Assembly: GCA_947644305.1 (NCBI GenBank)
Contig: CANRYS010000006.1
Span: 1 to 64,000 of the forward strand
Reading direction: 5' to 3'
Source: an uncultured Roseburia sp.
Lineage (GTDB): Bacteria; Bacillota; Clostridia; Lachnospirales; Lachnospiraceae
DNA: 64,000 nucleotides
Under the pieces are notes generated by a model. That model ran no database searches and was not told the origin of the DNA. It was given only the letters and a program-made list of their open reading frames with translations. This document shows, in pieces, positions 1-64,000 of the stretch (its first letter is position 1; each line of letters starts with the position of its first letter). Position numbers and translations under genes: made by a program.

Positions 1-197
1 TGAAAATTGTTTGAATTTTCAGGGTTGTTTCACTGTTCAGTTATCAAGGTTCTTTGCTTGCCTGGCACCATCTGTTTTCTTTCTTCCAAAAGTTTCTTTG
101 GCGCGTCAGCAAGTAATATCTTATCAAAACTTTTTGCATTTGTCAACACTTTTTTTAATTTTTTTAAAATATTTTTCATTTGCAAAAAATTGATAAA

Positions 198-286
198 CGG
201 AGAAGGAGGGATTTGAACCCTCGCGCCGCTATTAACGACCTACTCCCTTTCCAGGGGAGCCCCTTCAGCCACTTGGGTACTTCTCC
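198..286 (-). tRNA. tRNA-Ser (anticodon GGA)
   Basis: On the minus strand a class II cloverleaf runs from GGAGAAG to CTTCTCC with discriminator G. The seven-base anticodon loop CTGGAAA sits on a CTCCC/GGGAG stem and reads GGA. A long variable arm follows (GTCGTTAATAGCGGC), as expected for tRNA-Ser. The T-arm is CGAGG/CCCTC around GTTCAAAT. No CCA is encoded. It lies 58 bases downstream of a second tRNA-Ser and probably shares its transcript. Confidence 0.95.
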
Positions 287-344
287 ATGCTGAAATAATT
301 CTCTATTTAAAATATAGTGTAAATACAAACCATCTACACGTAAG

Positions 345-430
345 CGGAGAAGGTGGGATTCGAACCCACGGCCCCTTTCGGAGTCACCGGTTTTCAAGAC
401 CGGCTCCTTAAACCACTCGGACACCTCTCC
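345..430 (-). tRNA. tRNA-Ser (anticodon UGA)
   Basis: Minus-strand class II tRNA with acceptor GGAGAGG pairing CTTCTCC (one G-U pair) and discriminator G. The anticodon loop CTTGAAA on a CCGGT/ACCGG stem gives anticodon TGA. The variable arm (GACTCCGAAAGGGGCC) is long, confirming serine identity. CCA is not encoded. A strong sigma-A promoter lies directly upstream, so this is the first gene of a two-tRNA unit. Confidence 0.95.
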
Positions 431-445
431 AAATGCTGCTTGAAT

Positions 446-474
446 AGTATAACAAAATTGTACAAACTTGTCAA
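446..474 (-). promoter_or_regulatory. Sigma-A promoter of the tRNA-Ser pair
   Basis: On the minus strand TTGACA, a 17-base spacer and TATACT are seen, a near-consensus vegetative promoter. The -10 box ends about 16 bases before the 5' end of tRNA-Ser(UGA), the usual distance for a tRNA promoter. Confidence 0.85.
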
Positions 475-558
475 TGACTTTTTTTCAACAATTTTCAACT
501 CCTATATTTGTGAAAAGTAGAAATACCCACAACCCAATCGACACTCGGCACTTTATAC

Positions 559-595
559 CAGGAGAGAAGCAAACATTTCATTCACATCTCTCCTG
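559..595. terminator. Stem-loop downstream of the first GH43 gene
   Basis: A 9-bp perfect stem CAGGAGAGA/TCTCTCCTG with a 19-base loop lies about 70 bases beyond the stop of the minus-strand GH43 gene. It has no U-run on the minus side, so it may be a weak terminator or a transcript-end stabilising hairpin. The rest of 431-667 shows only the tRNA promoter. Confidence 0.4.
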
Positions 596-667
596 AAAAT
601 TCACTTATGGTTATGGTACTCCAAAGAAGAAGAAAACATTCCTGGGAGCTTTAACTGAAGTAACATA

Positions 668-2836
668 TCAGCCACTTATATTCATTGACTTTTTAATCAC
701 TTTTGCCGACCTAAAAAGCTTTTTGTACTTTTTAAGCTGTTTCTTAGGAACGGTAAACCGGGCTTTTTTATGAATACCTTTAAAAGCCTTTTTCCCAATC
801 TTTTTTAATGTAGTAGTTTTCAAATTGATCTTCTTCAATTTTCCACATGACTCAAAGGCACTATTTTCTATAGTAGAAACATACTTCCCAATCACAGCAC
901 GGGTGGCCAACTTACAGCCTTTAAAAGCAGCTTTGCCAATACCAGCCACACGGAACTTAGTTCCTTTTATTTTAACTGTGTCAGGCACCTGAATAGATTT
1001 AATCTTTTTATTTTTTGTACCCACCAAAAGAACCATTCCTTTTCCGGAAGTATCTGCTTTGGTAATTTTGTATGTAAAGTTTCCAATCGTATACACTTTT
1101 CCCACTGCCAATGAAGCCTCTGACTGATTCACCACTGGTGGAACTGTTGATGATGGAACCGTTGGTGACGGTGAAGCCGGAGTTCCGGGAACCGGTGTCG
1201 GCGTTGGTATTGGAGTTTCACCAGGCTCCCCGTCTGGCGCTGGTGAAGCCGCTGGCTTGTCATCCTGGCCTTCATCTTCATCTGTAACTGTAGAATCACC
1301 AAACTGGAACGAATTAAGTTCACAGAGCACACTGCTGCCACTGGATTTAAATACAAAATATAGGGCATGCTTTCCCTCGATGGAACTTAAGGAATCAATC
1401 TCCGCTGTCTTCAGGACGCCCTCCGGATCATCGGTAGCAGAAATTTCGATGGAGCCGATTTCTGTGCCTCCGTCACTTTCCCAAGGCCTGTCTAACATAA
1501 TTTTTATTGTGCCATCTTTTCCTTTGGGAATAAGGTTTACTGCCATAATGTCTTTATCACGGGTTCCCTTTCCCAAATCAAAATTAAAGTACTTATAGCC
1601 TACAATTGAACCATTTTTGATGTTTACCACATCACTGCCTGGGTTGGAAGTATCATAGTGAGCCTTGATGTTCGGACCTCCCGTCATAAAACATGCACTG
1701 CCGGCGGTCTGCTTCTTATAGGGATTTAATCCACTGATCTCAAAGCCCTGCGATGTTACCTCTGCTTCTTTGATCTGTACTTCTCCATCCTCTGTCACGT
1801 TGACATCTATTGCCTCCACAGTTGCCTGGCGTGAATACATATCATTATTGATACAGCGATGATAGAACAAGTACCACTGACCATTAATCTCCAGAATACT
1901 TCCGTGAGTATTACCATATGACATCTGGGAACAAATTACTTTTCCGTTCTGGTCCGTTTCTCTGGCACGGCCGTCGACCAATGTACCACCGTAAGTCCAT
2001 GGACCTAACGGTGTATCCCCATATGCGTAGGCAAGGGTATAATTAGAAGCAGCAAGACCAAACTCACCCTCTTTGGTTTTTCGGCTGTAAACAAACACAT
2101 ATTTGTCTTTCACCTTGCGCATGGATGACGCTTCAAAAAAGCGGAAATTATCTCCTTCACTTCCATCAATTCCGGTATCTTTTTCAGTAAGGATTTTACT
2201 TCCTGCTTTTAATGTACACATGGTTTCTGGGTCCAGTTCTGCCATATTAGAGGACTGAAATCCCCAATATCCGTATACTCTTCCGTCATCGTCCACAAAG
2301 GCAGCCGGATCAAATCCTAGAATCCCATCGGTCTTGGTCTGACTTTCATCCTTCCAGTTGCAAACCTCAAATGGACCTTTGGGACTATTCGATTTGGCAA
2401 TCATACCAGTACGCCCCGAACCAGAGGACTGATTGTTAGGATACAGATAGTAGGTTTTGTTTCCGTTTTCATCCTTGGTCTCAACCACGTCCGGCGCAAA
2501 TAAAACATCAGCGTTTCCATTTACGATAGATTCAAAAATAACACCTTCATAACGCCAGTTATTCAGATCATCCACCGGCGCCGACCAGGTAACCAGATCA
2601 TATCCACAATAACTTGTTTTCCTGGTATCATGGGAACCGTAAATATATACACGGTATTTTCCAGGCTCATCTGGATCTTCAAAAACTCTGGGCTCACCGT
2701 CCGGAATATGCTCCCAGTGCGGTAGATAAGAATTCGCAGCCCTGGACCTCTTCGCCTGAGGCAGACAGATCCCGCCTGCCAGGATGGCAACCATTGAACA
2801 AACAATACAAAGTGCCAAAACTTTCTTTTTCAACAT
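668..2836 (-). CDS. Secreted glycoside hydrolase family 43 protein with CBM6-like and LRR_5 (BspA-like) domains
   Basis: Predicted extracellular glycosidase, probably active on arabinose- or xylose-containing glycans (family inference; exact substrate unknown). A signal peptide covers about residues 1-34. The GH43 five-bladed propeller spans about 45-360: base Asp region FEDPD near 54, modulator Asp in GFDPAAFVDDDG, and acid Glu in FFEASS. A CBM6-like beta-sandwich (about 375-505), a Pro/Thr/Ser linker (about 510-575) and a C-terminal lysine-rich leucine-rich-repeat region of BspA type follow. I chose ATG at 2836 because AGGGGGAG lies seven bases upstream; the frame extends 11 codons further without a better site. 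No LPXTG motif is seen. It follows the second GH43 gene in the same orientation but has its own promoter. Confidence 0.88.
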   Translation of the reverse strand: MLKKKVLALCIVCSMVAILAGGICLPQAKRSRAANSYLPHWEHIPDGEPRVFEDPDEPGKYRVYIYGSHDTRKTSYCGYDLVTWSAPVDDLNNWRYEGVIFESIVNGNADVLFAPDVVETKDENGNKTYYLYPNNQSSGSGRTGMIAKSNSPKGPFEVCNWKDESQTKTDGILGFDPAAFVDDDGRVYGYWGFQSSNMAELDPETMCTLKAGSKILTEKDTGIDGSEGDNFRFFEASSMRKVKDKYVFVYSRKTKEGEFGLAASNYTLAYAYGDTPLGPWTYGGTLVDGRARETDQNGKVICSQMSYGNTHGSILEINGQWYLFYHRCINNDMYSRQATVEAIDVNVTEDGEVQIKEAEVTSQGFEISGLNPYKKQTAGSACFMTGGPNIKAHYDTSNPGSDVVNIKNGSIVGYKYFNFDLGKGTRDKDIMAVNLIPKGKDGTIKIMLDRPWESDGGTEIGSIEISATDDPEGVLKTAEIDSLSSIEGKHALYFVFKSSGSSVLCELNSFQFGDSTVTDEDEGQDDKPAASPAPDGEPGETPIPTPTPVPGTPASPSPTVPSSTVPPVVNQSEASLAVGKVYTIGNFTYKITKADTSGKGMVLLVGTKNKKIKSIQVPDTVKIKGTKFRVAGIGKAAFKGCKLATRAVIGKYVSTIENSAFESCGKLKKINLKTTTLKKIGKKAFKGIHKKARFTVPKKQLKKYKKLFRSAKVIKKSMNISG

Positions 2837-2867
2837 TTGTTTCTCCCCCTTATTTATATTTTTTTTC

Positions 2868-2896
2868 ATTTTAACATATAATTATCCCTTTGTCAT
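2868..2896 (-). promoter_or_regulatory. Putative sigma-A promoter of the first GH43 gene
   Basis: Minus-strand ATGACA, 17-base spacer, TAAAAT. Transcription would start near 2861, leaving a leader of about 25 bases that still contains the GGGGGAG ribosome binding site. The -35 box departs from consensus at its first base. Confidence 0.55.
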
Positions 2897-2913
2897 CTCA
2901 TTATAATTAGATA

Positions 2914-2955
2914 AAACCTCCAAACTGGCGCATTTTAATACCAGCTTGGAGGTTT
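2914..2955 (-). terminator. Rho-independent terminator of the second GH43 gene
   Basis: A 15-bp stem (AAACCTCCAA then CTGG, one mismatch) with a 12-base loop is followed on the minus strand by a short T-rich tail. It starts 19 bases after the stop codon. It separates the two GH43 genes into independent transcripts. Confidence 0.8.
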
Positions 2956-2973
2956 GAAATCGCTATCTCTCTA

Positions 2974-5058
2974 TTATTTTATTTTAACCTTCTTAGGAGA
3001 GCTATAAGAACCATAACTCTTCTTACCCTTCACAGCAGTTTTGTAAGCACGAACCTTCACATAATAAGTTCCTTTTTTCAGCTTTTTCAAGGTAACAGAA
3101 GTTTTCTTTGTAGAAAGCTTTTTGGCTTTACTGAATTTTTTGTTCTTTGCATATACTACTTCATATCCAGTCGCACCCTTCACCTTCTTGATGACTAATT
3201 TTGCCTGATTTTTCTTTCCCTTTTTCAAAGATTTAATCTTTGCCTTTGGAAGCACAACTACCGTCTTCTTATCAACAGAAATAGTTGGTGGTGTAGGTAC
3301 CCCAGATGGCGCCGGTGTAACAGTTGCCGGCGGGACAACGGGAGCGGTCACTACCACATGACAGGAAGCCTGGATATCAGTACCATCCTGTGCCTGTGCC
3401 GTAATCGTCGTCTCACCGGCTTTTAAAGCAGTGAATCTTCCATCCACAGCCACAATGGCAACGTCCTCATTGGATGAAGTCCAGGTAAGTTCTTTATTTG
3501 TCGCATTTTCAGGTCCAACAGTCGCTGTCAACTGGCTGCTCTGGCCTGCCAGAATCGTGAGCTGGCTAGCGCTCAGAGAAATCGTTTCCACTGGAACCAC
3601 TTTTTCCTTGAAGCTCCAGTAATCAAATTTGAATAATTCTCCCTCTCCGCCTTTAAACACCATGTAAAGATCATGCACTCCTGAAACACTCTCTACATTC
3701 GTCGTATATTGCGCGTAAGTATCCCAATCTCCTGTACCTTTCACTGTAAGAGTGCCAAGCAAAGGTCCATCCTTTGCATCCAGATGCAGCTCAATGGTGC
3801 CAGCTTGCGTCTGTTCGTCCCCAATTGCACTGGAAACACTTGCGGTAAAGTCAGTGGCGCCCTCTAAACCAAAATCTACATCCTTAACCTTTAAGTAATC
3901 TTCATTCTCGATCGCACAGAGATTGATTCCTCCCTGGCTGCAGAGTTCTGATTCCAGTCCACTTCCCCAAGCCAGCGTCTCAGCTTCCACTCTCTGGAAT
4001 GGGTTGAGATTATCAATCGCCTTCACACCTTCAGAGGTAAAAGGAAACTCTGGAATGGTTCCGTCCTCATTATATGTAAATTCTTCTACAGCTACAGAAC
4101 GATGATAGTTACCTCCGCCTCCTGGCAGATTGCCGGTGTGATAGAAGAAATAGGAATGTCCTTTGAAATCTACAATTCCTGGATGATTGGTAAAAGTTCC
4201 GGTGCCCTTTCCATCATATTTATCGTTCATGATCATTCCCTGGTATGTCCATGGCCCTAAGGGACTCGTGCTGGTAGAGTAATCGATCCGCTCTGGAATT
4301 CCGTTTGCCGCATATATCATATAATACAGATCCCCACGTCTGTAAAACCAAGGTGCTTCCTCAAACAGAGTTGGCCGGCGATTCGGATTGTTGGATACAC
4401 CAAACTGCTTTTGCATATCCGCAATCTGCTCTTCAGACAGATTATTGCCTGAAAAATTCCAGGTAATTATGTCGCCCTCTGTCTCTATCATATTGTCTTT
4501 CAGTTTTACGCATTTCAAGTCGGGATTTCCCCAGTACATATAAGCCTGACCGTCCTCATCGACATATACAGTAGGATCAATATTGCCGGCGCCACCTTTT
4601 ATCAGCGGTTTGTCAAGAGGATCTTCAAAAGGCCCTGTGGGGCTGTCGCCAACAGCCACGCCGATCACCGTCGCACCACTGGTATCATTTAATGGTACAT
4701 ATAAGTAATACTTACCATCCCGTTCCACACACTGCGCGGCCCATGCGGAATTTTTCTGTGCCCAGCTAAAATCCCAGTAGGACAATACCGTCCCATGATC
4801 GGTCCAGTTCACCATATCCTTCGTGGAATAACATTTCCAGTCATCCATGGTATAAAAATTCCCGATCAACTTATCCTCATCATGTGAGGTATACACATAT
4901 AAAGTGTCTCCTGAGACCATCGGCGCCGGATCCGCTGTGTAAATATTCTGAATGATCGGGTTGTCTGCCTTCGATACATCAGATATCAGCAATACGGATA
5001 AACAAGCTGCCACTGCTGCCCCCGCTATTTTGATAAGTTTTTTCCCTTTCAGTTTCAT
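2974..5058 (-). CDS. Secreted glycoside hydrolase family 43 protein with CBM6, Ig-like (BIG2) and Fn3-like domains
   Basis: Predicted secreted GH43 arabinosidase/xylosidase-type enzyme (substrate not determinable here). The signal peptide covers about residues 1-31. GH43 marks are TADPAPM with base Asp43, NIDPTVYVDEDG with the modulator Asp, and LFEEAPW with the acid Glu. After the propeller come a CBM6-like sandwich (about 365-500), a BIG2 Ig-like domain (about 505-585, typical LKAGETTITAQA end), a short Pro/Thr linker and a lysine-rich Fn3-like domain to residue 694. The basic C-terminus probably holds the protein on the wall, since no sortase signal is present. ATG follows GGAGGAAGACG. The divergent AraC gene likely controls it. 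Confidence 0.9.
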   Translation of the reverse strand: MKLKGKKLIKIAGAAVAACLSVLLISDVSKADNPIIQNIYTADPAPMVSGDTLYVYTSHDEDKLIGNFYTMDDWKCYSTKDMVNWTDHGTVLSYWDFSWAQKNSAWAAQCVERDGKYYLYVPLNDTSGATVIGVAVGDSPTGPFEDPLDKPLIKGGAGNIDPTVYVDEDGQAYMYWGNPDLKCVKLKDNMIETEGDIITWNFSGNNLSEEQIADMQKQFGVSNNPNRRPTLFEEAPWFYRRGDLYYMIYAANGIPERIDYSTSTSPLGPWTYQGMIMNDKYDGKGTGTFTNHPGIVDFKGHSYFFYHTGNLPGGGGNYHRSVAVEEFTYNEDGTIPEFPFTSEGVKAIDNLNPFQRVEAETLAWGSGLESELCSQGGINLCAIENEDYLKVKDVDFGLEGATDFTASVSSAIGDEQTQAGTIELHLDAKDGPLLGTLTVKGTGDWDTYAQYTTNVESVSGVHDLYMVFKGGEGELFKFDYWSFKEKVVPVETISLSASQLTILAGQSSQLTATVGPENATNKELTWTSSNEDVAIVAVDGRFTALKAGETTITAQAQDGTDIQASCHVVVTAPVVPPATVTPAPSGVPTPPTISVDKKTVVVLPKAKIKSLKKGKKNQAKLVIKKVKGATGYEVVYAKNKKFSKAKKLSTKKTSVTLKKLKKGTYYVKVRAYKTAVKGKKSYGSYSSPKKVKIK

Positions 5059-5107
5059 CGTCTTCCTCCATTCTTGTTTATTTTAACGATAAATGTTATA
5101 ATACATT

Positions 5108-5136
5108 ATTATACAATATTTATTTAACATTTGCAA
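5108..5136 (-). promoter_or_regulatory. Sigma-A promoter of the second GH43 gene
   Basis: Minus-strand TTGCAA, 17-base spacer, TATAAT, about 50 bases upstream of the start codon. It lies in the 134-bp divergent region shared with the AraC-type regulator and is therefore the likely site of its control. Confidence 0.75.
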
Positions 5137-5192
5137 TGACAGATACATTGAAATTTATTGATCAATTGTTAAATTAAAGAGGTGATCATATT

Positions 5193-5969
5193 ATGATTAA
5201 GACGATATATGTTGGTTACCAAGCCCCACATCCAGAGGATTTTACCTACCACCGCGATGAGTCTTCCAATGAGTGGCTTTTGATACATACGCTAACTCCC
5301 GCTGAGGTTTTAATCGGTGGAAGGTGGAAATCCTATCCAGAAAACCAGATCATCATCTACCCCCCGCATGCAAGGGCAGATTACCGCGCCTGCAATGGTC
5401 CCTATAAAAACAATTGGATGACTTTTTTAACCGATGAAAAGTATATCGTACAGGCAGCTCTTCCTTTTAACGTTCCGATACAGATCAGTTGCGCGGACTC
5501 CTTTCATCATCTCTTTCATATGTTGGCGATAGAAAATCATTTTGATTATGAATATAGAGAGCAGTCCATCGGCCATTTATTCCATCTGCTGTTTGACAAA
5601 CTATCGGAAGCCTGCCACAGCAGCTCCTCCGTTCAAAGTAGAGAAAATCTGCTGGCTCTCAATCTTGAGATCCAGAGCAATCCCGGCTTTCAATGGAGTG
5701 TTCCCTATATGGCAAAACGGCTGAATATCAGCCCCGGATATATGCAGTCACTTTATCGAAAGACTTTTGGTGTATCCTGTATGGAAGATGTATTTAATAA
5801 GAGAATAGAACTGGCTAAGGATTATCTCGCCCACAGCCAGTACACGATTACACAGATTGCAGAATTATGTGGATATCAGAGTTCAGAGCATTTTTTCCGC
5901 CAATTCCGGCGCCTGACATCCACGACCCCATCCAACTACCGTCAAAAGGTTCGAGGGGATGAACCTTAA
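5193..5969 (+). CDS. AraC-family transcriptional regulator
   Basis: 258-aa regulator. The N-terminal part (about 1-145) looks like the cupin-type sensing domain of AraC proteins. The C-terminal part (about 155-255) holds two helix-turn-helix units, the second with the family signature from ITQIAELCGYQSSEHFFRQF to TPSNYR. It starts at ATG after AGAGGTGATCATATT. It is divergent from the second GH43 gene, so control of the local glycan-degradation genes in response to a released sugar is the natural inference; the ligand is unknown. It ends 18 bases from the convergent tsaD stop. Confidence 0.88.
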   Translation: MIKTIYVGYQAPHPEDFTYHRDESSNEWLLIHTLTPAEVLIGGRWKSYPENQIIIYPPHARADYRACNGPYKNNWMTFLTDEKYIVQAALPFNVPIQISCADSFHHLFHMLAIENHFDYEYREQSIGHLFHLLFDKLSEACHSSSSVQSRENLLALNLEIQSNPGFQWSVPYMAKRLNISPGYMQSLYRKTFGVSCMEDVFNKRIELAKDYLAHSQYTITQIAELCGYQSSEHFFRQFRRLTSTTPSNYRQKVRGDEP

Positions 5970-5982
5970 GCTAGCTCGACGG
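5968..5982 (+). repeat. Copy of a dispersed intergenic motif (CTAGCTCGACGG)
   Basis: The 15-mer AAGCTAGCTCGACGG fills the gap between the convergent araC-type and tsaD genes and is identical to 20224-20238. Related 12-mers are at 16022, 18155 and 52357. Confidence 0.6.
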
Positions 5983-5987
5983 CAGCG

Positions 5988-7022
5988 TTAATTTGAGCCC
6001 AGCTTCAATCCCGGAACTGCGTTCAGATCCCAGCCATCACGCCTTCCATTGATAAATTCATAATAACCTGCCGCCCCAATCATGGCAGCGTTATCCGTAC
6101 AAAACACAGGTTCAGGATAGTACAATTGATACTTTCTATCCGCACACTGTTCCTCCATCTTTCGGCGCAGCCCTTTATTGCACGCCACACCGCCTGCCAT
6201 TGCCACCGTATGAATTCCATAATTCTCTGCTGCCAGCATCGTATGGGCCACCAACACTTCTGTCACCGCTTCCTGGAAAGAGGCAGCGATGTCTGCCTGA
6301 GAATACTCTAACCCTTTCATTTTACAACCATTGATATAATTTAACACGGCCGACTTTACTCCGCTGAAACTAAAATCATATGGCGCCCCTTCCACGGACG
6401 CACGGGGAAATTGGATCGCTTTCGGGTCCCCCTGCACGGATAAATCATCTATCTTCGGCCCCCCAGGATAGCCAAGACCGATAGAACGCGCCACCTTATC
6501 AAATGCCTCTCCCGCAGCATCGTCCCGCGTTCTTCCGATAATCTCATATGTTCCATACTCCTTTACAATGACAAGATGACTGTGCCCCCCGGATACCACC
6601 AGACATAAAAACGGCGGTTCCAATTCTTTGTGGCAGATGTAATTGGCAGAAATATGCCCTTCTATATGGTGTACTCCGATCAGTGGTTTGCCCGCTGCAT
6701 AGCTGATCGCCTTTGCCGTTCCCACTCCGACCAGAAGGGCTCCCACTAACCCCGGACCATAGGTCACACAAATCCCATCCACGTCATGAATGGTTAATTC
6801 CGCTTCCCTCAGCGCCTGGTCGATCACCTGGTTGATATTTTCAATATGCTTTCTGGAAGCGATCTCTGGCACAACGCCACCGTATAATTTATGCAGATCG
6901 ATCTGGGAGGCGATCACATTTGATAAAACCTCCCTTCCATTTAACACCACTGCTGCCGCGGTCTCATCACAGGAGCTCTCCACGGCCAGCAGCCGTATTT
7001 CTCTATAATCCTTATTTTCCAT
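5988..7022 (-). CDS. tsaD: tRNA N6-adenosine threonylcarbamoyltransferase TsaD
   Basis: Transfers the threonylcarbamoyl group to A37 of ANN-decoding tRNAs, working with TsaB and TsaE, whose genes lie about 2.2 kb upstream on the same strand. The ASKHA ATPase fold is evident: N-terminal [14 protein letters not shown], metal-binding [15 protein letters not shown] and the C-terminal [10 protein letters not shown]. Length 344 aa is normal. I start at ATG 7022 because GGAG lies six bases upstream. Earlier candidates are ATG 7034, which abuts its purine run, and TTG 7061, which overlaps the preceding stop. Confidence 0.95.
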
Positions 7023-7057
7023 CTCATTCTCCATCCCCTTTATTTTAACTCCGGGGC

Positions 7058-7705
7058 TCAACTTTCGCTTTTTTCCTGATTCGGGTTCACATTCTTTTTA
7101 AAGGCAAGGATTTTCCAACGTTTCTCCTCTTTTACAAGGATATAGTCCTGAAACACTTTGGAATAATTGCCATTCTCGCTCATAAAAAAGCCGATCTGAA
7201 TATAAGCACATTTTTTTCCGTCATAATCCAGATATTTTAAGGAACTCTCTTTATCCACTGTATAATTGGCTATCTTTCTTTTCTTTTTCTGGAACTCCTC
7301 TACCTCTGCCCTAAAATTTTCTTTCTGCTCCTCAAAGGTATTTTGATCTAACAATGACTTGCTGTATAACATTCTGAGCTGATTAAGAAGTTTATCAAAT
7401 GTTTCATCATCAAGTCCCTCGGTATTGTAAATATACTGGTTGATCCGCGCAAAAAATTTTACAACTTCTGTGGGTGTCTCTGGATAACCCATCTCCAGAT
7501 CTTTCTCTGTCAGTTTTTGCAACTCTGTGGCAGACGGTATATTTCCACTTTCTGCTTTGTCTGCCTTCTTATGCTGATAAAATACAAAGATCACTCCGAT
7601 CACAAGAATACACGTCACAAAAGCGAATACCGTCATATTCTTTGCCATCTTCTGTGCCGGGCTGCGCCTATTATTACCAGCGGGTACATTATTTCTTCTC
7701 TGCAT
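7058..7705 (-). CDS. Conserved membrane-anchored protein of unknown function
   Basis: 215 aa. A basic N-terminus (about 1-22) is followed by one transmembrane helix (about 25-45, [17 protein letters not shown]) and an extracytoplasmic domain of about 165 residues with helical and then beta-rich parts ([20 protein letters not shown] and a closing [10 protein letters not shown]). The late part resembles the NTF2-like or stress-domain style seen in lachnospiraceal proteins, but I do not recognise the family. ATG 7705 is chosen because GGAGG lies just upstream; an in-frame start 21 bases earlier lacks a site. It sits between rnz and tsaD, probably in the same operon. Confidence 0.75.
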
Positions 7706-7725
7706 AGCGAATCCTCCTTTCTCCA

Positions 7726-8640
7726 TCAGGAATCTGCTTCAAATATAAACTCCCGGAACATCCGGTCTTTGCCAGGTATGGTGTTGGCGAATATTTTCCT
7801 AACGTCATCCATATATACATCCGGCTTTATGAGTGACGGACTATAATGAGTAAGCCACAGTTCTGGCACCCCGGCTTTCGCTGCCAGCTCCGCCGCCTCG
7901 TAAAAAGTCATATGCTTTTTCTCTCTGGCACTTGCCGTCTTTTCCTTCTCCCCATACATGCCTTCACAGATAAGCAGATCCGATCCAGTTGCATGTTCTA
8001 CGATCCGCGCCGTAGGACGGCTGTCGGTACAATACGTTATCTTGATCCCTTTACGTTCTGGCCCCAGGACCATTTCAGAGGTATAAATTTTTCCCTCCAA
8101 TTCCACCTGGTCATTTTTCTGCAGAGGGCTCCATGCCTTCATGGGCACATGATTCCGCTTCGCTTTCTCCACATCAAACTTACCGCTTCGTTTGATCTCC
8201 AGGCTATATCCATAGCATACCACATTATGGTTCACCTTGAAAGCCCGAATATGATATCCAGCAAAATAAAATTCCTGCTCTTCCCCCTCTATTTCCACAA
8301 ATCGAAGTTCAAAAGGCAATCCCTGGGCAATCACAAGCAGGGACTGAACAATTCGTTTCAGTCCCTTCGGTCCTATGATTGTCAATGGATTGCTTCGTTC
8401 TGCATTTCCCATGGACAGCAAAAGCCCCGGCAAACCGCTGATATGATCTCCGTGAAAATGAGTGATACAGATCACGTCGATCGGATGAAAACTCCATCCC
8501 TGCTCCCGGATACTCACCTGTGTTCCCTCACCGCAGTCGATCAACAGACTACTTCCATTGTATCTCGCCATAAGCGCAGTGAGTGCCCGGCGCGGAAGAG
8601 GCATCATTCCGCCAGTTCCAAGTAAACATATGTCCAGCAT
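7726..8640 (-). CDS. rnz: Ribonuclease Z
   Basis: Metallo-beta-lactamase-fold endonuclease that removes tRNA 3' trailers. It opens MLDICLLGTGGMMPLP and carries the zinc motif THFHGDH, then further metal ligands in CEGMYG and LTHYSPS. The 304-aa length from ATG 8640 matches the family. The open frame runs 86 codons further upstream, but that extension has no RNase Z similarity and no supporting start, so it is excluded. GGAGG lies 13 bases before the start, a long spacing. It is especially relevant here because the tRNA genes in this window do not encode CCA. Confidence 0.93.
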   Translation of the reverse strand: MLDICLLGTGGMMPLPRRALTALMARYNGSSLLIDCGEGTQVSIREQGWSFHPIDVICITHFHGDHISGLPGLLLSMGNAERSNPLTIIGPKGLKRIVQSLLVIAQGLPFELRFVEIEGEEQEFYFAGYHIRAFKVNHNVVCYGYSLEIKRSGKFDVEKAKRNHVPMKAWSPLQKNDQVELEGKIYTSEMVLGPERKGIKITYCTDSRPTARIVEHATGSDLLICEGMYGEKEKTASAREKKHMTFYEAAELAAKAGVPELWLTHYSPSLIKPDVYMDDVRKIFANTIPGKDRMFREFIFEADS

Positions 8641-8818
8641 AAACCATACCAAGCCTCCAACGAAAAGACTGTATATCGCCTTTTCGTTGGGGATGCAAAC
8701 ACGACAGCTAAAAGATCTATGTCTGCATTTAATCCTCTCTTCTTTTTTTCTTTTAGCAGGTGGCGCCACCTGGCCACCCTTATGATCTATGGTATGCTGC
8801 ACTGTTTGGAAGTGTGGC

Positions 8819-9061
8819 TCAGTCCATCGCTGCTCTCTTTTCCTGATTTTCCACCGGAATGAAAAAGCTTTCCGTAAATTCATCATAACATGATTCACAG
8901 AGGCAGAACTGGTGAATCTGTAGATCCTTTCCCGAAAAATATCCCCATTCCTTGGTCACAAAAAGTCCATCTTCGTGTAATATACCATTTTTGACCATTA
9001 ATTCTTTTCCGCATTTATTGCACATAATTTTTTCTTTTTTCATATTTTCACCATCTTTCAA
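8819..9061 (-). CDS. Small zinc-ribbon-like protein, unknown function
   Basis: 80 aa with two Cys pairs, CNKCGKEL near the start and CLCESCYDEF near the end, spaced as a probable zinc-binding site. The middle (HEDGLFVTKEWGYFSGKDLQIH) is typical of small proteins found beside housekeeping genes in Clostridia. The start is decided by the ribosome binding site: GGGGGAG lies nine bases before TTG 9061, whereas ATG 9043 has none at useful distance. A -10-like TATAAT at 9127-9132 follows a direct repeat GTAGAAAAT on the minus strand, so this may begin the rnz-tsaD transcript. Function not inferred. Confidence 0.7.
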   Translation of the reverse strand: MKDGENMKKEKIMCNKCGKELMVKNGILHEDGLFVTKEWGYFSGKDLQIHQFCLCESCYDEFTESFFIPVENQEKRAAMD

Positions 9062-9235
9062 AATACTTTTCTCCCCCTGTATGTTAAACTCCCGTACCCT
9101 CAATACGGAGTGTATTCATACATAAGATTATAACGGATTTTCTACCAATTTTCTACTTGTAAAAATATGAAAAAATTCTATTTTTAGGATGTAATACCAG
9201 GAACAAAAAAGTCAAATTTCCCTTCATACATACAT

Positions 9236-9266
9236 AAAACATATCTTGCTCATCAGGATATGTTTT
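9236..9266 (-). terminator. Possible terminator overlapping the tsaB end
   Basis: A perfect 10-bp stem AAAACATATC/GATATGTTTT includes the last tsaB codons on the minus strand. The tail is ATGTATG rather than a U-run, so termination is uncertain. Confidence 0.4.
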
Positions 9267-9963
9267 CCATTTCCTCCCGCTCCCGTTCTGCCTGAGATTT
9301 GCGAAGGTAAACCGGGGCAAAATCTTCTGCCTTCACAACTTGTTCTTTCTCAAACAACAGGCTGCCCACGGCCGCCACGCTGGCGCCTCTTTGATAGCAG
9401 TTTACTGATTCCATAAATCGAACCCTACCGCCCTGGGACAATTCGCGGATCCTGTCCTCAAATACTGGGACGCCGTCACCGATATATATAACCTCTTCGC
9501 CGATTCGGCCGGCACATGTCACCGCCTCTTCAATCGATGCCGCCCCTGGCTCCAAAAGTACCTCCGGCAGTTCTTCCGTTATCCGGTAAATTCCAAAATA
9601 CACCTGATTCCTCCTGGCATCCATAATGGGACATACCACTGCCCCTCTGTGGGTAACATTTGCCGCCAGCCCCATCAGAGATGACACTGGTACCACTGGG
9701 ATCCCCAGCGTCCATGCGAGCCCCTTTGCCGTAGACGCTCCGATCCGCAGTCCGGTAAAGGATCCTGGTCCCGCCGACACAGCGATACAATCTAGCTCTT
9801 CTAGCTTAATCTCCGCCATAAGAAGCATATCGGATATCATCGGCAGAAGCGTCTGAGAATGAGTTTTCTTATTATGAATCGTATATTCTCCCGTCAGGAT
9901 TCCATTGGACATAACTGCCACAGAGGCTGTTAATCCTGAACTATCTATGCCTAATATTTTCAC
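9253..9963 (-). CDS. tsaB: tRNA threonylcarbamoyladenosine biosynthesis protein TsaB
   Basis: Inactive ASKHA paralogue that partners TsaD in t6A37 synthesis. Signatures are ILGIDSSGLTASVAV at the N-terminus, KTHSQTLLPMI, and SAGPGSFTGLRIG at about 63-75. Length 236 aa is typical. The start is GTG, four-base overlapped with the tsaE stop (GTGA), with GGAG five bases upstream, which implies translational coupling with tsaE. Confidence 0.94.
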   Translation of the reverse strand: MKILGIDSSGLTASVAVMSNGILTGEYTIHNKKTHSQTLLPMISDMLLMAEIKLEELDCIAVSAGPGSFTGLRIGASTAKGLAWTLGIPVVPVSSLMGLAANVTHRGAVVCPIMDARRNQVYFGIYRITEELPEVLLEPGAASIEEAVTCAGRIGEEVIYIGDGVPVFEDRIRELSQGGRVRFMESVNCYQRGASVAAVGSLLFEKEQVVKAEDFAPVYLRKSQAEREREEMENIS

Positions 9964-10400
9964 ATTATCTCCTTTTCTGGCTCACTCACCACAATCTTAC
10001 GGTAATCAAACCCTTTTTCCAGATCTTTCTCTATCGTTATCTCATAACAGGACGGGGGCAATATCTCTTTGATCCGTGACGCCCACTCGATCAGGCAGAC
10101 ACCTTCTCCGTAAAAATAGTCCTCGAAACCAAGGTCGTACATTTCCTCCACATCGCCGATCCGGTACACATCAAAGTGATACAGAGGCAGCCTCCCCTCC
10201 TCATATTCCTGGATCAGAGTAAAGGTAGGACTTGTAATCGGTTCTGTGATCCCGATCCCCTGGGCAAATCCTTTTGTAAAAACGGTCTTTCCGACACCGA
10301 GATCTCCGTGAAGCAAACAGATGTCCCCGGGCTTCACCTGTGCGCCAAACCTTTTACCGAGTTCAAAGGTATCCTTTTCTCCTAAACTTTCATATATCAT
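9960..10400 (-). CDS. tsaE: tRNA threonylcarbamoyladenosine biosynthesis ATPase TsaE
   Basis: 146-aa P-loop ATPase that regenerates the TsaB-TsaD complex during t6A synthesis. Walker A GDLGVGKTVFTKG is at about residues 32-44, followed by SPTFTLIQEY and the family HFDVYRI and LIEWASRI segments. It overlaps the upstream gene stop by ATGA and the downstream tsaB start, so the trio from 10885 to 9253 is tightly coupled. Confidence 0.94.
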   Translation of the reverse strand: MIYESLGEKDTFELGKRFGAQVKPGDICLLHGDLGVGKTVFTKGFAQGIGITEPITSPTFTLIQEYEEGRLPLYHFDVYRIGDVEEMYDLGFEDYFYGEGVCLIEWASRIKEILPPSCYEITIEKDLEKGFDYRKIVVSEPEKEIM

Positions 10401-10885
10401 CTGGTATGCTCCCTGACCATCTTTGCAATCTCCGTAAATCTGCCGTCACATTCCTCTCTGGAAATGATCAGCGCCGATACGGCATTCATATAAATATACA
10501 TGGCGTCCTTCGTGATCACGACACGACGAATCTGCTTCCATTCTACATTGGCTGTTCCGGCGATGTTTACGACCTCGATCCCTTCTGGCATAAAGGTGTA
10601 GTGAAAAGGTTCCCGAAAAGCTCCTTTTTTTAATTGTTCCCATCCCTTCATCAAAAGCGTAACCGGCTGGATCACTGTAAACATCAGCGCCAGAAACAGC
10701 AGGATCACCCTCTGGGCAGTGCCGAAATAGTTCCAGAATGTGAACAGGCCTACGATAGCTGCCACACTGATGATAAGACCGATCACTCCGCCGGTACGGA
10801 GAAAGTTATTTCTGAGCAAAAAACGGTTTAATGTCTTTTTGTCCAGTTGAACATCAATCTCTATACATTCTTCGTTTGATTCCAT
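10397..10885 (-). CDS. YcxB-like membrane protein
   Basis: 162 aa with two transmembrane helices (about 35-55 and 62-82, separated by NYFGTAQR) and a C-terminal soluble part with FHYTFMPEGIEVVN, VEWKQIRRVVITKDAMYIY and a final ISREE-type stretch. This is the layout of YcxB-like proteins. ATG 10885 is preferred over the in-frame TTG nine bases earlier, which abuts GGAGG. Its stop overlaps the tsaE start. Function is not known; the fold resembles membrane-associated PH-like domains. Confidence 0.8.
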   Translation of the reverse strand: MESNEECIEIDVQLDKKTLNRFLLRNNFLRTGGVIGLIISVAAIVGLFTFWNYFGTAQRVILLFLALMFTVIQPVTLLMKGWEQLKKGAFREPFHYTFMPEGIEVVNIAGTANVEWKQIRRVVITKDAMYIYMNAVSALIISREECDGRFTEIAKMVREHTR

Positions 10886-10948
10886 TCTGACCAAACCTCC
10901 TATATGCCTATTTTATAAAACAAAATTTAAAAAGTCAACCTTGCATCG

Positions 10949-12355
10949 CTACATCAGTCTCCAGCCTGGGTGATACTTATTTTTCAGCACTTCGCCGCCG
11001 AGCTTCCCCCAGCCGAGAGGATAACCGTCCACACAGACCAGAATCCATCCGCCCTCCCAGGCTTCCTGCGTCAGATCGGTCTTGTCCAGATTCAGGGTTT
11101 CCCCTTTCAAATACCGGAGTACCCGCTCGTCCTCTGCAGTGAGCTCTGCCCGTTTGCGATATTCCTCTGCCCTTAGCGCCATTGCCAAAGACTGACTCGG
11201 TTCAAACCGTTTCTTTTTGATCTCTCCCAGAAAGAGACCGCTCCGCAAAAAACGAATGCCACGTAACTGTGGAAGTATTTCCGGCATATAGTAGAGCATT
11301 CCATTTTTGTTTTCGATACGGGACAGGTCAAATTTTCTTACAACATTCTCTGAAAATGCCTCAAAAAGTTCTCTGTCTCCCCTGCTCAGACCACTCCTTT
11401 TTACTCCAGCCAACATAGGTTGCCCGTTTTTTCTCTCCACCTTTGTCTCCTCTCCCTTCTGAAACAGGGCGAGAAAATGTCCCTCACCGTCTAATTTATG
11501 GGGAAATATTCGGACACATTTTGTCAGTTCGGGATCTCCTCCCGCCAACTCCGGCCTTCCTTTGGCAAATCCGCGATATCCTTCCATCTCTATCAGCCTC
11601 AGATCTTCGTCCAGAGCGAGCAGGTACTCCACACTCTTCTCATCCTCCATGACAGAAAAAGTACAGGTGGAATACAAAAGCATTCCCCCGTCTTTCAACA
11701 TAGGCAGCGCCTGTTCCAGAATCTCTTTTTGAAGCTTGCTGTAAAATGCAGGACCGTTCTGCTCCCATGCGCGGATCATGGAAGGGTCCTTTCGGAACAT
11801 TCCCTCTCCAGAACAGGGCGCATCGATCAATATCTTATCGAAAAATCCTGTAAAATATTCTCTTAATTTAGCCGGATATTCTGTCACAATAAAGCTGTTT
11901 TCCACACCAAAAAGTTCTATGTTTTTCAACAGCGCTTTTGCTCTCTTGCTGCTGATGTCGTTAGCTACCAAGAGCCCTCTTCCCTTTAACTTTGCCGCCA
12001 GCTCCGTTGCCTTTCCCCCGGGTGCGGCGCACAGATCCAGCACCGTATCCCCAGGCGCTACTGGAAGCCTGGAAGCTGGTGTCATAGCACTGGGGTCCTG
12101 CAGATAATAAAGCCCGGCAAAATAGTAGGGATGTTTTGCCGGCTGAACCTTGTCCTCATAATAGAATCCGTTATTTATGTAGGGAATAGGAGTCACATCA
12201 AAGGGGCAGATCTCCAAAAACTCTTCCACCGATATCTTTGACGTGTTCACTCGCAGTCCATATTTTCTTTTTTCCTCCATAGAAGAGAGATAATCTGGGT
12301 ACTCATCCCCCAGAAGCTGTTTCATTTCATCGCAAAATTTCTGCGGTAAATCCAT
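10949..12355 (-). CDS. RsmB/NOP-family rRNA cytosine-C5 methyltransferase (RsmF-like)
   Basis: SAM-dependent RNA m5C methyltransferase, most like RsmF/YebU-type 16S enzymes. The N-terminal PUA/ferredoxin-like part is followed by SAM-binding LDLCAAPGGKA, motif IV DAPCSGEGMFRKDP and the catalytic Cys in YSTCTFS. The C-terminal region (about 300-468) matches RsmF-type extensions, with a final WILVCVDGYPLGWGK. ATG 12355 is used since AAGGAAGG lies nine bases upstream; an upstream TTG overlaps the cdd stop. 468 aa is normal. The exact target cytidine cannot be fixed from sequence. Confidence 0.88.
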   Translation of the reverse strand: MDLPQKFCDEMKQLLGDEYPDYLSSMEEKRKYGLRVNTSKISVEEFLEICPFDVTPIPYINNGFYYEDKVQPAKHPYYFAGLYYLQDPSAMTPASRLPVAPGDTVLDLCAAPGGKATELAAKLKGRGLLVANDISSKRAKALLKNIELFGVENSFIVTEYPAKLREYFTGFFDKILIDAPCSGEGMFRKDPSMIRAWEQNGPAFYSKLQKEILEQALPMLKDGGMLLYSTCTFSVMEDEKSVEYLLALDEDLRLIEMEGYRGFAKGRPELAGGDPELTKCVRIFPHKLDGEGHFLALFQKGEETKVERKNGQPMLAGVKRSGLSRGDRELFEAFSENVVRKFDLSRIENKNGMLYYMPEILPQLRGIRFLRSGLFLGEIKKKRFEPSQSLAMALRAEEYRKRAELTAEDERVLRYLKGETLNLDKTDLTQEAWEGGWILVCVDGYPLGWGKLGGEVLKNKYHPGWRLM

Positions 12356-12375
12356 TTTCCTAATCCTTCCTTTTC

Positions 12376-12789
12376 TCAAGATGTGGGCACCAGTGAAAAC
12401 CCATAGGGAAGAAGCTCTGCTAAACGCCTCATCTCATAATCCTCTTCGGAAATCGCCAGCACCAGTTCAAACTCCTGGGGATCACAAAACTCCATCATAA
12501 CCTGCAGACACACACCGCAGGGTACGATCCTCTCTAAAGGTTTCCCCATGTGCCCCCCGGCAATAGCGATTCGACTAAATTCTTTCTTCCCCTCGCTGAC
12601 CGCCTTAAAAAAGGCAGTCCTTTCTGCGCAGCAGGTAGGGGTAAAGGCACCGTTTTCTATATTGCAGCCCGTATAAACCATCCCGTCTTTCGTCAACAAC
12701 GCCGCTCCCACACCAAAGCCGGAGTAGGGACTATATGTCTTCTCCCTAGCTTCCAGCGCCTGACGAAGCAATTCCTTCGCATCCTTCAT
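12376..12789 (-). CDS. cdd: Cytidine deaminase
   Basis: 137-aa homotetrameric zinc enzyme converting cytidine/deoxycytidine to uridine forms in pyrimidine salvage. TGCNIENGAF, the catalytic CAERTAF (zinc Cys plus proton-shuttle Glu) and PCGVCLQVM (the other zinc Cys pair) are all present. It lies directly upstream of the methyltransferase gene with near overlap, so they are probably co-transcribed. Confidence 0.94.
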   Translation of the reverse strand: MKDAKELLRQALEAREKTYSPYSGFGVGAALLTKDGMVYTGCNIENGAFTPTCCAERTAFFKAVSEGKKEFSRIAIAGGHMGKPLERIVPCGVCLQVMMEFCDPQEFELVLAISEEDYEMRRLAELLPYGFSLVPTS

Positions 12790-12844
12790 ATGACATTTTC
12801 CCTTCTAAAACGATAAATAATGAACATGCTTCTCTGTACAGAAA

Positions 12845-15373
12845 TCATAGATAACTGACAAACCGGTTCCCCGCATTTTTAAACATTTCTTCTGCCTGTG
12901 TCCGGCTCATGGTCTCTCGTTTTCCGCTCTGGGGATTATAAATCGTCACAGTTTTTGTATCATAACCAGATATAACTACCGCCGTAGAGCCACCAGTCAT
13001 CCCGATTACATATTTATCACTGCTCACAAAATATAACGCCTGTTCCAGAGTAACCCCGCTTAGATCCACAGGCTCACTCATATATTGCTGAAGCATCTGG
13101 TAAATAGACTGTTTTTTCGCAGACATTTTCTGCGGTGATATCGTAAAATGATTTGCCTTCAATACCATGTAGGTACATGCCGCCAGATTAGAAACCTTAT
13201 TGGAGGCCTGGAACATTTCTAGTCCTGCTATGCTGTTCATCAAAAAGCTGCCGCTCCGCTCCCACATGATCTTGTGGCTGCCGGAAACCACCACTCCCAT
13301 CTGTTCATCTGCACGCAGAATCGCCTCCGCTGGATTCTCATATGCTCCCGTGATCTTTCCAAGGGCATACACATAATATTTGGGCACTTTCAGATCATCC
13401 AGATGCACCGAACGCCCGCCGGTTATCAGCTCATCCTCTGCCACCTTATAAGCCGGCACCGTTTCAATAGCGAAAGTGGTAGGAAACCCGATATACCACT
13501 CTGTCAGCGTGGCAGAAGTAACCCTGGTCCTCAAAGAATAGGCAGAAACCTTCTCTTCCGTCTGATTCAGAATGCTGTCATCTGTTATTTTCCGGAATCG
13601 ACTGCCATTTTCCTTCTTTACCCTCGACAGGGTCATCACATTCCCCTCTACCCGCACATTAGTAACATACAAATTCTTTCTGCTGTAAGATTTTGACACA
13701 TTTCCCTCGTTGTCTGCGATCACCATTTTATAACAGGGTATCAACGGTTCTCCTACTTTTGTGCCCGCAATATCTTTCTTCCTCACATAGCCATAGATCA
13801 CATCATCGTTGATCACCCCCAGCAGGCGAACATATTCTCCCTCTGCTGCTTTGGGAATGACAACCTTCTTTTCTGTCTCCAGATGAAAGATCGTAATCGC
13901 TTCGCCGTAACCCTTTTCCAGCGAGTCCGACCACACATAGCAGTTGCTGTGGCGCATCACCTTAAATCCCTGATCCGTGACGTTTTCTGCTATCTTCGTC
14001 AGCCGTTTAGCCTCCATATTATAAGAATAAACCACATTTGCCACCATGAAATAATATACATTCCGCTCACTGACATAACCATAACTGTTAAAGTCTTGCC
14101 TCAGCTGCTGAAACGTCGTATCCATTGGAAGATAAACTAGCTCATTTAGTTTTCCCTCACCCAGATCATATTTATAGAGAACGATCGCCACCTTGCCCTC
14201 GTACTGACCCCGGGGGAAATATCCATACACTGCAAAATACAGATCCCCTTCCTCATCTGTCTTCAACAGCCGGATTCCCTGCTCTCCCGTCTCCCGGTAT
14301 TCGTAAGCTGCGTCCTCACTAAAAGAAGAATAGAGCTTTGTAATGGTATTTTTCTTTTTATCCATATCATAACGGTAGAGATCTCCACCTCTGGCGAAGT
14401 ACAGGGTTTGTGTTTCCTCATGCTCCAAAATACCCATATCTGTCTCATTGGTTATCCCAATCTTAATCTGATTTTTTTGGACACTGGTAAACCCCGGATC
14501 GAATACCGCCTCCATACTCCGCTCAAAATTCAGCAGATAACTGTTGCCGGAAGCATAACGTACCCGGTAAAATTCGTTCACCCGAAAGGTCTCTTTCCCG
14601 GATGAGGTTTTTGCCTCCACGAAGTAATTCAGTTGAAAACATGCTGTCTCCATATTATACTCTTTTACCACGGGAACTGCCTCCGAAACTTTCTTCGGCG
14701 ACAATCTCCCCCATGTGACAAGATTACTATCTGACTTGATATTCACCGTAGCCAAAGAATCATTGGCTGCCGTGCCATCTGGTTCCAGATACCTCCCAAG
14801 CTCTTCAGCTTTGGATTTATTAAAGGTATCCTCATGAAATTTCATGGCAAATTGCAACTTTTTGGATAAATTAGAATCCTCGGTATAATATTTTAATCTT
14901 GTAAAATAATGAACCTTTCTTCCCGTATCTGTGGTAGCGGTCAGGGCTAAAATGTATTCTGTACTAGTTTTAAATCCATAATCGAGAAAAACTTCCAGTT
15001 CACGGATGCCGGCATCGATCGCATTTACATCACCCGAATAGTAGACATCACCATTGGACTTGTCCACCACATCATAATGAAGCTTAGACAGCCTTACCTC
15101 GCTCTTACTGATGTTTATCTTTATTTTTTTGTTCGTATCTAAAGGTGTTATGGATTCCCTTACAATATTATCTTCAATCGGTCCATTGTAACCATACAGC
15201 CGATTCATCTTTATATTTTGGGAGGTAAGAGTAAGATAGGGGAGACTTTCCTTCCCCATATTTACTACGATTCCCTCTTCATATACATCACTCTCAAGCT
15301 GCTGCCCGAAAAAGAACAAGGCGGCAGCGAAAACTACCATTAAAACAATCGTCTTATACAAATATTTAACCAT
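12845..15373 (-). CDS. Large membrane-anchored protein with propeller-like repeats and a degenerate C39-like C-terminus
   Basis: 842 aa. One N-terminal transmembrane anchor (about 5-24, IVLMVVFAAALFFFG) places the rest outside. Residues about 50-270 are beta-rich. Residues about 310-560 contain repeated blades such as TLYFARGGDLYRYDMD, LYFAVYGYFPRG and VYYFMVANVVYSYNME, suggesting a beta-propeller. The last 130 residues look like a C39-like papain fold: LAACTYMVLKAN for the Cys helix, VVISGYDTKTVTIYNPQSGK for the core strands. The usual His before the VV strand is replaced by Ser-Thr, so peptidase activity is doubtful. I do not recognise a named family. ATG 15373; the neighbouring genes do not indicate a role. 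Confidence 0.75.
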   Translation of the reverse strand: MVKYLYKTIVLMVVFAAALFFFGQQLESDVYEEGIVVNMGKESLPYLTLTSQNIKMNRLYGYNGPIEDNIVRESITPLDTNKKIKINISKSEVRLSKLHYDVVDKSNGDVYYSGDVNAIDAGIRELEVFLDYGFKTSTEYILALTATTDTGRKVHYFTRLKYYTEDSNLSKKLQFAMKFHEDTFNKSKAEELGRYLEPDGTAANDSLATVNIKSDSNLVTWGRLSPKKVSEAVPVVKEYNMETACFQLNYFVEAKTSSGKETFRVNEFYRVRYASGNSYLLNFERSMEAVFDPGFTSVQKNQIKIGITNETDMGILEHEETQTLYFARGGDLYRYDMDKKKNTITKLYSSFSEDAAYEYRETGEQGIRLLKTDEEGDLYFAVYGYFPRGQYEGKVAIVLYKYDLGEGKLNELVYLPMDTTFQQLRQDFNSYGYVSERNVYYFMVANVVYSYNMEAKRLTKIAENVTDQGFKVMRHSNCYVWSDSLEKGYGEAITIFHLETEKKVVIPKAAEGEYVRLLGVINDDVIYGYVRKKDIAGTKVGEPLIPCYKMVIADNEGNVSKSYSRKNLYVTNVRVEGNVMTLSRVKKENGSRFRKITDDSILNQTEEKVSAYSLRTRVTSATLTEWYIGFPTTFAIETVPAYKVAEDELITGGRSVHLDDLKVPKYYVYALGKITGAYENPAEAILRADEQMGVVVSGSHKIMWERSGSFLMNSIAGLEMFQASNKVSNLAACTYMVLKANHFTISPQKMSAKKQSIYQMLQQYMSEPVDLSGVTLEQALYFVSSDKYVIGMTGGSTAVVISGYDTKTVTIYNPQSGKRETMSRTQAEEMFKNAGNRFVSYL

Positions 15374-15523
15374 ATGAATCTATGCTCCTTATCATCAAAT
15401 TCCCTGTACGTTACATCATATCATAGTTAACACACCAGGGCAAGAGAGGACACTGGCAAATTTATCACATCCAGGCTCTCTGGCATATATTAATATTAAT
15501 ACAGTGAATGAAAGGATCACCTT

Positions 15524-15922
15524 ATGAATCATATGGAACTTCCCCCACAGGACTACTGGTTCGGACAGCCTGCCATTCCTTCTATGCAGCCCGTCTTCGG
15601 CGCCGGTAAACTCTGGGAAATGGAAAATGACTACTCTTATCTCAAGTACCTGTATCCTGACATATGCAATCCCATCCAGGAATTGATCGATGATGAATGC
15701 GACCAGCTAGAATACGACGGCAGCTTTATATTTGACTCCTACCCGGATAAAATATCTCTCCAACAGTTGGCACATAAAATACTGAAAAAATGTAACGATA
15801 AATCTCCGGACACCTTTCCAATGGATAATAAACATATTCGAGAACTGGTTGAAATACTTCTTTACCATGAAATTCTTTATCGGCGGAACCGCTATCGAAA
15901 CCGGAAACGCCTGTATTATTAA
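15524..15922 (+). CDS. Small conserved protein of unknown function
   Basis: 132 aa, no signal peptide or membrane helix. An acidic, aromatic-rich N-terminal half (DYSYLKYLYPDICNPIQELI and DECDQLEYDGSFIFDSYPD) is followed by a helical region and a basic tail (LYRRNRYRNRKRLYY). The style matches short conserved Lachnospiraceae proteins without assigned function. ATG follows GAAAGGATCACCTT. It stands alone, convergent with the EAL gene across a bidirectional terminator. Confidence 0.7.
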   Translation: MNHMELPPQDYWFGQPAIPSMQPVFGAGKLWEMENDYSYLKYLYPDICNPIQELIDDECDQLEYDGSFIFDSYPDKISLQQLAHKILKKCNDKSPDTFPMDNKHIRELVEILLYHEILYRRNRYRNRKRLYY

Positions 15923-15955
15923 TCTTATGTCTTAACAGCGCCGTTTTGGCATCAA

Positions 15956-16008
15956 AAAAGACTTCACATATCATCAGAACTATTCTGGCATGATCTGTGA
16001 AGTCTTTT
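15956..16008. terminator. Bidirectional terminator between convergent genes
   Basis: The arms AAAAGACTTCACA and TGTGAAGTCTTTT pair perfectly, continue with one mismatch through ATCAT/ATGAT, and an inner CAGAA/TTCTG stem closes the loop. Both flanks supply U-runs on their own strand, so it can serve the small gene at 15524 and the EAL gene at 16042. Confidence 0.85.
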
Positions 16009-16021
16009 CGTCCTTAATCCT

Positions 16022-16033
16022 CTAGCTCAATAG
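16022..16033 (+). repeat. Copy of the dispersed intergenic motif (CTAGCTCAATAG)
   Basis: Twelve-base match to the CTAGCTCRAYRG motif, located in the convergent gap just after the bidirectional terminator. Confidence 0.45.
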
Positions 16034-16041
16034 CACGAATT

Positions 16042-17547
16042 TTATTTGGCGCCTTCGGCAAATGCGATCTGCTCAAAATCTGTCACTGGCATGGGCTTTG
16101 CAAACACATAGCCCTGTATGTAGTCACAATCCATCTCTTTCAGAAAGTCAACCTGGGAACGTATCTCCACTCCCTCAGAAATCGTACGGAGATTTAAACT
16201 TTGTGCCAGATGAAGCACACTGTTAATGATACTCTTACCCCGCTGGTCATCTTCCGCCTCTTTAAAGAATACACGGTCCAGTTTCAAGGCGTCCACTTTC
16301 ACATCCTTCAGCATGTTTAGTGACGAATAACCACTTCCAAAATCATCAATGGAACAGAGCATTCCCGCATCATGAATTTTGTTGATGAGTTCCTTCAACA
16401 TGGACATTTCATTATAAAACAAAGATTCTGTAAGCTCGATCTCGATGGTATTATCCGGAATATTATAACGATCAAGGATCTGCTGATATCGTTTAAAGAA
16501 TCCAGGCACTGAAAAATGTCCTCGGGACATGTTGACGGAAACAGGAATCTTCGGATAACCACTTTCACTCCATTTTTCCACCAGTTTGCACACCTGTTCA
16601 AACATGTAGAGATCCAATTCCACGATAAAACCATTTCTTTCAAATAATGGTATAAACTCATTTGGAAAGATCATTCCCTCTACCGGATCAACCCAGCGAA
16701 CCAATGCCTCCGCACCGCCTATCGTCTCATTTTCAAGTTCATACTTCGGCTGTAGATACGGGACAAACTCACCATTCTTAAGGGCACGCTCCATCTTCAT
16801 CTCAAGTTCTTTTTCTCTGCCCAGTAGCTGCCTCTCTGCGTCATCATAAACTCCCATATGGACAAGATGCTGTGCCGCTCCCGCCACTCTTTTCAACGCT
16901 ATATTGGCCCTCTCCAGCATAGCGGATACCAGCGTGTTTTTATTCTCTACAAGATATACACCAAAGTACATCTTGATTCCATAGGATTGTCCTTCCTCAT
17001 CCATAATCTTCGAGAGCTGATCATTGATCCTGGACAAACGGTGATCCAACTTTTCCAAAGAATGAAAACGCATCAGCATGCCAAAACTATCTGCCATGAT
17101 TCTTCCCGATGCCTCGTCCCAACGAAGAAGCTCATCGTCAATTATCTTATGTACTTTACATAATACCATATCACCAACATCATCCCCGTAACTGTCATTA
17201 ATCAACTTAAACCGGTCAATATTGGCATACACTACTACAAACTCGCCCTCTCCCTTAAGAAGAAGGGACGCAACTCTCTCAAACTCTCTTTTATTCTTAC
17301 CGCCAGTAACATCATCTCGGCCTCTGTTTCGGTAAAACAAACCATACTTGACAGCGATAGAAGCAAGAATGACGGCAGCTACCAATGCCAGCAGGCCGAT
17401 CTTAGCAAGATAATTATCCAGATTTAATAAAGCAATATATAGCACACAGACAAAAGAAATTCCAATAATCGTATCCCATATCACCATACCGATCATATGG
17501 CGCCATTCGTATAAAACAGACTGCATACGGCTTATAATACGATTCAC
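16042..17547 (-). CDS. Membrane EAL-domain c-di-GMP phosphodiesterase with degenerate GGDEF
   Basis: 501 aa. Two N-terminal transmembrane helices (about 22-45 and 50-68) are followed by a GGDEF-type domain (about 75-230) whose active-site loop reads MADSF instead of GGDEF, so cyclase activity is unlikely. The EAL domain (about 245-495) is complete: EALVRW, SVNMSRGHF, ELTESLF, DDFGSGYSSL, LKLDRVFF and EGVEI. It should hydrolyse c-di-GMP, possibly with GTP binding at the degenerate site as control. The start is GTG 17547, seven bases after GGAGG; the frame extends ten codons upstream without support. Confidence 0.9.
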   Translation of the reverse strand: MNRIISRMQSVLYEWRHMIGMVIWDTIIGISFVCVLYIALLNLDNYLAKIGLLALVAAVILASIAVKYGLFYRNRGRDDVTGGKNKREFERVASLLLKGEGEFVVVYANIDRFKLINDSYGDDVGDMVLCKVHKIIDDELLRWDEASGRIMADSFGMLMRFHSLEKLDHRLSRINDQLSKIMDEEGQSYGIKMYFGVYLVENKNTLVSAMLERANIALKRVAGAAQHLVHMGVYDDAERQLLGREKELEMKMERALKNGEFVPYLQPKYELENETIGGAEALVRWVDPVEGMIFPNEFIPLFERNGFIVELDLYMFEQVCKLVEKWSESGYPKIPVSVNMSRGHFSVPGFFKRYQQILDRYNIPDNTIEIELTESLFYNEMSMLKELINKIHDAGMLCSIDDFGSGYSSLNMLKDVKVDALKLDRVFFKEAEDDQRGKSIINSVLHLAQSLNLRTISEGVEIRSQVDFLKEMDCDYIQGYVFAKPMPVTDFEQIAFAEGAK

Positions 17548-17604
17548 TTTATCACCTCCATGCCTTCTTTTGTACACTAATTATAACTCATTATACTATT
17601 TTTT

Positions 17605-18018
17605 TCAATAGTCAAACAAAACCTCCCGATCTGTTTTTTCTGTTTTAACGATCACATAAGGATAACTTGGTTTTTCTTTTACAACCTCATCCTTTCCAGG
17701 ACCCATCAACTCTGCCTCAAAACAGAGTTTATCTCCAGACTCATACAGGCCGCGTACTGCAATGCTAAATCCGCCAGTCGCCTGCTCTCCATAACCAAGA
17801 GCGATATATAAATACTCTCCATCCATGTAAGTCATCTGAAATGCATTTACCTTTTTCTCCTCGAGTTCTTTGAGAAAATCCTCAGGACAATCTCTCACGG
17901 CCACCACTGTATAATCCCAGTCCTTACCTCTCTCCGTACTCTCTGTCTCTTTTTCACAACCAGCGATAAGCAAAACTGCCAATACTGCCACCAGTAACAA
18001 CCTGATTTTTTTACCCAT
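17605..18018 (-). CDS. Lipoprotein with PrcB_C-like domain
   Basis: 137 aa with a lipoprotein signal (LIAGC, Cys near residue 21). The mature part has two beta-rich segments, with GYGEQATGGFSIAVRGL and then SYPYVIVKTEK, that resemble the PrcB C-terminal domain of protease-complex subunits. Partner and role are unknown. It lies 57 bases upstream of the EAL gene on the same strand, so joint transcription is possible. Confidence 0.7.
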   Translation of the reverse strand: MGKKIRLLLVAVLAVLLIAGCEKETESTERGKDWDYTVVAVRDCPEDFLKELEEKKVNAFQMTYMDGEYLYIALGYGEQATGGFSIAVRGLYESGDKLCFEAELMGPGKDEVVKEKPSYPYVIVKTEKTDREVLFDY

Positions 18019-18154
18019 ATGACACTCCCTGATCTATTTATTACAATCTATGGAATTATTCCTTTTTTATAACTTTCATCTTACAGCCGGCAAAAGATTT
18101 TCTTGCCATAGTTGCTATTTCCTGTTTATAATTGGGAAGAAGATAAAATAAGTC

Positions 18155-18166
18155 CTAGCTCAATGG
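18155..18166 (+). repeat. Copy of the dispersed intergenic motif (CTAGCTCAATGG)
   Basis: Twelve-base motif copy in the divergent region between the lipoprotein and the AEC transporter; its GG overlaps a GGCGCC palindrome. Confidence 0.45.
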
Positions 18167-18193
18167 CGCCAGCAGAAAGGAATACAAATTATC

Positions 18194-19135
18194 ATGAATA
18201 ACTTTTTATACAGTATCAACGCTACCTTTCCCATCTTTTTGATTATGATTCTGGGAAAAGTCCTGTACAAACTCAAGATCATTGGGGATGATTTCATTCA
18301 ATCTGTGGATAAATATGTTTTTTATGTAGCACTTCCGGCCCTGGTTTTTAAAGATCTGACAGAAAATGATTTTCGGGGAAATTTTGACTCCAATTATGTC
18401 ATGTTCTGCTCCTTTTCCACCCTCGCTTCCATTCTCATCATCTGGGGCCTAACAGAACTTTTTATGAAAAATGAAACAGAAAAAGGGGCGTTTATCCAGG
18501 CGTCTTATCGCAGCAGCGCCGCCATTCTCGGACTAGCTTTTATCGACAACATGTACGATGGCGCCGGTATGGCACCTCTTATGATCCTCGGCGCCGTCCC
18601 TCTTTTCAACATATTTGCAGTAATTATACTCACACTGAAAGGTCAAAACAAGAACCAAAAACCAAATGTAAGAACAACGGTAAAAAATATATTTACAAAC
18701 CCTATTCTTCTTGGAATACTTTTGGCATTACCCTTTGCTTTTACCGGCTTCCATTTCCCTGTCTTTGTAAACAAAAGTCTGAATTATCTTGCTAATACTG
18801 CCTCTCCGCTGGCTCTGCTTTCCATCGGCGCCGGATTTGAGGGACGAAAGGCTTTCTGCAAACGAAAACTGACGATCCTTGCCACCCTGATCAAACTTTT
18901 CATTATCTGTGCTTTATTTCTTCCTGTAGCCGTCTGTCTCGGCTACCGCAGCCAGGAACTGATGGGAATCTTAATTATGCTGGGATCCCCTGCCACTGTG
19001 TCCTGCTATATTATGGCGAAAAACACCGGAAATGACACCGTTCTCACCAGTAGCATCATTGTACTGACCACACTACTCTCCTCTGTCAGCCTGACCCTCT
19101 GGATCTTTATACTCAAATCCATGAATCTTTTATGA
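18194..19135 (+). CDS. AEC-family (auxin efflux carrier-like) transporter
   Basis: 313-aa inner-membrane protein with about ten hydrophobic helices arranged as two five-helix repeats. The family segments KVLYKLKIIGDDF near the N-terminus, YVALPALVFKDL at about 48-59, and GSPATVSCYIMAKNTGND late in the protein are present. Family members move organic acids such as malate or malonate; the substrate here is not predictable. AAGGA lies 12 bases before the ATG. It is divergent from the lipoprotein gene. Confidence 0.87.
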   Translation: MNNFLYSINATFPIFLIMILGKVLYKLKIIGDDFIQSVDKYVFYVALPALVFKDLTENDFRGNFDSNYVMFCSFSTLASILIIWGLTELFMKNETEKGAFIQASYRSSAAILGLAFIDNMYDGAGMAPLMILGAVPLFNIFAVIILTLKGQNKNQKPNVRTTVKNIFTNPILLGILLALPFAFTGFHFPVFVNKSLNYLANTASPLALLSIGAGFEGRKAFCKRKLTILATLIKLFIICALFLPVAVCLGYRSQELMGILIMLGSPATVSCYIMAKNTGNDTVLTSSIIVLTTLLSSVSLTLWIFILKSMNLL

Positions 19136-19165
19136 TGATTTTACTATCATTTTCTAATTTTAACA

Positions 19166-19194
19166 TTGACTTTTCACTAAAAATATTGTATTAT
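19166..19194 (+). promoter_or_regulatory. Sigma-A promoter of tRNA-Trp
   Basis: TTGACT, 17-base spacer, TATTAT. The -10 box ends 17 bases before the tRNA 5' end. Confidence 0.75.
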
Positions 19195-19211
19195 AGGAAA
19201 GTAAGTGATTT

Positions 19212-19282
19212 AGGGGCATAGTTCATCGGTAGAATAAGAGTCTCCAAAACTCCAGAGCTGGGTTCGATTCCTAGTGCCCCTG
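19212..19282 (+). tRNA. tRNA-Trp (anticodon CCA)
   Basis: Acceptor AGGGGCA pairs TGCCCCT with discriminator G. The anticodon loop CTCCAAA gives CCA. The T-arm CTGGG/CCTAG encloses TTCGATT and the variable loop is four bases. The anticodon stem AGAGT/ACTCC has an A-C mismatch at the 27-43 pair and the D-stem has a G-U pair, both unusual but tolerable. CCA is not encoded. Confidence 0.9.
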
Positions 19283-19290
19283 TAGTGATT

Positions 19291-19332
19291 ACCTTATAAA
19301 TGACAGATTGCTGTCGTTTATAAGGTTTTTTT
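19291..19332 (+). terminator. Rho-independent terminator after tRNA-Trp
   Basis: The stem ACCTTATAAA-GACAG pairs with CTGTC-TTTATAAGGT (small internal mismatch) and is followed by seven T residues. It ends 18 bases before the metF start, so read-through would be the only way for the tRNA promoter to feed metF. Confidence 0.85.
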
Positions 19333-19350
19333 ATAGAAAGGAATACACAC

Positions 19351-20202
19351 ATGATCAAAGATTTATTTCATAAAAACAGGCCCGTTTATTCGTTAGAGGT
19401 GTTTCCACCTAAAAAAGATACCGATGTTTCAGTGATTTACGACGCCCTGGATCAATTTAAAGAACTTCACCCCAACTTTATCAGCGTAACCTATGGCGCC
19501 GGCGGAACCACTTCGGAAAATACCTTTGCCATCGCTTCCTACATACAGAATCAGTGCGGAATTGAGGCATTAACTCATTTGACCTGCGCTGCCATTCCTG
19601 ATAAACTGTTTCTTACTAACTTTCTCACTAACCTGTATCGCAACGGCATCCGTAATATTCTGGGACTTCGCGGCGATCAGCCAAAAGGAATGAGCGATGA
19701 ACAATTTGCCGCCAGATATTATGACCATGCTTCCGATTTGATCCAAGATATCAAGACCTCTTTTCCATTCAGTGTAGCCGGCGCTTGTTATCCAGAAATT
19801 CACCAGGAAGCTTCTTCACTAGAAGAAGACATCGCCAATCTTAAGATTAAGGTAGATACAGGGGTAGATTTTCTTATCACTCAGCTTTTCTATGACAATG
19901 ACACGTTTTTCCGCTTTGTGGACCTTGCCAGGAAAGCCGGTATCACAGTTCCTATTTTACCGGGCCTTATGCCCATCACATCAGCTAGGCAAGTCAAAAA
20001 CATTATCCAATTGTCCGGGACAAAAGTACCAGACAACCTTATGTCACAAATAGAAACATATAAAGATTCTCCAGAAGACTTAAAGAAGGCAGGTCTGGAA
20101 TTCACAAAAAAACAGATGGAACAGCTACTGGAACACGGAGTAGATGGTATCCATCTTTACAGCATGAATAAAGTAGAGATTGCTAAATTTATTTTAGAAT
20201 AA
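19351..20202 (+). CDS. metF: 5,10-methylenetetrahydrofolate reductase
   Basis: 283-aa flavoprotein TIM barrel reducing methylene-THF to methyl-THF for methionine synthesis or the Wood-Ljungdahl branch. Typical segments are YSLEVFPPKK near the N-terminus, SVTYGAGGTT, THLTCAA, LRGDQP and DFLITQLFYD. AGAAAGGAATACACAC precedes the ATG. No partner methionine-pathway gene lies next to it. A short distance from the tRNA-Trp terminator suggests possible control by read-through. Confidence 0.93.
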   Translation: MIKDLFHKNRPVYSLEVFPPKKDTDVSVIYDALDQFKELHPNFISVTYGAGGTTSENTFAIASYIQNQCGIEALTHLTCAAIPDKLFLTNFLTNLYRNGIRNILGLRGDQPKGMSDEQFAARYYDHASDLIQDIKTSFPFSVAGACYPEIHQEASSLEEDIANLKIKVDTGVDFLITQLFYDNDTFFRFVDLARKAGITVPILPGLMPITSARQVKNIIQLSGTKVPDNLMSQIETYKDSPEDLKKAGLEFTKKQMEQLLEHGVDGIHLYSMNKVEIAKFILE

Positions 20203-20223
20203 TTCTATCAAATTCGCGCCATC

Positions 20224-20238
20224 AAGCTAGCTCGACGG
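20224..20238 (+). repeat. Copy of the dispersed intergenic motif (CTAGCTCGACGG)
   Basis: The same 15-mer AAGCTAGCTCGACGG as at 5968-5982, here 21 bases after the metF stop and just before a perfect 20-bp stem-loop. Confidence 0.6.
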
Positions 20239-20245
20239 TGCTAAG

Positions 20246-20294
20246 AGGGTGTCCATCAAACTATGGCTATAAAACATAGTTTGATGGACACCCT
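20246..20294. repeat. Perfect 20-bp inverted repeat between metF and purA
   Basis: The arms AGGGTGTCCATCAAACTATG (20246-20265) and its exact complement (20275-20294) enclose a nine-base loop. There is no U-run on either side. It may terminate both convergent genes or be a small mobile palindrome. Confidence 0.8.
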
Positions 20295-20330
20295 AAATTC
20301 TAAATTGCATTATGTCAATGGCGGCATTCA

Positions 20331-21605
20331 TCAACGATATATGATCTCATGACGTCCCGGACCATTAGAAACCATTTTAACCGGAACCCCCAATTCTTTT
20401 TCTATAAACTCAATATATTTACGACAATTCTCAGGCAGCTTGTCATACTCAGTAATGCCCCGAATATCTTCTTTCCAGCCTGGAAGAACCTCATAGACAG
20501 GTTTCGCTTTTGCCAGATCGATCGTTGTAGGGAAGTCCTTTGTAACCTTTCCATCAATCTCATAACCGACACAAACAGGAAGTTCATCCAAATAACCAAG
20601 TACATCCAAAACCGTCAGCGCTGCTTCGGTAGTTCCCTGTATCCTGCAGCCATAGCGACTCGCCACAGCATCAAACCAACCCATACGTCTTGGACGACCT
20701 GTGGTAGCCCCATATTCTCCACCATCTCCGCCTCGTCTTCTCAATTCATCTGCCTCTTCGCCAAAAATCTCACTAACAAATTCTCCGGCCCCAACTGCGC
20801 TGGAATATGCTTTTACAACCGTCACAATCCTCTGAATCTCATATGGTGGAATACCTGCACCGATCGCTCCATAGGCGGCCAAAGTAGAAGATGATGTCAC
20901 CATTGGATAAATTCCATGATCGGGATCTTTCAAAGAACCAAGCTGGCCTTCCAACAAAATTCTTTTTCCGTCTTTTCTTGCCTGATAAAGAAAAGCAGAG
21001 ACATCACATACATAAGGCTTAACCATCTCACGATACTCTTTCAGTGTCTCCATCGTCTGATCAATGTCAATGGCTGGTTTATGGTAAAGATGTTCCAGCA
21101 GTACATTTTTTTGTACACTTATATTTTCCAGTTTCTCACGAAGTTTGGTTTCATCAAAAAGCTCAGATACCTGCACTCCAATTTTTGCATACTTATCAGA
21201 ATAAAATGGCGCGATTCCTGATTTGGTAGAGCCAAAAGATTTGCCTGCCAGCCTTTCCTCCTCATACTGATCAAACAGAATATGATATGGCATTACGATC
21301 TGTGCTCTGTCAGAAACAAGAATCTTAGGCTTAGGCACACCTTTTTCCACGATGTCATTTATCTCACGAAATAGATCTGGAATATTCAGAGCAACTCCGT
21401 TTCCAATGATACTCGTTGTATGATCATAAAAGACACCGGAAGGCAGAATATGTAGTGCAAATTTACCATAATCATTTACTATGGTATGTCCTGCATTACT
21501 CCCCCCCTGGAAACGCACGATGATATCGGACTCTTCACCCAGCATATCTGTAATTTTTCCTTTACCCTCGTCTCCCCAATTGGCACCTACAACTGCTGTA
21601 ACCAT
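20331..21605 (-). CDS. purA: Adenylosuccinate synthetase
   Basis: GTP-dependent ligase converting IMP and aspartate to adenylosuccinate, first committed step to AMP. N-terminal GANWGDEGKGK (P-loop-like, catalytic Asp) and FQGGSNAGHT (catalytic His) are present, then GSTKSGIAPFYSDK and the C-terminal SNGPGRHE. 424 aa is normal. ATG 21605 is used since AAGGAGG lies seven bases upstream; the ATG six bases earlier abuts it. It is monocistronic with its own promoter; no purine riboswitch is visible in its roughly 95-nt leader. Confidence 0.95.
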   Translation of the reverse strand: MVTAVVGANWGDEGKGKITDMLGEESDIIVRFQGGSNAGHTIVNDYGKFALHILPSGVFYDHTTSIIGNGVALNIPDLFREINDIVEKGVPKPKILVSDRAQIVMPYHILFDQYEEERLAGKSFGSTKSGIAPFYSDKYAKIGVQVSELFDETKLREKLENISVQKNVLLEHLYHKPAIDIDQTMETLKEYREMVKPYVCDVSAFLYQARKDGKRILLEGQLGSLKDPDHGIYPMVTSSSTLAAYGAIGAGIPPYEIQRIVTVVKAYSSAVGAGEFVSEIFGEEADELRRRGGDGGEYGATTGRPRRMGWFDAVASRYGCRIQGTTEAALTVLDVLGYLDELPVCVGYEIDGKVTKDFPTTIDLAKAKPVYEVLPGWKEDIRGITEYDKLPENCRKYIEFIEKELGVPVKMVSNGPGRHEIIYR

Positions 21606-21705
21606 AGCCATTCCTCCTTATTTTCATGAATTGTAACCCTTTTCCAGTACAGTGTCCTGCGTTTAATTTCAGCATAATTTCTGCTGGGCAAACACATACA
21701 GATTT

Positions 21706-21734
21706 ATTATAAATGATTTTGGATTGCTTTTCAA
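21706..21734 (-). promoter_or_regulatory. Sigma-A promoter of purA
   Basis: Minus-strand TTGAAA, 17-base spacer, consensus TATAAT, about 100 bases before the purA start. A small CAGCA/TGCTG hairpin is the only structure seen in the leader. Confidence 0.8.
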
Positions 21735-21823
21735 GAAAAAAGGCAAAATAGCAGAAAAAGTTTTTGCAGCCGCGCTATTATAGCAGACTATTTTATATTT
21801 ATCAAAATCGTCTTCATAAAACG

Positions 21824-22858
21824 CTATTGTACTTTATCGCAGAGCTTTTCTTGTATCTCACACAACATATCCGTCTCCAGCACAACATGGAGCCATCTCT
21901 CCAAAACATCCATATCTTTCTGCTGCTGAATCCTTTTAATCATTTCATCAGGTATGTTGCCCTTGGGAGCCAATACAAGAAAGATCATTTCCTGCAGTGT
22001 GTCTACCCTTCCCTGCCCAATTCCTTCTTTACGTCCTTCTTCACGGCCTTCTTCACGTCCCTCTTCACGGCCTTCTTGGCGCCCTTCTTGGCGACCTTCT
22101 TCAAAGCCCTTTTTGCGACCTTCCTCTATACCGATCCTTTTTCCTAGTTCTCTTCCTTCTGCTAAACCCTCTTCTCTGGCTTCCTTTCGCCACATTTTTT
22201 CAAGTTCCCAAGATTTCATATAGCGAACACCTACTTCCTTTCTACATTTGATCCTTGTGACATAACGATGTAATTCTTTCAATTCCTCTGACACAGCATT
22301 TTCTTCTTTGCTTTCTGCAAGATAATTCAAAAGTTGTGTCAGTTGTTTATTCCCGCCCATGGTACCCTTCGTATAGAGAAACAACGAAACAGCCCCATCT
22401 TCATATGGAGTGTCTGGCTCCTCAATGATCTTGTTTTTTATTGTATAACACATTCGATCTTTCCCAAAAGGATCTTTTGTCAGAATAAATATTGTCCACA
22501 TATCCGGCAGCTTATCATACTCTTCACCCGCTTCCAGTAGTCTTCCGTCCAACAATGCCCGATAGTATCGATTCCGCTTTGGCAGCAATTTTTTATCTGT
22601 ATATTTGTCTGGTTCAAAATCATATAGACAACTTCCACTCTCGTCCACATACAAATCCATGCGGATCCCATGACGCATCGTATCATTGCCCTGAATCATA
22701 TTTTGTGGATATATTTGAATATCCTTCACATCTCTCTGACAAATTGCCTTAATCAACAATCGACAAAACCATTCCCCCTTCTCTCCGGAGACTGCTTCAA
22801 AAAACAGAAAGTCATCCATTAAATTTAGTTCCTCAAGTTCTCTTTTTACCATTTTCAT
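21824..22858 (-). CDS. Rpn-family PD-(D/E)XK nuclease-like protein
   Basis: 344 aa, typical of the Rpn/PD-(D/E)XK 'recombination-promoting nuclease or putative transposase' family. The N-terminal domain (about 1-200) shows the opening NLMDDFLFFEAV, then GIRMDLYVDE with the conserved Asp, YDFEPDKY where most members have an E-x-Q site, and the KRNRYYRALLDG helix. A charged helical C-terminal part contains an EGRxEGR-like repeat (about 247-280) encoded by 12-bp tandem repeats. The protein is presumably a DNA nuclease; mobile-element association is usual. GGGGGAAG precedes the ATG. Confidence 0.82.
   Translation of the reverse strand: MKMVKRELEELNLMDDFLFFEAVSGEKGEWFCRLLIKAICQRDVKDIQIYPQNMIQGNDTMRHGIRMDLYVDESGSCLYDFEPDKYTDKKLLPKRNRYYRALLDGRLLEAGEEYDKLPDMWTIFILTKDPFGKDRMCYTIKNKIIEEPDTPYEDGAVSLFLYTKGTMGGNKQLTQLLNYLAESKEENAVSEELKELHRYVTRIKCRKEVGVRYMKSWELEKMWRKEAREEGLAEGRELGKRIGIEEGRKKGFEEGRQEGRQEGREEGREEGREEGRKEGIGQGRVDTLQEMIFLVLAPKGNIPDEMIKRIQQQKDMDVLERWLHVVLETDMLCEIQEKLCDKVQ
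22024..22119 (-). repeat. 12-bp tandem repeats within the Rpn-like gene
   Basis: About eight imperfect 12-base units of the type CTTCTTCACGGC encode (E/Q)EGR on the minus strand. Such in-frame repeats can change copy number by slippage, changing the length of a charged helix without frameshift. Confidence 0.85.
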
Positions 22859-23267
22859 TCATCTTCCCCCTTATTATAATTCTTTTTTAGTTTCTTGTAA
22901 AGTCTTTTTAACCTTTAAGTTGAAATTCATTTGGATTTTTCTGCCCAGAAATGTCTCGCGACAATTGCAGTTGTATTAGAAATCACTTGAATTAAAAATT
23001 TTGATGTAAAAATTATAATATAACTTTTCTTATTAGTCAATATATTTTTTATATTTATAAATGAACAAATAATTCGTAGCAAAATAGTAGCATACAAAAT
23101 AGCTTAGCGGCACCGCAAACTAGATCCATAAATTCAAATTAGCAGACCTCGCTTTATCTCCGTGTTCTATAGGTATTGAATAGCGATACATGTTTTGATA
23201 CATAAATAGTAAAGATGCCTTTCATATAAAAGGTTCTTATTTAAAAAGTAGAGGAGATGATCAAATT
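22859..23267. other. AT-rich intergenic region between the Rpn-like gene and the integrase
   Basis: 409 bases with no credible gene on either strand. It holds the divergent upstream regions of both genes, long AT tracts around 22990-23070, and a short CATATAAAAGG segment before the integrase. No tRNA fragment, attachment-site duplication or excisionase gene was seen. Confidence 0.6.
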
Positions 23268-24362
23268 ATGCCAGCATACAAGGACAAAAAAAATGGAACT
23301 TGGTACTGCAAATTTTATTACAAGGACTGGAGTGGAGTGTTAAAACAAAAGTGGAAAAGGGGCTTCGATACAAAAAAGGAAGCGCAAGCATATGAAAGAA
23401 ACTTTTTACAGAGACAAACATTCAGACAGGACATTTTATTTGAAAATCTATATTATGTATACATGGAGGAAATGTCCTTGCGCCTTAAGCATTCTTCTAT
23501 CATAACAAAGAGAAATATCTGTGAGACAAAGATACTTCCTTATTTTGCGAAAAAGCCGGTCAATGAAATCCGAGCCGCTGATATTAGGAAATGGCAAAAC
23601 TGTCTACTAGAGTCTGAACACAATTATTCAAAGACATATTTAAAGACCATTAACAACCAATTATCTGCCATAATTAATTTTGCCCGCAAATATTACAATC
23701 TGGAATCAAACCCTTGCGAACAGGCAGGGAGTATCGGCACAAGCCGGGCAGAAGGCATGCAGTGCTGGACACTGGAGGAATTCTTAGCTTTCCGAGAAGG
23801 GATCATGGACAAAGCAAATTCTCTAATCTGTTTCGATGTGCTTTATTGGACTGGGATCAGAGAGGGGGAACTGCTGGCGCTTTCTGAACAAGATATCAAT
23901 TTTGAGAAAAAGGAGCTTTTCATCAATAAATCCTACCAGCGTCTCGAGAGAAAGGATATCATTACTCCACCCAAGACCAGAAAAAGTAGAAGAAAAATTC
24001 CTATTCCAGATTTTTTATGTCAAGAACTACAAGAGTATCGAAAAGGACCAAACTATGATGCGGGAAACGAACGATTTTTCCCTTTTAGCAAAGCTTTTTT
24101 AAATTACGAGATGCGGCGAGGATGTAAAAATACTGGTGTAAAAAAAATTCGTGTCCACGATATCCGTCATTCTCATGTATCTCTTCTGATTGATCAGGGA
24201 TTCGATGCCCTTGTGATTGCAGAACGGGTGGGCCATGAAAATGTATCAACAACTTTGAATACGTATGCTCATCTATTTCCAAACAAGCAGATGGCTTTAA
24301 TTTCTTCGTTGGAAAATCTGGGAATGAGACAACAGAATTTGACAAAAATAGTTGCATTTTAA
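23268..24362 (+). CDS. Tyrosine-type site-specific integrase
   Basis: 364-aa phage/ICE-type recombinase. An N-terminal arm-binding AP2-like domain (KDKKNGTWYCKFYYKDWSG) is followed by a SAM-like core-binding domain (about 65-165) and the catalytic domain. The catalytic residues are all visible: Arg in TGIREGELLAL, His-x-x-Arg in HDIRHSHV, His in GHENVS and Tyr in NTYAHLF. AGAGGAGATGATCAAATT precedes the ATG. No excisionase, relaxase, phage or cargo gene is next to it, so it appears to be a remnant or the driver of a very small element. Confidence 0.92.
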   Translation: MPAYKDKKNGTWYCKFYYKDWSGVLKQKWKRGFDTKKEAQAYERNFLQRQTFRQDILFENLYYVYMEEMSLRLKHSSIITKRNICETKILPYFAKKPVNEIRAADIRKWQNCLLESEHNYSKTYLKTINNQLSAIINFARKYYNLESNPCEQAGSIGTSRAEGMQCWTLEEFLAFREGIMDKANSLICFDVLYWTGIREGELLALSEQDINFEKKELFINKSYQRLERKDIITPPKTRKSRRKIPIPDFLCQELQEYRKGPNYDAGNERFFPFSKAFLNYEMRRGCKNTGVKKIRVHDIRHSHVSLLIDQGFDALVIAERVGHENVSTTLNTYAHLFPNKQMALISSLENLGMRQQNLTKIVAF

Positions 24363-24422
24363 TTGCAATATTACTTAAAGAAAGGAAAAACCCCGATTTT
24401 ACAGGGATTTACAAAATGGTTT

Positions 24423-24620
24423 ATTATTCTACCACATTAATAAAAAAAACGCAACTGTAAAATGGGTATGCTTGTCAATTTTTATCTTTTTTGTATATAC
24501 TCATAAATTATTTAATTTTATTCATACATATTTAGCCGGACGATGCCCGTTTTAACTCTTGACTCCCTAATGCTGCCCCTATGCATCCCATGGAGTTCCT
24601 TACTAATGTGGTAGAATAAT
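24423..24620. repeat. 17-bp inverted repeat pair flanking a 164-bp spacer
   Basis: ATTATTCTACCACATTA at 24423-24439 is exactly inverted at 24604-24620. In addition, ACGCAACTG stands as a direct repeat next to each arm (near 24449 and 24622). The position directly after an integrase suggests recombinase-binding arms or the end of a small element; a regulatory role is also possible. Confidence 0.7.
24472..24501 (+). promoter_or_regulatory. Putative promoter of the Ig-like surface protein gene
   Basis: TTGTCA, 18-base spacer, TATACT. It lies between the arms of the 17-bp inverted repeat, so inversion of that segment would turn the promoter around. Confidence 0.5.
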
Positions 24621-24670
24621 CACGCAACTGACACATGTTTTTATTCAGTAAAAAAATAAGGAGGAAGAAA

Positions 24671-27600
24671 ATGAGTAAATGGATTCAAAAATTAACGCGG
24701 ACATCCAAGCGTAGCATGGCGTGTGCCATGGTCGCCGCTCTGGCATTGTCCTCACTTGCCCAGGCGCCCTCTTCAGAGGCAGCAGGCAAAAAGAAACCTA
24801 CACTAAATGTGAAAAAAAAGACATTGTACTGGAATAAGTCAGGCAACAAAAATTATACCTTGAAGCTGAAAAAAAACAAGGTAAAAACCATTGTGACTAC
24901 CACGTGGAAGACGAGTAAAAAAAGCGTGGTTGCTCTTAGCAGAAAAAAAGACACTTCGGTCAGATTGACTGCAAAAAAGAAAGGGACAGCTACCATCACG
25001 GCTACTGTCAAATACGTTCCCGTGGGAAAATGGGCAATAAAGACGGCAAAACTCACCTGCAAGGTGACTTCCAAAGGAACTGCCCCTGCCCAAACACCAC
25101 CAGCTAAAACAGAGCCGGCTCAGACACCACTAATTATTTATACAACAATGCCAGCGCCCCCTTCCCAACCGGTGGTCACTGAAGAGCCTACTGATACACC
25201 AGAACCGGAGGATACATCTAAGCCAGATACCACCTCTTCTCCTAATGAGACAGCCGATCCAGATAAGTCACAAGAACCGACTTTTACACCGAATACATCC
25301 GATGACTCTACTGTAACAGAAGTCGTTTTGAGCACATCGGAAGCACTACTCGGCATGGAAAAGGGTAGAAATACCATCACTCTGACAGCAACTGCAAAAG
25401 ACAAGGACGGTAAACCATTGGAAAACCAGGCCGTTACCTGGACTTCGGATGATGAAAGCGTCGCTGCCGTAAAGGAAGGAATCGTAACCGCAGCCGGAAG
25501 TGGTACAGCTCATATTATAGCTACCGTAAACAATGTAACTTCAAAACCATGTACCATCATAGTAGATGCTGAAAAGCCGATTATTAAAGAAGCGGAACTA
25601 AGTGACGGCAAGACATTTTTTGTAGCTTTCAGTGAGCCAGTCACAGGAACACCATCCATAAACGTGAAAACGGAGGATAATACAACTATAAAATGTGAAT
25701 CTCTGGTACTGTCAGAGGATGGAAAAAGCCTGATCATAGCCTGCCAGGAAACACTAAGCGCAGGCAGCTACGAGCTCACAATCAATGGCCTGGAGGATCT
25801 GGCTGGCAACAAAATGGCAGAAGACAGCCACATATCTGTACAAAAAGTTTCAAGTGTTCCAACAGCTATTGTTTGCAAGACAGATCAGGTTCCGGCAGGT
25901 CAGACTTCTTTCGATGTTTATTTTTCCATTGTTGACCAGTATGGCGAAGAGTATGATACCCTGGGAGTAATGTCGGAAGGCGTATTTACCGCATCTGCCC
26001 AGACAGAAACCGGCATGCCTTTTAAAGCCCAGGTAAATCAGCAGGAAGGATATGTTAGGGTTTTTGGTTCTGCCAGCGCCTTTACAGAGGGTAGAAAAAT
26101 CAAATTAACCTTAACTTATTCCGTATCGGACGAAACAGTCGTTGAGGAAAATATGACAATTACTCTCGTGGACGCAACGGACAAAGGAAAAGCAGTGAAA
26201 ATTGCCGGGCTCAATGCTACAAGTAAAACGATGGATAAGATCTCCTCTACCGACGATGAAGACAAACCGGTATTCCAGCTTAGCGGCACGGAAAAAGACA
26301 ATGTATTCACACTATCTTCCAAACTTCTTGATAAGTTTGGTTATGAAGCAGAGCCGTCAGATGTTATTTATATGATCAAGGACGAAAGCATACTTGCCTT
26401 CTCTGGCACAGATGAAGCAGCTTCTGATGGAATTTATACATCTAGTCAGCCAGTTACTGTGCGAGCACTCAAAGGCGGTACAACAACAATCACCGCATAT
26501 CTGGCTTCGGATGACTCCGAGTTCTACAACATCACGGTGACAATAAAATCTACGAGTCTTCAGGAAATCACGGTGGCGGATCTCGGTGAGGGAACAAATG
26601 GAAAGATGAGTGAAGCAAAAATCACACTGACCCCTGCTGGAACCGGACTTACAAAGGATGACTTAAAGTACCGGGTGACAGAAGGCGACGAGCGCCTTAA
26701 GAAACTTGTCTTTGTTCAAGAAATCGACGGAATTTATATTAATATAACGGCTTTTCCTGACAGCAGAGATGACCCCATTCGTTTTGTTGTGTACAGTGAC
26801 GGAGCTGAGTCGAAAGAGATTTCTTATACATCCACACCGTCCCTTTCCGCAGCAAAAATCGACATTGAAGACTTTAAAGAAAACACTGTTACGGCAGGCA
26901 GCACCGCCACCACCACCTACCAGATCCTAAACCGATACGACGAGGACATCACCAATCGGACAGGAAAACAGCCTGAATGCGGAATCTCGGTTCCAAATGT
27001 TGTAAAATCAGCAAGTACAGGTATTGGCGATTCTGCCGGAACACTCACGATCGAGACACTAAATCCGGGAACATCAGAAGTCACTCTGTCGCTGCCAGGG
27101 GATTCCTCTGTAAACGCAAAAGTAAATGTGACAGTTTTGGAAAAAGCATACGTTCAAGCGATCCAATTTGGGACAGCAACGATGGATGGATTAAAATTAA
27201 CGGATAAAAGCGTTCTTTTTATCCCAGTTCAAGCATATGATCAGTACAAAAATAAGTATAATACTTTTACAAGACAAACTATCAAGGATGAAGATTTGAT
27301 AATTACTGTAAATGGTAAAGAGATAGATTCTTCACCACTTTTGGCTGACTACTACGAAACTACTTCTAGTACAACTGCTATCCAATCTACAGATACGACC
27401 ACGAAAATCGGTGCTATCGGCCTCAAATGGCGCAATACTACTATGCCAGCGGCGGGAGAAGTTTTGAAGATAAGTTTTCAGAGCAAACGTACCGATCTGG
27501 ACACGGAACCATACCATCTTCCAGTAAAAGCGGCATCCTCAGTTAGCAGACTGGAGTTTCATTATGATGTCCAGGCAGCACTTCCAGGTGCAGCAGTCAG

Positions 27601-28657
27601 CAATACATTGAAATTAATTGACCAGTATGAAGAAGAAGCCTCTATGCCAGACGGACAAAATTTGTATGTTTCTGTTCTGGATCAAGACGGAAATATAATT
27701 TCCTCTAACCCTATAGTTGCTTCTCCATCTGCCATTGTAACTGCTACTGACCCAATTACTGTTAGTATTTCCAATAATAATACCGTCAATCTTACTGTTA
27801 ATAACGTAACCGACAACAAGGAATATACGATTCAGGTTTATTTAGGAGATAGTCATACTAAGTATGATACTGCAACTGTCAAGGAATCTTATAAACTGCT
27901 AGTAGACTCAGCAGATAATCTGCTGGAAAAGATAGAAATTTCTAATATTGCCGATAAATCGGTTTTAAGTACCACCACCCCATTCCCTCTGGACGGCTAT
28001 TATGTAAACCTTAGAGCTTCTGGTACAAAGTTAGCTTTTAACTGTAACATGTATACACACTACCAGGGAAAAGACGTAGAAATAGCATGGAAAGACACTG
28101 ATGGTGCTTCAGTATTCAATTCCAATAACTTAATATGGAAGGTAACAACTTCAGAGAAGGTGATAGCAACTATGGATACTATAAATAAAAACACTTTCAC
28201 ACTGACAACTTCTTCTACAACGGCCCCAATCGATGATGTTGCAACAGTTTCCCTAACATATATTTCAGAAGAAAGAAAACTATCTGATGAGCGAATAATT
28301 AAGGTCAGCAATAAGCCCGCTATGCCACAAGGAAAATATCAGATTATTAAAAATGCTGATAATCCTATTGTTAATTACCTTGACAAGAGCAATACGGCAG
28401 AAATTTCAACTCAAACCATCTTTAAGCTCGTTGCAGAAGACCAGTATGGTGATACATACGAGAATACCTCTCTCTTTACAGTAATTTCATCCAAAGGGCT
28501 CTTCACCATCGATACAACTTCATTTCCAACTGTAAATAGCTCCTTTCACGTTTCTCCTGCTACCTCAAAGCCAGGTGAAGTGGATATCATCAAAGTTTAT
28601 GTGACCAAAGATGACTATTATGAGTTTACAGTGAAATATGTGGAATCAGCAAGCTAA
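24671..28657 (+). CDS. Large secreted multi-domain Ig-like surface protein
   Basis: 1328 aa. The signal peptide covers about 1-36 (ACAMVAALALSSLAQA). A lysine-rich BIG-type domain (about 38-130) precedes a Pro/Thr/Glu/Ser linker (about 133-215). A BIG2 domain (about 220-305, VTWTSDDESVAAV) and a Big_5/SbsA-like domain (about 308-390, with LEDLAGNKMAE) follow. The remaining 930 residues form repeated beta-sandwich units carrying a DQYG or DQYE-type motif: VDQYGEEYD, LDKFGYEAE, YDQYKNKYN, IDQYEEEAS and EDQYGDTYE. No LPXTG or S-layer motif is seen. ATG 24671 follows GGAGG by seven bases; the frame opens 12 codons earlier. Probable adhesin or glycan-binding surface fibre; function unproven. Confidence 0.85.
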   Translation: MSKWIQKLTRTSKRSMACAMVAALALSSLAQAPSSEAAGKKKPTLNVKKKTLYWNKSGNKNYTLKLKKNKVKTIVTTTWKTSKKSVVALSRKKDTSVRLTAKKKGTATITATVKYVPVGKWAIKTAKLTCKVTSKGTAPAQTPPAKTEPAQTPLIIYTTMPAPPSQPVVTEEPTDTPEPEDTSKPDTTSSPNETADPDKSQEPTFTPNTSDDSTVTEVVLSTSEALLGMEKGRNTITLTATAKDKDGKPLENQAVTWTSDDESVAAVKEGIVTAAGSGTAHIIATVNNVTSKPCTIIVDAEKPIIKEAELSDGKTFFVAFSEPVTGTPSINVKTEDNTTIKCESLVLSEDGKSLIIACQETLSAGSYELTINGLEDLAGNKMAEDSHISVQKVSSVPTAIVCKTDQVPAGQTSFDVYFSIVDQYGEEYDTLGVMSEGVFTASAQTETGMPFKAQVNQQEGYVRVFGSASAFTEGRKIKLTLTYSVSDETVVEENMTITLVDATDKGKAVKIAGLNATSKTMDKISSTDDEDKPVFQLSGTEKDNVFTLSSKLLDKFGYEAEPSDVIYMIKDESILAFSGTDEAASDGIYTSSQPVTVRALKGGTTTITAYLASDDSEFYNITVTIKSTSLQEITVADLGEGTNGKMSEAKITLTPAGTGLTKDDLKYRVTEGDERLKKLVFVQEIDGIYINITAFPDSRDDPIRFVVYSDGAESKEISYTSTPSLSAAKIDIEDFKENTVTAGSTATTTYQILNRYDEDITNRTGKQPECGISVPNVVKSASTGIGDSAGTLTIETLNPGTSEVTLSLPGDSSVNAKVNVTVLEKAYVQAIQFGTATMDGLKLTDKSVLFIPVQAYDQYKNKYNTFTRQTIKDEDLIITVNGKEIDSSPLLADYYETTSSTTAIQSTDTTTKIGAIGLKWRNTTMPAAGEVLKISFQSKRTDLDTEPYHLPVKAASSVSRLEFHYDVQAALPGAAVSNTLKLIDQYEEEASMPDGQNLYVSVLDQDGNIISSNPIVASPSAIVTATDPITVSISNNNTVNLTVNNVTDNKEYTIQVYLGDSHTKYDTATVKESYKLLVDSADNLLEKIEISNIADKSVLSTTTPFPLDGYYVNLRASGTKLAFNCNMYTHYQGKDVEIAWKDTDGASVFNSNNLIWKVTTSEKVIATMDTINKNTFTLTTSSTTAPIDDVATVSLTYISEERKLSDERIIKVSNKPAMPQGKYQIIKNADNPIVNYLDKSNTAEISTQTIFKLVAEDQYGDTYENTSLFTVISSKGLFTIDTTSFPTVNSSFHVSPATSKPGEVDIIKVYVTKDDYYEFTVKYVESAS

Positions 28658-28672
28658 AAATATCCATATGGC

Positions 28673-28728
28673 AAAAAAAGAGTATCACAAAATAACTATT
28701 TATAGTTATGAGCGATGCTCTTTTTTTC
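28673..28728. terminator. Bidirectional terminator between the surface protein and the reductase
   Basis: AAAAAAAGAGTATCAC pairs with GCGATGCTCTTTTTTT (two G-U pairs) and an inner ATAACTA/TAGTTAT stem extends it. U-runs occur on both strands, serving the plus-strand surface gene and the minus-strand reductase. Confidence 0.88.
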
Positions 28729-28758
28729 TTGTATCATATCTCAATTACATAGCATTGG

Positions 28759-30300
28759 TTAAGCAGTATATTTTTCAATCAAGGAATCCAGTTTGTCCTG
28801 ATTTTTCCCGATCCAATTCTTATAAATAGTATTCTCCGAGGAGATGATTTTTCCCAGCTCGACAAAAAACTTTGGAATATCCTCTACTGCAATTGCCTTT
28901 CCAGTATCGGCAAGTCTTTCCTTTCCCTGGTGATCACAGCCTCCAGTAAAAATTGCAAACGCCGGTTTCGGCCCGTCTGGGGTCTGCTTCACCGCCCCTC
29001 GGAACCCGATCTCAGCAATCTGGTGCGTTCCACAAGAGGACGGACAGCCAGAAATATGAATCCGGGGAAGGACGCCGTCAGCGAAATTTTCCTTACGGAC
29101 CGCCTCTACACAGGCATGCAGCAGGCTCTGGGAATCCCCGATACCCACCTGGCAGACCGAACTGCCTATACAGGCAACTGAAGTCTCAAACAAGGTGTTG
29201 GCGCCATCTGCTGTCCGTTCAAGTACCTGCTCTGCCTCCCGTGCATTGCAGTTGATGACATAGAGGCCTTCATCTGCGGTGATACGGATCTCTACCTCTT
29301 CCATATCCCGGATGAGCTCATACAATTCTTTCGCTTTTGCCGGGGTGAACTCCCCACCCACCGGCTGATAATAAACAGCATAAAGTCCTTCCTGTTTCTG
29401 GGGAATAATACGCTTGTCCTGAGAAGCAGAACCGGAACCAGTTTTGGTAACCAGCGGAACCTTAACTTCGATATCGAGCTGCTCTGTTGCGAGGGCTTCT
29501 TCTAATTTTTCTTGATAAGCTTTTATAAATCCATCTTCCCCAAGTGTATCCAGCAGATAACGGGTTCTGGAACGACCTCTGTTTTCATAGTTGCCATAGG
29601 TTGTAAAAGTATTTACCATAGCTTTAATATGATAAAGAGTCTTAGATGGATCGATTCCTTTCGCCACGCATACCCCCAGTCTCGGATTGCTTCCTAAGCC
29701 ACCGGCTGCATAGACGTCAAAGGTCTCGTCCGGATTCGCCACAAATCCCAGATCCCGGAATGTCGCATGGGTCTCGTTTGCTGGGGAATTAGAGAAACCA
29801 ACCTTTAATTTGCGGGGAAATTTTACCGCCTTTATAAATCCCATCATATATTCGCCAGCTTCTATGGCATAAGGAAGCACGTCAAAGTGTTCCCCCTTCT
29901 GCACGCCGGAGAGTGGGGATGCCATAACGTTTCGCGGGAAATCTCCGCCGCCGCCACGAGAAATCATACCGGCTTTCCATGCCGCTGCCATCATTTCGCA
30001 CAAATTCTCCGCTTCTAAATGGTGGAGCTGAATCGATTGGCATGTCGTAAGTTTCATTTTTTTGATCTGGTATTTATCACATGTCTCTGTAATAAATTTC
30101 AGGCGCTCTTTCGTTACTTGTCCGCCAGCCATACGAAGCCGGAGCATATGGGTTTCCCCTCCCCGCTCTGCGTAGCTTCCGAATCCACCGGAAAATCCCT
30201 TGTATTGCGGAACAGTGATTTCCTTATTATGGAACTTTATTGTCTTTTCTTTGAATTCTTCAAGATCGGGAAGAAATTCTGTTAAATAATCCTTTGCCAA
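28759..30300 (-). CDS. Siroheme [4Fe-4S] nitrite/sulfite reductase
   Basis: 513-aa assimilatory-type reductase with the two-fold ferredoxin-like/siroheme halves of the family. The cluster ligands are CIGSSVC and, further on, GCPSSCGTH; siroheme-binding basic residues lie in LTTCQSIQLHH and RGGGGDFPRN, and NRGRSRTRYLLD is typical. It could reduce sulfite or nitrite using ferredoxin-level electrons; no neighbouring sulfur or nitrogen assimilation gene decides between them. The start is TTG 30300, six bases after AGGAGG. It lies downstream of the ribosomal cluster terminator and is probably independent. Confidence 0.87.
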   Translation of the reverse strand: MAKDYLTEFLPDLEEFKEKTIKFHNKEITVPQYKGFSGGFGSYAERGGETHMLRLRMAGGQVTKERLKFITETCDKYQIKKMKLTTCQSIQLHHLEAENLCEMMAAAWKAGMISRGGGGDFPRNVMASPLSGVQKGEHFDVLPYAIEAGEYMMGFIKAVKFPRKLKVGFSNSPANETHATFRDLGFVANPDETFDVYAAGGLGSNPRLGVCVAKGIDPSKTLYHIKAMVNTFTTYGNYENRGRSRTRYLLDTLGEDGFIKAYQEKLEEALATEQLDIEVKVPLVTKTGSGSASQDKRIIPQKQEGLYAVYYQPVGGEFTPAKAKELYELIRDMEEVEIRITADEGLYVINCNAREAEQVLERTADGANTLFETSVACIGSSVCQVGIGDSQSLLHACVEAVRKENFADGVLPRIHISGCPSSCGTHQIAEIGFRGAVKQTPDGPKPAFAIFTGGCDHQGKERLADTGKAIAVEDIPKFFVELGKIISSENTIYKNWIGKNQDKLDSLIEKYTA

Positions 30301-30402
30301 AATAATCCTCCTTTGCCAATTAAAAAATATGTTTCGTTGTTATTATACCCTAACCTATGATTTTAATCAAATAAGAAATATGAAATCCTTCCATGACAGA
30401 TT

Positions 30403-30438
30403 AAAAAAGACGTGCTGCTTTCCCGCAGCACGCCTTTT
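30403..30438 (-). terminator. Terminator ending the S10-spc cluster after infA
   Basis: The stem CGTGCTGC/GCAGCACG is flanked by AAAAAAGA and CCTTTT, giving a U-rich tail on the minus strand. It lies 20 bases beyond the infA stop. Confidence 0.85.
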
Positions 30439-30457
30439 ATATTTTGCAGCATATAAT

Positions 30458-30676
30458 TTACTTGTCTCTCCAGACGATCCGTCCTTTTGTAAGATCGTAG
30501 GGTGATAACTCAAGTGTCACCTTATCTCCTGGAAGGATACGAATGAAGTTCATCCTGAGTTTACCGCTGATATGTGCCAATACCTTGTGGCCATTTTCAA
30601 GTTCTACCTGAAACATGGCGTTTGGCAGCTTCTCCACAACAGTTCCCTCAATTTCAATAACATCTGCTTTTGACAT
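30458..30676 (-). CDS. infA: Translation initiation factor IF-1
   Basis: 72-aa OB-fold (S1-type) protein that occupies the ribosomal A site during initiation. The sequence [18 protein letters not shown] and the [15 protein letters not shown] segment are diagnostic. It is the last gene of the cluster here; rpmJ, rpsM, rpsK, rpsD, rpoA and rplQ do not follow. Confidence 0.96.
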
Positions 30677-30719
30677 AAAAACTCTCCTTTTTCAATGGCT
30701 TGACAAAACTAATCTATAC

Positions 30720-31484
30720 TTATATATCGGTTTCGTTCAACGACAAAATCTCTGGCTCTCCCTCGGTAATCAGTATTGTATTTTCATAGTGTGCAGAATT
30801 CGAGCCATCTCTTGTGACGACAGTCCAGTCATCTTCCAGAATCCAAATCTTCCATTCGCCGGCATTCACCATCGGTTCGATCGCCAGTGTCATCCCCGGC
30901 CTCAGCTTAGGTCCTCGTCCCACTGGCTTAAAATTCGGAATCTGCGGTTCCTCATGCAGTTTTGTACCGATTCCATGGCCTACCAGATCCCTGACTATGG
31001 AAAAACCATAACTTTCCGCATATTTCTGGATCGCTGCCGAAATATCATGAAGATGATTCCCCGCCACCGCCATCTTGATACCCTCAAAAAAGCTCTGCTT
31101 TGTAACCGCTATCAACTGTTCTGACTCTTTGCTTATCTTTCCCACACCGTGGGTTCTTGCTGCATCCGAGTGATATCCTTTATAAATAACTCCTGCATCC
31201 AGACTGACGATATCACCTTCTTCGATTCTTCGGGAGTCCGTAGGAATTCCATGAACCACCTCATCATTTACAGACACACAAATGGAGGCGGGATATCCTT
31301 CATAGTTCAGGAAAGAGGGAACACAGCCCGCCTTTCGGATCAGCTCCTCTCCCTTTCGGTCGATATCCAGCGTTGTAATACCTGGTGCGATGATCTCTGC
31401 CAATTTATTGTGTACATCCGCAAGAATTTTTCCTGCCTCTCTCATGAGTGAAATCTCACGCTCTGATTTAATCGTTATTGCCAT
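30720..31484 (-). CDS. map: Methionine aminopeptidase type I
   Basis: 254-aa dinuclear-metal 'pita-bread' enzyme removing N-terminal Met from new proteins. Metal ligands are visible in DAGVIYKGYHSDAART, LVGHGIGTKLHEEP and AIEPMVN, with the substrate His in NDEVVHGIP. ATG 31484 follows GGAG by six bases; the frame opens four codons earlier. It follows adk in the usual secY-adk-map order. No KOW-domain gene lies between map and infA. Confidence 0.95.
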   Translation of the reverse strand: MAITIKSEREISLMREAGKILADVHNKLAEIIAPGITTLDIDRKGEELIRKAGCVPSFLNYEGYPASICVSVNDEVVHGIPTDSRRIEEGDIVSLDAGVIYKGYHSDAARTHGVGKISKESEQLIAVTKQSFFEGIKMAVAGNHLHDISAAIQKYAESYGFSIVRDLVGHGIGTKLHEEPQIPNFKPVGRGPKLRPGMTLAIEPMVNAGEWKIWILEDDWTVVTRDGSNSAHYENTILITEGEPEILSLNETDI

Positions 31485-31552
31485 GACAATCTCCATTTCT
31501 GCATTCTAAAGCATGACCTTCTGGATATCCGGCATTTCGCTTTATCATACAA

Positions 31553-32200
31553 TTACTTTGTTTCCAGAATCTTCACAATGGCGTCAAATACATCCTGAAG
31601 ATCAACCGTTCCATCTACTTCTTTCAAGATTCCTTCTTTATTATAATAGTCGATCAAAGGCTGGGTCTGGTTATGATATACTTCCAGACGCTGTTTCACG
31701 GTTTCTGGTTTATCGTCGTCACGAAGGATCAGCTCACCTCCACAGGCATCGCAGACACCTTCTTTCTGGGTCGGGTTATACTTAATATGATATGTTCCAC
31801 CACATGCTACACATGCACGTCTTCCTGACATTCTACGGATAATATTTTCATCGGGAACCTCAACATTGATGGCAAAGTCCATCTTCTCACCAATCTTAGC
31901 AAGCGCCTCCGTCAAAGCCTCTGCCTGTGGAATGGTCCTTGGGAAACCGTCCAGAACATAACCTTTCTTTGCGTCATCCTGAGCCAAGCGGTCTACCACC
32001 AGATCCACCACTAGTTCATCTGGCACCAAAAGTCCCTGATCCATGTAGGTTTTCGCCTTCTGGCCAAGCTCCGTATTCTCTTTTATATTAGCACGGAATA
32101 TATCTCCCGTGGAAATATGAGGAATACCGTATTTTTCAGAAATCTTCTTTGCCTGAGTACCTTTGCCGGCACCCGGAGCTCCAAGCATAACTATCTTCAT
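31553..32200 (-). CDS. adk: Adenylate kinase
   Basis: 215-aa nucleotide kinase balancing ATP, ADP and AMP. P-loop [13 protein letters not shown] and [10 protein letters not shown] are at the N-terminus; [13 protein letters not shown] is in the middle. The LID holds a structural Cys4 zinc site (CVACGG and CDACGG), the Gram-positive form. It lies between secY and map with its own Shine-Dalgarno. Confidence 0.96.
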
Positions 32201-32327
32201 AAAGAAACCTGCCTTTCTTTTTTTCTTTCATTTTTATAAAAAGGGGTAAGCAGCCACACGAAAAAACAAAACTGATTTTTCGCTGGCTGATCCCCTTTTA
32301 AAATATATCGCGTCGATTTTTGTAAAC

Positions 32328-33662
32328 TCAGTTCCCCAAAAATCCCTTGTAGTTTCGTACCAGCAATTGGGATTCCAACTGTTTCAGTGTCTCGATCACA
32401 ACACCTACGATAATGATCAGAGAAGTACCCGTAAAGGATACATTGGCACCAAAAACACCTGAGAATACGATCGGAAGAACACACACAATAACCATTGCCA
32501 CTGCGCCGATAAATATGATACTATTCAGCACATTGTTCAAATATTCGGTGGTCGGTTTGCCCGGCCGAATACCTGGTATGAATCCACCCTGTTTTTTCAT
32601 GTTGTTGGAAATCTCAAGGGGATTAAAGGTTACTGAGGTGTAGAAATATGCAAAAAAGATCACAAGGGCAATATATACCAGTAATCCCAATGAATATTTA
32701 AACTCTCCCCAGGATGTGATGTTGCACCAGCTACTCTGGTTACATACCTTGATCAGCTTCTGGATCAAGCTGGCACCGTCGCCGGATGCCGGCTGTATAC
32801 CTGCAAAGCTGGCGATAACAACTGGAAGCTGCAGCATGGAACTGGCAAAGATAACTGGGATAACTCCTGCCGTATTTACCTTCAATGGAATATGGCTTGA
32901 CTGTCCGCCAAACATCTTCCGTCCCTGCATTTTCTTAGCATACTGAACTGGAATCTTTCTCTCGCCATCCTGAAGTAATACGATAAATAAGAACATCGCT
33001 ATAATGATCGCAAGAATAATAACCGCTGCAAGGACTGCATTGGTAACGTTTCCTGCGCCCTTTACAAACTGATTATACAGTGTGATCAGGTCACTTGGAA
33101 TACGTGCCACAATGTTGATCAACAGGATAATGGAAATACCATTTCCAATTCCTTTCTCCGTAATCTGTTCACCCAGCCACATAAGGAACGCTGCTCCGGC
33201 TGTCAGTGCTACTACTGCGATGATAACCGGTGTGTAGCCCTCTTCTGTGAAGAGTTTCTGGTTACGGAATCCAATGATGATAGCCACACCTTCAATAATA
33301 GCCAGCACGATGGAAAGATATCTCGTATATTCATTGAGCTTTTTCCTTCCATCCTCACCATCCTTCTGCATCTCCTCCAGGCGGGGGATCGCGATGGTAA
33401 GAAGCTGAATGATAATGGATGCTGTGATATATGGCGTAATGTTCAATGCAAAAATAGACATTCTTGTAAAGGAACCACCAGTCATAACATCCAGGAAACC
33501 GAGTGCCTGGTTGTTGTTAAACAAATTCTGGATAACAGCAGTATTTACACCCGGAATCGGAATATTACACCCAATACGTACAACAATAAGCCCCATAAAA
33601 ACAAACAAAAGTTTATTACGGATCTCTTTTGTCTTAAACGCATTTTTTATCGTTTCAAGCAT
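32328..33662 (-). CDS. secY: Preprotein translocase channel subunit SecY
   Basis: 444-aa ten-helix core of the SecYEG export channel. Family segments include LLFVFMGLIVVRIG near the N-terminus, the plug-region GGSFTRMSIFALNITPYITASI, DGERKIPVQYAKK and GGFIPGIRPGKPT. Its ATG overlaps the rplO stop (TAATG), indicating translational coupling. Many secreted proteins in this window would use it. Confidence 0.97.
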   Translation of the reverse strand: MLETIKNAFKTKEIRNKLLFVFMGLIVVRIGCNIPIPGVNTAVIQNLFNNNQALGFLDVMTGGSFTRMSIFALNITPYITASIIIQLLTIAIPRLEEMQKDGEDGRKKLNEYTRYLSIVLAIIEGVAIIIGFRNQKLFTEEGYTPVIIAVVALTAGAAFLMWLGEQITEKGIGNGISIILLINIVARIPSDLITLYNQFVKGAGNVTNAVLAAVIILAIIIAMFLFIVLLQDGERKIPVQYAKKMQGRKMFGGQSSHIPLKVNTAGVIPVIFASSMLQLPVVIASFAGIQPASGDGASLIQKLIKVCNQSSWCNITSWGEFKYSLGLLVYIALVIFFAYFYTSVTFNPLEISNNMKKQGGFIPGIRPGKPTTEYLNNVLNSIIFIGAVAMVIVCVLPIVFSGVFGANVSFTGTSLIIIVGVVIETLKQLESQLLVRNYKGFLGN

Positions 33663-34102
33663 TAGATCACCTCAGCTTTTCCACCAACTGCCTGAATTTT
33701 CTCTGCCGCACTCTTGCTGAATGCATTTACTTTCACATCAAGCTTTTTGGTTAATTCTCCATTTCCAAGAATTTTAACTCCATCCTTAGGATTTTTAACA
33801 ATGCCTTTTTCCATAAGAGTTTCTACTGTTACCTCGGCTCCGTCTTCAAATACATTCAGGCGCTCCAGACCAACGGCAACAATATCTTTGCTGTTTATAT
33901 TTGTGAATCCTCTCTTCGGCAATCTTCTGTATAATGGTAACTGACCACCTTCAAAACCTGGTCTAGGTGCTCCAGAACGAGCTTTCTGTCCTTTATGACC
34001 CTTACCAGCGGTTTTGCCATTTCCTGAACCGTGTCCGCGTCCGCGACGAAATTCGTTGCTTTGCTTGGAACCAACTGCAGGCTTCAATTCTGATAAATTC
34101 AT
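33662..34102 (-). CDS. rplO: 50S ribosomal protein L15
   Basis: 146 aa with the glycine/arginine-rich N-terminal extension ([20 protein letters not shown]) that penetrates 23S rRNA and the globular [15 protein letters not shown] part. Normal length and position between rpmD and secY; stop overlaps the secY start. Confidence 0.97.
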
Positions 34103-34123
34103 GGTTTGCCACCTCCTTGTTAA

Positions 34124-34306
34124 TTAGATTTCTTCAACTTTTATTAAGTGTCTTACTTGCTGAATCATTCCTCTGACAGCCGAATTATCCGGCATCTCAA
34201 CCGTTTTGTTCAGTTTCCGAAGGCCAAGAGCCTCCACTGTCTTTCTGTGTTTTGGAATGGCACCAATTGTAGACTTTACTAACGTGATTTTTAATTTATC
34301 TGCCAT
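34124..34306 (-). CDS. rpmD: 50S ribosomal protein L30
   Basis: 60 aa, bacterial short form. LKITLVKSTIGAIPKHRKT at the N-terminus and a C-terminal VRHLIKVEE are typical. It lies between rpsE and rplO, as in most Firmicutes. Confidence 0.96.
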   Translation of the reverse strand: MADKLKITLVKSTIGAIPKHRKTVEALGLRKLNKTVEMPDNSAVRGMIQQVRHLIKVEEI

Positions 34307-34319
34307 CGAAAAGTCCCTC

Positions 34320-34829
34320 CTAACCTAAAACTTCTTCTACGGAAAGTCCGCGGAGTTTAGCTACTTCTTCCGGTGTCTTAAGTTCGTTCAATCCAGCGAT
34401 CGTTGCAAGTACAACATTCTGCTTGTTTCGGGAACCCAGAGACTTTGTACGGATATTTTTAAATCCAGCAAGCTCCAGTACAGAACGAGCAGGACCACCC
34501 GCGATAATTCCAGTACCTTCTGGGGACTTCTTCATAAGAACCTCAGCACTGCCAAACTTACCTATATAATCATGTGGAATACTTCCGTTTTCATCGATCG
34601 GTACCTTGACCAGTTTTTTCATAGCATCCTCTTTGCCTTTGCGGATCGCTTCGGGAATTTCCGTTGCTTTTCCTAAACCTGCACCAACATGTCCGTTGCC
34701 GTCGCCAACTACTACAAGAGCAGTAAAACGGAAGTTACGGCCACCCTTAACAACCTTGGTTACACGTTTAATTGATACTACTTTTTCTTCTAATTCAAAC
34801 TGACTAGCATCAATAATTTCACGTTTCAT
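34320..34829 (-). CDS. rpsE: 30S ribosomal protein S5
   Basis: 169 aa with the dsRNA-binding-like N-domain ([22 protein letters not shown], the accuracy loop region) and S5 C-domain ([12 protein letters not shown]). ATG 34829 is chosen since AAGGAGG lies eight bases upstream; the frame extends 16 codons into the rplR end without support. Confidence 0.97.
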
Positions 34830-34845
34830 GAGTTTTCCTCCTTGC

Positions 34846-35214
34846 TTAGAATTCCAGACCAGCTTCTCTTGCTGCATCTGCTAACGCTTTTACTTTACCC
34901 TGATAAATATAACCGCCACGATCAAATACTACTTCTTTGATACCATTATCCAATGCTTTCTTAGCGATAACAGCTCCCAACTTTGTAGCAGCTTCTACAT
35001 TATTTGTCTTATCAAGGCCTTCCTTCACATCACCCTGAAGAGTAGATGCAGAAACAATCGTGTTGCCTGCCACATCATCGATGATCTGGGCATACATATG
35101 ATTGTTGCTACGGAATACTGCCAAACGTGGTCTCTCAGGAGTTCCAGACAAACGGCTACGTAATCTTCTATGTTTGTTTCTGCGAACGTCGCTTCTATTT
35201 ACTTTACTAACCAT
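34846..35214 (-). CDS. rplR: 50S ribosomal protein L18
   Basis: 122-aa 5S rRNA-binding protein. [34 protein letters not shown] and [18 protein letters not shown] are diagnostic. Located between rplF and rpsE. Confidence 0.97.
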
Positions 35215-35231
35215 TCTTATTTACTCCTTTC

Positions 35232-35774
35232 TTATTTCTTACCAGTCTTACCAACTTTACGCCGAATCACTTCATCAGAGTACTTGATACCCTTGCCCTT
35301 ATACGGCTCCGGTGCTCTCTTCTCTCTGATCTCAGCAGCGTACTGGCCAACTTTTTCTTTATCTATTCCCTTAACGATAATCTTGTTCTGACCATCCACA
35401 GTAACTTCCAATCCTTCTGGATCTTCCATTTCTACTGGATGTGAGTATCCAAGAGATAATACCAGTTTCTTACCCTGTTTTGCAGCTCTATATCCAACTC
35501 CGTTTACTTCAAGCTCTTTTGTATAGCCCTCTGTTACACCAATGATCATATTATTGATCAGAGTTCTTGTTAAACCATGCAGGGATTTCATCTTCTTCAG
35601 ATCGTTTGGACGGGAAACTTTGATCTCTTCTCCATCCTTCTCAATTTTCATTTCCGCAGGTAATACCCTCTCAAGTGTTCCCTTTGGTCCTTTTACTGTC
35701 ACCTTATTATTTTCTGCAATATCTACAGTTACGCCTGTAGGTACCGCGATAGGCAATCTTCCAATTCGTGACAT
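35232..35774 (-). CDS. rplF: 50S ribosomal protein L6
   Basis: 180 aa, two-domain L6 fold. [15 protein letters not shown] opens it and the C-terminal [16 protein letters not shown] signature binds the sarcin-ricin region. Normal position between rpsH and rplR. Confidence 0.97.
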
Positions 35775-35828
35775 CTTGCCGTACCTCCTGTATTTTTACT
35801 AGGTTGATTGTTGCTTATTATTCCAAAC

Positions 35829-36230
35829 TTACCACACGAATGCTAAAACTTCTCCGCCGACATTCAGCTTACGAGCCTCTTTGTCAGTCAGAACACCTTT
35901 GTTTGTTGAAACGATTGCGATACCAAGTCCACCGAGAACCTTTGGAAGCTCTGCTGCGTTGGCATACACGCGAAGTCCCGGTTTGGAGATTCTCTTCAAA
36001 CCAGAGATGATCTTTTCGTTCTTATCTTTACCATATTTCAAAGTGATATGGATTGATTTGAATCCATCCACCTCAATGATTTCAAATTTCTTGATATACC
36101 CTTCCTTCAAAAGAATCTCTGCGATGGCAGTCTTCATTTTGGAAGCAGGAATATCTACTGTATCATGCTTTGCCGTATTCGCATTACGGATTCTTGTAAG
36201 CATATCTGCAATAGGATCGCTCATTGTCAT
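35829..36230 (-). CDS. rpsH: 30S ribosomal protein S8
   Basis: 133 aa. [15 protein letters not shown] at the N-terminus and [21 protein letters not shown] at the C-terminus mark S8, which binds helix 21 of 16S rRNA and in model bacteria also represses the spc operon. ATG 36230 is eight bases after AAGGAGG; the frame extends seven codons upstream. Confidence 0.96.
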
Positions 36231-36293
36231 TTGATTTTCCTCCTTAATCAACTTGCTAATACGTGTCCACTTTATTCGTGAAACTACTTACTC

Positions 36294-36479
36294 TTACCAG
36301 CTTGCTTTTTTTACACCTGGAATCTGGCCTTTGTATGCTAACTCACGGAAGCAGATTCGGCAAATTCCATATTTTCTCAGGTAAGCATGTGGACGACCAC
36401 AGATCTTACAACGGCTGTACTCTCTGGTGGAGAATTTAGCCGGACGCTGCTGCTTAATCTTCAAAGACTTTTTAGCCAT
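36294..36479 (-). CDS. rpsN: 30S ribosomal protein S14, zinc type
   Basis: 61-aa short S14 with two CxxC knuckles ([10 protein letters not shown] and CRICFREL), the zinc-binding form often called type Z. It lies between rplE and rpsH. No zinc-free paralogue is in the window. Confidence 0.96.
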
Positions 36480-36495
36480 GAAAAACCCCTCCTAA

Positions 36496-37035
36496 CTATT
36501 TCTTGAACGGCATACCAAACTGTGCCAACAATTCACGTGCTTCTTCATCGGTATGAGCGGTAGTAACAAAGATAACATCCATACCTCTTACCTTATCTAC
36601 TTTATCATACTCGATCTCCGGGAAGATCAACTGCTCTTTGATTCCCAGTGCATAATTTCCACGGCCATCAAAGGCATTCGGGTTCACACCTCTGAAGTCA
36701 CGTACACGCGGAAGCGCGAGGTTAATCAGACGATCCACAAATTCATACATTTTCTCTCCGCGAAGGGTTACCTTGCATCCGATCGGCTGTCCTTCACGAA
36801 GTTTAAAGTTCGCTACCGATTTCTTAGCTCTTGTCACAACAGCTTTCTGCCCTGTGATCGTCTCCAGATCACTAATCGCTGTATCTAAAACCTTTGAATT
36901 CTCTTTTGCTTCACCAACGCCCATGTTGATAACAACCTTGTCGAGCTTTGGTACCTGCATAACATTTGCATATTCAAATTTTTTCTGCATACCTGGAACG
37001 ATTTCATTCAAGTATGTCTCTTTTAATCTACTCAC
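36496..37035 (-). CDS. rplE: 50S ribosomal protein L5
   Basis: 179-aa 5S rRNA-binding protein. [37 protein letters not shown] and [17 protein letters not shown] are diagnostic. The start is GTG 37035, ten bases after GGAGG. Confidence 0.96.
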
Positions 37036-37057
37036 CTAAACAGTACCTCCTCTCACA

Positions 37058-37366
37058 TTAGTCAATCACTGCGCCAGTAGCTTTAGCGTAACGTACTTTC
37101 GATTTACCATCCTCAGATTTAAATCCGATTCTCGTCACCTTTCCATCTACTACATACATTACATTGGATACGTCAAATGCTGCTTCTTCTTCAATGATTC
37201 CGCCCTTTGCATTTGACTGGTTCGGTTTCACATGTTTTTTCACCATGTTTACGCCTTCAACCTTCACTTTTCCATTCTTAACTTCAAGAACTTTTCCTTC
37301 TTTACCTTTATCTACACCGGCGATCACGCGAACGGTATCACCTTTTTTGATCTTTGATGTTGCCAC
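37058..37366 (-). CDS. rplX: 50S ribosomal protein L24
   Basis: 102-aa KOW-domain assembly-initiator protein. [20 protein letters not shown] and [14 protein letters not shown] are typical. The start is GTG 37366, ten bases after GGAGG. Confidence 0.96.
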
Positions 37367-37381
37367 TTCAGGGACACCTCC

Positions 37382-37750
37382 TTATAATACTTCTGGTGCT
37401 AAAGAAACAATTTTCATGAACTGTTTGTCTCTTAATTCTCTAGCTACAGGTCCAAAAATACGGGTTCCTCTAGGAGTCTTGTCATCTTTGATGATGACTG
37501 CCGCATTTTCATCAAAACGAATATATGAACCGTCTGGACGACGAATCTCTTTTACTGTACGAACAACAACAGCCTTTACTACGTCTCCTTTTTTAACAAC
37601 TCCACCTGGTGTTGCATCTTTGACCGTAGCAACGATAATATCGCCTACTGCCGCATATCTTCTAACAGAACCGCCAAGAACACGGATACAAAGCAATTCT
37701 TTGGCACCTGTGTTATCAGCAACTTTAAGTCTTGTTTCCTGCTGTACCAT
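37382..37750 (-). CDS. rplN: 50S ribosomal protein L14
   Basis: 122 aa, five-stranded barrel protein at the subunit interface. [20 protein letters not shown] opens it and [15 protein letters not shown] ends the core. Normal position between rpsQ and rplX. Confidence 0.97.
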
Positions 37751-37812
37751 TCCAATACTCTCCTTTCAAGGTTATTCTGATAACGAAATTATTTTGCTAA
37801 AGTGAAATTTTA

Positions 37813-37828
37813 TTTCGCTGAAGCGAAA
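37813..37828. repeat. Hairpin TTTCGCTgaAGCGAAA in the rpsQ-rplN spacer
   Basis: Perfect 7-bp stem with a two-base centre in an 82-bp spacer, one of a set of palindromes in the longer ribosomal spacers. Confidence 0.7.
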
Positions 37829-37832
37829 GGAT

Positions 37833-38087
37833 TTACTTCGCTTTTTCGATAATCTCAACAAGTCTCCATCTCTTGTCCTTGGACAGTGGTCTTGTCTCCA
37901 TAACCTTTACTCTGTCACCAATGTTACATTCATTCTGCTCGTCATGAGCTTTTAATTTATAAGTTCTTTTTACGATCTTTCCATAAAGCGGATGTTTTAC
38001 GTTGTCTACTACAGCTACAACGATGGTCTTATCCATTTTATTACTTACAACTTTACCTGTACGAGTTTTTCTAAGATTTCTTTCCAC
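37833..38087 (-). CDS. rpsQ: 30S ribosomal protein S17
   Basis: 84-aa OB-fold protein. [39 protein letters not shown] and the [17 protein letters not shown] end are diagnostic. The start is GTG 38087, eight bases after GGAGG. Confidence 0.96.
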
Positions 38088-38107
38088 AACAAAATCCTCC
38101 TTTCCAT

Positions 38108-38317
38108 TTAGTTAGCTGCCTTCTGCTCAAAAGACATCGCTGTCTGAATACGAGCAATATTGCGTCTAACTTCTTTGATTCTGCTTGTATTGTCAAGTTG
38201 GTTTGTTGCGTTCTGGAATCTCAAATTGAAAAGTTCCTTCTTAGCAGCTACTAACTCGTCATTTAATTCAGCAAGTGATTTATCTTTCAAATTATTCATG
38301 AACTCTTTACTCTTCAC
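38108..38317 (-). CDS. rpmC: 50S ribosomal protein L29
   Basis: 69-aa two-helix protein near the exit tunnel, a docking site for trigger factor and SRP in model bacteria. [20 protein letters not shown] is the signature. The start is GTG 38317, eight bases after GGAGG, giving an 11-base overlap with the rplP end; a GTG nine bases earlier abuts the ribosome binding site. Confidence 0.94.
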
Positions 38318-38744
38318 TGCCCGCACCTCCTTCTAAGTCTGCGCGTGAAACGATCTTACATTTAACCGGCAATTTGTGTGTTGCAAGACGAAGCGCTTCT
38401 CTTGCCACTTCTTCCGGCACACCGGCGATCTCAAACATTACGCGTCCTGGCTTAACTACAGCTACCCAGTATTCCAGAGCACCTTTACCTTTACCCATTC
38501 GAGTCTCGGCAGGAGTCTTTGTAACCGGCTTATCAGGGAAAATCTTGATCCAGACTTTACCACCACGCTTGATATAACGGGTCATGGCAACACGGGCTGC
38601 CTCTATCTGATTGGACTTGATCCAGGCCGGCTCAGTAGCAACGATACCGAATTCACCATATGTGATCTTGTTGCCGCGAAGCGCCTTACCCTTCATAGAA
38701 CCACGAAACTGTTTACGACGTTTTACTCTCTTAGGCATTAACAT
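38307..38744 (-). CDS. rplP: 50S ribosomal protein L16
   Basis: 145 aa. The N-terminal [19 protein letters not shown] and [19 protein letters not shown] are diagnostic. Its ATG overlaps the rpsC stop as TAATG, which favours the MLMPKR start over the internal ATG two codons later. Confidence 0.96.
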
Positions 38745-39424
38745 TATTTATCGCTCCCTTCCTTTGCACTAGCCTTGGCTGGTTTTTCACCTTTGGTTGG
38801 AAGTACTTCTCCATGATAGATCCATGTCTTCACACCGATCTTACCATAAGTTGTGTTCGCTTCTGCAAATCCATAGTCAATGTCTGCACGAAGTGTCTGA
38901 AGCGGAATATTTCCTTCGCTGTAAAACTCAGTACGAGCCATATCAGCACCGCCAAGACGTCCAGAACATGCTGTTTTGATACCCTGTGCTCCCGCTTTCA
39001 TTGCTCTTCCCATGCAGGATTTCATCGCACGACGGAATGAAATACGGTTTTCCAACTGTGCTGCGATATTCTCTGCTACCAGTTGTGCATCGCTGTCTGG
39101 TCTCTTTACTTCTTTGATATCCACAAGAATCTTCTTCTCGGAGAACTTAGCCAGTTCCACTTTCAGCTTCTCGATCTCAGATCCGCCTTTTCCGATTACC
39201 ACACCTGGCTTTGCTGTATAAACGATAACTTTAACTCGCTCGCTTGTTCTCTCGATCTCGATCTTAGAAATTCCTGCGTGATACAGTTTTTTCTTTAGGA
39301 ACTCACGAATTTTATAATCTTCCACAAGACTGTCAGCAAAATCTTCCGGCTCTGCAAACCATCTGGACTCCCAGTCTTTAATAACACCGACTCTTAAACC
39401 ATGAGGATTAACTTTTTGTCCCAT
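38744..39424 (-). CDS. rpsC: 30S ribosomal protein S3
   Basis: 226 aa with a KH domain ([17 protein letters not shown]) and the S3 C-domain ([17 protein letters not shown]). ATG 39424 (MGQKVNPHG) follows GGAGAGTAAC; the frame extends nine codons upstream into the rplV end. The C-terminal tail is lysine/alanine-rich, as common in Clostridia. Confidence 0.96.
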
Positions 39425-39440
39425 TGTTACTCTCCTTTCA

Positions 39441-39827
39441 CTATCTCTCATTCAAGACTACTGTAATATGACACATTCTCTTTTCGATTCTGTAAGCCAT
39501 ACCACGAGCTCTTGGTCGAATTCTCTTCATTGTCGTTGCTTTGTTGGCAAAGCACTCTTCTACATAGAGAGTTTCCGGATTCATTCCATTATTGTTCTCA
39601 GCATTTGCAATTGCAGATTTCAAAAGCTTCTCAATTACAGCTGATGCATATCTTGGGTTGTATGCTAAAATACCAAGTGCTGTCTGTACATCCTTGCCAC
39701 GGATCGCATCCAGTACAAATCCTGCTTTCTGAGCAGACATTCTAGCGTATGACAGCTTAGCAGATGGTCTTGTATCTTTATTCTGGTTTCTTTCTTTCTT
39801 AATCTGTGATCTATGTCCTTTAGCCAC
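39441..39827 (-). CDS. rplV: 50S ribosomal protein L22
   Basis: 128 aa. The region [21 protein letters not shown] and the C-terminal [20 protein letters not shown] hairpin, which lines the exit tunnel, are diagnostic. The start is GTG 39827, eight bases after GGAGG. Confidence 0.96.
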
Positions 39828-39869
39828 GGATGAAACCTCCTTTCAAAATTGAAAACAATATATGCTGCC

Positions 39870-39913
39870 GAAAGTTTCGCAGAAACTTTCCAAGAATTTT
39901 GGAAAAAATTCTT
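39870..39913. repeat. Two tandem hairpins in the rpsS-rplV spacer
   Basis: GAAAGTTTCgcaGAAACTTTC (39870-39890) is perfect, and AAGAATTT/AAATTCTT follows at 39892-39913. Neither has a U-run suited to termination on the minus strand. Confidence 0.7.
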
Positions 39914-39915
39914 TA

Positions 39916-40191
39916 TTAGCGGCCTTTTTTCTCGTCTTTACCATGTCCGCGATAGGTTCTGGTAGCAACAAACTCTCCGAGCTTGTGGCCTACCATATCC
40001 TCTGTGATATATACAGGAACATGCTTTCTACCGTCATGTACTGCGATGGTATGACCTACCATGCTAGGGAAGATAGTAGAACGACGTGACCAGGTTTTTA
40101 TTACTTGTTTATCGCCAGATTCGTTCATGGCATCAATCTTTTTCAAAAGATGCGCATCAGCGAATGGTCCTTTTTTTAATGAACGAGCCAA
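39916..40191 (-). CDS. rpsS: 30S ribosomal protein S19
   Basis: 91 aa. [19 protein letters not shown] and [21 protein letters not shown] are diagnostic. The start is TTG 40191, eight bases after GGAGG; no ATG or GTG in frame fits. Confidence 0.95.
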
Positions 40192-40324
40192 TTCATTTAC
40201 CTCCTTTTATTGAGAAAACCATAGGTCAGGGGCAAGCCAGATGGCTGTACCCATGACGTTGTAATAACCAGATAATTATTTGGCAAGGGCTGAAGCGCTT
40301 GCCCTGCCTACTTGTTAAATCATC

Positions 40325-41170
40325 TTATTTAGCAAGGGCTTTCCCGTCCCTTCTACGGATAATCATCTTATTCGACTGCTTATTTTTCTTTCTTGTCTTA
40401 AGACCAAGTGCAGGCTTGCCCCAAGGTGTACATGGACCTGGACGTCCGATACCGGTCTTACCTTCTCCACCACCGTGTGGATGGTCATTCGGGTTCATAA
40501 CAGATCCACGAACGGTCGGGCGGATACCCATATGACGTTTACGTCCTGCTTTACCGATATTGATCAGGTTATGCTCTGCATTTCCCACCTGTCCGATGGT
40601 CGCGCGGCATACAATAGGCACCATTCTCATCTCGCCGGAAGGCATACGAAGCGTCGCATATTTTCCTTCCTTCGCCATAAGCTGTGCACTGTTTCCTGCG
40701 GAACGAACGAACTGCCCGCCATGTCCCGGATAAAGCTCGATGTTGTGTACCAGTGTACCAACCGGAATATCTTTCAGCTCCATGCAGTTTCCGACTCTCG
40801 CCTCAGCGGTCTCACCATTCATCACCTGCTGTCCAACTTTCAGTCCTGCCGGTGCAAGGATGTATGCCTTTTCACCGTCTGCATAGCAGATCAGTGCAAT
40901 GTTTGCTGTACGGTTTGGATCGTACTCGATACTCTTAACTGTTGCTGGGATTCCGTCTTTATTTCTCTTAAAATCTATCATTCTATATTTTCTTCTAGAA
41001 CCGCCTCCACGGTGTCTCACCGTGATCTTTCCCTGGGCATTACGTCCTGCATTTTTCTTCAGGGACACGGTCAGGGATTTCTCAGGAGCAGACTTTGTGA
41101 TCTCCGCGAAATCAGAACCTGTCATCTGTCTTCTAGAAGGTGTATATGGGTTAAATGTCTTAATTCCCAT
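40325..41170 (-). CDS. rplB: 50S ribosomal protein L2
   Basis: 281 aa peptidyl-transferase-associated protein. [20 protein letters not shown] starts it; [16 protein letters not shown] and the C-terminal [17 protein letters not shown] with its conserved His are present. The 133-bp spacer to rpsS has a GGCAAG/CTTGCC hairpin (about 40283-40304). Confidence 0.97.
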
Positions 41171-41238
41171 GAGTTACACTCCTTTCAAAAATAACTTGCT
41201 TTGTATCTACCTCAAGCTTTCCTCAGAAAACTTTTCAT

Positions 41239-41280
41239 GAATTTGCCTGCAAATTCCATTTGAACTTCCGTAAGAAGTTC
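41239..41280. repeat. Two hairpins in the rplW-rplB spacer
   Basis: GAATTTGCctGCAAATTC (41239-41256) and GAACTTCcgtaaGAAGTTC (41262-41280) are perfect inverted repeats in a 116-bp spacer, immediately after the rplW start side on the minus transcript. Confidence 0.7.
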
Positions 41281-41286
41281 TAATTT

Positions 41287-41586
41287 TTACAGACCTTCAA
41301 AAATCTCAATGTCAGCGCTGTCTTCTGTCAACTGCACAACTGCTTTCTTTCTCTTAGCAGTCTTGCCCGTTGTCATTCCACGTCTGCGTTTTTTACCTTC
41401 ACAGTTCATGGTGTTTACCTTCTTTACTTTGGTTCCGGCAAACATTTTTTCAACAGCATCCTTGATCTGGGTTTTTGTCGCATCTGTGTGTACATAAAAT
41501 GTATATTTTTTATATTCCATTCCCGCCATGGATTTCTCCGTAATAACCGGTTTGGAGATAATGTCATAATATTTCAGATCTGCCAT
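41287..41586 (-). CDS. rplW: 50S ribosomal protein L23
   Basis: 99 aa protein at the exit tunnel rim. YYDIISKPVITEKSMAGME and YTFYVHTDATKTQIKDAVEK are typical, plus the basic loop EGKKRRRGMTTGKTAKRKK. Its ATG overlaps the rplD stop (TAATG). Confidence 0.97.
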   Translation of the reverse strand: MADLKYYDIISKPVITEKSMAGMEYKKYTFYVHTDATKTQIKDAVEKMFAGTKVKKVNTMNCEGKKRRRGMTTGKTAKRKKAVVQLTEDSADIEIFEGL

Positions 41587-42206
41587 TATGCGTACACCTC
41601 CTCAATTGCTTTCACAGCATCCTTCGTAAGAATCACATTGTCATACTTCAGAATGTCGTATACGTTGATAGAGTTAGCATATACTCCTCTTGCCGTCGGA
41701 ATATTGCGGACGGAAAGTGTTACATTTTTCGCTTCCTCGTCAACTACAAACAGAGCTTTTTTCATATCAAGACCATTCAACAGTGTCTGCATTGTCTTTG
41801 TCTTAGGAGCGTCCAGTTCCATTCCATCAACAACGATCAGCTTGTTTTCACTTACCTTTGATGATAATGCGGATTTCAGAGCTGTTACTTTTTCTTTCTT
41901 ATTCATCTTAAATGAATAATCTCTCGGTGTAGGAGCAAATACAACTCCGCCGCCCTTCCACTGTGGAGCACGGATCGAACCCTGTCTTGCATGTCCGGTT
42001 CCCTTCTGTCTCCACGGTTTTCTTCCTCCGCCGCGAACCTCAGAGCGAGTCTTCGCTTTCTGTGTTCCCTGACGTTTGTTAGCCAGCTGCAATACAACTG
42101 CCCTATGAACTAAATGTTCATTTACCGGTGCGGCAAAGATCGAATCATTCAATTCCATTTTTCCTGTTTCTTTGCCTTCCATATTGTAAACAGATACGCT
42201 TGCCAT
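41586..42206 (-). CDS. rplD: 50S ribosomal protein L4
   Basis: 206 aa. The tunnel loop region [20 protein letters not shown] and [20 protein letters not shown] are diagnostic. In Escherichia coli L4 represses the S10 operon through the leader; whether that happens here is not shown. Confidence 0.97.
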
Positions 42207-42230
42207 CTGTGTCGTCCTCCTTTCCGAAAG

Positions 42231-42860
42231 TTATGCCTTTACGGATTCTTTGATAATAACGGTTGATTTCTTTGGTCCCGGTACTGCTCCTTTAACCAGA
42301 AGAAGATTATTCTCTACATCCACCCTCACGATTTCGAGATTCTGGATGGTAACTTTTACAGCACCCATCTGACCAGGCATTTTCTTGCCTTTGAATACTT
42401 TGCTTGGATCCGATGCAGAACCATTGGAACCAGCATGTCTATGGAATTTGGAGCCGTGACCCATCGGTCCTCTGGACTGGCCATGACGCTTGATCGCACC
42501 CTGGAATCCTTTACCTTTGCTTGTCGCTGTCACGTCGATCTTGTCACCGGCTTCAAAGATATCTGCTTTAATTTCCTGTCCTAATTCAAACTCCTCTGCA
42601 TTGTCAAACTTAAACTCTGTGAGAAATCTCTTGTTCTCTACGCCTGCTTTTGCAAAGTGTCCCTGTTTTGGCTTGTTGACAAGCTTCTCGCGGATGTCGC
42701 CAAACCCAACCTGTACTGCACTGTATCCGTCTGTCTCAACATTTTTGATCTGAGTCACGAAAACCGGACCAGCCTCAAGCACAGTAACCGGTGTCAATAC
42801 ACCGTCTTCGTTGAAAATCTGTGTCATTCCAACTTTTGTAGCTACGATAGCTTTCTTCAT
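42231..42860 (-). CDS. rplC: 50S ribosomal protein L3
   Basis: 209 aa. [39 protein letters not shown] and [20 protein letters not shown] are diagnostic. AGGAGGTAAATAAA precedes the ATG. The gene is preceded by an unusually long, structured 332-nt spacer after rpsJ. Confidence 0.97.
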
Positions 42861-43192
42861 TTTATTTACCTCCTAAATTTCTACAGCGGATTGCTTTCAT
42901 ATCCTTCTTAGAGCTTTCGCTCTTTAGGGTTTTAAACCCTCCCGATAGCGGAAAACAATCATCCTAGATGGTTACGGGTGTTCTGAACCGGAGAACCTTC
43001 GTAAACTTTTAGGACCAGGGGACTGTGTCTCTTCCCCCCTGTAAGGTTTCTTTCTTTAATAAAATAATGAACAGTATGTTCAAAATTTACTTCGCCTCTG
43101 CGCAAGTTTGCGAATACAAATCCTATGAATCACAATCCTTGCCTCAAGTTCGTCTGCGACGAACTTGCAATGGCTCGGCGCAGCCGAGACTA
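42861..43192 (-). promoter_or_regulatory. Structured 332-nt intercistronic region between rpsJ and rplC
   Basis: On the minus transcript the order is: CTCGGCtgcGCCGAG, then CAAGTTCGTC/GACGAACTTG, then a CGCAA/TTGCG hairpin nested in TTCGC/GCGAA. Next comes an AACCTT/AAGGTT stem enclosing CAGGGG/CCCCTG, then GTTCT/AGAAC, then AGGGTTTaAAACCCT, and finally AGAGCgaaaGCTCT just before the rplC ribosome binding site. No open reading frame is credible. This is far longer than other spacers in the cluster; a ribosomal-protein-sensing leader or an RNA-processing site is the likeliest meaning. Confidence 0.6.
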
Positions 43193-43507
43193 TTATTTCA
43201 TTTTAATATCAATTGCAACCCCAGCAGGCATCTCCAAACGGGATAATGCATCTACTGTCTTCTGTGATGGCTTAAGCACATCGATCAGTCTCTTGTGAGT
43301 TCTCTGCTCAAACTGCTCTCTGGAGTCTTTGTACTTGTGTACCGCACGAAGAATCGTGATAACCTCTTTCTTAGTAGGAAGTGGTACCGGACCGCTTACC
43401 TTTGCTCCTGTTTTCTTCACTGTCTCGATCAGCTTTGCAGCCGCGAAATCGATCAACTGATGATCGTATGCTTTTAAAATGATTCTCATTGTCTGTTGAC
43501 TTGCCAT
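43193..43507 (-). CDS. rpsJ: 30S ribosomal protein S10
   Basis: 104-aa first gene of the S10 operon; S10 (NusE) also joins the antitermination complex with Nus[36 protein letters not shown] and [18 protein letters not shown] are diagnostic. ATG 43507 follows GGAGG by 11 bases; the frame extends 23 codons upstream without support. Confidence 0.96.
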
Positions 43508-43814
43508 AAAAAAAGCCGCCTCCTTTTCGTACTTGAAAAATAATGTTAGTACGACAAGTGGTGACTGTACACTCATCCGTGTGTGTCATGCCGGTTCACA
43601 CAAAATTCCGCCTTGTCAGCGGAAATCCGCCCTATTGGGCAGTTGATACACACGTTTATCTGTTCTTAGACAGAAACTATGGTTCGTACAGTGACTTGCC
43701 GTCAGGTTTACCGACTGCTGAAATATGTATTCTGCAGTCTCTTGACATTCGCTCCACGGAAAACCCATCATCACGATGGCAACCTCACGCTTCTTCGCTA
43801 TCAATGTCACAGCA
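43508..43814 (-). promoter_or_regulatory. S10 operon 5' leader
   Basis: Roughly 305 nt between the inferred start site and rpsJ. Hairpins on the minus transcript include GACTGC/GCAGTC, TCTGT/ACAGA, GCCCaataGGGC, ATTTCCGC/GCGGAAT, TGTGTG/CACACA and CGTACT/AGTACG just before the rpsJ Shine-Dalgarno. No U-run terminator is obvious. A 64-codon frame crosses it but lacks a ribosome binding site. An autoregulatory leader analogous in role to the enterobacterial S10 leader is plausible, but the sequence is not similar to it. Confidence 0.6.
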
Positions 43815-43820
43815 ATGGCT

Positions 43821-43849
43821 ATTATACACTATATTTCCAGCAATTGCAA
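43821..43849 (-). promoter_or_regulatory. Sigma-A promoter of the S10-spc operon
   Basis: Minus-strand TTGCAA, 17-base spacer, consensus TATAAT. It is 44 bases past the transglutaminase stop and is the only strong promoter seen upstream of the 13-kb ribosomal cluster. Confidence 0.85.
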
Positions 43850-43892
43850 GCGTTTTATTAAAAAACTTCGTACGAACCATTTCTATTATTTA

Positions 43893-45890
43893 TTATATCA
43901 TTTTTATTTTTTTGTATTTTTTCCCTGATACCGTTACCACAACGGTAATTTTCATCTTCTTTTTTAATTTTGATGAAGTTTTGATGGAAAGCTTTCCACT
44001 TCTGGTCTGTTTTGAAGTAAAAGTCAGTTTTTTATAACGTTTCATCCTATTTAATAGAAATCTTTTATTGAGCCCGACCGTTGCTTTCGTTGCTCTGGGC
44101 ACAGTGACTACGATCTTTTTCTTTCCTCTGCTAGCTGAAATCTTGATCTGGGACAATATATCAGTTCTTTTGTTCCCGGTTTCCTGATCTCTTTTAACAG
44201 TCACATTTCCCGCTCCTATCTGTTGAGACGCCAGTGGAAAAAGTGCCATATTTCCGGTAGGGGGTACTGTATCCGATAGGTGAGCTGTACTTATCGGCAC
44301 TTCTGTCTGGATGGGGGAATCGACGGGAGCCGGTGATGATGTCACAGAGGGAGCCGACGATACCGATGGAAGATCTCCTTCCTCCGGGGTCATCGTTGCC
44401 TCTGGGGGCACCGTCGCCTCTGGAGAAGACACCGGTTCTGGTGTAGCTGTTTTCTGAGGCGGTTCTGTCACCATGGGCTGGGGCGGATAGGTTGTCTCTG
44501 GCACCTCAAATCTACACACCGTCCGCGGCTCCAGGACACGGATCACTGATACTCGCTCACCATCTATCACTTTGGCAGAAACCATGCCCGGCAGCACCTG
44601 AAGTTCCTTTGCCTGAATCCAAAGTCCATAAAGCGTATCCGTTCCTTCCGTATTGATCTCAGGAACCGTTTCTCCTTTGGTCAATCCCTCCGCCTCAGCA
44701 GACACCCACAGTACCTCATCTGGTGTATTAAAGTACAATATGCCCTGGTGTATGGCAAGCCGCGTATATTTTTCGGTAAAATAATATCCTGGTGCCGCCG
44801 TTTCCCAGCGGTATGAGCTGAGATCTACCAGTTTTTCCATCCTTTCAGCTTTCACATCCGTCTCTGGATTCCAACGGTAGATACCCGGATCTGAACCTTT
44901 ATTTTTCACAAAAAACCAATTTTCCCCGTCGCTTACCAGAGGAGATGAGGAATTCTCCCAGAAAAAGGAATCCCATGACGTATCTCCACAGGGCTCACTT
45001 AATGTTTCGTCCCATATGTAAGATGTTTTCCACACAGAATCACTTTTTAAGAAATATTTATGTTCTGCCCTGCCAGGCATATCCTCCAACGGATCATCCC
45101 AGGTCACATCCACATGATACCATCTGCCCGCCAGCCGAACCTGATTCCACATATGACGCATGGCATCGCTGGGCACGGTCCTGCATGGAATTCCCAACCG
45201 CTTCATAAAGTACAGATATGCCAGCGCATATCCCTCACACACGGCCCGTCCCTCCACGATCAGACTGTAGGCATCGTAGCGGCATGAATCCGTATCAGAC
45301 TGCGGGTCCCTGGTGTCATATTCATAATGAGAAGCAAGATAATCATGGATATACAAGGCCTTTTCCATATCACTCCACTCCGGATTCACCCCGGAAAGGA
45401 TCTGATCCGATGCCTCCTGAAATGTGACTTTCATCTCTTCAATACGTGTTTTCGATACATCTGCGCCGCCGAACTGATAGGAGGGGATATACGACAGAAC
45501 GTATTTCTGCTCGTCCGCAGAAACCTGGTAACTGAACCTTTTTCCCACATAAAACAATTCTGGCGAAGAATTGATAATATCACTGAGTAAGGTTCTAAAT
45601 TCTTCCACTGTCAGCTCATATTTTTCCAGATCTATATCTGGTTCTACTGCAAGCATACCCTCATAGATTACCTCTCTGGCCTCGCTGCTCTTTTCTGACA
45701 CCCCACGCAGAGCCATGGATTTTTCCGCGCCCGTCTGTACGACAGCCATCTGTCCATCTTGGATAAGTTTCAGTGTCCCCTTCTGCCATTCTCCTCTGGC
45801 TGTCTCGGCGGCAGAGCCCACTGCTGATTGCAGCAGCATGCCCAGAATCAGCAGGAATGCCAGGCAGCGCGAATAATATTTTTTCATCAT
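43893..45890 (-). CDS. Secreted transglutaminase-like protein with Ser/Thr/Pro linker and basic C-terminus
   Basis: 665 aa. The signal peptide covers about 1-28. A transglutaminase-like cysteine protease fold (about 160-275) has the catalytic Cys in GRAVCEGYALAY, His in MRHMWNQV and Asp in HVDVTWDDP. A beta-rich middle, possibly propeller-like (about 300-460), is followed by a long Pro/Thr/Ser/Glu linker (about 465-555) and a lysine-rich C-terminal beta domain of about 100 residues ending KKYKKIKMI. Such proteins may cleave or crosslink peptides at the cell surface; activity here is unproven. ATG follows AAAGGAATAAATTT. It is separate from the pyrophosphatase gene by 13 bases. Confidence 0.83.
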   Translation of the reverse strand: MMKKYYSRCLAFLLILGMLLQSAVGSAAETARGEWQKGTLKLIQDGQMAVVQTGAEKSMALRGVSEKSSEAREVIYEGMLAVEPDIDLEKYELTVEEFRTLLSDIINSSPELFYVGKRFSYQVSADEQKYVLSYIPSYQFGGADVSKTRIEEMKVTFQEASDQILSGVNPEWSDMEKALYIHDYLASHYEYDTRDPQSDTDSCRYDAYSLIVEGRAVCEGYALAYLYFMKRLGIPCRTVPSDAMRHMWNQVRLAGRWYHVDVTWDDPLEDMPGRAEHKYFLKSDSVWKTSYIWDETLSEPCGDTSWDSFFWENSSSPLVSDGENWFFVKNKGSDPGIYRWNPETDVKAERMEKLVDLSSYRWETAAPGYYFTEKYTRLAIHQGILYFNTPDEVLWVSAEAEGLTKGETVPEINTEGTDTLYGLWIQAKELQVLPGMVSAKVIDGERVSVIRVLEPRTVCRFEVPETTYPPQPMVTEPPQKTATPEPVSSPEATVPPEATMTPEEGDLPSVSSAPSVTSSPAPVDSPIQTEVPISTAHLSDTVPPTGNMALFPLASQQIGAGNVTVKRDQETGNKRTDILSQIKISASRGKKKIVVTVPRATKATVGLNKRFLLNRMKRYKKLTFTSKQTRSGKLSIKTSSKLKKKMKITVVVTVSGKKYKKIKMI

Positions 45891-45903
45891 AAATTTATTC
45901 CTT

Positions 45904-47556
45904 TCACTGTTGCAAAATAGATACTAGACTAGGAATCAGTTGTTTTTTGCGGGAAACCAATCCTTTTAGTATCACTCTTTCCATATCGCCATGGAGCCGG
46001 AAAGAATCCCTGACCACCTCTTCCGCCTTTTCACCAAAGCAGAGAAGTTCCGTACTTTCTTTTACAATATTGGTCAACATCACAAATGCCATATTGACAC
46101 CCAGGGACGGAAAGATCTCCTCCAGATAGGGAAGGAGCTTTTCCTTGATCTCCTGAAGCTCTATGCTGTTCATAGAATTGATCTGGCTCACCGCAAACTG
46201 CGTATCCCCTACCTCAAATCGTTTGAGATCCTGCTCAAAAATGTCCTTTGGCTCCCGAGAGCTGAGATCACTTCCCGCTCCAAACATGTCCACCGCAAAT
46301 TCTTCGATCTCCACACCGCAAATCTTTGACAATTCCTCGGCGGCATCCTGATCCACCGCCGTACAGGTCGGAGAGCGGAACATTAAAGTGTCAGAAATGA
46401 TGGCCGCCATCAAAAGCCCGGCGATATTTCGTGGAATCTCCACTTTATTTTCCTGGTACATCTGATAGATGATGGTAGCTGTACAGCCCAGAGGCTGATT
46501 GCGGAACAAAACTGGTTCCAGCGTCTCTAGTGTACCGATGCGGTGATGATCGATGATCTCCAGAATGTGGGCGTTCTCGATGCCGTCCACCGTCTGGGAA
46601 CTCTCGTTGTGGTCTACCAAAATCAGTTGTTTTTTGCGAAGATTGATTAGGTTTCGTCTAGAGATCATTCCCACATAATGATCTCTAGCATCTAGTATCG
46701 GAAAGTCGCGGTGGCGCAGTTTTCCCATTACTTCCTTGATATCCTCTGTCTTATCAGACAGATGGAAGGTAGTTAGATGGTTGCGCTTCATAAAATACTC
46801 GATGGGCATACTCTGGTTAATCATCCGTGCCGCTGTAAAAGTATCATATGGTGTGACGATAATGCTGCATCCTCGCTCCTCCGCCAGCTTTCGGATGGTT
46901 TGAGACACCTTCGCCTCCATGCACACAACGATACAAGCCGCCTCCATCTCAATGGCACAGAGCTGGGATTCGTAGCGGTTACCAAGGATGACCATATCTC
47001 CCTGATGAATATACTCTTCCATCACATCGGGATTCGCCGCCGCGATGACCACTTCCCCTTTATTAAATACCGCATCCTGATCCCCCACAATCATTTCCGC
47101 TTCTAACGTCTCAAGTATATTCTTATAGGAAGTCTTTGCAGTGGAAAGAATACTGTTGTCGTACACGTCCATGTAAGCCGTGGCGATATCCCCAATGGTA
47201 ATCAGCCCAGAAAGCTTTCCTGTCTCGGAAGTGATGGGCAGCGTAACTACATCCAGCTCCCGCATCATATTCCACGCCTTTTTCAAAGAAATATCCCCGG
47301 ATACACCCTTTGTCTTGCGGATCTCAATATCCCGCACTTCCGTCATGACATCTTCGATATAAAGAGGGGCTGGAGTCTGAAAAAATTTTAGCACATACTG
47401 CGTCTCCTGGTTGATCTGTCCTGCCCTTCCCGCCACATAACCGCCGCCAAAGAGCGTATTCTTTAAATTCTCGTAAGCGATGGCGGAACAGATGGAATCT
47501 GTGTCTGGATTTTTATGTCCGATTATAAATACTGGAACCTGCTGTCCTTCTATCAT
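45904..47556 (-). CDS. Manganese-dependent inorganic pyrophosphatase with regulatory CBS/DRTGG insert
   Basis: 550-aa family II (DHH) pyrophosphatase. Catalytic motifs are GHKNPDTDSICSA at the N-terminus, VDHNE, IDHH, SDTLMF and the DHHA2 end with SRKKQLIPSL. An insert of about 240 residues (about 65-305) carries two CBS motifs split by a DRTGG-type domain, the layout known to bind adenine nucleotides and adjust activity. Many Clostridia have this long form. ATG follows GAGGAGTTTCC. It drives biosynthetic reactions by PPi removal. Confidence 0.92.
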   Translation of the reverse strand: MIEGQQVPVFIIGHKNPDTDSICSAIAYENLKNTLFGGGYVAGRAGQINQETQYVLKFFQTPAPLYIEDVMTEVRDIEIRKTKGVSGDISLKKAWNMMRELDVVTLPITSETGKLSGLITIGDIATAYMDVYDNSILSTAKTSYKNILETLEAEMIVGDQDAVFNKGEVVIAAANPDVMEEYIHQGDMVILGNRYESQLCAIEMEAACIVVCMEAKVSQTIRKLAEERGCSIIVTPYDTFTAARMINQSMPIEYFMKRNHLTTFHLSDKTEDIKEVMGKLRHRDFPILDARDHYVGMISRRNLINLRKKQLILVDHNESSQTVDGIENAHILEIIDHHRIGTLETLEPVLFRNQPLGCTATIIYQMYQENKVEIPRNIAGLLMAAIISDTLMFRSPTCTAVDQDAAEELSKICGVEIEEFAVDMFGAGSDLSSREPKDIFEQDLKRFEVGDTQFAVSQINSMNSIELQEIKEKLLPYLEEIFPSLGVNMAFVMLTNIVKESTELLCFGEKAEEVVRDSFRLHGDMERVILKGLVSRKKQLIPSLVSILQQ

Positions 47557-47653
47557 GGAAACTCCTCACATACGTTTTATTTTATTTATGTTTAATCCTG
47601 TTGTAAAATATACCAAAACTACCGTGCTATACCATTCACATTTCCCAAATGAA

Positions 47654-47684
47654 TCTCCCCAGCACCATCGGTTGACTGGGGAGA
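47654..47684 (-). terminator. Terminator after the HD-GYP gene
   Basis: A perfect 9-bp stem TCTCCCCAG/CTGGGGAGA, extended by inner pairs, lies 14 bases beyond the HD-GYP stop. The minus-strand tail TTCATTT is only moderately U-rich. Confidence 0.6.
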
Positions 47685-47697
47685 CTTCTCCATTTTT

Positions 47698-48807
47698 TTA
47701 ATCATCACAATATTTCTTTACGATCACTTCAAACTGCTTTCTTACCTCGGTAAAAGCTTTTAAGAGCTTAGAGGAAAAAGTACCGCTTTGTCCATTGATG
47801 ATCATCTGGTACACCTTGTCTGTCTTATATGCCGCTTTGTACACTCGTCTGGAGCTAAGAGCGTCATATACATCCACAAGAGATACGATCTGTGCCGCGA
47901 TGCTGATCTCCTCTCCCTTCAAACCGTCAGGATAACCGTTGCCATCGTATTTTTCATGATGATGTCTAGCGATATCATAGGCACAATCACAAAATGCCTC
48001 GCTGTCTATATGGATCACTTTTTCTATTATCTCCGCACCCTTTGTCGTGTGGGATTTTATAATCTCATATTCATCCTCGGTTAATTTACCAGGCTTTAAT
48101 ATGATATGATCTGGAATAACAATTTTTCCGATATCATGTAATGAAGATGCCCACCCGATGACATCTATCTTTTCTTCGGTAAGCCCGTATTCTGGATACA
48201 GCTTCATCACGCTGGTTCCCAGGCAGACCGAAAACTGTCGTATCCTTTTTATATGCTGTTCCGATTCCAGGTTTCTGAACTCCACAATATTGCTTAAGGA
48301 ATCAACCAGAACCTCATTCATATGTTTTTGCCTGTCTGCCATCATCTTCAGCATGGCATTTTGTTTTTTCAGCTTTTCCGTCTGATTTCTCACCGTAACC
48401 TCAAGCTTCGTTTTATACTGAAATACCTGAACCACATTATCCACCAGTTGTTTCACGATTTCAGGATGAATCGGTTTTTTGACATAACCTATGATACCGT
48501 ATTCATAGGCCTTTTTCTCATATTCTGCCGTTTCTTCACTGGTGATCATAATAAAAGGAATTCGATTCGGAAATTTCCTTTCACTCAGCCGCTGAAGCAC
48601 TTGAAAATTGTCTCTACCTGGTATCATAAGATTCACCAGAACGAGAGCAAGCGATGAAGCATGATTTTTTAATGCATCAATTCCATCTTTTTCATTCGAG
48701 ACTTCCAGAATCTTATACTCATCCTGGAATATCTCTACCAGCTTTTTACGGCTGGCATCGTCATCCTCAAGAATTAAAATTGTATCATGTGTCATATTTC
48801 TACCCAT
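47698..48807 (-). CDS. HD-GYP phosphodiesterase with pseudo-receiver domain
   Basis: 369 aa. The receiver domain (about 8-125) has the acidic pocket LEDDD, the switch Thr in MITSEE and the Lys in GYVKKPIHP, but the phosphoacceptor position reads LVNLMIPG, so Asp is replaced by Asn and normal phosphorylation is excluded. A coiled coil (about 125-165) links to an HD-GYP domain (about 165-365) with HDIGKI, the RHHHEKYDGNGYPDG signature and a full set of metal ligands. It should hydrolyse c-di-GMP (or another cyclic dinucleotide). It follows the FapA-like gene by 16 bases, so both are probably one operon. Confidence 0.9.
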   Translation of the reverse strand: MGRNMTHDTILILEDDDASRKKLVEIFQDEYKILEVSNEKDGIDALKNHASSLALVLVNLMIPGRDNFQVLQRLSERKFPNRIPFIMITSEETAEYEKKAYEYGIIGYVKKPIHPEIVKQLVDNVVQVFQYKTKLEVTVRNQTEKLKKQNAMLKMMADRQKHMNEVLVDSLSNIVEFRNLESEQHIKRIRQFSVCLGTSVMKLYPEYGLTEEKIDVIGWASSLHDIGKIVIPDHIILKPGKLTEDEYEIIKSHTTKGAEIIEKVIHIDSEAFCDCAYDIARHHHEKYDGNGYPDGLKGEEISIAAQIVSLVDVYDALSSRRVYKAAYKTDKVYQMIINGQSGTFSSKLLKAFTEVRKQFEVIVKKYCDD

Positions 48808-48823
48808 ACTTTCTTTATAAAAT

Positions 48824-50890
48824 TTAGAATTTGACCATTACAACATTGTTATTTCTCAATTTAAAAATAATTCTGCTCACCTGGGACGGCAGCATATACT
48901 TGAATTTATTTATCTCGATCATGCTTCCCTCATAAGCATTTCCTCTGACATAGATCGCTTTCATGTCCTGGTCAGTCAGATTGGCAAGTTTGGATACCTC
49001 CGCATCCAGATCAGCCAGTTCATGGTCCTTGGCTACGATTGTAGCATTCAGTTTTTTGATAATTTCCACTGCCTGTTCCTTATCCGGGGGAAGGGCCTGC
49101 AGAATCTTATTCCATTTTTCTTCCAGTATGGATAATTCATCCAAGATCTGCTCTCTTTTTTGTGCAAATCTGATCTGCTGCTTATCATAAAGTTCATTTC
49201 TTCCCACTTCCAGATATGTTTTAATATGAGAGCTGTTTCCGAGATTGTACGTATCCACTCCTCGTACCGCACAGACCTTTCCGCCAAGAAGCATTCCCTT
49301 GCTGCCAGATATAATCGCCTTACCCATGGTATTAATGTCACTGTTCATAATGTAATTTGCCTTCACATTGCCGCCGGCATCGATATTCGCCGATTCAAAG
49401 AAACTGCCAGAAACCTCTCCTCCCGCTTCGATAAAACAGTCATGCTTGGAACAGCTTCCCCTCTTGATCATTACATTGCCGCCGGCGATCAGCCTGGCTG
49501 TCTCTACGTTATACTCAACGATAATGTCTCCTGTCGCCTGAATATAACCGCCAGAATAAACACTTCCGATCACATATACCGAACCATCAACCTCTAATTT
49601 TCCTGTCACAGCCGTTACATCTTCACGTACAATAACCATATTGGAAATAATAATCCGCCCATTTACGTATTCCAATTTCCCATTCAATTTGGAAACATAG
49701 GTAACTCCGTCAGGAGCAATGGTAAAGCCCACTCCTTTTAATGGCTTTTTTTCCAGTCCCTTGTTGGCATGAAGCACTTCGCCAAAGACGTTCTGACCGT
49801 CCTTTCCTTTCTGGGCAGGATGATACACAGCAATCTTTTCTCCTTCTTCCACCATCTCGAAGGCTTCTATATTCACGTAGTCCACCCCTCCGTCCGGCAG
49901 TGGCGCCGGGATACGGGGCAGATCCAGTCTCACAAAAAATTCAAACCAGCCATTTTTTCCTGTTTCAGCGGGCGTTCCTTCAGCGATCAGCACTTTTTCA
50001 TTCATTCTTCTTTTCTTGATCATCTCAGTGATGGCTTCATCCTTGATCCCAACCACGATTCCTCTTTCTTCTAGCGCTCCGTAAATATCTTCTTCTTTGA
50101 CCATATTGCCAGGAAACCAGGGAATAAATCCAAACGCCTTCGTTCCATCATCTTCTACAAAAATACTGAATTCTTTTTTCGTTAAAGATTTAATATCGAT
50201 CCCCAGTTTGTCATCATACTCTGGTTTCTTTGTCTTATCTTTCAAAAGCTTTTCACGTTTTTTCTTCATATCTGTTCCGGAATAAAGCAGCTTCGCGTAA
50301 GACGTGACATCCAGTCCTGCCTCCAGCCCCAGACGAATCTCCTTCATCTGCCAATGACTAAACAGAGGGTTTGTGTACAACGACACTTTTAACTTTTTCT
50401 CCAACCCCAGACGAATCTCTTTCATCTGCATCCAGTTGTACTGGGAGTTCGCATATATAGAGACATCCAGTTCTTCGTACAAACCGATTCGGATCTCATA
50501 GATCTGCTGCACATACATATCATCCGTCAGCCATGTGTCGATGGGAAGTCCATCTTCCAGTGCAAGCCGAATCTGTTCCAACTCATCATCTACAAAACCT
50601 CTCTCCAGATACTTGGTAAGGTCGTTGGAGGAATAGTGAGACAATCGAATCTGCTTCATCGTTTCATAACTATAAGAAGGATCCGCATACGTAGAAACAT
50701 CTACCTTGTCTTTGATCCCCATCCGGATCTGTTCCATCTGAAGCCAGTTGAGCTCCGGATTCGAATAAAGGGAAACATCCAGTCCCTCTTCCTTCCCAAG
50801 AAGAATTTCCTGATGTTGTTCTTTCATATATTCTAAATCTTCCACCATAGAAAAGTTAGAATTCTTTGATGGAGTAGAATTTGTATACAT
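48824..50890 (-). CDS. FapA (DUF342)-family protein with N-terminal tandem repeats
   Basis: 688 aa. Residues about 25-215 consist of six or so 36-residue helical repeats ending in a QMKEIRLGLE-like motif followed by LDVSxYxNP. After a charged linker, the FapA/DUF342 part (about 225-685) has IPAPLPDGGVDYVN, then a right-handed beta-helix of short repeats (GKLEVDGSVYVIGSV, GGYIQATGDIIVEYNV, AGGNVMIKRG) and a final coiled coil (about 570-640). FapA proteins act in flagellar or polymer-related polarity, but no flagellar gene is nearby. ATG 50890 is used; an in-frame GTG nine bases upstream is possible. Confidence 0.85.
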   Translation of the reverse strand: MYTNSTPSKNSNFSMVEDLEYMKEQHQEILLGKEEGLDVSLYSNPELNWLQMEQIRMGIKDKVDVSTYADPSYSYETMKQIRLSHYSSNDLTKYLERGFVDDELEQIRLALEDGLPIDTWLTDDMYVQQIYEIRIGLYEELDVSIYANSQYNWMQMKEIRLGLEKKLKVSLYTNPLFSHWQMKEIRLGLEAGLDVTSYAKLLYSGTDMKKKREKLLKDKTKKPEYDDKLGIDIKSLTKKEFSIFVEDDGTKAFGFIPWFPGNMVKEEDIYGALEERGIVVGIKDEAITEMIKKRRMNEKVLIAEGTPAETGKNGWFEFFVRLDLPRIPAPLPDGGVDYVNIEAFEMVEEGEKIAVYHPAQKGKDGQNVFGEVLHANKGLEKKPLKGVGFTIAPDGVTYVSKLNGKLEYVNGRIIISNMVIVREDVTAVTGKLEVDGSVYVIGSVYSGGYIQATGDIIVEYNVETARLIAGGNVMIKRGSCSKHDCFIEAGGEVSGSFFESANIDAGGNVKANYIMNSDINTMGKAIISGSKGMLLGGKVCAVRGVDTYNLGNSSHIKTYLEVGRNELYDKQQIRFAQKREQILDELSILEEKWNKILQALPPDKEQAVEIIKKLNATIVAKDHELADLDAEVSKLANLTDQDMKAIYVRGNAYEGSMIEINKFKYMLPSQVSRIIFKLRNNNVVMVKF

Positions 50891-51054
50891 AATAAACACC
50901 AGCCTTTCATCTTAAAATGCAGTCCATATTATTATACTATTTTTTATAGGAAAAGTCCACTATTACTTCGCCTGACGAAGCCAAATTTACAGCTTTCAAA
51001 ATTTAACATTTACAACAAATTGAAATAGCTATAGCTTTTTTATTCAAGATTCGA

Positions 51055-51060
51055 TATAAT
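51055..51060 (+). promoter_or_regulatory. -10 element candidate of galK
   Basis: A consensus TATAAT lies 78 bases before the galK start. The -35 position is weak (TAGCTT-like), so the promoter may need an activator. The preceding region 50891-51054 shows nothing else definite. Confidence 0.4.
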
Positions 51061-51137
51061 GAAATCAGCGATGTAAATATACCACAAATGACTGCCCGTG
51101 ATCGTTGTTTTGAATGGGGCGGAAATGGAGGATTCCC

Positions 51138-52319
51138 ATGAAAATACAAGACTTAAAGATGAAATTTGCAGAAATATTTGGAGAGGGAGATGAACCCTGT
51201 ATTTACTTTGCACCGGGGCGAGTCAATCTCATCGGAGACCACACGGATTACAACGGGGGGCACGTATTTCCCTGCGCCCTGACGCTGGGAACTTATGCTC
51301 TAGCCCGCAAAAGACCGGACCGCCTGCTGAAACTTTATTCGGAGAATTTCAGTTCAAGGGGGGTATTTAATTCTTCGCTGGATAATATTGAATACTCGAC
51401 GGAAGCGGAATGGACTAATTATCCCAAAGGGGTTGTCTGGACTTTTTGCAAAAAGGGTTATCCCATAACGAGCGGCATGGATATCTTTTTCTATGGCAAC
51501 ATTCCTGGCGGCGCCGGCTTATCTTCTTCTGCTGCTATTGAAGTGGTGACTGGATTGGTTTTGAAGGATCTTTTTGACCTTGAAGATATTACCATGGAAA
51601 AAATTGCTTTGATGGGGCAATATTCAGAAAATCATTTTAATGGCATGAATTGTGGAATCATGGATCAGTTTACCTCCGCCATGGGAAAAGAAGGACATGC
51701 CATCTTTCTGGATACCAACACACTGGCATACGAACATGTGCCAGTCTCTCTGAAAAATATTTCCATTCTGATCACTAACAGCAAAGTAAAACATAGTTTG
51801 GTTTCCTCTGCCTACAATGACCGCCGCAAAGAATGTGAAAAGGGTCTAAATATGCTGCAGAAAATGATCGATATCAATAGTCTTGGCGATCTGAATAACG
51901 AGCAGTTTGAACGATATAAAATATTGATCTCAGATGAGATTCTACAAAAAAGAGTGAAACATGCCGTTTCAGAAAACCGGCGCACCGTACATGCCCTGGA
52001 TGCGCTTCGGTCTGACGACATACAGGAATTTGGCCGGCTGATGAACAAATCCCACCTCTCCCTGAGAGATGATTTTGAAGCTTCTTGTGATGAAGTGGAT
52101 CTTCTCGTAAAGACAGCTTGGGAACTGCCTGGCGTGATCGGAAGCCGCATGACCGGAGGCGGATTCGGCGGCTGCACTGTAAGTTTAGTGAAAAAACGAA
52201 ACCGAAATTTGTTTAAAAGCAAACTGACCGCTGTCTATCAAGAGGCTTTTGGTCTTCAGCCTGAGTTTTATGAAGTCGAGATCGGCGGCGGTGCAGAAAA
52301 AATATCTGATCTTGCTTGA
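51138..52319 (+). CDS. galK: Galactokinase
   Basis: 393-aa GHMP kinase phosphorylating galactose at C1 in the Leloir pathway. The family signature GRVNLIGDHTDYNGG, the ATP loop PGGAGLSSSAAIE, catalytic-base region MDQFTSAMG and the C-terminal TGGGFGGCTVSLV are all present. ATG 51138 follows GGAGG by six bases; the frame opens eight codons earlier. It is followed after 90 bases by galE. No galT gene is in the window, so galactose-1-phosphate use needs a distant gene. Confidence 0.95.
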   Translation: MKIQDLKMKFAEIFGEGDEPCIYFAPGRVNLIGDHTDYNGGHVFPCALTLGTYALARKRPDRLLKLYSENFSSRGVFNSSLDNIEYSTEAEWTNYPKGVVWTFCKKGYPITSGMDIFFYGNIPGGAGLSSSAAIEVVTGLVLKDLFDLEDITMEKIALMGQYSENHFNGMNCGIMDQFTSAMGKEGHAIFLDTNTLAYEHVPVSLKNISILITNSKVKHSLVSSAYNDRRKECEKGLNMLQKMIDINSLGDLNNEQFERYKILISDEILQKRVKHAVSENRRTVHALDALRSDDIQEFGRLMNKSHLSLRDDFEASCDEVDLLVKTAWELPGVIGSRMTGGGFGGCTVSLVKKRNRNLFKSKLTAVYQEAFGLQPEFYEVEIGGGAEKISDLA

Positions 52320-52334
52320 CTGTTCCCCCACGTC

Positions 52335-52387
52335 ACGGTGTATACTAACTTCATCACTAGCTCAACGGTGTATACCAACACTATCAC
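52335..52387 (+). repeat. Tandem 30-bp-period repeat before galE
   Basis: ACGGTGTATACTAACTTCATC at 52335 recurs as ACGGTGTATACCAACACTATC at 52365, so 19 of 23 positions agree when extended through CAC. The second unit is joined to a copy of the CTAGCTC motif at 52357-52368. It may be an operator pair or a duplication. Confidence 0.7.
52357..52368 (+). repeat. Copy of the dispersed intergenic motif (CTAGCTCAACGG)
   Basis: Twelve-base match to the CTAGCTCRAYRG motif in the galK-galE spacer. Confidence 0.45.
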
Positions 52388-52409
52388 AAAACAGAAGGGA
52401 GAATCAGAT

Positions 52410-53429
52410 ATGAAAATATTAGTGACTGGAGGCGCCGGATATATCGGCAGCCACACCTGCGTCGAACTGCTAAACAGCGGATATGAGACCGTCATCGTGG
52501 ACAATCTGTACAATTCCAGCAGCAAGGCAGTGGAACGCATCGAAACAATCACACAGAAAAAACCCGTTTTTTATAAAGTAGATCTTTTAGACAAAACTTC
52601 CCTGGACTCTGTCTTTGCAAAGGAAAAACCAGATGCCGTGATTCATTTTGCCGGGCTGAAGGCAGTTGGCGAATCGGTGGAGAAGCCCATACAATACTAT
52701 TACAACAACCTGACTGGAACACTGAACCTGGTGGACTGCATGAAGAATCATAAGGTAAAAAATATTATTTTCAGCTCCTCTGCCACTGTTTATGGGGATC
52801 CGGCATTTGTTCCGATCACCGAGGATTGCCCAAAGGGATCTCCTACCAATCCTTATGGATGGACCAAATGGATGATTGAGCAAATCCTGACAGACCTTCA
52901 TACCTCCGATCCAGGTTGGAATGTCATCCTCCTCCGTTACTTTAACCCCATTGGTGCCCACGAAAGCGGACTCATCGGCGAGGATCCAAAGGGAATCCCG
53001 AATAATCTGGTTCCTTATGTGGCCCAGGTTGCCATCGGAAAACGAGACTGTCTGAACGTCTTTGGAGACGATTACAACACCCATGACGGAACAGGAGTCA
53101 GAGATTATATCCACGTGATGGATCTCGCCACCGGACATGTAAAGGCAATCGAGAAGTTTTCTGAAAAATCAGAGGTTCGGATCTACAATTTGGGAACCGG
53201 AAAAGGCTGTAGTGTTCTGGATATACTCCACGCCTATGAAAAAGCCTGCGGCCACAACATTCCCTACGAGATCAAACCAAGACGAGCTGGTGATGTGGAC
53301 GCGTCGTATTCAGAGTGCAACAAAGCCAAAAAAGAGCTGGGTTGGGAAGCAAAATACAATGTGGATGACATGTGCACCGATTCCTGGCGCTGGCAAAGCA
53401 TGAATCCAGATGGCTATGGCCAAAGTTAA
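52410..53429 (+). CDS. galE: UDP-glucose 4-epimerase
   Basis: 339-aa SDR-family enzyme interconverting UDP-galactose and UDP-glucose. NAD-binding GGAGYIGSHTCVELL at the N-terminus, the catalytic YGWTK motif (YxxxK) with the preceding SSSATVYG serine, and NPIGAHESGLIGEDP for substrate binding are present. ATG 52410 follows AAGGGAG by eight bases; the frame extends 24 codons upstream through the repeat without real support. It is probably co-expressed with galK. Confidence 0.96.
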   Translation: MKILVTGGAGYIGSHTCVELLNSGYETVIVDNLYNSSSKAVERIETITQKKPVFYKVDLLDKTSLDSVFAKEKPDAVIHFAGLKAVGESVEKPIQYYYNNLTGTLNLVDCMKNHKVKNIIFSSSATVYGDPAFVPITEDCPKGSPTNPYGWTKWMIEQILTDLHTSDPGWNVILLRYFNPIGAHESGLIGEDPKGIPNNLVPYVAQVAIGKRDCLNVFGDDYNTHDGTGVRDYIHVMDLATGHVKAIEKFSEKSEVRIYNLGTGKGCSVLDILHAYEKACGHNIPYEIKPRRAGDVDASYSECNKAKKELGWEAKYNVDDMCTDSWRWQSMNPDGYGQS

Positions 53430-53463
53430 ATCGTCTTTAAATGTTTTAGATATATTTCACTTG

Positions 53464-53503
53464 CAAAGGCACCAATTTGAACAAGGTTTAAATGGTGCCT
53501 TTG
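53464..53503 (+). terminator. Stem-loop terminator after galE
   Basis: The arms CAAAGGCACCA and TGGTGCCTTTG pair perfectly and the stem extends inward with small defects. The tail is TTGATGATAA, not a full U-run, so efficiency is uncertain. Confidence 0.65.
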
Positions 53504-53604
53504 ATGATAATAAGTCACTAAAAAGCTCAAGATACATCATTGAAGTTGACTCTGTTTTTTGCTAAAATTGAACTATCATAATCTTATAAGGAGGAAGATC
53601 GCTT

Positions 53605-54369
53605 ATGCAACGAAAAATGGGATGGGCTCTTTTAGCTCTGCTGCTTCTGGCTGGAATGCCACTATTGTCTTCCAGAAGCATTCAGGCAGGCAGCACCACT
53701 GTAACGGTAACTCCCAGCCAGTCAGATGGAACTGTGGCAGTTACCGTTTCGGATGCAGAATTAAAGGGAAAGGAAATCTCTGTCATTTGCTACGCACCGG
53801 GAGCTTCAGGCGCCTACAATGACCTAACAGCTAACAAAGCATCGATTGTATACATGAACCAGTACGCAGTGAATGGCACATTATCTTTTCACTTTAAGGT
53901 AAAAAAACAACTGGTTCCGGGAGTATACACCCTGGTTGTCACATCGGAAAAAGGGCAGACGACAAACCAGTTCCGCTTTATTCCTGAGGATAAACCGGCT
54001 CCGGGACAGACAGCAGGCCCTAATGGAAACACAACCAATCCGCCGGTTACGGGAAAACCTGTTACAGCAAAGAAAAAAGTCCTGCCTGCGCCAAAAGGCG
54101 TCAAAGCAAAACCTTCTGGACGGAAAAAAGTAAAGGTCTCATGGAAAAAGGTGAAGGGCGCCAAAGGCTATCAGATCAGTGTGGCAGCAAAGAAAAAGGG
54201 AAAATACAAAGTAAAGCTGACCGCAAAAGGTGGGTCTAAGAAAAAGGCAACACTGAAAAATCTGAAAAGCGGTAAAGTGTATTACATTAAGGTGAGAGCA
54301 TATCAGCTTTCCGGGAAGAAAAAAACAGCTGGTAAATACTCCAAAATCGTAAAAGTAAAAGTCCGCTAA
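53605..54369 (+). CDS. Small secreted protein with Fn3-like lysine-rich C-terminus
   Basis: 254 aa. The signal peptide covers about 1-29. A beta-rich N-terminal domain (about 30-130) is followed by a Pro/Gly/Thr linker (about 132-155) and a Fn3-like domain (about 160-254) with VSWKKVKGAKGYQISVAAK and YYIKVRAYQ, extremely rich in Lys. This C-terminal domain is close in style to that of the GH43 protein at 2974. AAGGAGG precedes the ATG by nine bases. It lies 30 bases before the GH95-like gene, so both are probably one operon; it may be a wall-anchoring or glycan-binding partner. Confidence 0.8.
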   Translation: MQRKMGWALLALLLLAGMPLLSSRSIQAGSTTVTVTPSQSDGTVAVTVSDAELKGKEISVICYAPGASGAYNDLTANKASIVYMNQYAVNGTLSFHFKVKKQLVPGVYTLVVTSEKGQTTNQFRFIPEDKPAPGQTAGPNGNTTNPPVTGKPVTAKKKVLPAPKGVKAKPSGRKKVKVSWKKVKGAKGYQISVAAKKKGKYKVKLTAKGGSKKKATLKNLKSGKVYYIKVRAYQLSGKKKTAGKYSKIVKVKVR

Positions 54370-54399
54370 TGGATCATTGAATTCGGAATGGAGGATCGT

Positions 54400-57300
54400 A
54401 TGAAACGAATAACAAAACTTATTTTAGGGGGCGCAGTTCTAGGTGCTTTTTCACTGGTGACAGCCTCTATGGTGCCATTGATGGGCGCCCACGCAGAATC
54501 ACCCGACTGGAAATATGGCCTGGGTGACGCGCTGGGCTTCAACGAAAGTACATACGCAACCATTGAAAAAAGTACCAAAAGGGATTCCTGGCGGGAAGGC
54601 TCTGTGACCGCCAACGGTGAGATCGCGTTTATCGAAAGCTGTGATCCCGATGAAGATGTATTTATTTTCAATAATACTAAAATTGTTACCGATGGGACAG
54701 ATATCTATGAGACACCCAAAATCAGTGATATTCTTGACAGCCAGAGAAAAGGCGCTGTCACCCGCACCAACACAAGCGATTTCCCCTGGACCAACGCGGT
54801 AAATAAATACGCTTCCAGCGTGTTTGGAACTTCCTGGGGAACCACATGGTCCCGCCCCTATCAGCCGGCGAGCCAGTATCGTATCAAAAACAACAGCTTT
54901 ACAGAGGCAAACAAAGACAATTATAACCGCTACACCAACTATGAAACAGGCGAAGTCGGCGCTCAGTGGAAGGATGCGGATGGAAACGAATGGAACCGTC
55001 GTTCTTTCGCTTCCCGCAGTGACGATGTCATCGTTACCTACATCGAGGCGCCGGATAATCAAGACCTGGATATCACACTGAGCATAGACCATATGGTGGA
55101 GATGCGAAATCAGGGATCAGTAAATCCAAGGCCTGACTCAGATTACATCGTCACCCAGGACGATAATGGCTATACCATGGGCATGGTGGGCAAATACCCA
55201 GACCAGTACCGAAAGGGTTCTAAGAACCGCACAAAGACGCTGTTTTCCAATGGTGGCTGGGGTTCTGCAACAAGAATCGTCACAGACGGAACCATCGATT
55301 ATCAGGCAGATAAGCGCACACTTACCAATATGAACGGATTTGGTTCCGGCACGATCTCCAATGCCAACGATCCAAAGATCACGATCACCGGTACAAAATC
55401 CGTTATGCTGATCACAAAGGTAGACCGCCAGGATGACGGCTGCAATACGGTACAGGACGTAAAGGAACAGCTCTATGACCGCCTGGTCAGCGAGATCGAT
55501 GCTGTCACAGCAAAATACGAAGTAAAAAGCACCAATGAATCCTATAAAAAATTATTGGACCCCCATGTAAAGATCCACGGTGGAATGTTTGACAACGTCC
55601 GCATCAACCTTTGCCAGACGGAGGACGAAAAAGCCGACCGAAAGCTGACAAATAAAGAGTTGATCAACAAGCAGAATGCCAATAAGGCAGAGATCAACAA
55701 GGCATTTCTGGAGAGAATCTACAACAATGGCCGCTTTGGTCTGATCTGCGCCAGCGGATACCATACCACCAGACTCGGTGCCATCTGGACAGGCGCATGG
55801 AAACCGGACTGGAGCGGAGACTTTACACTGGATGCCAACACGAACCTTCAGGTCTCCGGTATGAACACAGGAAATATGGTGGGTGCCAGTGAGGGCTACA
55901 TCAATTTCATCGTCCGCATGGTGGCAGACTGGGAGACGGATGCACAAAACGTCTACGGAATGACCGATGCCATCAAAGCACCTCCCCGTGTAGATGGAAC
56001 TGGTCAGGCCGGAAGCTACCACTTTATCGACGGGTATCCACATCTCTATGTGAATGGTATCACAGACTGGCTCATTATCCCGATCTTTGAATACTGGCAG
56101 TGTTATGGAGATCAAGAGATTCCGCTGGGCAAGGATATCGACCTGGAGAGGAATCAGCACGTACTGGACTGGTCCGACGAAGATGTGGAAAGAATCCGCA
56201 ACACGGGCAAGATGAAGCTGGTGGAGGACATCCTGTATCCTATGCTTAACAAGACGATGAACTTCTGGCTCCAATATGTGGATGAGCGCTATTATACGGA
56301 CGGAAGTGGTAATATTCATCTCGATGACGGAACCACATTGTCCGAGGCTATCGCCTCTGGTGACACGGCTGCAAAATATCTCTTCTCACCGGGATATTCC
56401 CCAGAAAACTCCCCGGAGGGCGCCGCTGATAATTCCATCTATGCCCTGGCTTACAATACAACCATGGATATATCAGCCACACACGATACCTTATTTATGG
56501 CAAGAGCAATCCTGGACGTGGTGAAACCTTCGGATGCCGCTGACAAGTTAATGAGATGGAATACCTTTGAGAGCAGAATTCCAGAATATTTATACGCTGA
56601 CACGGGAGAACTGAAAGAATGGGCGACGGAAAATCTCGGTGAAAAGCACCGTCACAGACACGTCAGCCATGCCTATCCGGCGTGGCCCGGCTACGAGTCT
56701 CAGACAGACGACAATCTACGTGACGGTATATTAAAGGCGATGTCTTTCCGCTCCGCAGCATATGGTGGAAAAGAAGCCTCTGAATCCCATGGCCCCACCC
56801 ATAAGGCACTGGTGGCAGCACGTCTGAAGGATTCAGAAAGCCTGGATTCTGTACTGCGGTATCTGATGACCAGCAATTATCAGTACAGTTCCATGATGAC
56901 CTCTCACAATGACAACCACAGTTCTACCTATTGTACCGATTCCGCCTTTGGAATCATGGGAGCTGTCAATGAATCCCTGCTCTACTCAAACACCGGAGAG
57001 ATAGAAGTTCTCCCGGCACTGTTAGATTCCATGGGAAGCGGAAGCATCACCGGTCTGAGAGCCAGATGTAACGCAGAAGTCAACAACATTTCCTGGGATA
57101 TCGCTGCCAAAAAGGTTTCTGTCACCGTAACATCCGATCAGGAGCATAACAAAATCGCCCTATCCTGCGGCCCTGCCTGGAGTGAGGCAAAGATCAATGG
57201 AGCAAAACAGGTGATTCGATATACCCCACAGGATAAAGCTTACATTCTGCTTGAAGTGAACAAAAATGAGTCCATAACTGCAGAATTTACCTTGGGCGAT

Positions 57301-57888
57301 CAGATACGCATCTCCACCTCAACTAATACAGATCAGAGAGTCCATGCCGGTGACAGTCTGGAATTTACAGCAGACTATACTTCCCTTTCCGGAGAGGCTG
57401 GTACCGTTTCCTGGCATGTAACCGATGCCAGCAATAACCAGAATCTAGAAGACGCCAGCATTTCCCCAGAAGGAAAATTCACGGTGCCGGAAAGTGCAAA
57501 GGGCCGGATGCTGAAAATATTTGCTACCTCATCTGACGGTTCTACTGTGTCCAACGAAATCATTCTACATGTTTCTGCGAACTCCGCTGGCTCATCGGAT
57601 ACGGAAGAAGCATTTATGGCATATGCAGGACTGGAAAGAGGAAACATTGGAATTTACCTGTCAAACAACGGTCAAAACAAGAAAATTTGGGCAGTGTGGA
57701 CGGCCTATGATTCCTCTGGCGCCATGGTTGATCTGTCAGAACAGATCGTCGAGCTGGGAGCAAATGAGTACAAAAAACTTTCCATCCCGGCGCAGTGGAA
57801 TAACGACATACACCAGTCTTCTGTATTCTTGTGGGATGCGGACAGTTTAGTGCCATACATGCCACAGATACCGATTACTGTCGGCTAA
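54400..57888 (+). CDS. Secreted GH95-like glycosidase (alpha-L-fucosidase/galactosidase family) with C-terminal Ig-like domain
   Basis: 1162 aa with a signal peptide (about 1-31). An N-terminal beta-sandwich (about 35-290) is followed by an (alpha/alpha)6 catalytic domain (about 385-830). The Asn pair appears in DANTNLQVSG, HRHVSHAYPAWPG is the family histidine signature, and STYCTDSAFG holds an Asp matching the catalytic region. The usual ELF site for the acid Glu reads HDTLF, so the acid may be Asp or lie elsewhere, making the sequence a divergent member. The C-terminal part includes an Ig-like domain (about 965-1060). GH95 members cleave alpha-1,2-fucose or L-galactose. ATG 54400 follows GGAGG. 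It may act with the galK/galE cluster on fucosylated glycans. Confidence 0.82.
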   Translation: MKRITKLILGGAVLGAFSLVTASMVPLMGAHAESPDWKYGLGDALGFNESTYATIEKSTKRDSWREGSVTANGEIAFIESCDPDEDVFIFNNTKIVTDGTDIYETPKISDILDSQRKGAVTRTNTSDFPWTNAVNKYASSVFGTSWGTTWSRPYQPASQYRIKNNSFTEANKDNYNRYTNYETGEVGAQWKDADGNEWNRRSFASRSDDVIVTYIEAPDNQDLDITLSIDHMVEMRNQGSVNPRPDSDYIVTQDDNGYTMGMVGKYPDQYRKGSKNRTKTLFSNGGWGSATRIVTDGTIDYQADKRTLTNMNGFGSGTISNANDPKITITGTKSVMLITKVDRQDDGCNTVQDVKEQLYDRLVSEIDAVTAKYEVKSTNESYKKLLDPHVKIHGGMFDNVRINLCQTEDEKADRKLTNKELINKQNANKAEINKAFLERIYNNGRFGLICASGYHTTRLGAIWTGAWKPDWSGDFTLDANTNLQVSGMNTGNMVGASEGYINFIVRMVADWETDAQNVYGMTDAIKAPPRVDGTGQAGSYHFIDGYPHLYVNGITDWLIIPIFEYWQCYGDQEIPLGKDIDLERNQHVLDWSDEDVERIRNTGKMKLVEDILYPMLNKTMNFWLQYVDERYYTDGSGNIHLDDGTTLSEAIASGDTAAKYLFSPGYSPENSPEGAADNSIYALAYNTTMDISATHDTLFMARAILDVVKPSDAADKLMRWNTFESRIPEYLYADTGELKEWATENLGEKHRHRHVSHAYPAWPGYESQTDDNLRDGILKAMSFRSAAYGGKEASESHGPTHKALVAARLKDSESLDSVLRYLMTSNYQYSSMMTSHNDNHSSTYCTDSAFGIMGAVNESLLYSNTGEIEVLPALLDSMGSGSITGLRARCNAEVNNISWDIAAKKVSVTVTSDQEHNKIALSCGPAWSEAKINGAKQVIRYTPQDKAYILLEVNKNESITAEFTLGDQIRISTSTNTDQRVHAGDSLEFTADYTSLSGEAGTVSWHVTDASNNQNLEDASISPEGKFTVPESAKGRMLKIFATSSDGSTVSNEIILHVSANSAGSSDTEEAFMAYAGLERGNIGIYLSNNGQNKKIWAVWTAYDSSGAMVDLSEQIVELGANEYKKLSIPAQWNNDIHQSSVFLWDADSLVPYMPQIPITVG

Positions 57889-57911
57889 CAACAAACAATA
57901 CGTGGATATTT

Positions 57912-57953
57912 AAAAATGCTATGCAGTGGTTTCCCCACCTGCATAGCATTTTT
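57912..57953 (+). terminator. Rho-independent terminator after the GH95-like gene
   Basis: AAAAATGCTATGCAG pairs perfectly with CTGCATAGCATTTTT, with an inner GTGG/CCAC pairing, followed by T-rich sequence. It lies 23 bases after the stop. Confidence 0.9.
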
Positions 57954-58016
57954 GTCCTTCACGCATGACAAATACTTACATATTATATGAATAAAAGACA
58001 AAACAGAGGACTAAAT

Positions 58017-58523
58017 ATGTACGATTGTAAGTATATTGGAAAAATCCTTCAACAGGCATCTCCTCAGGCAACTGCCAACATCACAGGCTCCAAAAAGGCA
58101 AAAAATCTGAGAGGAAGAGTTGCCTTTTATGATATCGGAAATGCTGTTCTGGTTTCCACCTCCCTTACCGGGATCCCATATCGAAATGGCTACTGCCAGT
58201 ATCCGGTCCTTGGGCTGCATATCCACGAAGGCCGCTCCTGCAGCGGCAATAAAGAAGATCCCTTTGCCGATGCCGGCAGCCACTACAATCCCCATGACTG
58301 TCCACACCCAAACCATGCCGGCGATCTGCCGCCTGTCTTTGTAAATGAGGGCATGGCATGGAGCGCCGTCATTCTCACCAAGTTCACCATAAAAGAGATT
58401 CTTGGAAGAGTGGTCATTCTTCATTCCATGCCAGATGATTTTCACAGTCAGCCTTCTGGAAACTCAGGAGAAAAGATCGCCTGTGGCATCATCCGCAGAA
58501 ACTCTCCCAGGACACTGGACTGA
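58017..58523 (+). CDS. Cu/Zn superoxide dismutase-like protein
   Basis: 168 aa without signal peptide. The metal sites match the family: GLHIHEG (two Cu His), AGSHYNP (bridging His), CPHPNHAGDLPP (zinc His, His and Asp) and LHSMPDDFHSQPSGNSG (Cu His). The conserved CGIIRR end supplies the disulfide Cys and Arg. It could dismutate superoxide, which is unusual for a strict anaerobe, or have lost activity. ATG 58017 follows AGAGG by seven bases; the frame opens ten codons earlier. It stands alone, convergent with the next gene. Confidence 0.85.
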   Translation: MYDCKYIGKILQQASPQATANITGSKKAKNLRGRVAFYDIGNAVLVSTSLTGIPYRNGYCQYPVLGLHIHEGRSCSGNKEDPFADAGSHYNPHDCPHPNHAGDLPPVFVNEGMAWSAVILTKFTIKEILGRVVILHSMPDDFHSQPSGNSGEKIACGIIRRNSPRTLD

Positions 58524-58545
58524 CAAAACAATCCGTAGCATTCGT

Positions 58546-58573
58546 TGGGGGCAAAATACCTTTTGCCCCCAAA
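58546..58573 (+). terminator. Stem-loop terminator after the SOD-like gene
   Basis: The 12-bp stem TTGGGGGCAAAA/TTTTGCCCCCAA has a four-base loop. It is followed by AATCTTTATTT, so a moderately U-rich tail on the plus strand. Confidence 0.75.
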
Positions 58574-58592
58574 ATCTTTATTTCATATAATT

Positions 58593-59174
58593 TTAAAAAA
58601 TAATATTTCCTCCTCCTAACTGACCAAGGGCAAAAAATTCCGCCGCCGGGCATGGTCCAACATATCGTTTTCCGGTCTCCAGGAATTCTGTGTAAGCCTC
58701 CCTGTGCAATGCCCGTTTCTCGTAATAGATCTCCATTTTTTTCTTTCTTAACAGAATCTTCATCATTTGATCTTTGCGTTCCTTCCGACGCTCTCTGGCT
58801 CTCTGTATACTAAACTCCAACTGCGCCCCCGCATTACTCTTTTCCCTTAATACCTCAAAGCGCATGCTCTCTAGAACCATTTTCTCACAGTCCGGATCGT
58901 TTTTCATCTCCGCCAGGGCAAGGTCGCTGAACTTTACCGAAAGCAGCAACGAGTATTCTGGCAAAAAGGGGAACATTTTCCTTATCTTCTCCTGAATGTA
59001 TTCCCGGTACTCCTCAAATGTCATCTCCTTTGGATCCTTTTTTGCTGCTGCCGCCCGAATCTGAGCCTTAAATCCATCTGGCCTGTCTAGATCCTTCTCA
59101 TTTCCAGTCTCTTTTTTTCTGATCTCAATGCTTCTATTGTGCGCCGCATATTCGGCCAATATCGAATTTTGCAT
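58593..59174 (-). CDS. Conserved helical protein of unknown function
   Basis: 193 aa, no signal peptide or membrane helix. It is mostly charged helix with an N-terminal HNRSIEIRKKETGNEKD and a middle SVKFSDLALAEMKNDPDC, followed by a coiled-coil-like basic stretch (QRARERRKERKDQMMKILLRKKKME). The family style is known in Lachnospiraceae, but I cannot name it. GGGAGGAGCACA precedes the ATG. It is downstream of the HD-GYP gene on the same strand but separated by a terminator. Confidence 0.72.
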   Translation of the reverse strand: MQNSILAEYAAHNRSIEIRKKETGNEKDLDRPDGFKAQIRAAAAKKDPKEMTFEEYREYIQEKIRKMFPFLPEYSLLLSVKFSDLALAEMKNDPDCEKMVLESMRFEVLREKSNAGAQLEFSIQRARERRKERKDQMMKILLRKKKMEIYYEKRALHREAYTEFLETGKRYVGPCPAAEFFALGQLGGGNIIF

Positions 59175-59235
59175 TGTGCTCCTCCCTCTTTCAAATTACT
59201 TTTTACTACCTTTTGTACATTTCCATATACGGAAA

Positions 59236-59291
59236 AAGGACAGCGCTTTCCAATCAATCTTTTTTCAATCCATTGAAAACACACTGTCCTT
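59236..59291 (-). terminator. Terminator after the HD-GYP gene at 59382
   Basis: AAGGACAG/CTGTCCTT ends a longer imperfect stem and is followed on the minus strand by TTTCC. It lies about 90 bases after the HD-GYP stop. Confidence 0.65.
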
Positions 59292-59381
59292 AGTCACTAT
59301 GGCTTTGTATTATATATATCGGAAATTGTTTAAAAAAAATTAGTAAAAAAATCCAGTTCTCAAACTTCTCCTAAATGAATA

Positions 59382-60275
59382 TTAAAATCTAATCTCTTCT
59401 CCATCTTCGTTTCGTAGATACGCTTCCACTCTAGGTCGAATCCTTATGAATGCCTGTGCCACAACGGGATCAAAATGACTGCCGCTGGACTCCTGTATGA
59501 TGCTATATGCCTTCTCTACAGACATGGCCTTCTTATAGCACCGTTTGGAGATCAGGGCATCAAACACATCCGCCACCGCCATGATCCGGGCACAAAGCGG
59601 AATTTCTTCTCCTTGGAGCCCATCTGGATAGCCCGATCCGTCCCATTTTTCATGATGGTATCTAGCTACTTGATGAGCCATATCCAGATACTCCCTGTCA
59701 TCAATGGCTCCCATCGTAACATCGATGATCTTTCCGCCCTCGGACGCATGCATTTTCATCCGCTCAAATTCCTCGTCCGTCAGTTTTCCGGGTTTTTGGA
59801 GAATGGTGTCTGATATCTTGATCTTTCCAATGTCATGAAGTGGCGCCGCTTTCCACAGATTCTCCATGTAAACTGCGTTAATCACCTCTTTATAAGGGAC
59901 TTCCTGAGAGAGCTCTTCTGCGATCATTTCCGCATAGGCGCTAGTCCGCTTCACGTGCTCCCCGGTCTCTCCATCCCGGCTCTCGATGAGATTCGCCATG
60001 CCAACAATGGTCTTGTACTGCATATCCATGATCCGCTGATTGTTTTCGTAACTCTCCATAAGCTGGCGGTTGACGATTTTTCTGCCACTTCGGTAGACGA
60101 TAATAAGGCAGTTCAAAAGGACAATCACAATGATACCGATCGCCCCATTGCGCCAGATTTTGATCTGAGCCAGTTCTTCCTCCATATCCCCCTTAGCTGC
60201 ATCCACCACCTTCTTCGTGCGCTCATAATACTCATTAAAGGCATCGTTTGCTTCTTCCAAATGCTCTTCCATCAC
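59382..60275 (-). CDS. Membrane HD-GYP phosphodiesterase, C-terminal part of a gene split by an in-frame TGA
   Basis: 297 aa from GTG 60275 (or ATG 60272). It contains the end of an extracellular helical bundle, a transmembrane helix (about 45-67) and an HD-GYP domain (about 90-285): HDIGKI, RYHHEKWDGSGYPDG and RIMAVADVFDALIS. The frame is continuous with the upstream 111-codon part (60378-60713); only the TGA at 60378-60380 and 34 further codons lie between. No Shine-Dalgarno precedes the internal start, so independent translation is doubtful. Whole protein: TM, four-helix-bundle sensor, TM, HD-GYP. It pairs with a solute-binding lipoprotein gene upstream. Confidence 0.8.
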   Translation of the reverse strand: MMEEHLEEANDAFNEYYERTKKVVDAAKGDMEEELAQIKIWRNGAIGIIVIVLLNCLIIVYRSGRKIVNRQLMESYENNQRIMDMQYKTIVGMANLIESRDGETGEHVKRTSAYAEMIAEELSQEVPYKEVINAVYMENLWKAAPLHDIGKIKISDTILQKPGKLTDEEFERMKMHASEGGKIIDVTMGAIDDREYLDMAHQVARYHHEKWDGSGYPDGLQGEEIPLCARIMAVADVFDALISKRCYKKAMSVEKAYSIIQESSGSHFDPVVAQAFIRIRPRVEAYLRNEDGEEIRF

Positions 60276-60377
60276 CGTACATACATAATATTCTGCTGAC
60301 TTGAACGCACCATCACGACTAAACTTTAAGGCGATGTCGATCTGGGTATCAAAACCGTTATAGCTATTTGTAACCTG

Positions 60378-60713
60378 TCAGAACAAATCCTTCTCCTCTG
60401 CAGTGGTAAGCCGGGATTCAAAACGCCGGAACAGCTCACGGATCTCTTTGTCGAGCTCCTCCACCCGCTCTTCATAGATCTCATTCTTGCTCTCATCCGT
60501 ATTTACTACATGACTCGCCACCTGTGCCTGGATACGATACATGCGCTGATTGATCTCCGATAAGATCCTGCGGTTTTCAATATAGCCGTCAATCAGGTTG
60601 TTATATTTGTTGGTGATATCCTCCATATCCATCAAAACCACAAAAAAACACCCAAAACTTACGATCGCCGCAATAATGACGGCAAAAAAGATACGCTTTG
60701 TAATCCCCCTCAC
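60378..60713 (-). pseudogene. N-terminal four-helix-bundle sensor part of the split HD-GYP gene
   Basis: 111 aa from GTG 60713, ten bases after GGAGG. A transmembrane helix (about 8-30) is followed by a 4HB_MCP-like extracellular region (RILSEINQRMYRIQAQVASHV) that ends abruptly at TGA after EEKDLF. Reading through that stop gives QVTNSYNGFDTQIDIAL and runs into the HD-GYP part in the same frame. A complete 4HB sensor would need both parts. Either the gene has been inactivated by a nonsense change, or the stop is bypassed. Confidence 0.75.
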
Positions 60714-60748
60714 TCTACACGCACCTCCTTACTTCTCTGGTACAGCCT

Positions 60749-61984
60749 TTAGTTCTCCTTAAGTGGGGCCTCTGTCTCCTCCACAAGATCATCCAGAACA
60801 TCCTGGAGTGCCAGATTATCTTTATTTCCTGATACCATGATCATACCAAATGCCGTAGAAGCATCCCAAAAATTTCCCCCTACGTTTTGAACGATACTAT
60901 ATTGTCTCTGATCCAGAAGCGCCTTTAACGCCGGAGACTTCTGTACACTTTGCGACTGCGCCGCCTTGATATTTGCCGGTCCTTCACCAGTCCCTTCATA
61001 AAACCGTTTTTGATTCTGTTCATTGGTGAGCCAGATCGCCAGCTTCTGCGCCCACTCGGGATGTTTCGTCGTCGCATTTACCCCCATAAGTTTATAACCA
61101 GAAAAGCTTGCCATCTGTACCTGATCTCCCAGAATCGTATAGGTGGGCAGCTTCGCCGCCGCATAATGGTTTCCATAGGTTTTACTCACAATATCTACAT
61201 TCCAGGTGCCGCTTACTCCGGCAATGATCTCTCCCTTTTCTACTCCTTCTCTGAACTCATCGTTGTTGCCGCTGAAAAATGCTTCACTTGAAGAGATTCG
61301 GAGCATCGCCTCCGCCACATCTGTTCCCGCATACTTCCCACTTTTTTTATTCCAGTTACACTGATTCGTAACTCTGTCAGAATTCAGCTTCAGTTCAAAT
61401 CCCGCACCACCAAAGAAAGAATAAATATACCACCCACTGGACCAGTCCATATATACTTTTTTTCCAGCTTTCTCCGCCACCTTCAAAATCTGGTCGAAGC
61501 TCTTTATATCTTTTTCACTAAAATACTCACTATTATAATACAAAAAATACCCGTTGGAAGCGGTCTTCGGACACGCATAGAGCTGTCCCTCACACATCGC
61601 ACTCTGAACTGCTGGCGAATCCTCCCCGCCACTCTCCGAAATCACCTTATCCGTTCCAAAGGTAATAGGCAGAAGTGATTTATGGGAAACCAGCTCATAG
61701 AGCTGATCATCCACAAAGGAAAAAACGTCTGCACTTCCCTCTACATTTTTTAGATAGTCTCCTTTAAAATCATTTTCATCTTCTACCCCAATATGTATAT
61801 CGATCTCCGCCTGGTCTTTGTAATTCTCACAAAACTCATCCGACATCTCTCTCAATAATTCCTGGTTCCCCTCCGGTCCCCATAATTTTAAAGACACAGT
61901 TTCTTTCGGCTCTCCCTTATGACAAGAACATAGTAGTCCGCATGCTGCCATTATGCACAGCATTAACTTTACCCCTTTTCGCAT
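60749..61984 (-). CDS. Extracellular solute-binding lipoprotein (carbohydrate ABC-type)
   Basis: 411 aa. The lipobox LLCSC places the lipid-anchored Cys near residue 21. The mature protein has the periplasmic-binding family 1-like fold: KLWGPEGNQELL, LYACPKTASNGYFLYYN, GVSGTWNVDIV and a C-terminal WAQKLAIWLTNEQNQKRFYE. Carbohydrate ligands are usual for this family. No permease or ATPase gene is adjacent; instead the split membrane HD-GYP gene follows after 35 bases, which suggests a sensory rather than transport role. AAAGGGGGAAATGAC precedes the ATG. Confidence 0.88.
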   Translation of the reverse strand: MRKGVKLMLCIMAACGLLCSCHKGEPKETVSLKLWGPEGNQELLREMSDEFCENYKDQAEIDIHIGVEDENDFKGDYLKNVEGSADVFSFVDDQLYELVSHKSLLPITFGTDKVISESGGEDSPAVQSAMCEGQLYACPKTASNGYFLYYNSEYFSEKDIKSFDQILKVAEKAGKKVYMDWSSGWYIYSFFGGAGFELKLNSDRVTNQCNWNKKSGKYAGTDVAEAMLRISSSEAFFSGNNDEFREGVEKGEIIAGVSGTWNVDIVSKTYGNHYAAAKLPTYTILGDQVQMASFSGYKLMGVNATTKHPEWAQKLAIWLTNEQNQKRFYEGTGEGPANIKAAQSQSVQKSPALKALLDQRQYSIVQNVGGNFWDASTAFGMIMVSGNKDNLALQDVLDDLVEETEAPLKEN

Positions 61985-62057
61985 GTCATTTCCCCCTTTA
62001 GTATTTTATCCATATTGATCAAAAATTTACAAGTATAAAAGCTAGAAATCCTATTCT

Positions 62058-62087
62058 ATTATACTACAATACAACAGCTAAAAGCAA
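62058..62087 (-). promoter_or_regulatory. Promoter of the binding-protein/HD-GYP operon
   Basis: Minus-strand TTGCTT, 18-base spacer, consensus TATAAT, about 75 bases before the lipoprotein start. Confidence 0.6.
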
Positions 62088-62162
62088 CACAATATGTAAA
62101 TGTTTCTTAAAATTTGGTAGCATTATTGACACATTTTTATCTTTTCAAAGATTAACCAAACG

Positions 62163-62230
62163 AAAAAGAACTTCATTTTCAGCCACTGCGAAAAACAAAA
62201 TGTTATTCCAGCAGTGAAAGAACATGAAGT
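62163..62230 (-). terminator. Terminator after yajC
   Basis: ACTTCAT and CACTGC pair with GCAGTG and ATGAAGT through an imperfect long stem, followed on the minus strand by TCTTTTTCGTTT. It ends the tgt-yajC transcript. Confidence 0.8.
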
Positions 62231-62265
62231 CCTGTTTTGATTCCATAAAGATTTGGATTAGGTTT

Positions 62266-62535
62266 TTACTCTGCCTTCTCCACCTCTACAATTGCTTCTT
62301 TTTTCATAGGAATACGGCAGTTTTTGTTGCTTCCGAACTCAACGATCACGACATCGTCGGTCATGTCGATGACAACACCATAGAAGCCGCTGGTTGTCAG
62401 AATACTGTCACCAACTGCCACAGCGGATACCATCGCTTCGTGCTCCTTCTCTTTTTTTCTCTGTGGACGGATCATCAAGAAATAAAATACTGCGATGATA
62501 ACCACCCATGCAAAAAGCATGTAATACGTCTCCAT
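62266..62535 (-). CDS. yajC: Preprotein translocase accessory subunit YajC
   Basis: 89-aa single-pass protein associated with SecDF-YidC. One N-terminal helix (about 6-23, LFAWVVIIAVFYFLMIRPQRKK in shortened view) ends in the RPQRKKEKE boundary typical of the family, followed by the soluble GDSILTTSGFYGVV domain. It follows tgt by 28 bases, the common arrangement tgt-yajC. Confidence 0.93.
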   Translation of the reverse strand: METYYMLFAWVVIIAVFYFLMIRPQRKKEKEHEAMVSAVAVGDSILTTSGFYGVVIDMTDDVVIVEFGSNKNCRIPMKKEAIVEVEKAE

Positions 62536-62563
62536 TTTCGTACCTCCTGAATACTGTTCAGAT

Positions 62564-63703
62564 TTAATATCCTTCGGAACTCATTAAATCTATCTTTTTC
62601 TTCTTATATTCTGCAAAACGGTTATTCTCGATCGCTTCGCGAACCTCATTCATCATTGTATTATAAAAATACAGATTATGCAAGACCAATAATCGAAGTC
62701 CCAGCATTTCTTTTGCTTTCAGCAGATGCCGGATATAACTTCTGGAATAATGGCGGCACGTCGGACACTGGCATCCCTCTTCCACTGGGCGCTCGTCCAG
62801 TTCAAACCGCTTATTCATCAGGTTCATTTTTCCCAGATTGGTATAGGCGTGACCGTGCCGGCCATTTCTTGCAGGGTAGACGCAGTCAAAGAAGTCTACA
62901 CCTCTCTCCACACCCTCCAGTATATTTTCCGGCGTCCCCACTCCCATCAGATACACCGGCTTGTTCTGGGGAAGCGCCGGCACCACCTCATCCAATATGC
63001 GGTACATCTCCTCATGGCTTTCTCCCACTGCCAGACCTCCCACTGCATAGCCGTCCAGATCCATTTCTCCGATCTGCTGGGCATGACGGACACGGATGTC
63101 CTCGAAGGTGCCGCCCTGATTGATGCCAAAGAGCAACTGCTCTTTGTTCAACGTGTCCTCTCTGGCATTCAGCCGCTCCATCTCTTTTTTGCAGCGCTCC
63201 AGCCACCTGGAAGTCCTCGCCACAGAGGCCTCCATATAATCTCTGGTAGCAGGGTGGGGCGGGCACTCATCAAATGCCATGGCAATGGTGGAAGCAAGAT
63301 TGGACTGGATTTGCATGCTTTCCTCCGGTCCCATAAATATCTTTCTACCGTCAATATGAGAATTAAAATAAACTCCCTCTTCTTTGATCTTTCGCAGCCC
63401 CGCCAGGGAAAACACCTGAAAGCCGCCGGAGTCCGTCAAGATCGGACGGTCCCAGTTCATAAACCGATGAAGTCCTCCCATTTTCCTCACCACGTCATCT
63501 CCCGGTCTCACATGAAGATGATAGGTGTTGGACAGCTCCACCTGGGTGCCAATCTCTTTCAGATCCACCGTGGACACTGCCCCTTTGATGGCAGCCGCCG
63601 TCCCCACATTCATAAATACTGGCGTCAGGATATCACCATGAGGCGTTCGCATCACTCCGCTGCGTGCCTTCCCCTCCTGAGCCTTTACTGTAAATCGTTT
63701 CAT
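62564..63703 (-). CDS. tgt: tRNA-guanine transglycosylase
   Basis: 379-aa TIM-barrel enzyme exchanging guanine-34 for preQ1 in GUN-anticodon tRNAs on the way to queuosine. The substrate-binding DSGGFQVFSL and ALGGLAVGE-like AVGGLAVGE, the nucleophile Asp in DCVYPARNGRHG, and the zinc site CQCPTC...H are present. ATG 63703 follows GGAGG by 12 bases; the frame extends 28 codons further into the upstream gene. It overlaps that gene's stop by four bases (ATGA). Confidence 0.95.
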   Translation of the reverse strand: MKRFTVKAQEGKARSGVMRTPHGDILTPVFMNVGTAAAIKGAVSTVDLKEIGTQVELSNTYHLHVRPGDDVVRKMGGLHRFMNWDRPILTDSGGFQVFSLAGLRKIKEEGVYFNSHIDGRKIFMGPEESMQIQSNLASTIAMAFDECPPHPATRDYMEASVARTSRWLERCKKEMERLNAREDTLNKEQLLFGINQGGTFEDIRVRHAQQIGEMDLDGYAVGGLAVGESHEEMYRILDEVVPALPQNKPVYLMGVGTPENILEGVERGVDFFDCVYPARNGRHGHAYTNLGKMNLMNKRFELDERPVEEGCQCPTCRHYSRSYIRHLLKAKEMLGLRLLVLHNLYFYNTMMNEVREAIENNRFAEYKKKKIDLMSSEGY

Positions 63704-63948
63704 TTGTCTCTCTTTCCTCCCAAAAGTTTCGCAAAGCGTATATATAACCACAGCATAATGGGGATCAGGATCGATGCCCCCAGACATGCTTTGAACAATC
63801 CCCCGGATGTGGGTGACGTTGTCAGCGCCGCAATCAGTGTAACAATGTAGAGCAGCACCAGAAGTACCACACCTGCGATAGCGAAGATACGGACTCCTCT
63901 GGGATAGGAGCTAGTCGGTGTTTCCTGTTCTTTTTTCTTTTCATTCAT
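63700..63948 (-). CDS. Small two-helix membrane protein
   Basis: 82 aa with two transmembrane helices (about 20-43, VRIFAIAGVVLLVLLYIV; and 52-70, CLGASILIPIMLWLYI). The N-terminus is charged and faces the cytoplasm by the positive-inside rule; the tail is GGKRDK. Function unknown. The ATG overlaps the preceding partial gene stop region, and its stop overlaps the tgt start, so it belongs to the tgt-yajC operon. Confidence 0.75.
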   Translation of the reverse strand: MNEKKKEQETPTSSYPRGVRIFAIAGVVLLVLLYIVTLIAALTTSPTSGGLFKACLGASILIPIMLWLYIRFAKLLGGKRDK

Positions 63949-64000
63949 GTTCCAGTGCTTCCTTTCCGCCTTTTATATTCATTAAATGCTGTTTTAACTT
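63941..64000 (-). CDS. Partial coding sequence, C-terminal end only
   Basis: The last 60 bases on the minus strand read KLKQHLMNIKGGKEALEHE and then TGA without an interruption, and the stop overlaps the next gene start (ATGAATGA). This is the arrangement of coupled operon genes. Nineteen residues are too few for a family call; the gene continues beyond the window. Confidence 0.5.
   Translation of the reverse strand, partial: KLKQHLMNIKGGKEALEHE

Follow-up and report, generated by a model that had tools for sequence, protein, structure and literature searches.

A conserved mobile-element-type integrase beside inverted repeats and a secreted-protein gene: a candidate invertible switch in Roseburia

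The locus described here lies in a 64-kb window, the whole stretch of DNA that was analyzed, on contig C6 of an uncultured Roseburia genome (G000; 3.19 Mb, 37 contigs). It begins with an intact forward-strand gene (positions 23268 to 24362) for a tyrosine integrase of 364 aa, in which arm-binding, SAM-like, and catalytic domains (Arm-DNA-bind_4, Phage_int_SAM_3, and Phage_integrase) all scored above the Pfam cut-offs. The translation contains TGIREGE, HDIRHSH, GHEN, and NTYAHL, which we take to be the catalytic motifs, and structure 6emy, listed as an Int protein and presumably the Int of Tn1549, was among its nearest solved structures. A preliminary description of this DNA had recognized a complete tyrosine recombinase without an excisionase, and both parts of that claim were borne out. 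The ORFs of at least 25 aa overlapping positions 22850 to 23280 were the integrase, a 344-aa Rpn-like gene, and ORFs of 26 to 56 aa, none of them excisionase-like, and in the interval from the integrase to the protein gene downstream no ORF of at least 60 aa begins.

The genes around the integrase are chromosomal, with the Rpn-like gene and purA on one side and a sulfite-reductase-like gene on the other (names partly by reading); no mobile-element genes were seen among its neighbors in the window, and a PADLOC search for defense systems gave no match. The Rpn-like gene (21824 to 22858), whose match fell below the NCBIfam cut-off, contains a long EGR/EEG repeat run and is kept beside the locus in two related genomes (G313 and G325).

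Downstream of the integrase, a ribosome-binding site (AAGGAGG, 24658 to 24664, forward strand) precedes a forward-strand gene at 24671 to 28657 that encodes a 1,328-aa protein with a signal-peptide-like start and weak matches to bacterial Ig-like domains (Big_1 and Big_2, below the Pfam cut-offs). This product had been called a surface protein. Its size, its ATG at 24671, and its signal-peptide-like start agree with that description, but an LPxTG motif and a C-terminal membrane segment were looked for and neither was seen, and "secreted" is therefore the safer label. The gene has dN/dS values of 0.30 to 0.38 in the three pairs computed, and in both G325 and G326 it appears to be divided between two contigs, whose ends in G325 (L130 end, L157 start) resemble insertion-sequence termini. 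Paralogues occur at seven loci in the same genome, four of which have an enclosing ORF, and none of these four has an upstream repeat scoring at least 12. Among four distant homologues elsewhere (about 32 to 35% identical), one (L159) has a 12-nt upstream pair and three have none.

Between the two genes lie inverted repeats of 21 nt that differ at one position, at 24423 to 24443 (left) and 24600 to 24620 (right), enclosing a 156-bp segment (24444 to 24599). We regard the repeats as candidate core-type sites and the segment as candidate invertible DNA. The left repeat starts 60 bases past the integrase stop codon, and the right repeat ends 50 bp before the ATG of the protein gene. The exact 17-bp repeats reported earlier (24423 to 24439 and 24604 to 24620) were found as described and extend to 21 nt at 95% identity. 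These 17-mers are the longest exact inverted pair with a span of 60 to 500 nt in the 64-kb window, and an exact pair of at least 17 nt arose in 1 of 60 Markov-simulated windows. Within the 620 nt that follow the integrase, the inverted-repeat score is 17 in the window and 18 to 22 in four orthologues, while none of 300 simulations reached 14 (best, 13). Conserved inverted repeats flanking a short segment at this position are beyond chance.

A 14-nt core pattern matched its own genome exactly at two places only, the two repeats themselves, and allowing one mismatch gave 17 matches versus 12 for a reversed control. Across 39 genomes of the genus there were 19 matches, 10 of which make up five repeat pairs; the other 9 are attributed to chance because the reversed control gave 15. 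A single exact match in genome G331 (L103) lies inside a thymidylate-kinase-like gene (by reading). Viral contigs contained three exact matches (L132 to L134), none with a partner repeat nearby, and two integrases of at most 36% identity. The second-longest exact inverted repeat in the window (9035 to 9175) has arms of 14 nt and measures 141 nt end to end. A further inverted pair near the integrase (24393 to 24404 and 24455 to 24466) was dropped, as by eye it is not kept in G320 or G325.

Counting as orthologues integrases of at least 90% identity, we found the gene in 5 of the 39 genus genomes (G000, G313, G326, G320, and G325; 90 to 100% identical). It is intact in all five species, and dN/dS was 0.053 to 0.086 at dS values of 0.29 to 0.99 in 10 species pairs, values that indicate strong purifying selection on the integrase. 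All five genomes have the same layout of repeats, spacer, and protein-gene start, and the loss of the repeats from relatives keeping both genes, which the preliminary description had named as an outcome that would refute a switch, was not seen among them. We also searched these five genomes for the flipped orientation and found none. All five share one orientation, which leans against a switch; each species is represented by a single assembly.

Left and right arms differ at 2 of 22 positions in G000, at 1 in G320 and in G325, and at none in G313 and G326. The arms are 84 to 98% identical in 7 of 10 species pairs whose spacers are 59 to 66% identical, and between G000 and either G320 or G325 the corresponding values are 84 to 93% for the arms and 60 to 61% for the spacer; the G325 segment is also shorter by about 22 nt. 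Arm positions altered on both sides together numbered 2 of 22, both in G320, and since 17 of 500 shuffles gave a count as high, these two-sided changes are suggestive. In G320 the integrase, repeats, and protein gene occupy another chromosomal place, between other genes: DNA common to the window and the G320 copy begins near 23067, a search of the 20 kb around the G320 locus turned up neither purA nor the Rpn gene, and the sulfite-reductase gene is on a separate contig. A search for an empty site by way of the sulfite-reductase neighbor gave no clean one, the gene order being too rearranged.

The segment between the repeats carries promoter-like signals. The sigma-A-like promoter noted earlier is present as TTGTCA-18-TATACT (or 16-TATATA) at 24472 to 24501 on the forward strand (P1), directed toward the protein gene; the match to consensus is at chance level (7 matches in the region versus 7.4 ± 3.0 expected), and what speaks for it is the invariance of its GTCA and TATA in all five species, much of the surroundings being variable. 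The G320 sequence reads CCGTCA, a poor -35. A second candidate, P2 (TTGCGT-17-TAGAAT with TGG before the -10; 24426 to 24454, reverse strand), spans the left repeat, with its -35 in the segment and its -10 in the repeat. At present it points left, toward a terminator-like hairpin for leftward transcription (CCCTGTAAAATCGGGG followed by TTTTT; 24391 to 24406, reverse strand), which is weak in that one such site was found versus 1.4 expected by chance. After inversion, P2 would face the protein gene and give a leader of about 50 nt, so that a candidate promoter is directed at the gene whichever way the segment lies. A scan of the segment as now oriented yielded no rightward terminator.

Related integrases provided a wider comparison. 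The set comprised 92 distinct sequences, taken from part of the search matches, of which 83 were followed by at least 380 nt of sequence. Downstream inverted-repeat scores were 17 to 22 in the five orthologues, and 2 of 78 less related integrases (<89% identity) reached 14, namely, those of G314 (14) and L041 (15, MITE-like), with L192 next at 13. Because upstream repeats scoring at least 14 occur at five other family integrase loci (L013, L039, L041, L048, and L058), a repeat near an integrase is not telling by itself. A midpoint-rooted tree of 71 integrases places the five orthologues together with those of G314 and G300 (fork, 100/99), set apart from relatives with an att layout of the guaA type. 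The next group consists of G301 with G017, G122, G264, G327, G641, and G745, and in the five of these seven that had enough downstream DNA the repeat score never exceeded 9.

The sister integrase in G314 (66% identical) has its own, different inverted repeat in the matching position after the gene. This pair, TTACTCTATCAC[A/G]ATAAG, measures about 270 nt end to end, and the contig stops some 40 bp later; AAAAAACGCAA adjoins the left arm, as in the window, and the counterpart of P2 reads TTGCGT-17-TGA-TAGAGT (by eye). Upstream of the same integrase (L117, contig C81), an exact 21-bp inverted repeat of 166 bp end to end (6183 to 6348 on the reverse complement) starts right where a HicB-like gene (by reading) has its 3' end, and its reversal would lengthen the HicB-like protein from 137 to 174 aa; possibly this is a second, gene-altering inversion site in G314. 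In G300 (L119, about 6058 to 7900), the integrase is truncated, and the gene after it resembles a large serine recombinase (by reading); apparently one mobile element has inserted in the integrase of another. A search for the remainder of the interrupted integrase gave two weak matches only.

Repeats also occur near other integrases of the family. At L058 (G307), an exact 17-bp inverted repeat, GTTACTATTCACGGCTG, surrounds about 190 bp and lies 245 to 52 bp before a match to an integrase that is a family member at 44% identity. At L038, L039, and L041, from Roseburia and Lachnospiraceae MAGs, ATATAATATACTTACC-type inverted repeats bound elements of about 250 bp, up to three per integrase. These loci were set aside as switches since the repeats look like repeated elements of roughly that length, either MITE-like or structured-RNA elements. 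A 13-nt pair before a secreted-protein gene in G131 (integrase, 56%) was likewise rejected; it spans 60 nt end to end and looks like a hairpin.

We consider it probable that the locus is an invertible regulatory switch worked by a domesticated mobile-element integrase, and not a remnant. This reading is the best supported because the repeats are matched across species, G320 shows two-sided changes, the integrase is under selection, and the unit is found in two chromosomal contexts. The support comes from five closely related species and one distant case (G314), with the two-sided changes from G320 alone. On the other side stand the single orientation of the five assemblies, the chance-level consensus matches of the promoters, and a candidate promoter facing the gene in either orientation. 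We postulate that a tyrosine integrase of the mobile-element type was domesticated as a dedicated invertase, which would bind the two inverted core sites of 21 to 22 bp (24423 to 24443 and 24600 to 24620), aided by arm-type motifs, and invert the 156 to 198 bp between and including them. Because promoter-like signals lie in the segment and only 50 bp separate its outer repeat from the gene, inversion would be expected to alter transcription of the secreted-protein gene, giving ON and OFF cells. The earlier proposal of an invertible promoter is partly supported and stands best as an integrase-operated invertible segment; that a flipped segment would switch the gene by moving its promoter is inferred, and action of the integrase on the repeats, inversion itself, and an effect on expression are likewise predictions.

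Motifs resembling integrase arm-type sites accompany the cores. A paired arm-like direct repeat, GTAGCAAAATAGTAGCA (23076 to 23092, forward strand), precedes the integrase gene, near the point where the DNA common to the window and the G320 copy begins on the left; it is the single match in the window, with 0.03 expected, and it is present in three of the four orthologues, the three whose contigs reach that far, with one changed base in G313. A motif, AGTTGCAT, overlaps the 3' end of the integrase gene (24350 to 24357, forward strand) and is kept in all five species. Two copies of AGTTGCGT are found on the reverse strand. One adjoins the left repeat within the segment (24449 to 24456), with AGTTGCR unchanged in all five species, and one lies beyond the right repeat, toward the protein gene (24622 to 24629), where the other four species are one base off. 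The motif AGTTGCRT, chosen post hoc, has five matches in the window, three of them within 24350 to 24629, against 3.5 expected per 64 kb. The preliminary description had offered arm-type sites as an alternative identity for the repeats. Arm-like motifs are indeed present, but they are additional to the repeats, not in place of them.

If these motifs are the arm-type sites of the integrase, for which they are candidates, the present orientation would, post hoc, give each core one arm-type motif, an arrangement like attL and attR, and the flipped orientation would resemble attP and attB. Inversion would leave the right core with both arms (attP-like) and the left core with none (attB-like). Arm-binding integrases favor the product of the attL/attR type when no excisionase is present. 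We therefore also entertain, as a tentative and rather unlikely elaboration, a directional switch derived from an integration module, in which the integrase alone would drive and hold the present orientation and flipping back would need an excisionase, perhaps supplied by a resident mobile element. Instead of flipping randomly, such a switch would serve as a reporter of, or a response to, the activity of mobile elements, and the single orientation in all five genomes would then be explained as the attL/attR-like state favored by the integrase.

An alternative hypothesis, which we think unlikely, is that the repeats and arm motifs are att pieces of an integrase-gene cassette, left over from its integration and excision or still used for them, with no inversion switch. 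Relatives just outside the group of the five orthologues, G314, and G300 (60 to 65% identical) do carry arrays of AGTAGCA and AGTTGCG arms after the integrase, as in G017, G122, and G327; the G017 integrase and its array adjoin a guaA-like 3' end (name by reading), and the G301 integrase (60%) is followed at its contig end by arms and a core-like TGTGGTAGAATA. The window retains similar arms, its core resembles that of G301 in sequence, and the integrase-repeats-gene trio sits elsewhere on the chromosome in G320. We discarded the idea that mixed orientations account for the G301 contig end, because its core orientation and arms resemble the guaA-type att layout. A single element has its att sites at its two ends, as direct repeats, whereas the cores in the window are an inverted pair 156 bp apart before a gene. 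A remnant would decay, yet the integrase is intact in all five species with dN/dS of 0.05 to 0.09 at dS of up to 1. No other element genes flank the integrase, and the genome holds no further exact 14-nt core, its one-mismatch matches being those compared above with the reversed control.

It is quite unlikely, in our estimation, that the gene is controlled without DNA rearrangement, either by RNA pairing of the repeats or by binding of the integrase or some other regulator to them. That hypothesis accommodates the single orientation in all five genomes; inverted repeats are frequent in clusters of binding sites, and RNA pairing would also yield matched changes in both arms. Of 110 arm cells, 4 are nonidentical, 1 forming a G-U pair and 3 unpaired, and because three of these four do not pair, nothing favors RNA pairing. 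No Rfam match was obtained in 22000 to 25500 at E values of up to 1, and a loop of 156 nt is long for a regulatory hairpin, varies in length (about 22 nt less in G325), and is poorly conserved. Control without rearrangement would also leave the tight linkage to a recombinase unexplained.

Very improbable is inversion in the style of cwpV of Clostridioides difficile, with the promoter outside and the flipped segment making or removing a terminator or leader structure. The geometry (21 nt, 156 bp, and 50 bp) is near that of cwpV, and a promoter-like TTTACA-18-TATTAT starts outside the left repeat, overlaps it, and is unchanged in G313. However, G326 lacks the -35 of this outer match and the versions in G320 and G325 are poorer (by eye), whereas all five species share an invariant inner GTCA...TATA, and the segment as now oriented has no recognizable rightward terminator.

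If the invertible-switch reading is true, cells could turn a large secreted protein on and off by a DNA flip. The unit is compact, comprising a single integrase, a single pair of sites, and a single target gene, and it has been retained in several species, so that testing it should be easy. Should the attL/attR-like layout prove real, we would see in it how an integration module turns into a biased switch, and expression of a rapidly evolving secreted protein would be coupled to the supply of an excisionase. Promoter inversion is familiar from Bacteroidales, and C. difficile has switches based on DNA inversion; to our knowledge, the recombinase behind a given inverton has rarely been identified in gut commensals like the Lachnospiraceae. 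Among the matches listed in a literature search of titles and the starts of abstracts, we found no description of this integrase-repeats-gene unit, which is not proof of absence. The mechanism would be an ordinary one, phase-variable inversion, and the build unusual, a domesticated mobile-element integrase with arm sites; comparative evidence supports this reading well, with inversion as its prediction.

In Escherichia coli, fimS is a promoter-bearing invertible segment beside tyrosine recombinase genes and upstream of surface genes, and the locus described here is similar in having a candidate promoter-bearing segment that adjoins its recombinase gene. FimB and FimE are small and lack an arm-binding domain, unlike the integrase here, which has one. 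In domain architecture this integrase is like those of Tn916/Tn1549-type and guaA-site elements, and its relatives carry the same arm motif arrays; unlike those elements, the locus has no element genes and no excisionase was seen, and unlike att sites at the ends of mobile elements, its two cores are inverted and 156 bp apart. The fimS segment measures 314 bp (PMC9993118). Closer in phylogeny is cwpV/RecV of C. difficile, also in the Clostridia. In that system a pair of imperfect 21-bp repeats is separated by 195 bp and lies 57 bp ahead of the start codon of a gene for a large cell-wall protein, the promoter is outside the segment, inversion is proven, and recV is not near cwpV (PMC2784873). 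The two systems share short imperfect 21-bp repeats, a spacing of about 200 bp, a position about 50 bp before the start of a large envelope-protein gene, and an implicated site-specific recombinase; they differ in that the integrase here is adjacent, of the mobile-element type, and equipped with an arm-binding domain, and in that inversion is known there and predicted here. In a defined gut community, inverton group 139 comprises 33 invertons, 32 of them from Clostridia, and is linked to invertase group 35, a tyrosine-type recombinase/integrase, within 5 kb (PMC11892184). The present locus resembles these invertons in its clostridial host and in having a tyrosine-type integrase within 5 kb; they were detected from reads in both orientations (PMC11892184), whereas the Roseburia segment is seen in one orientation, from assemblies.
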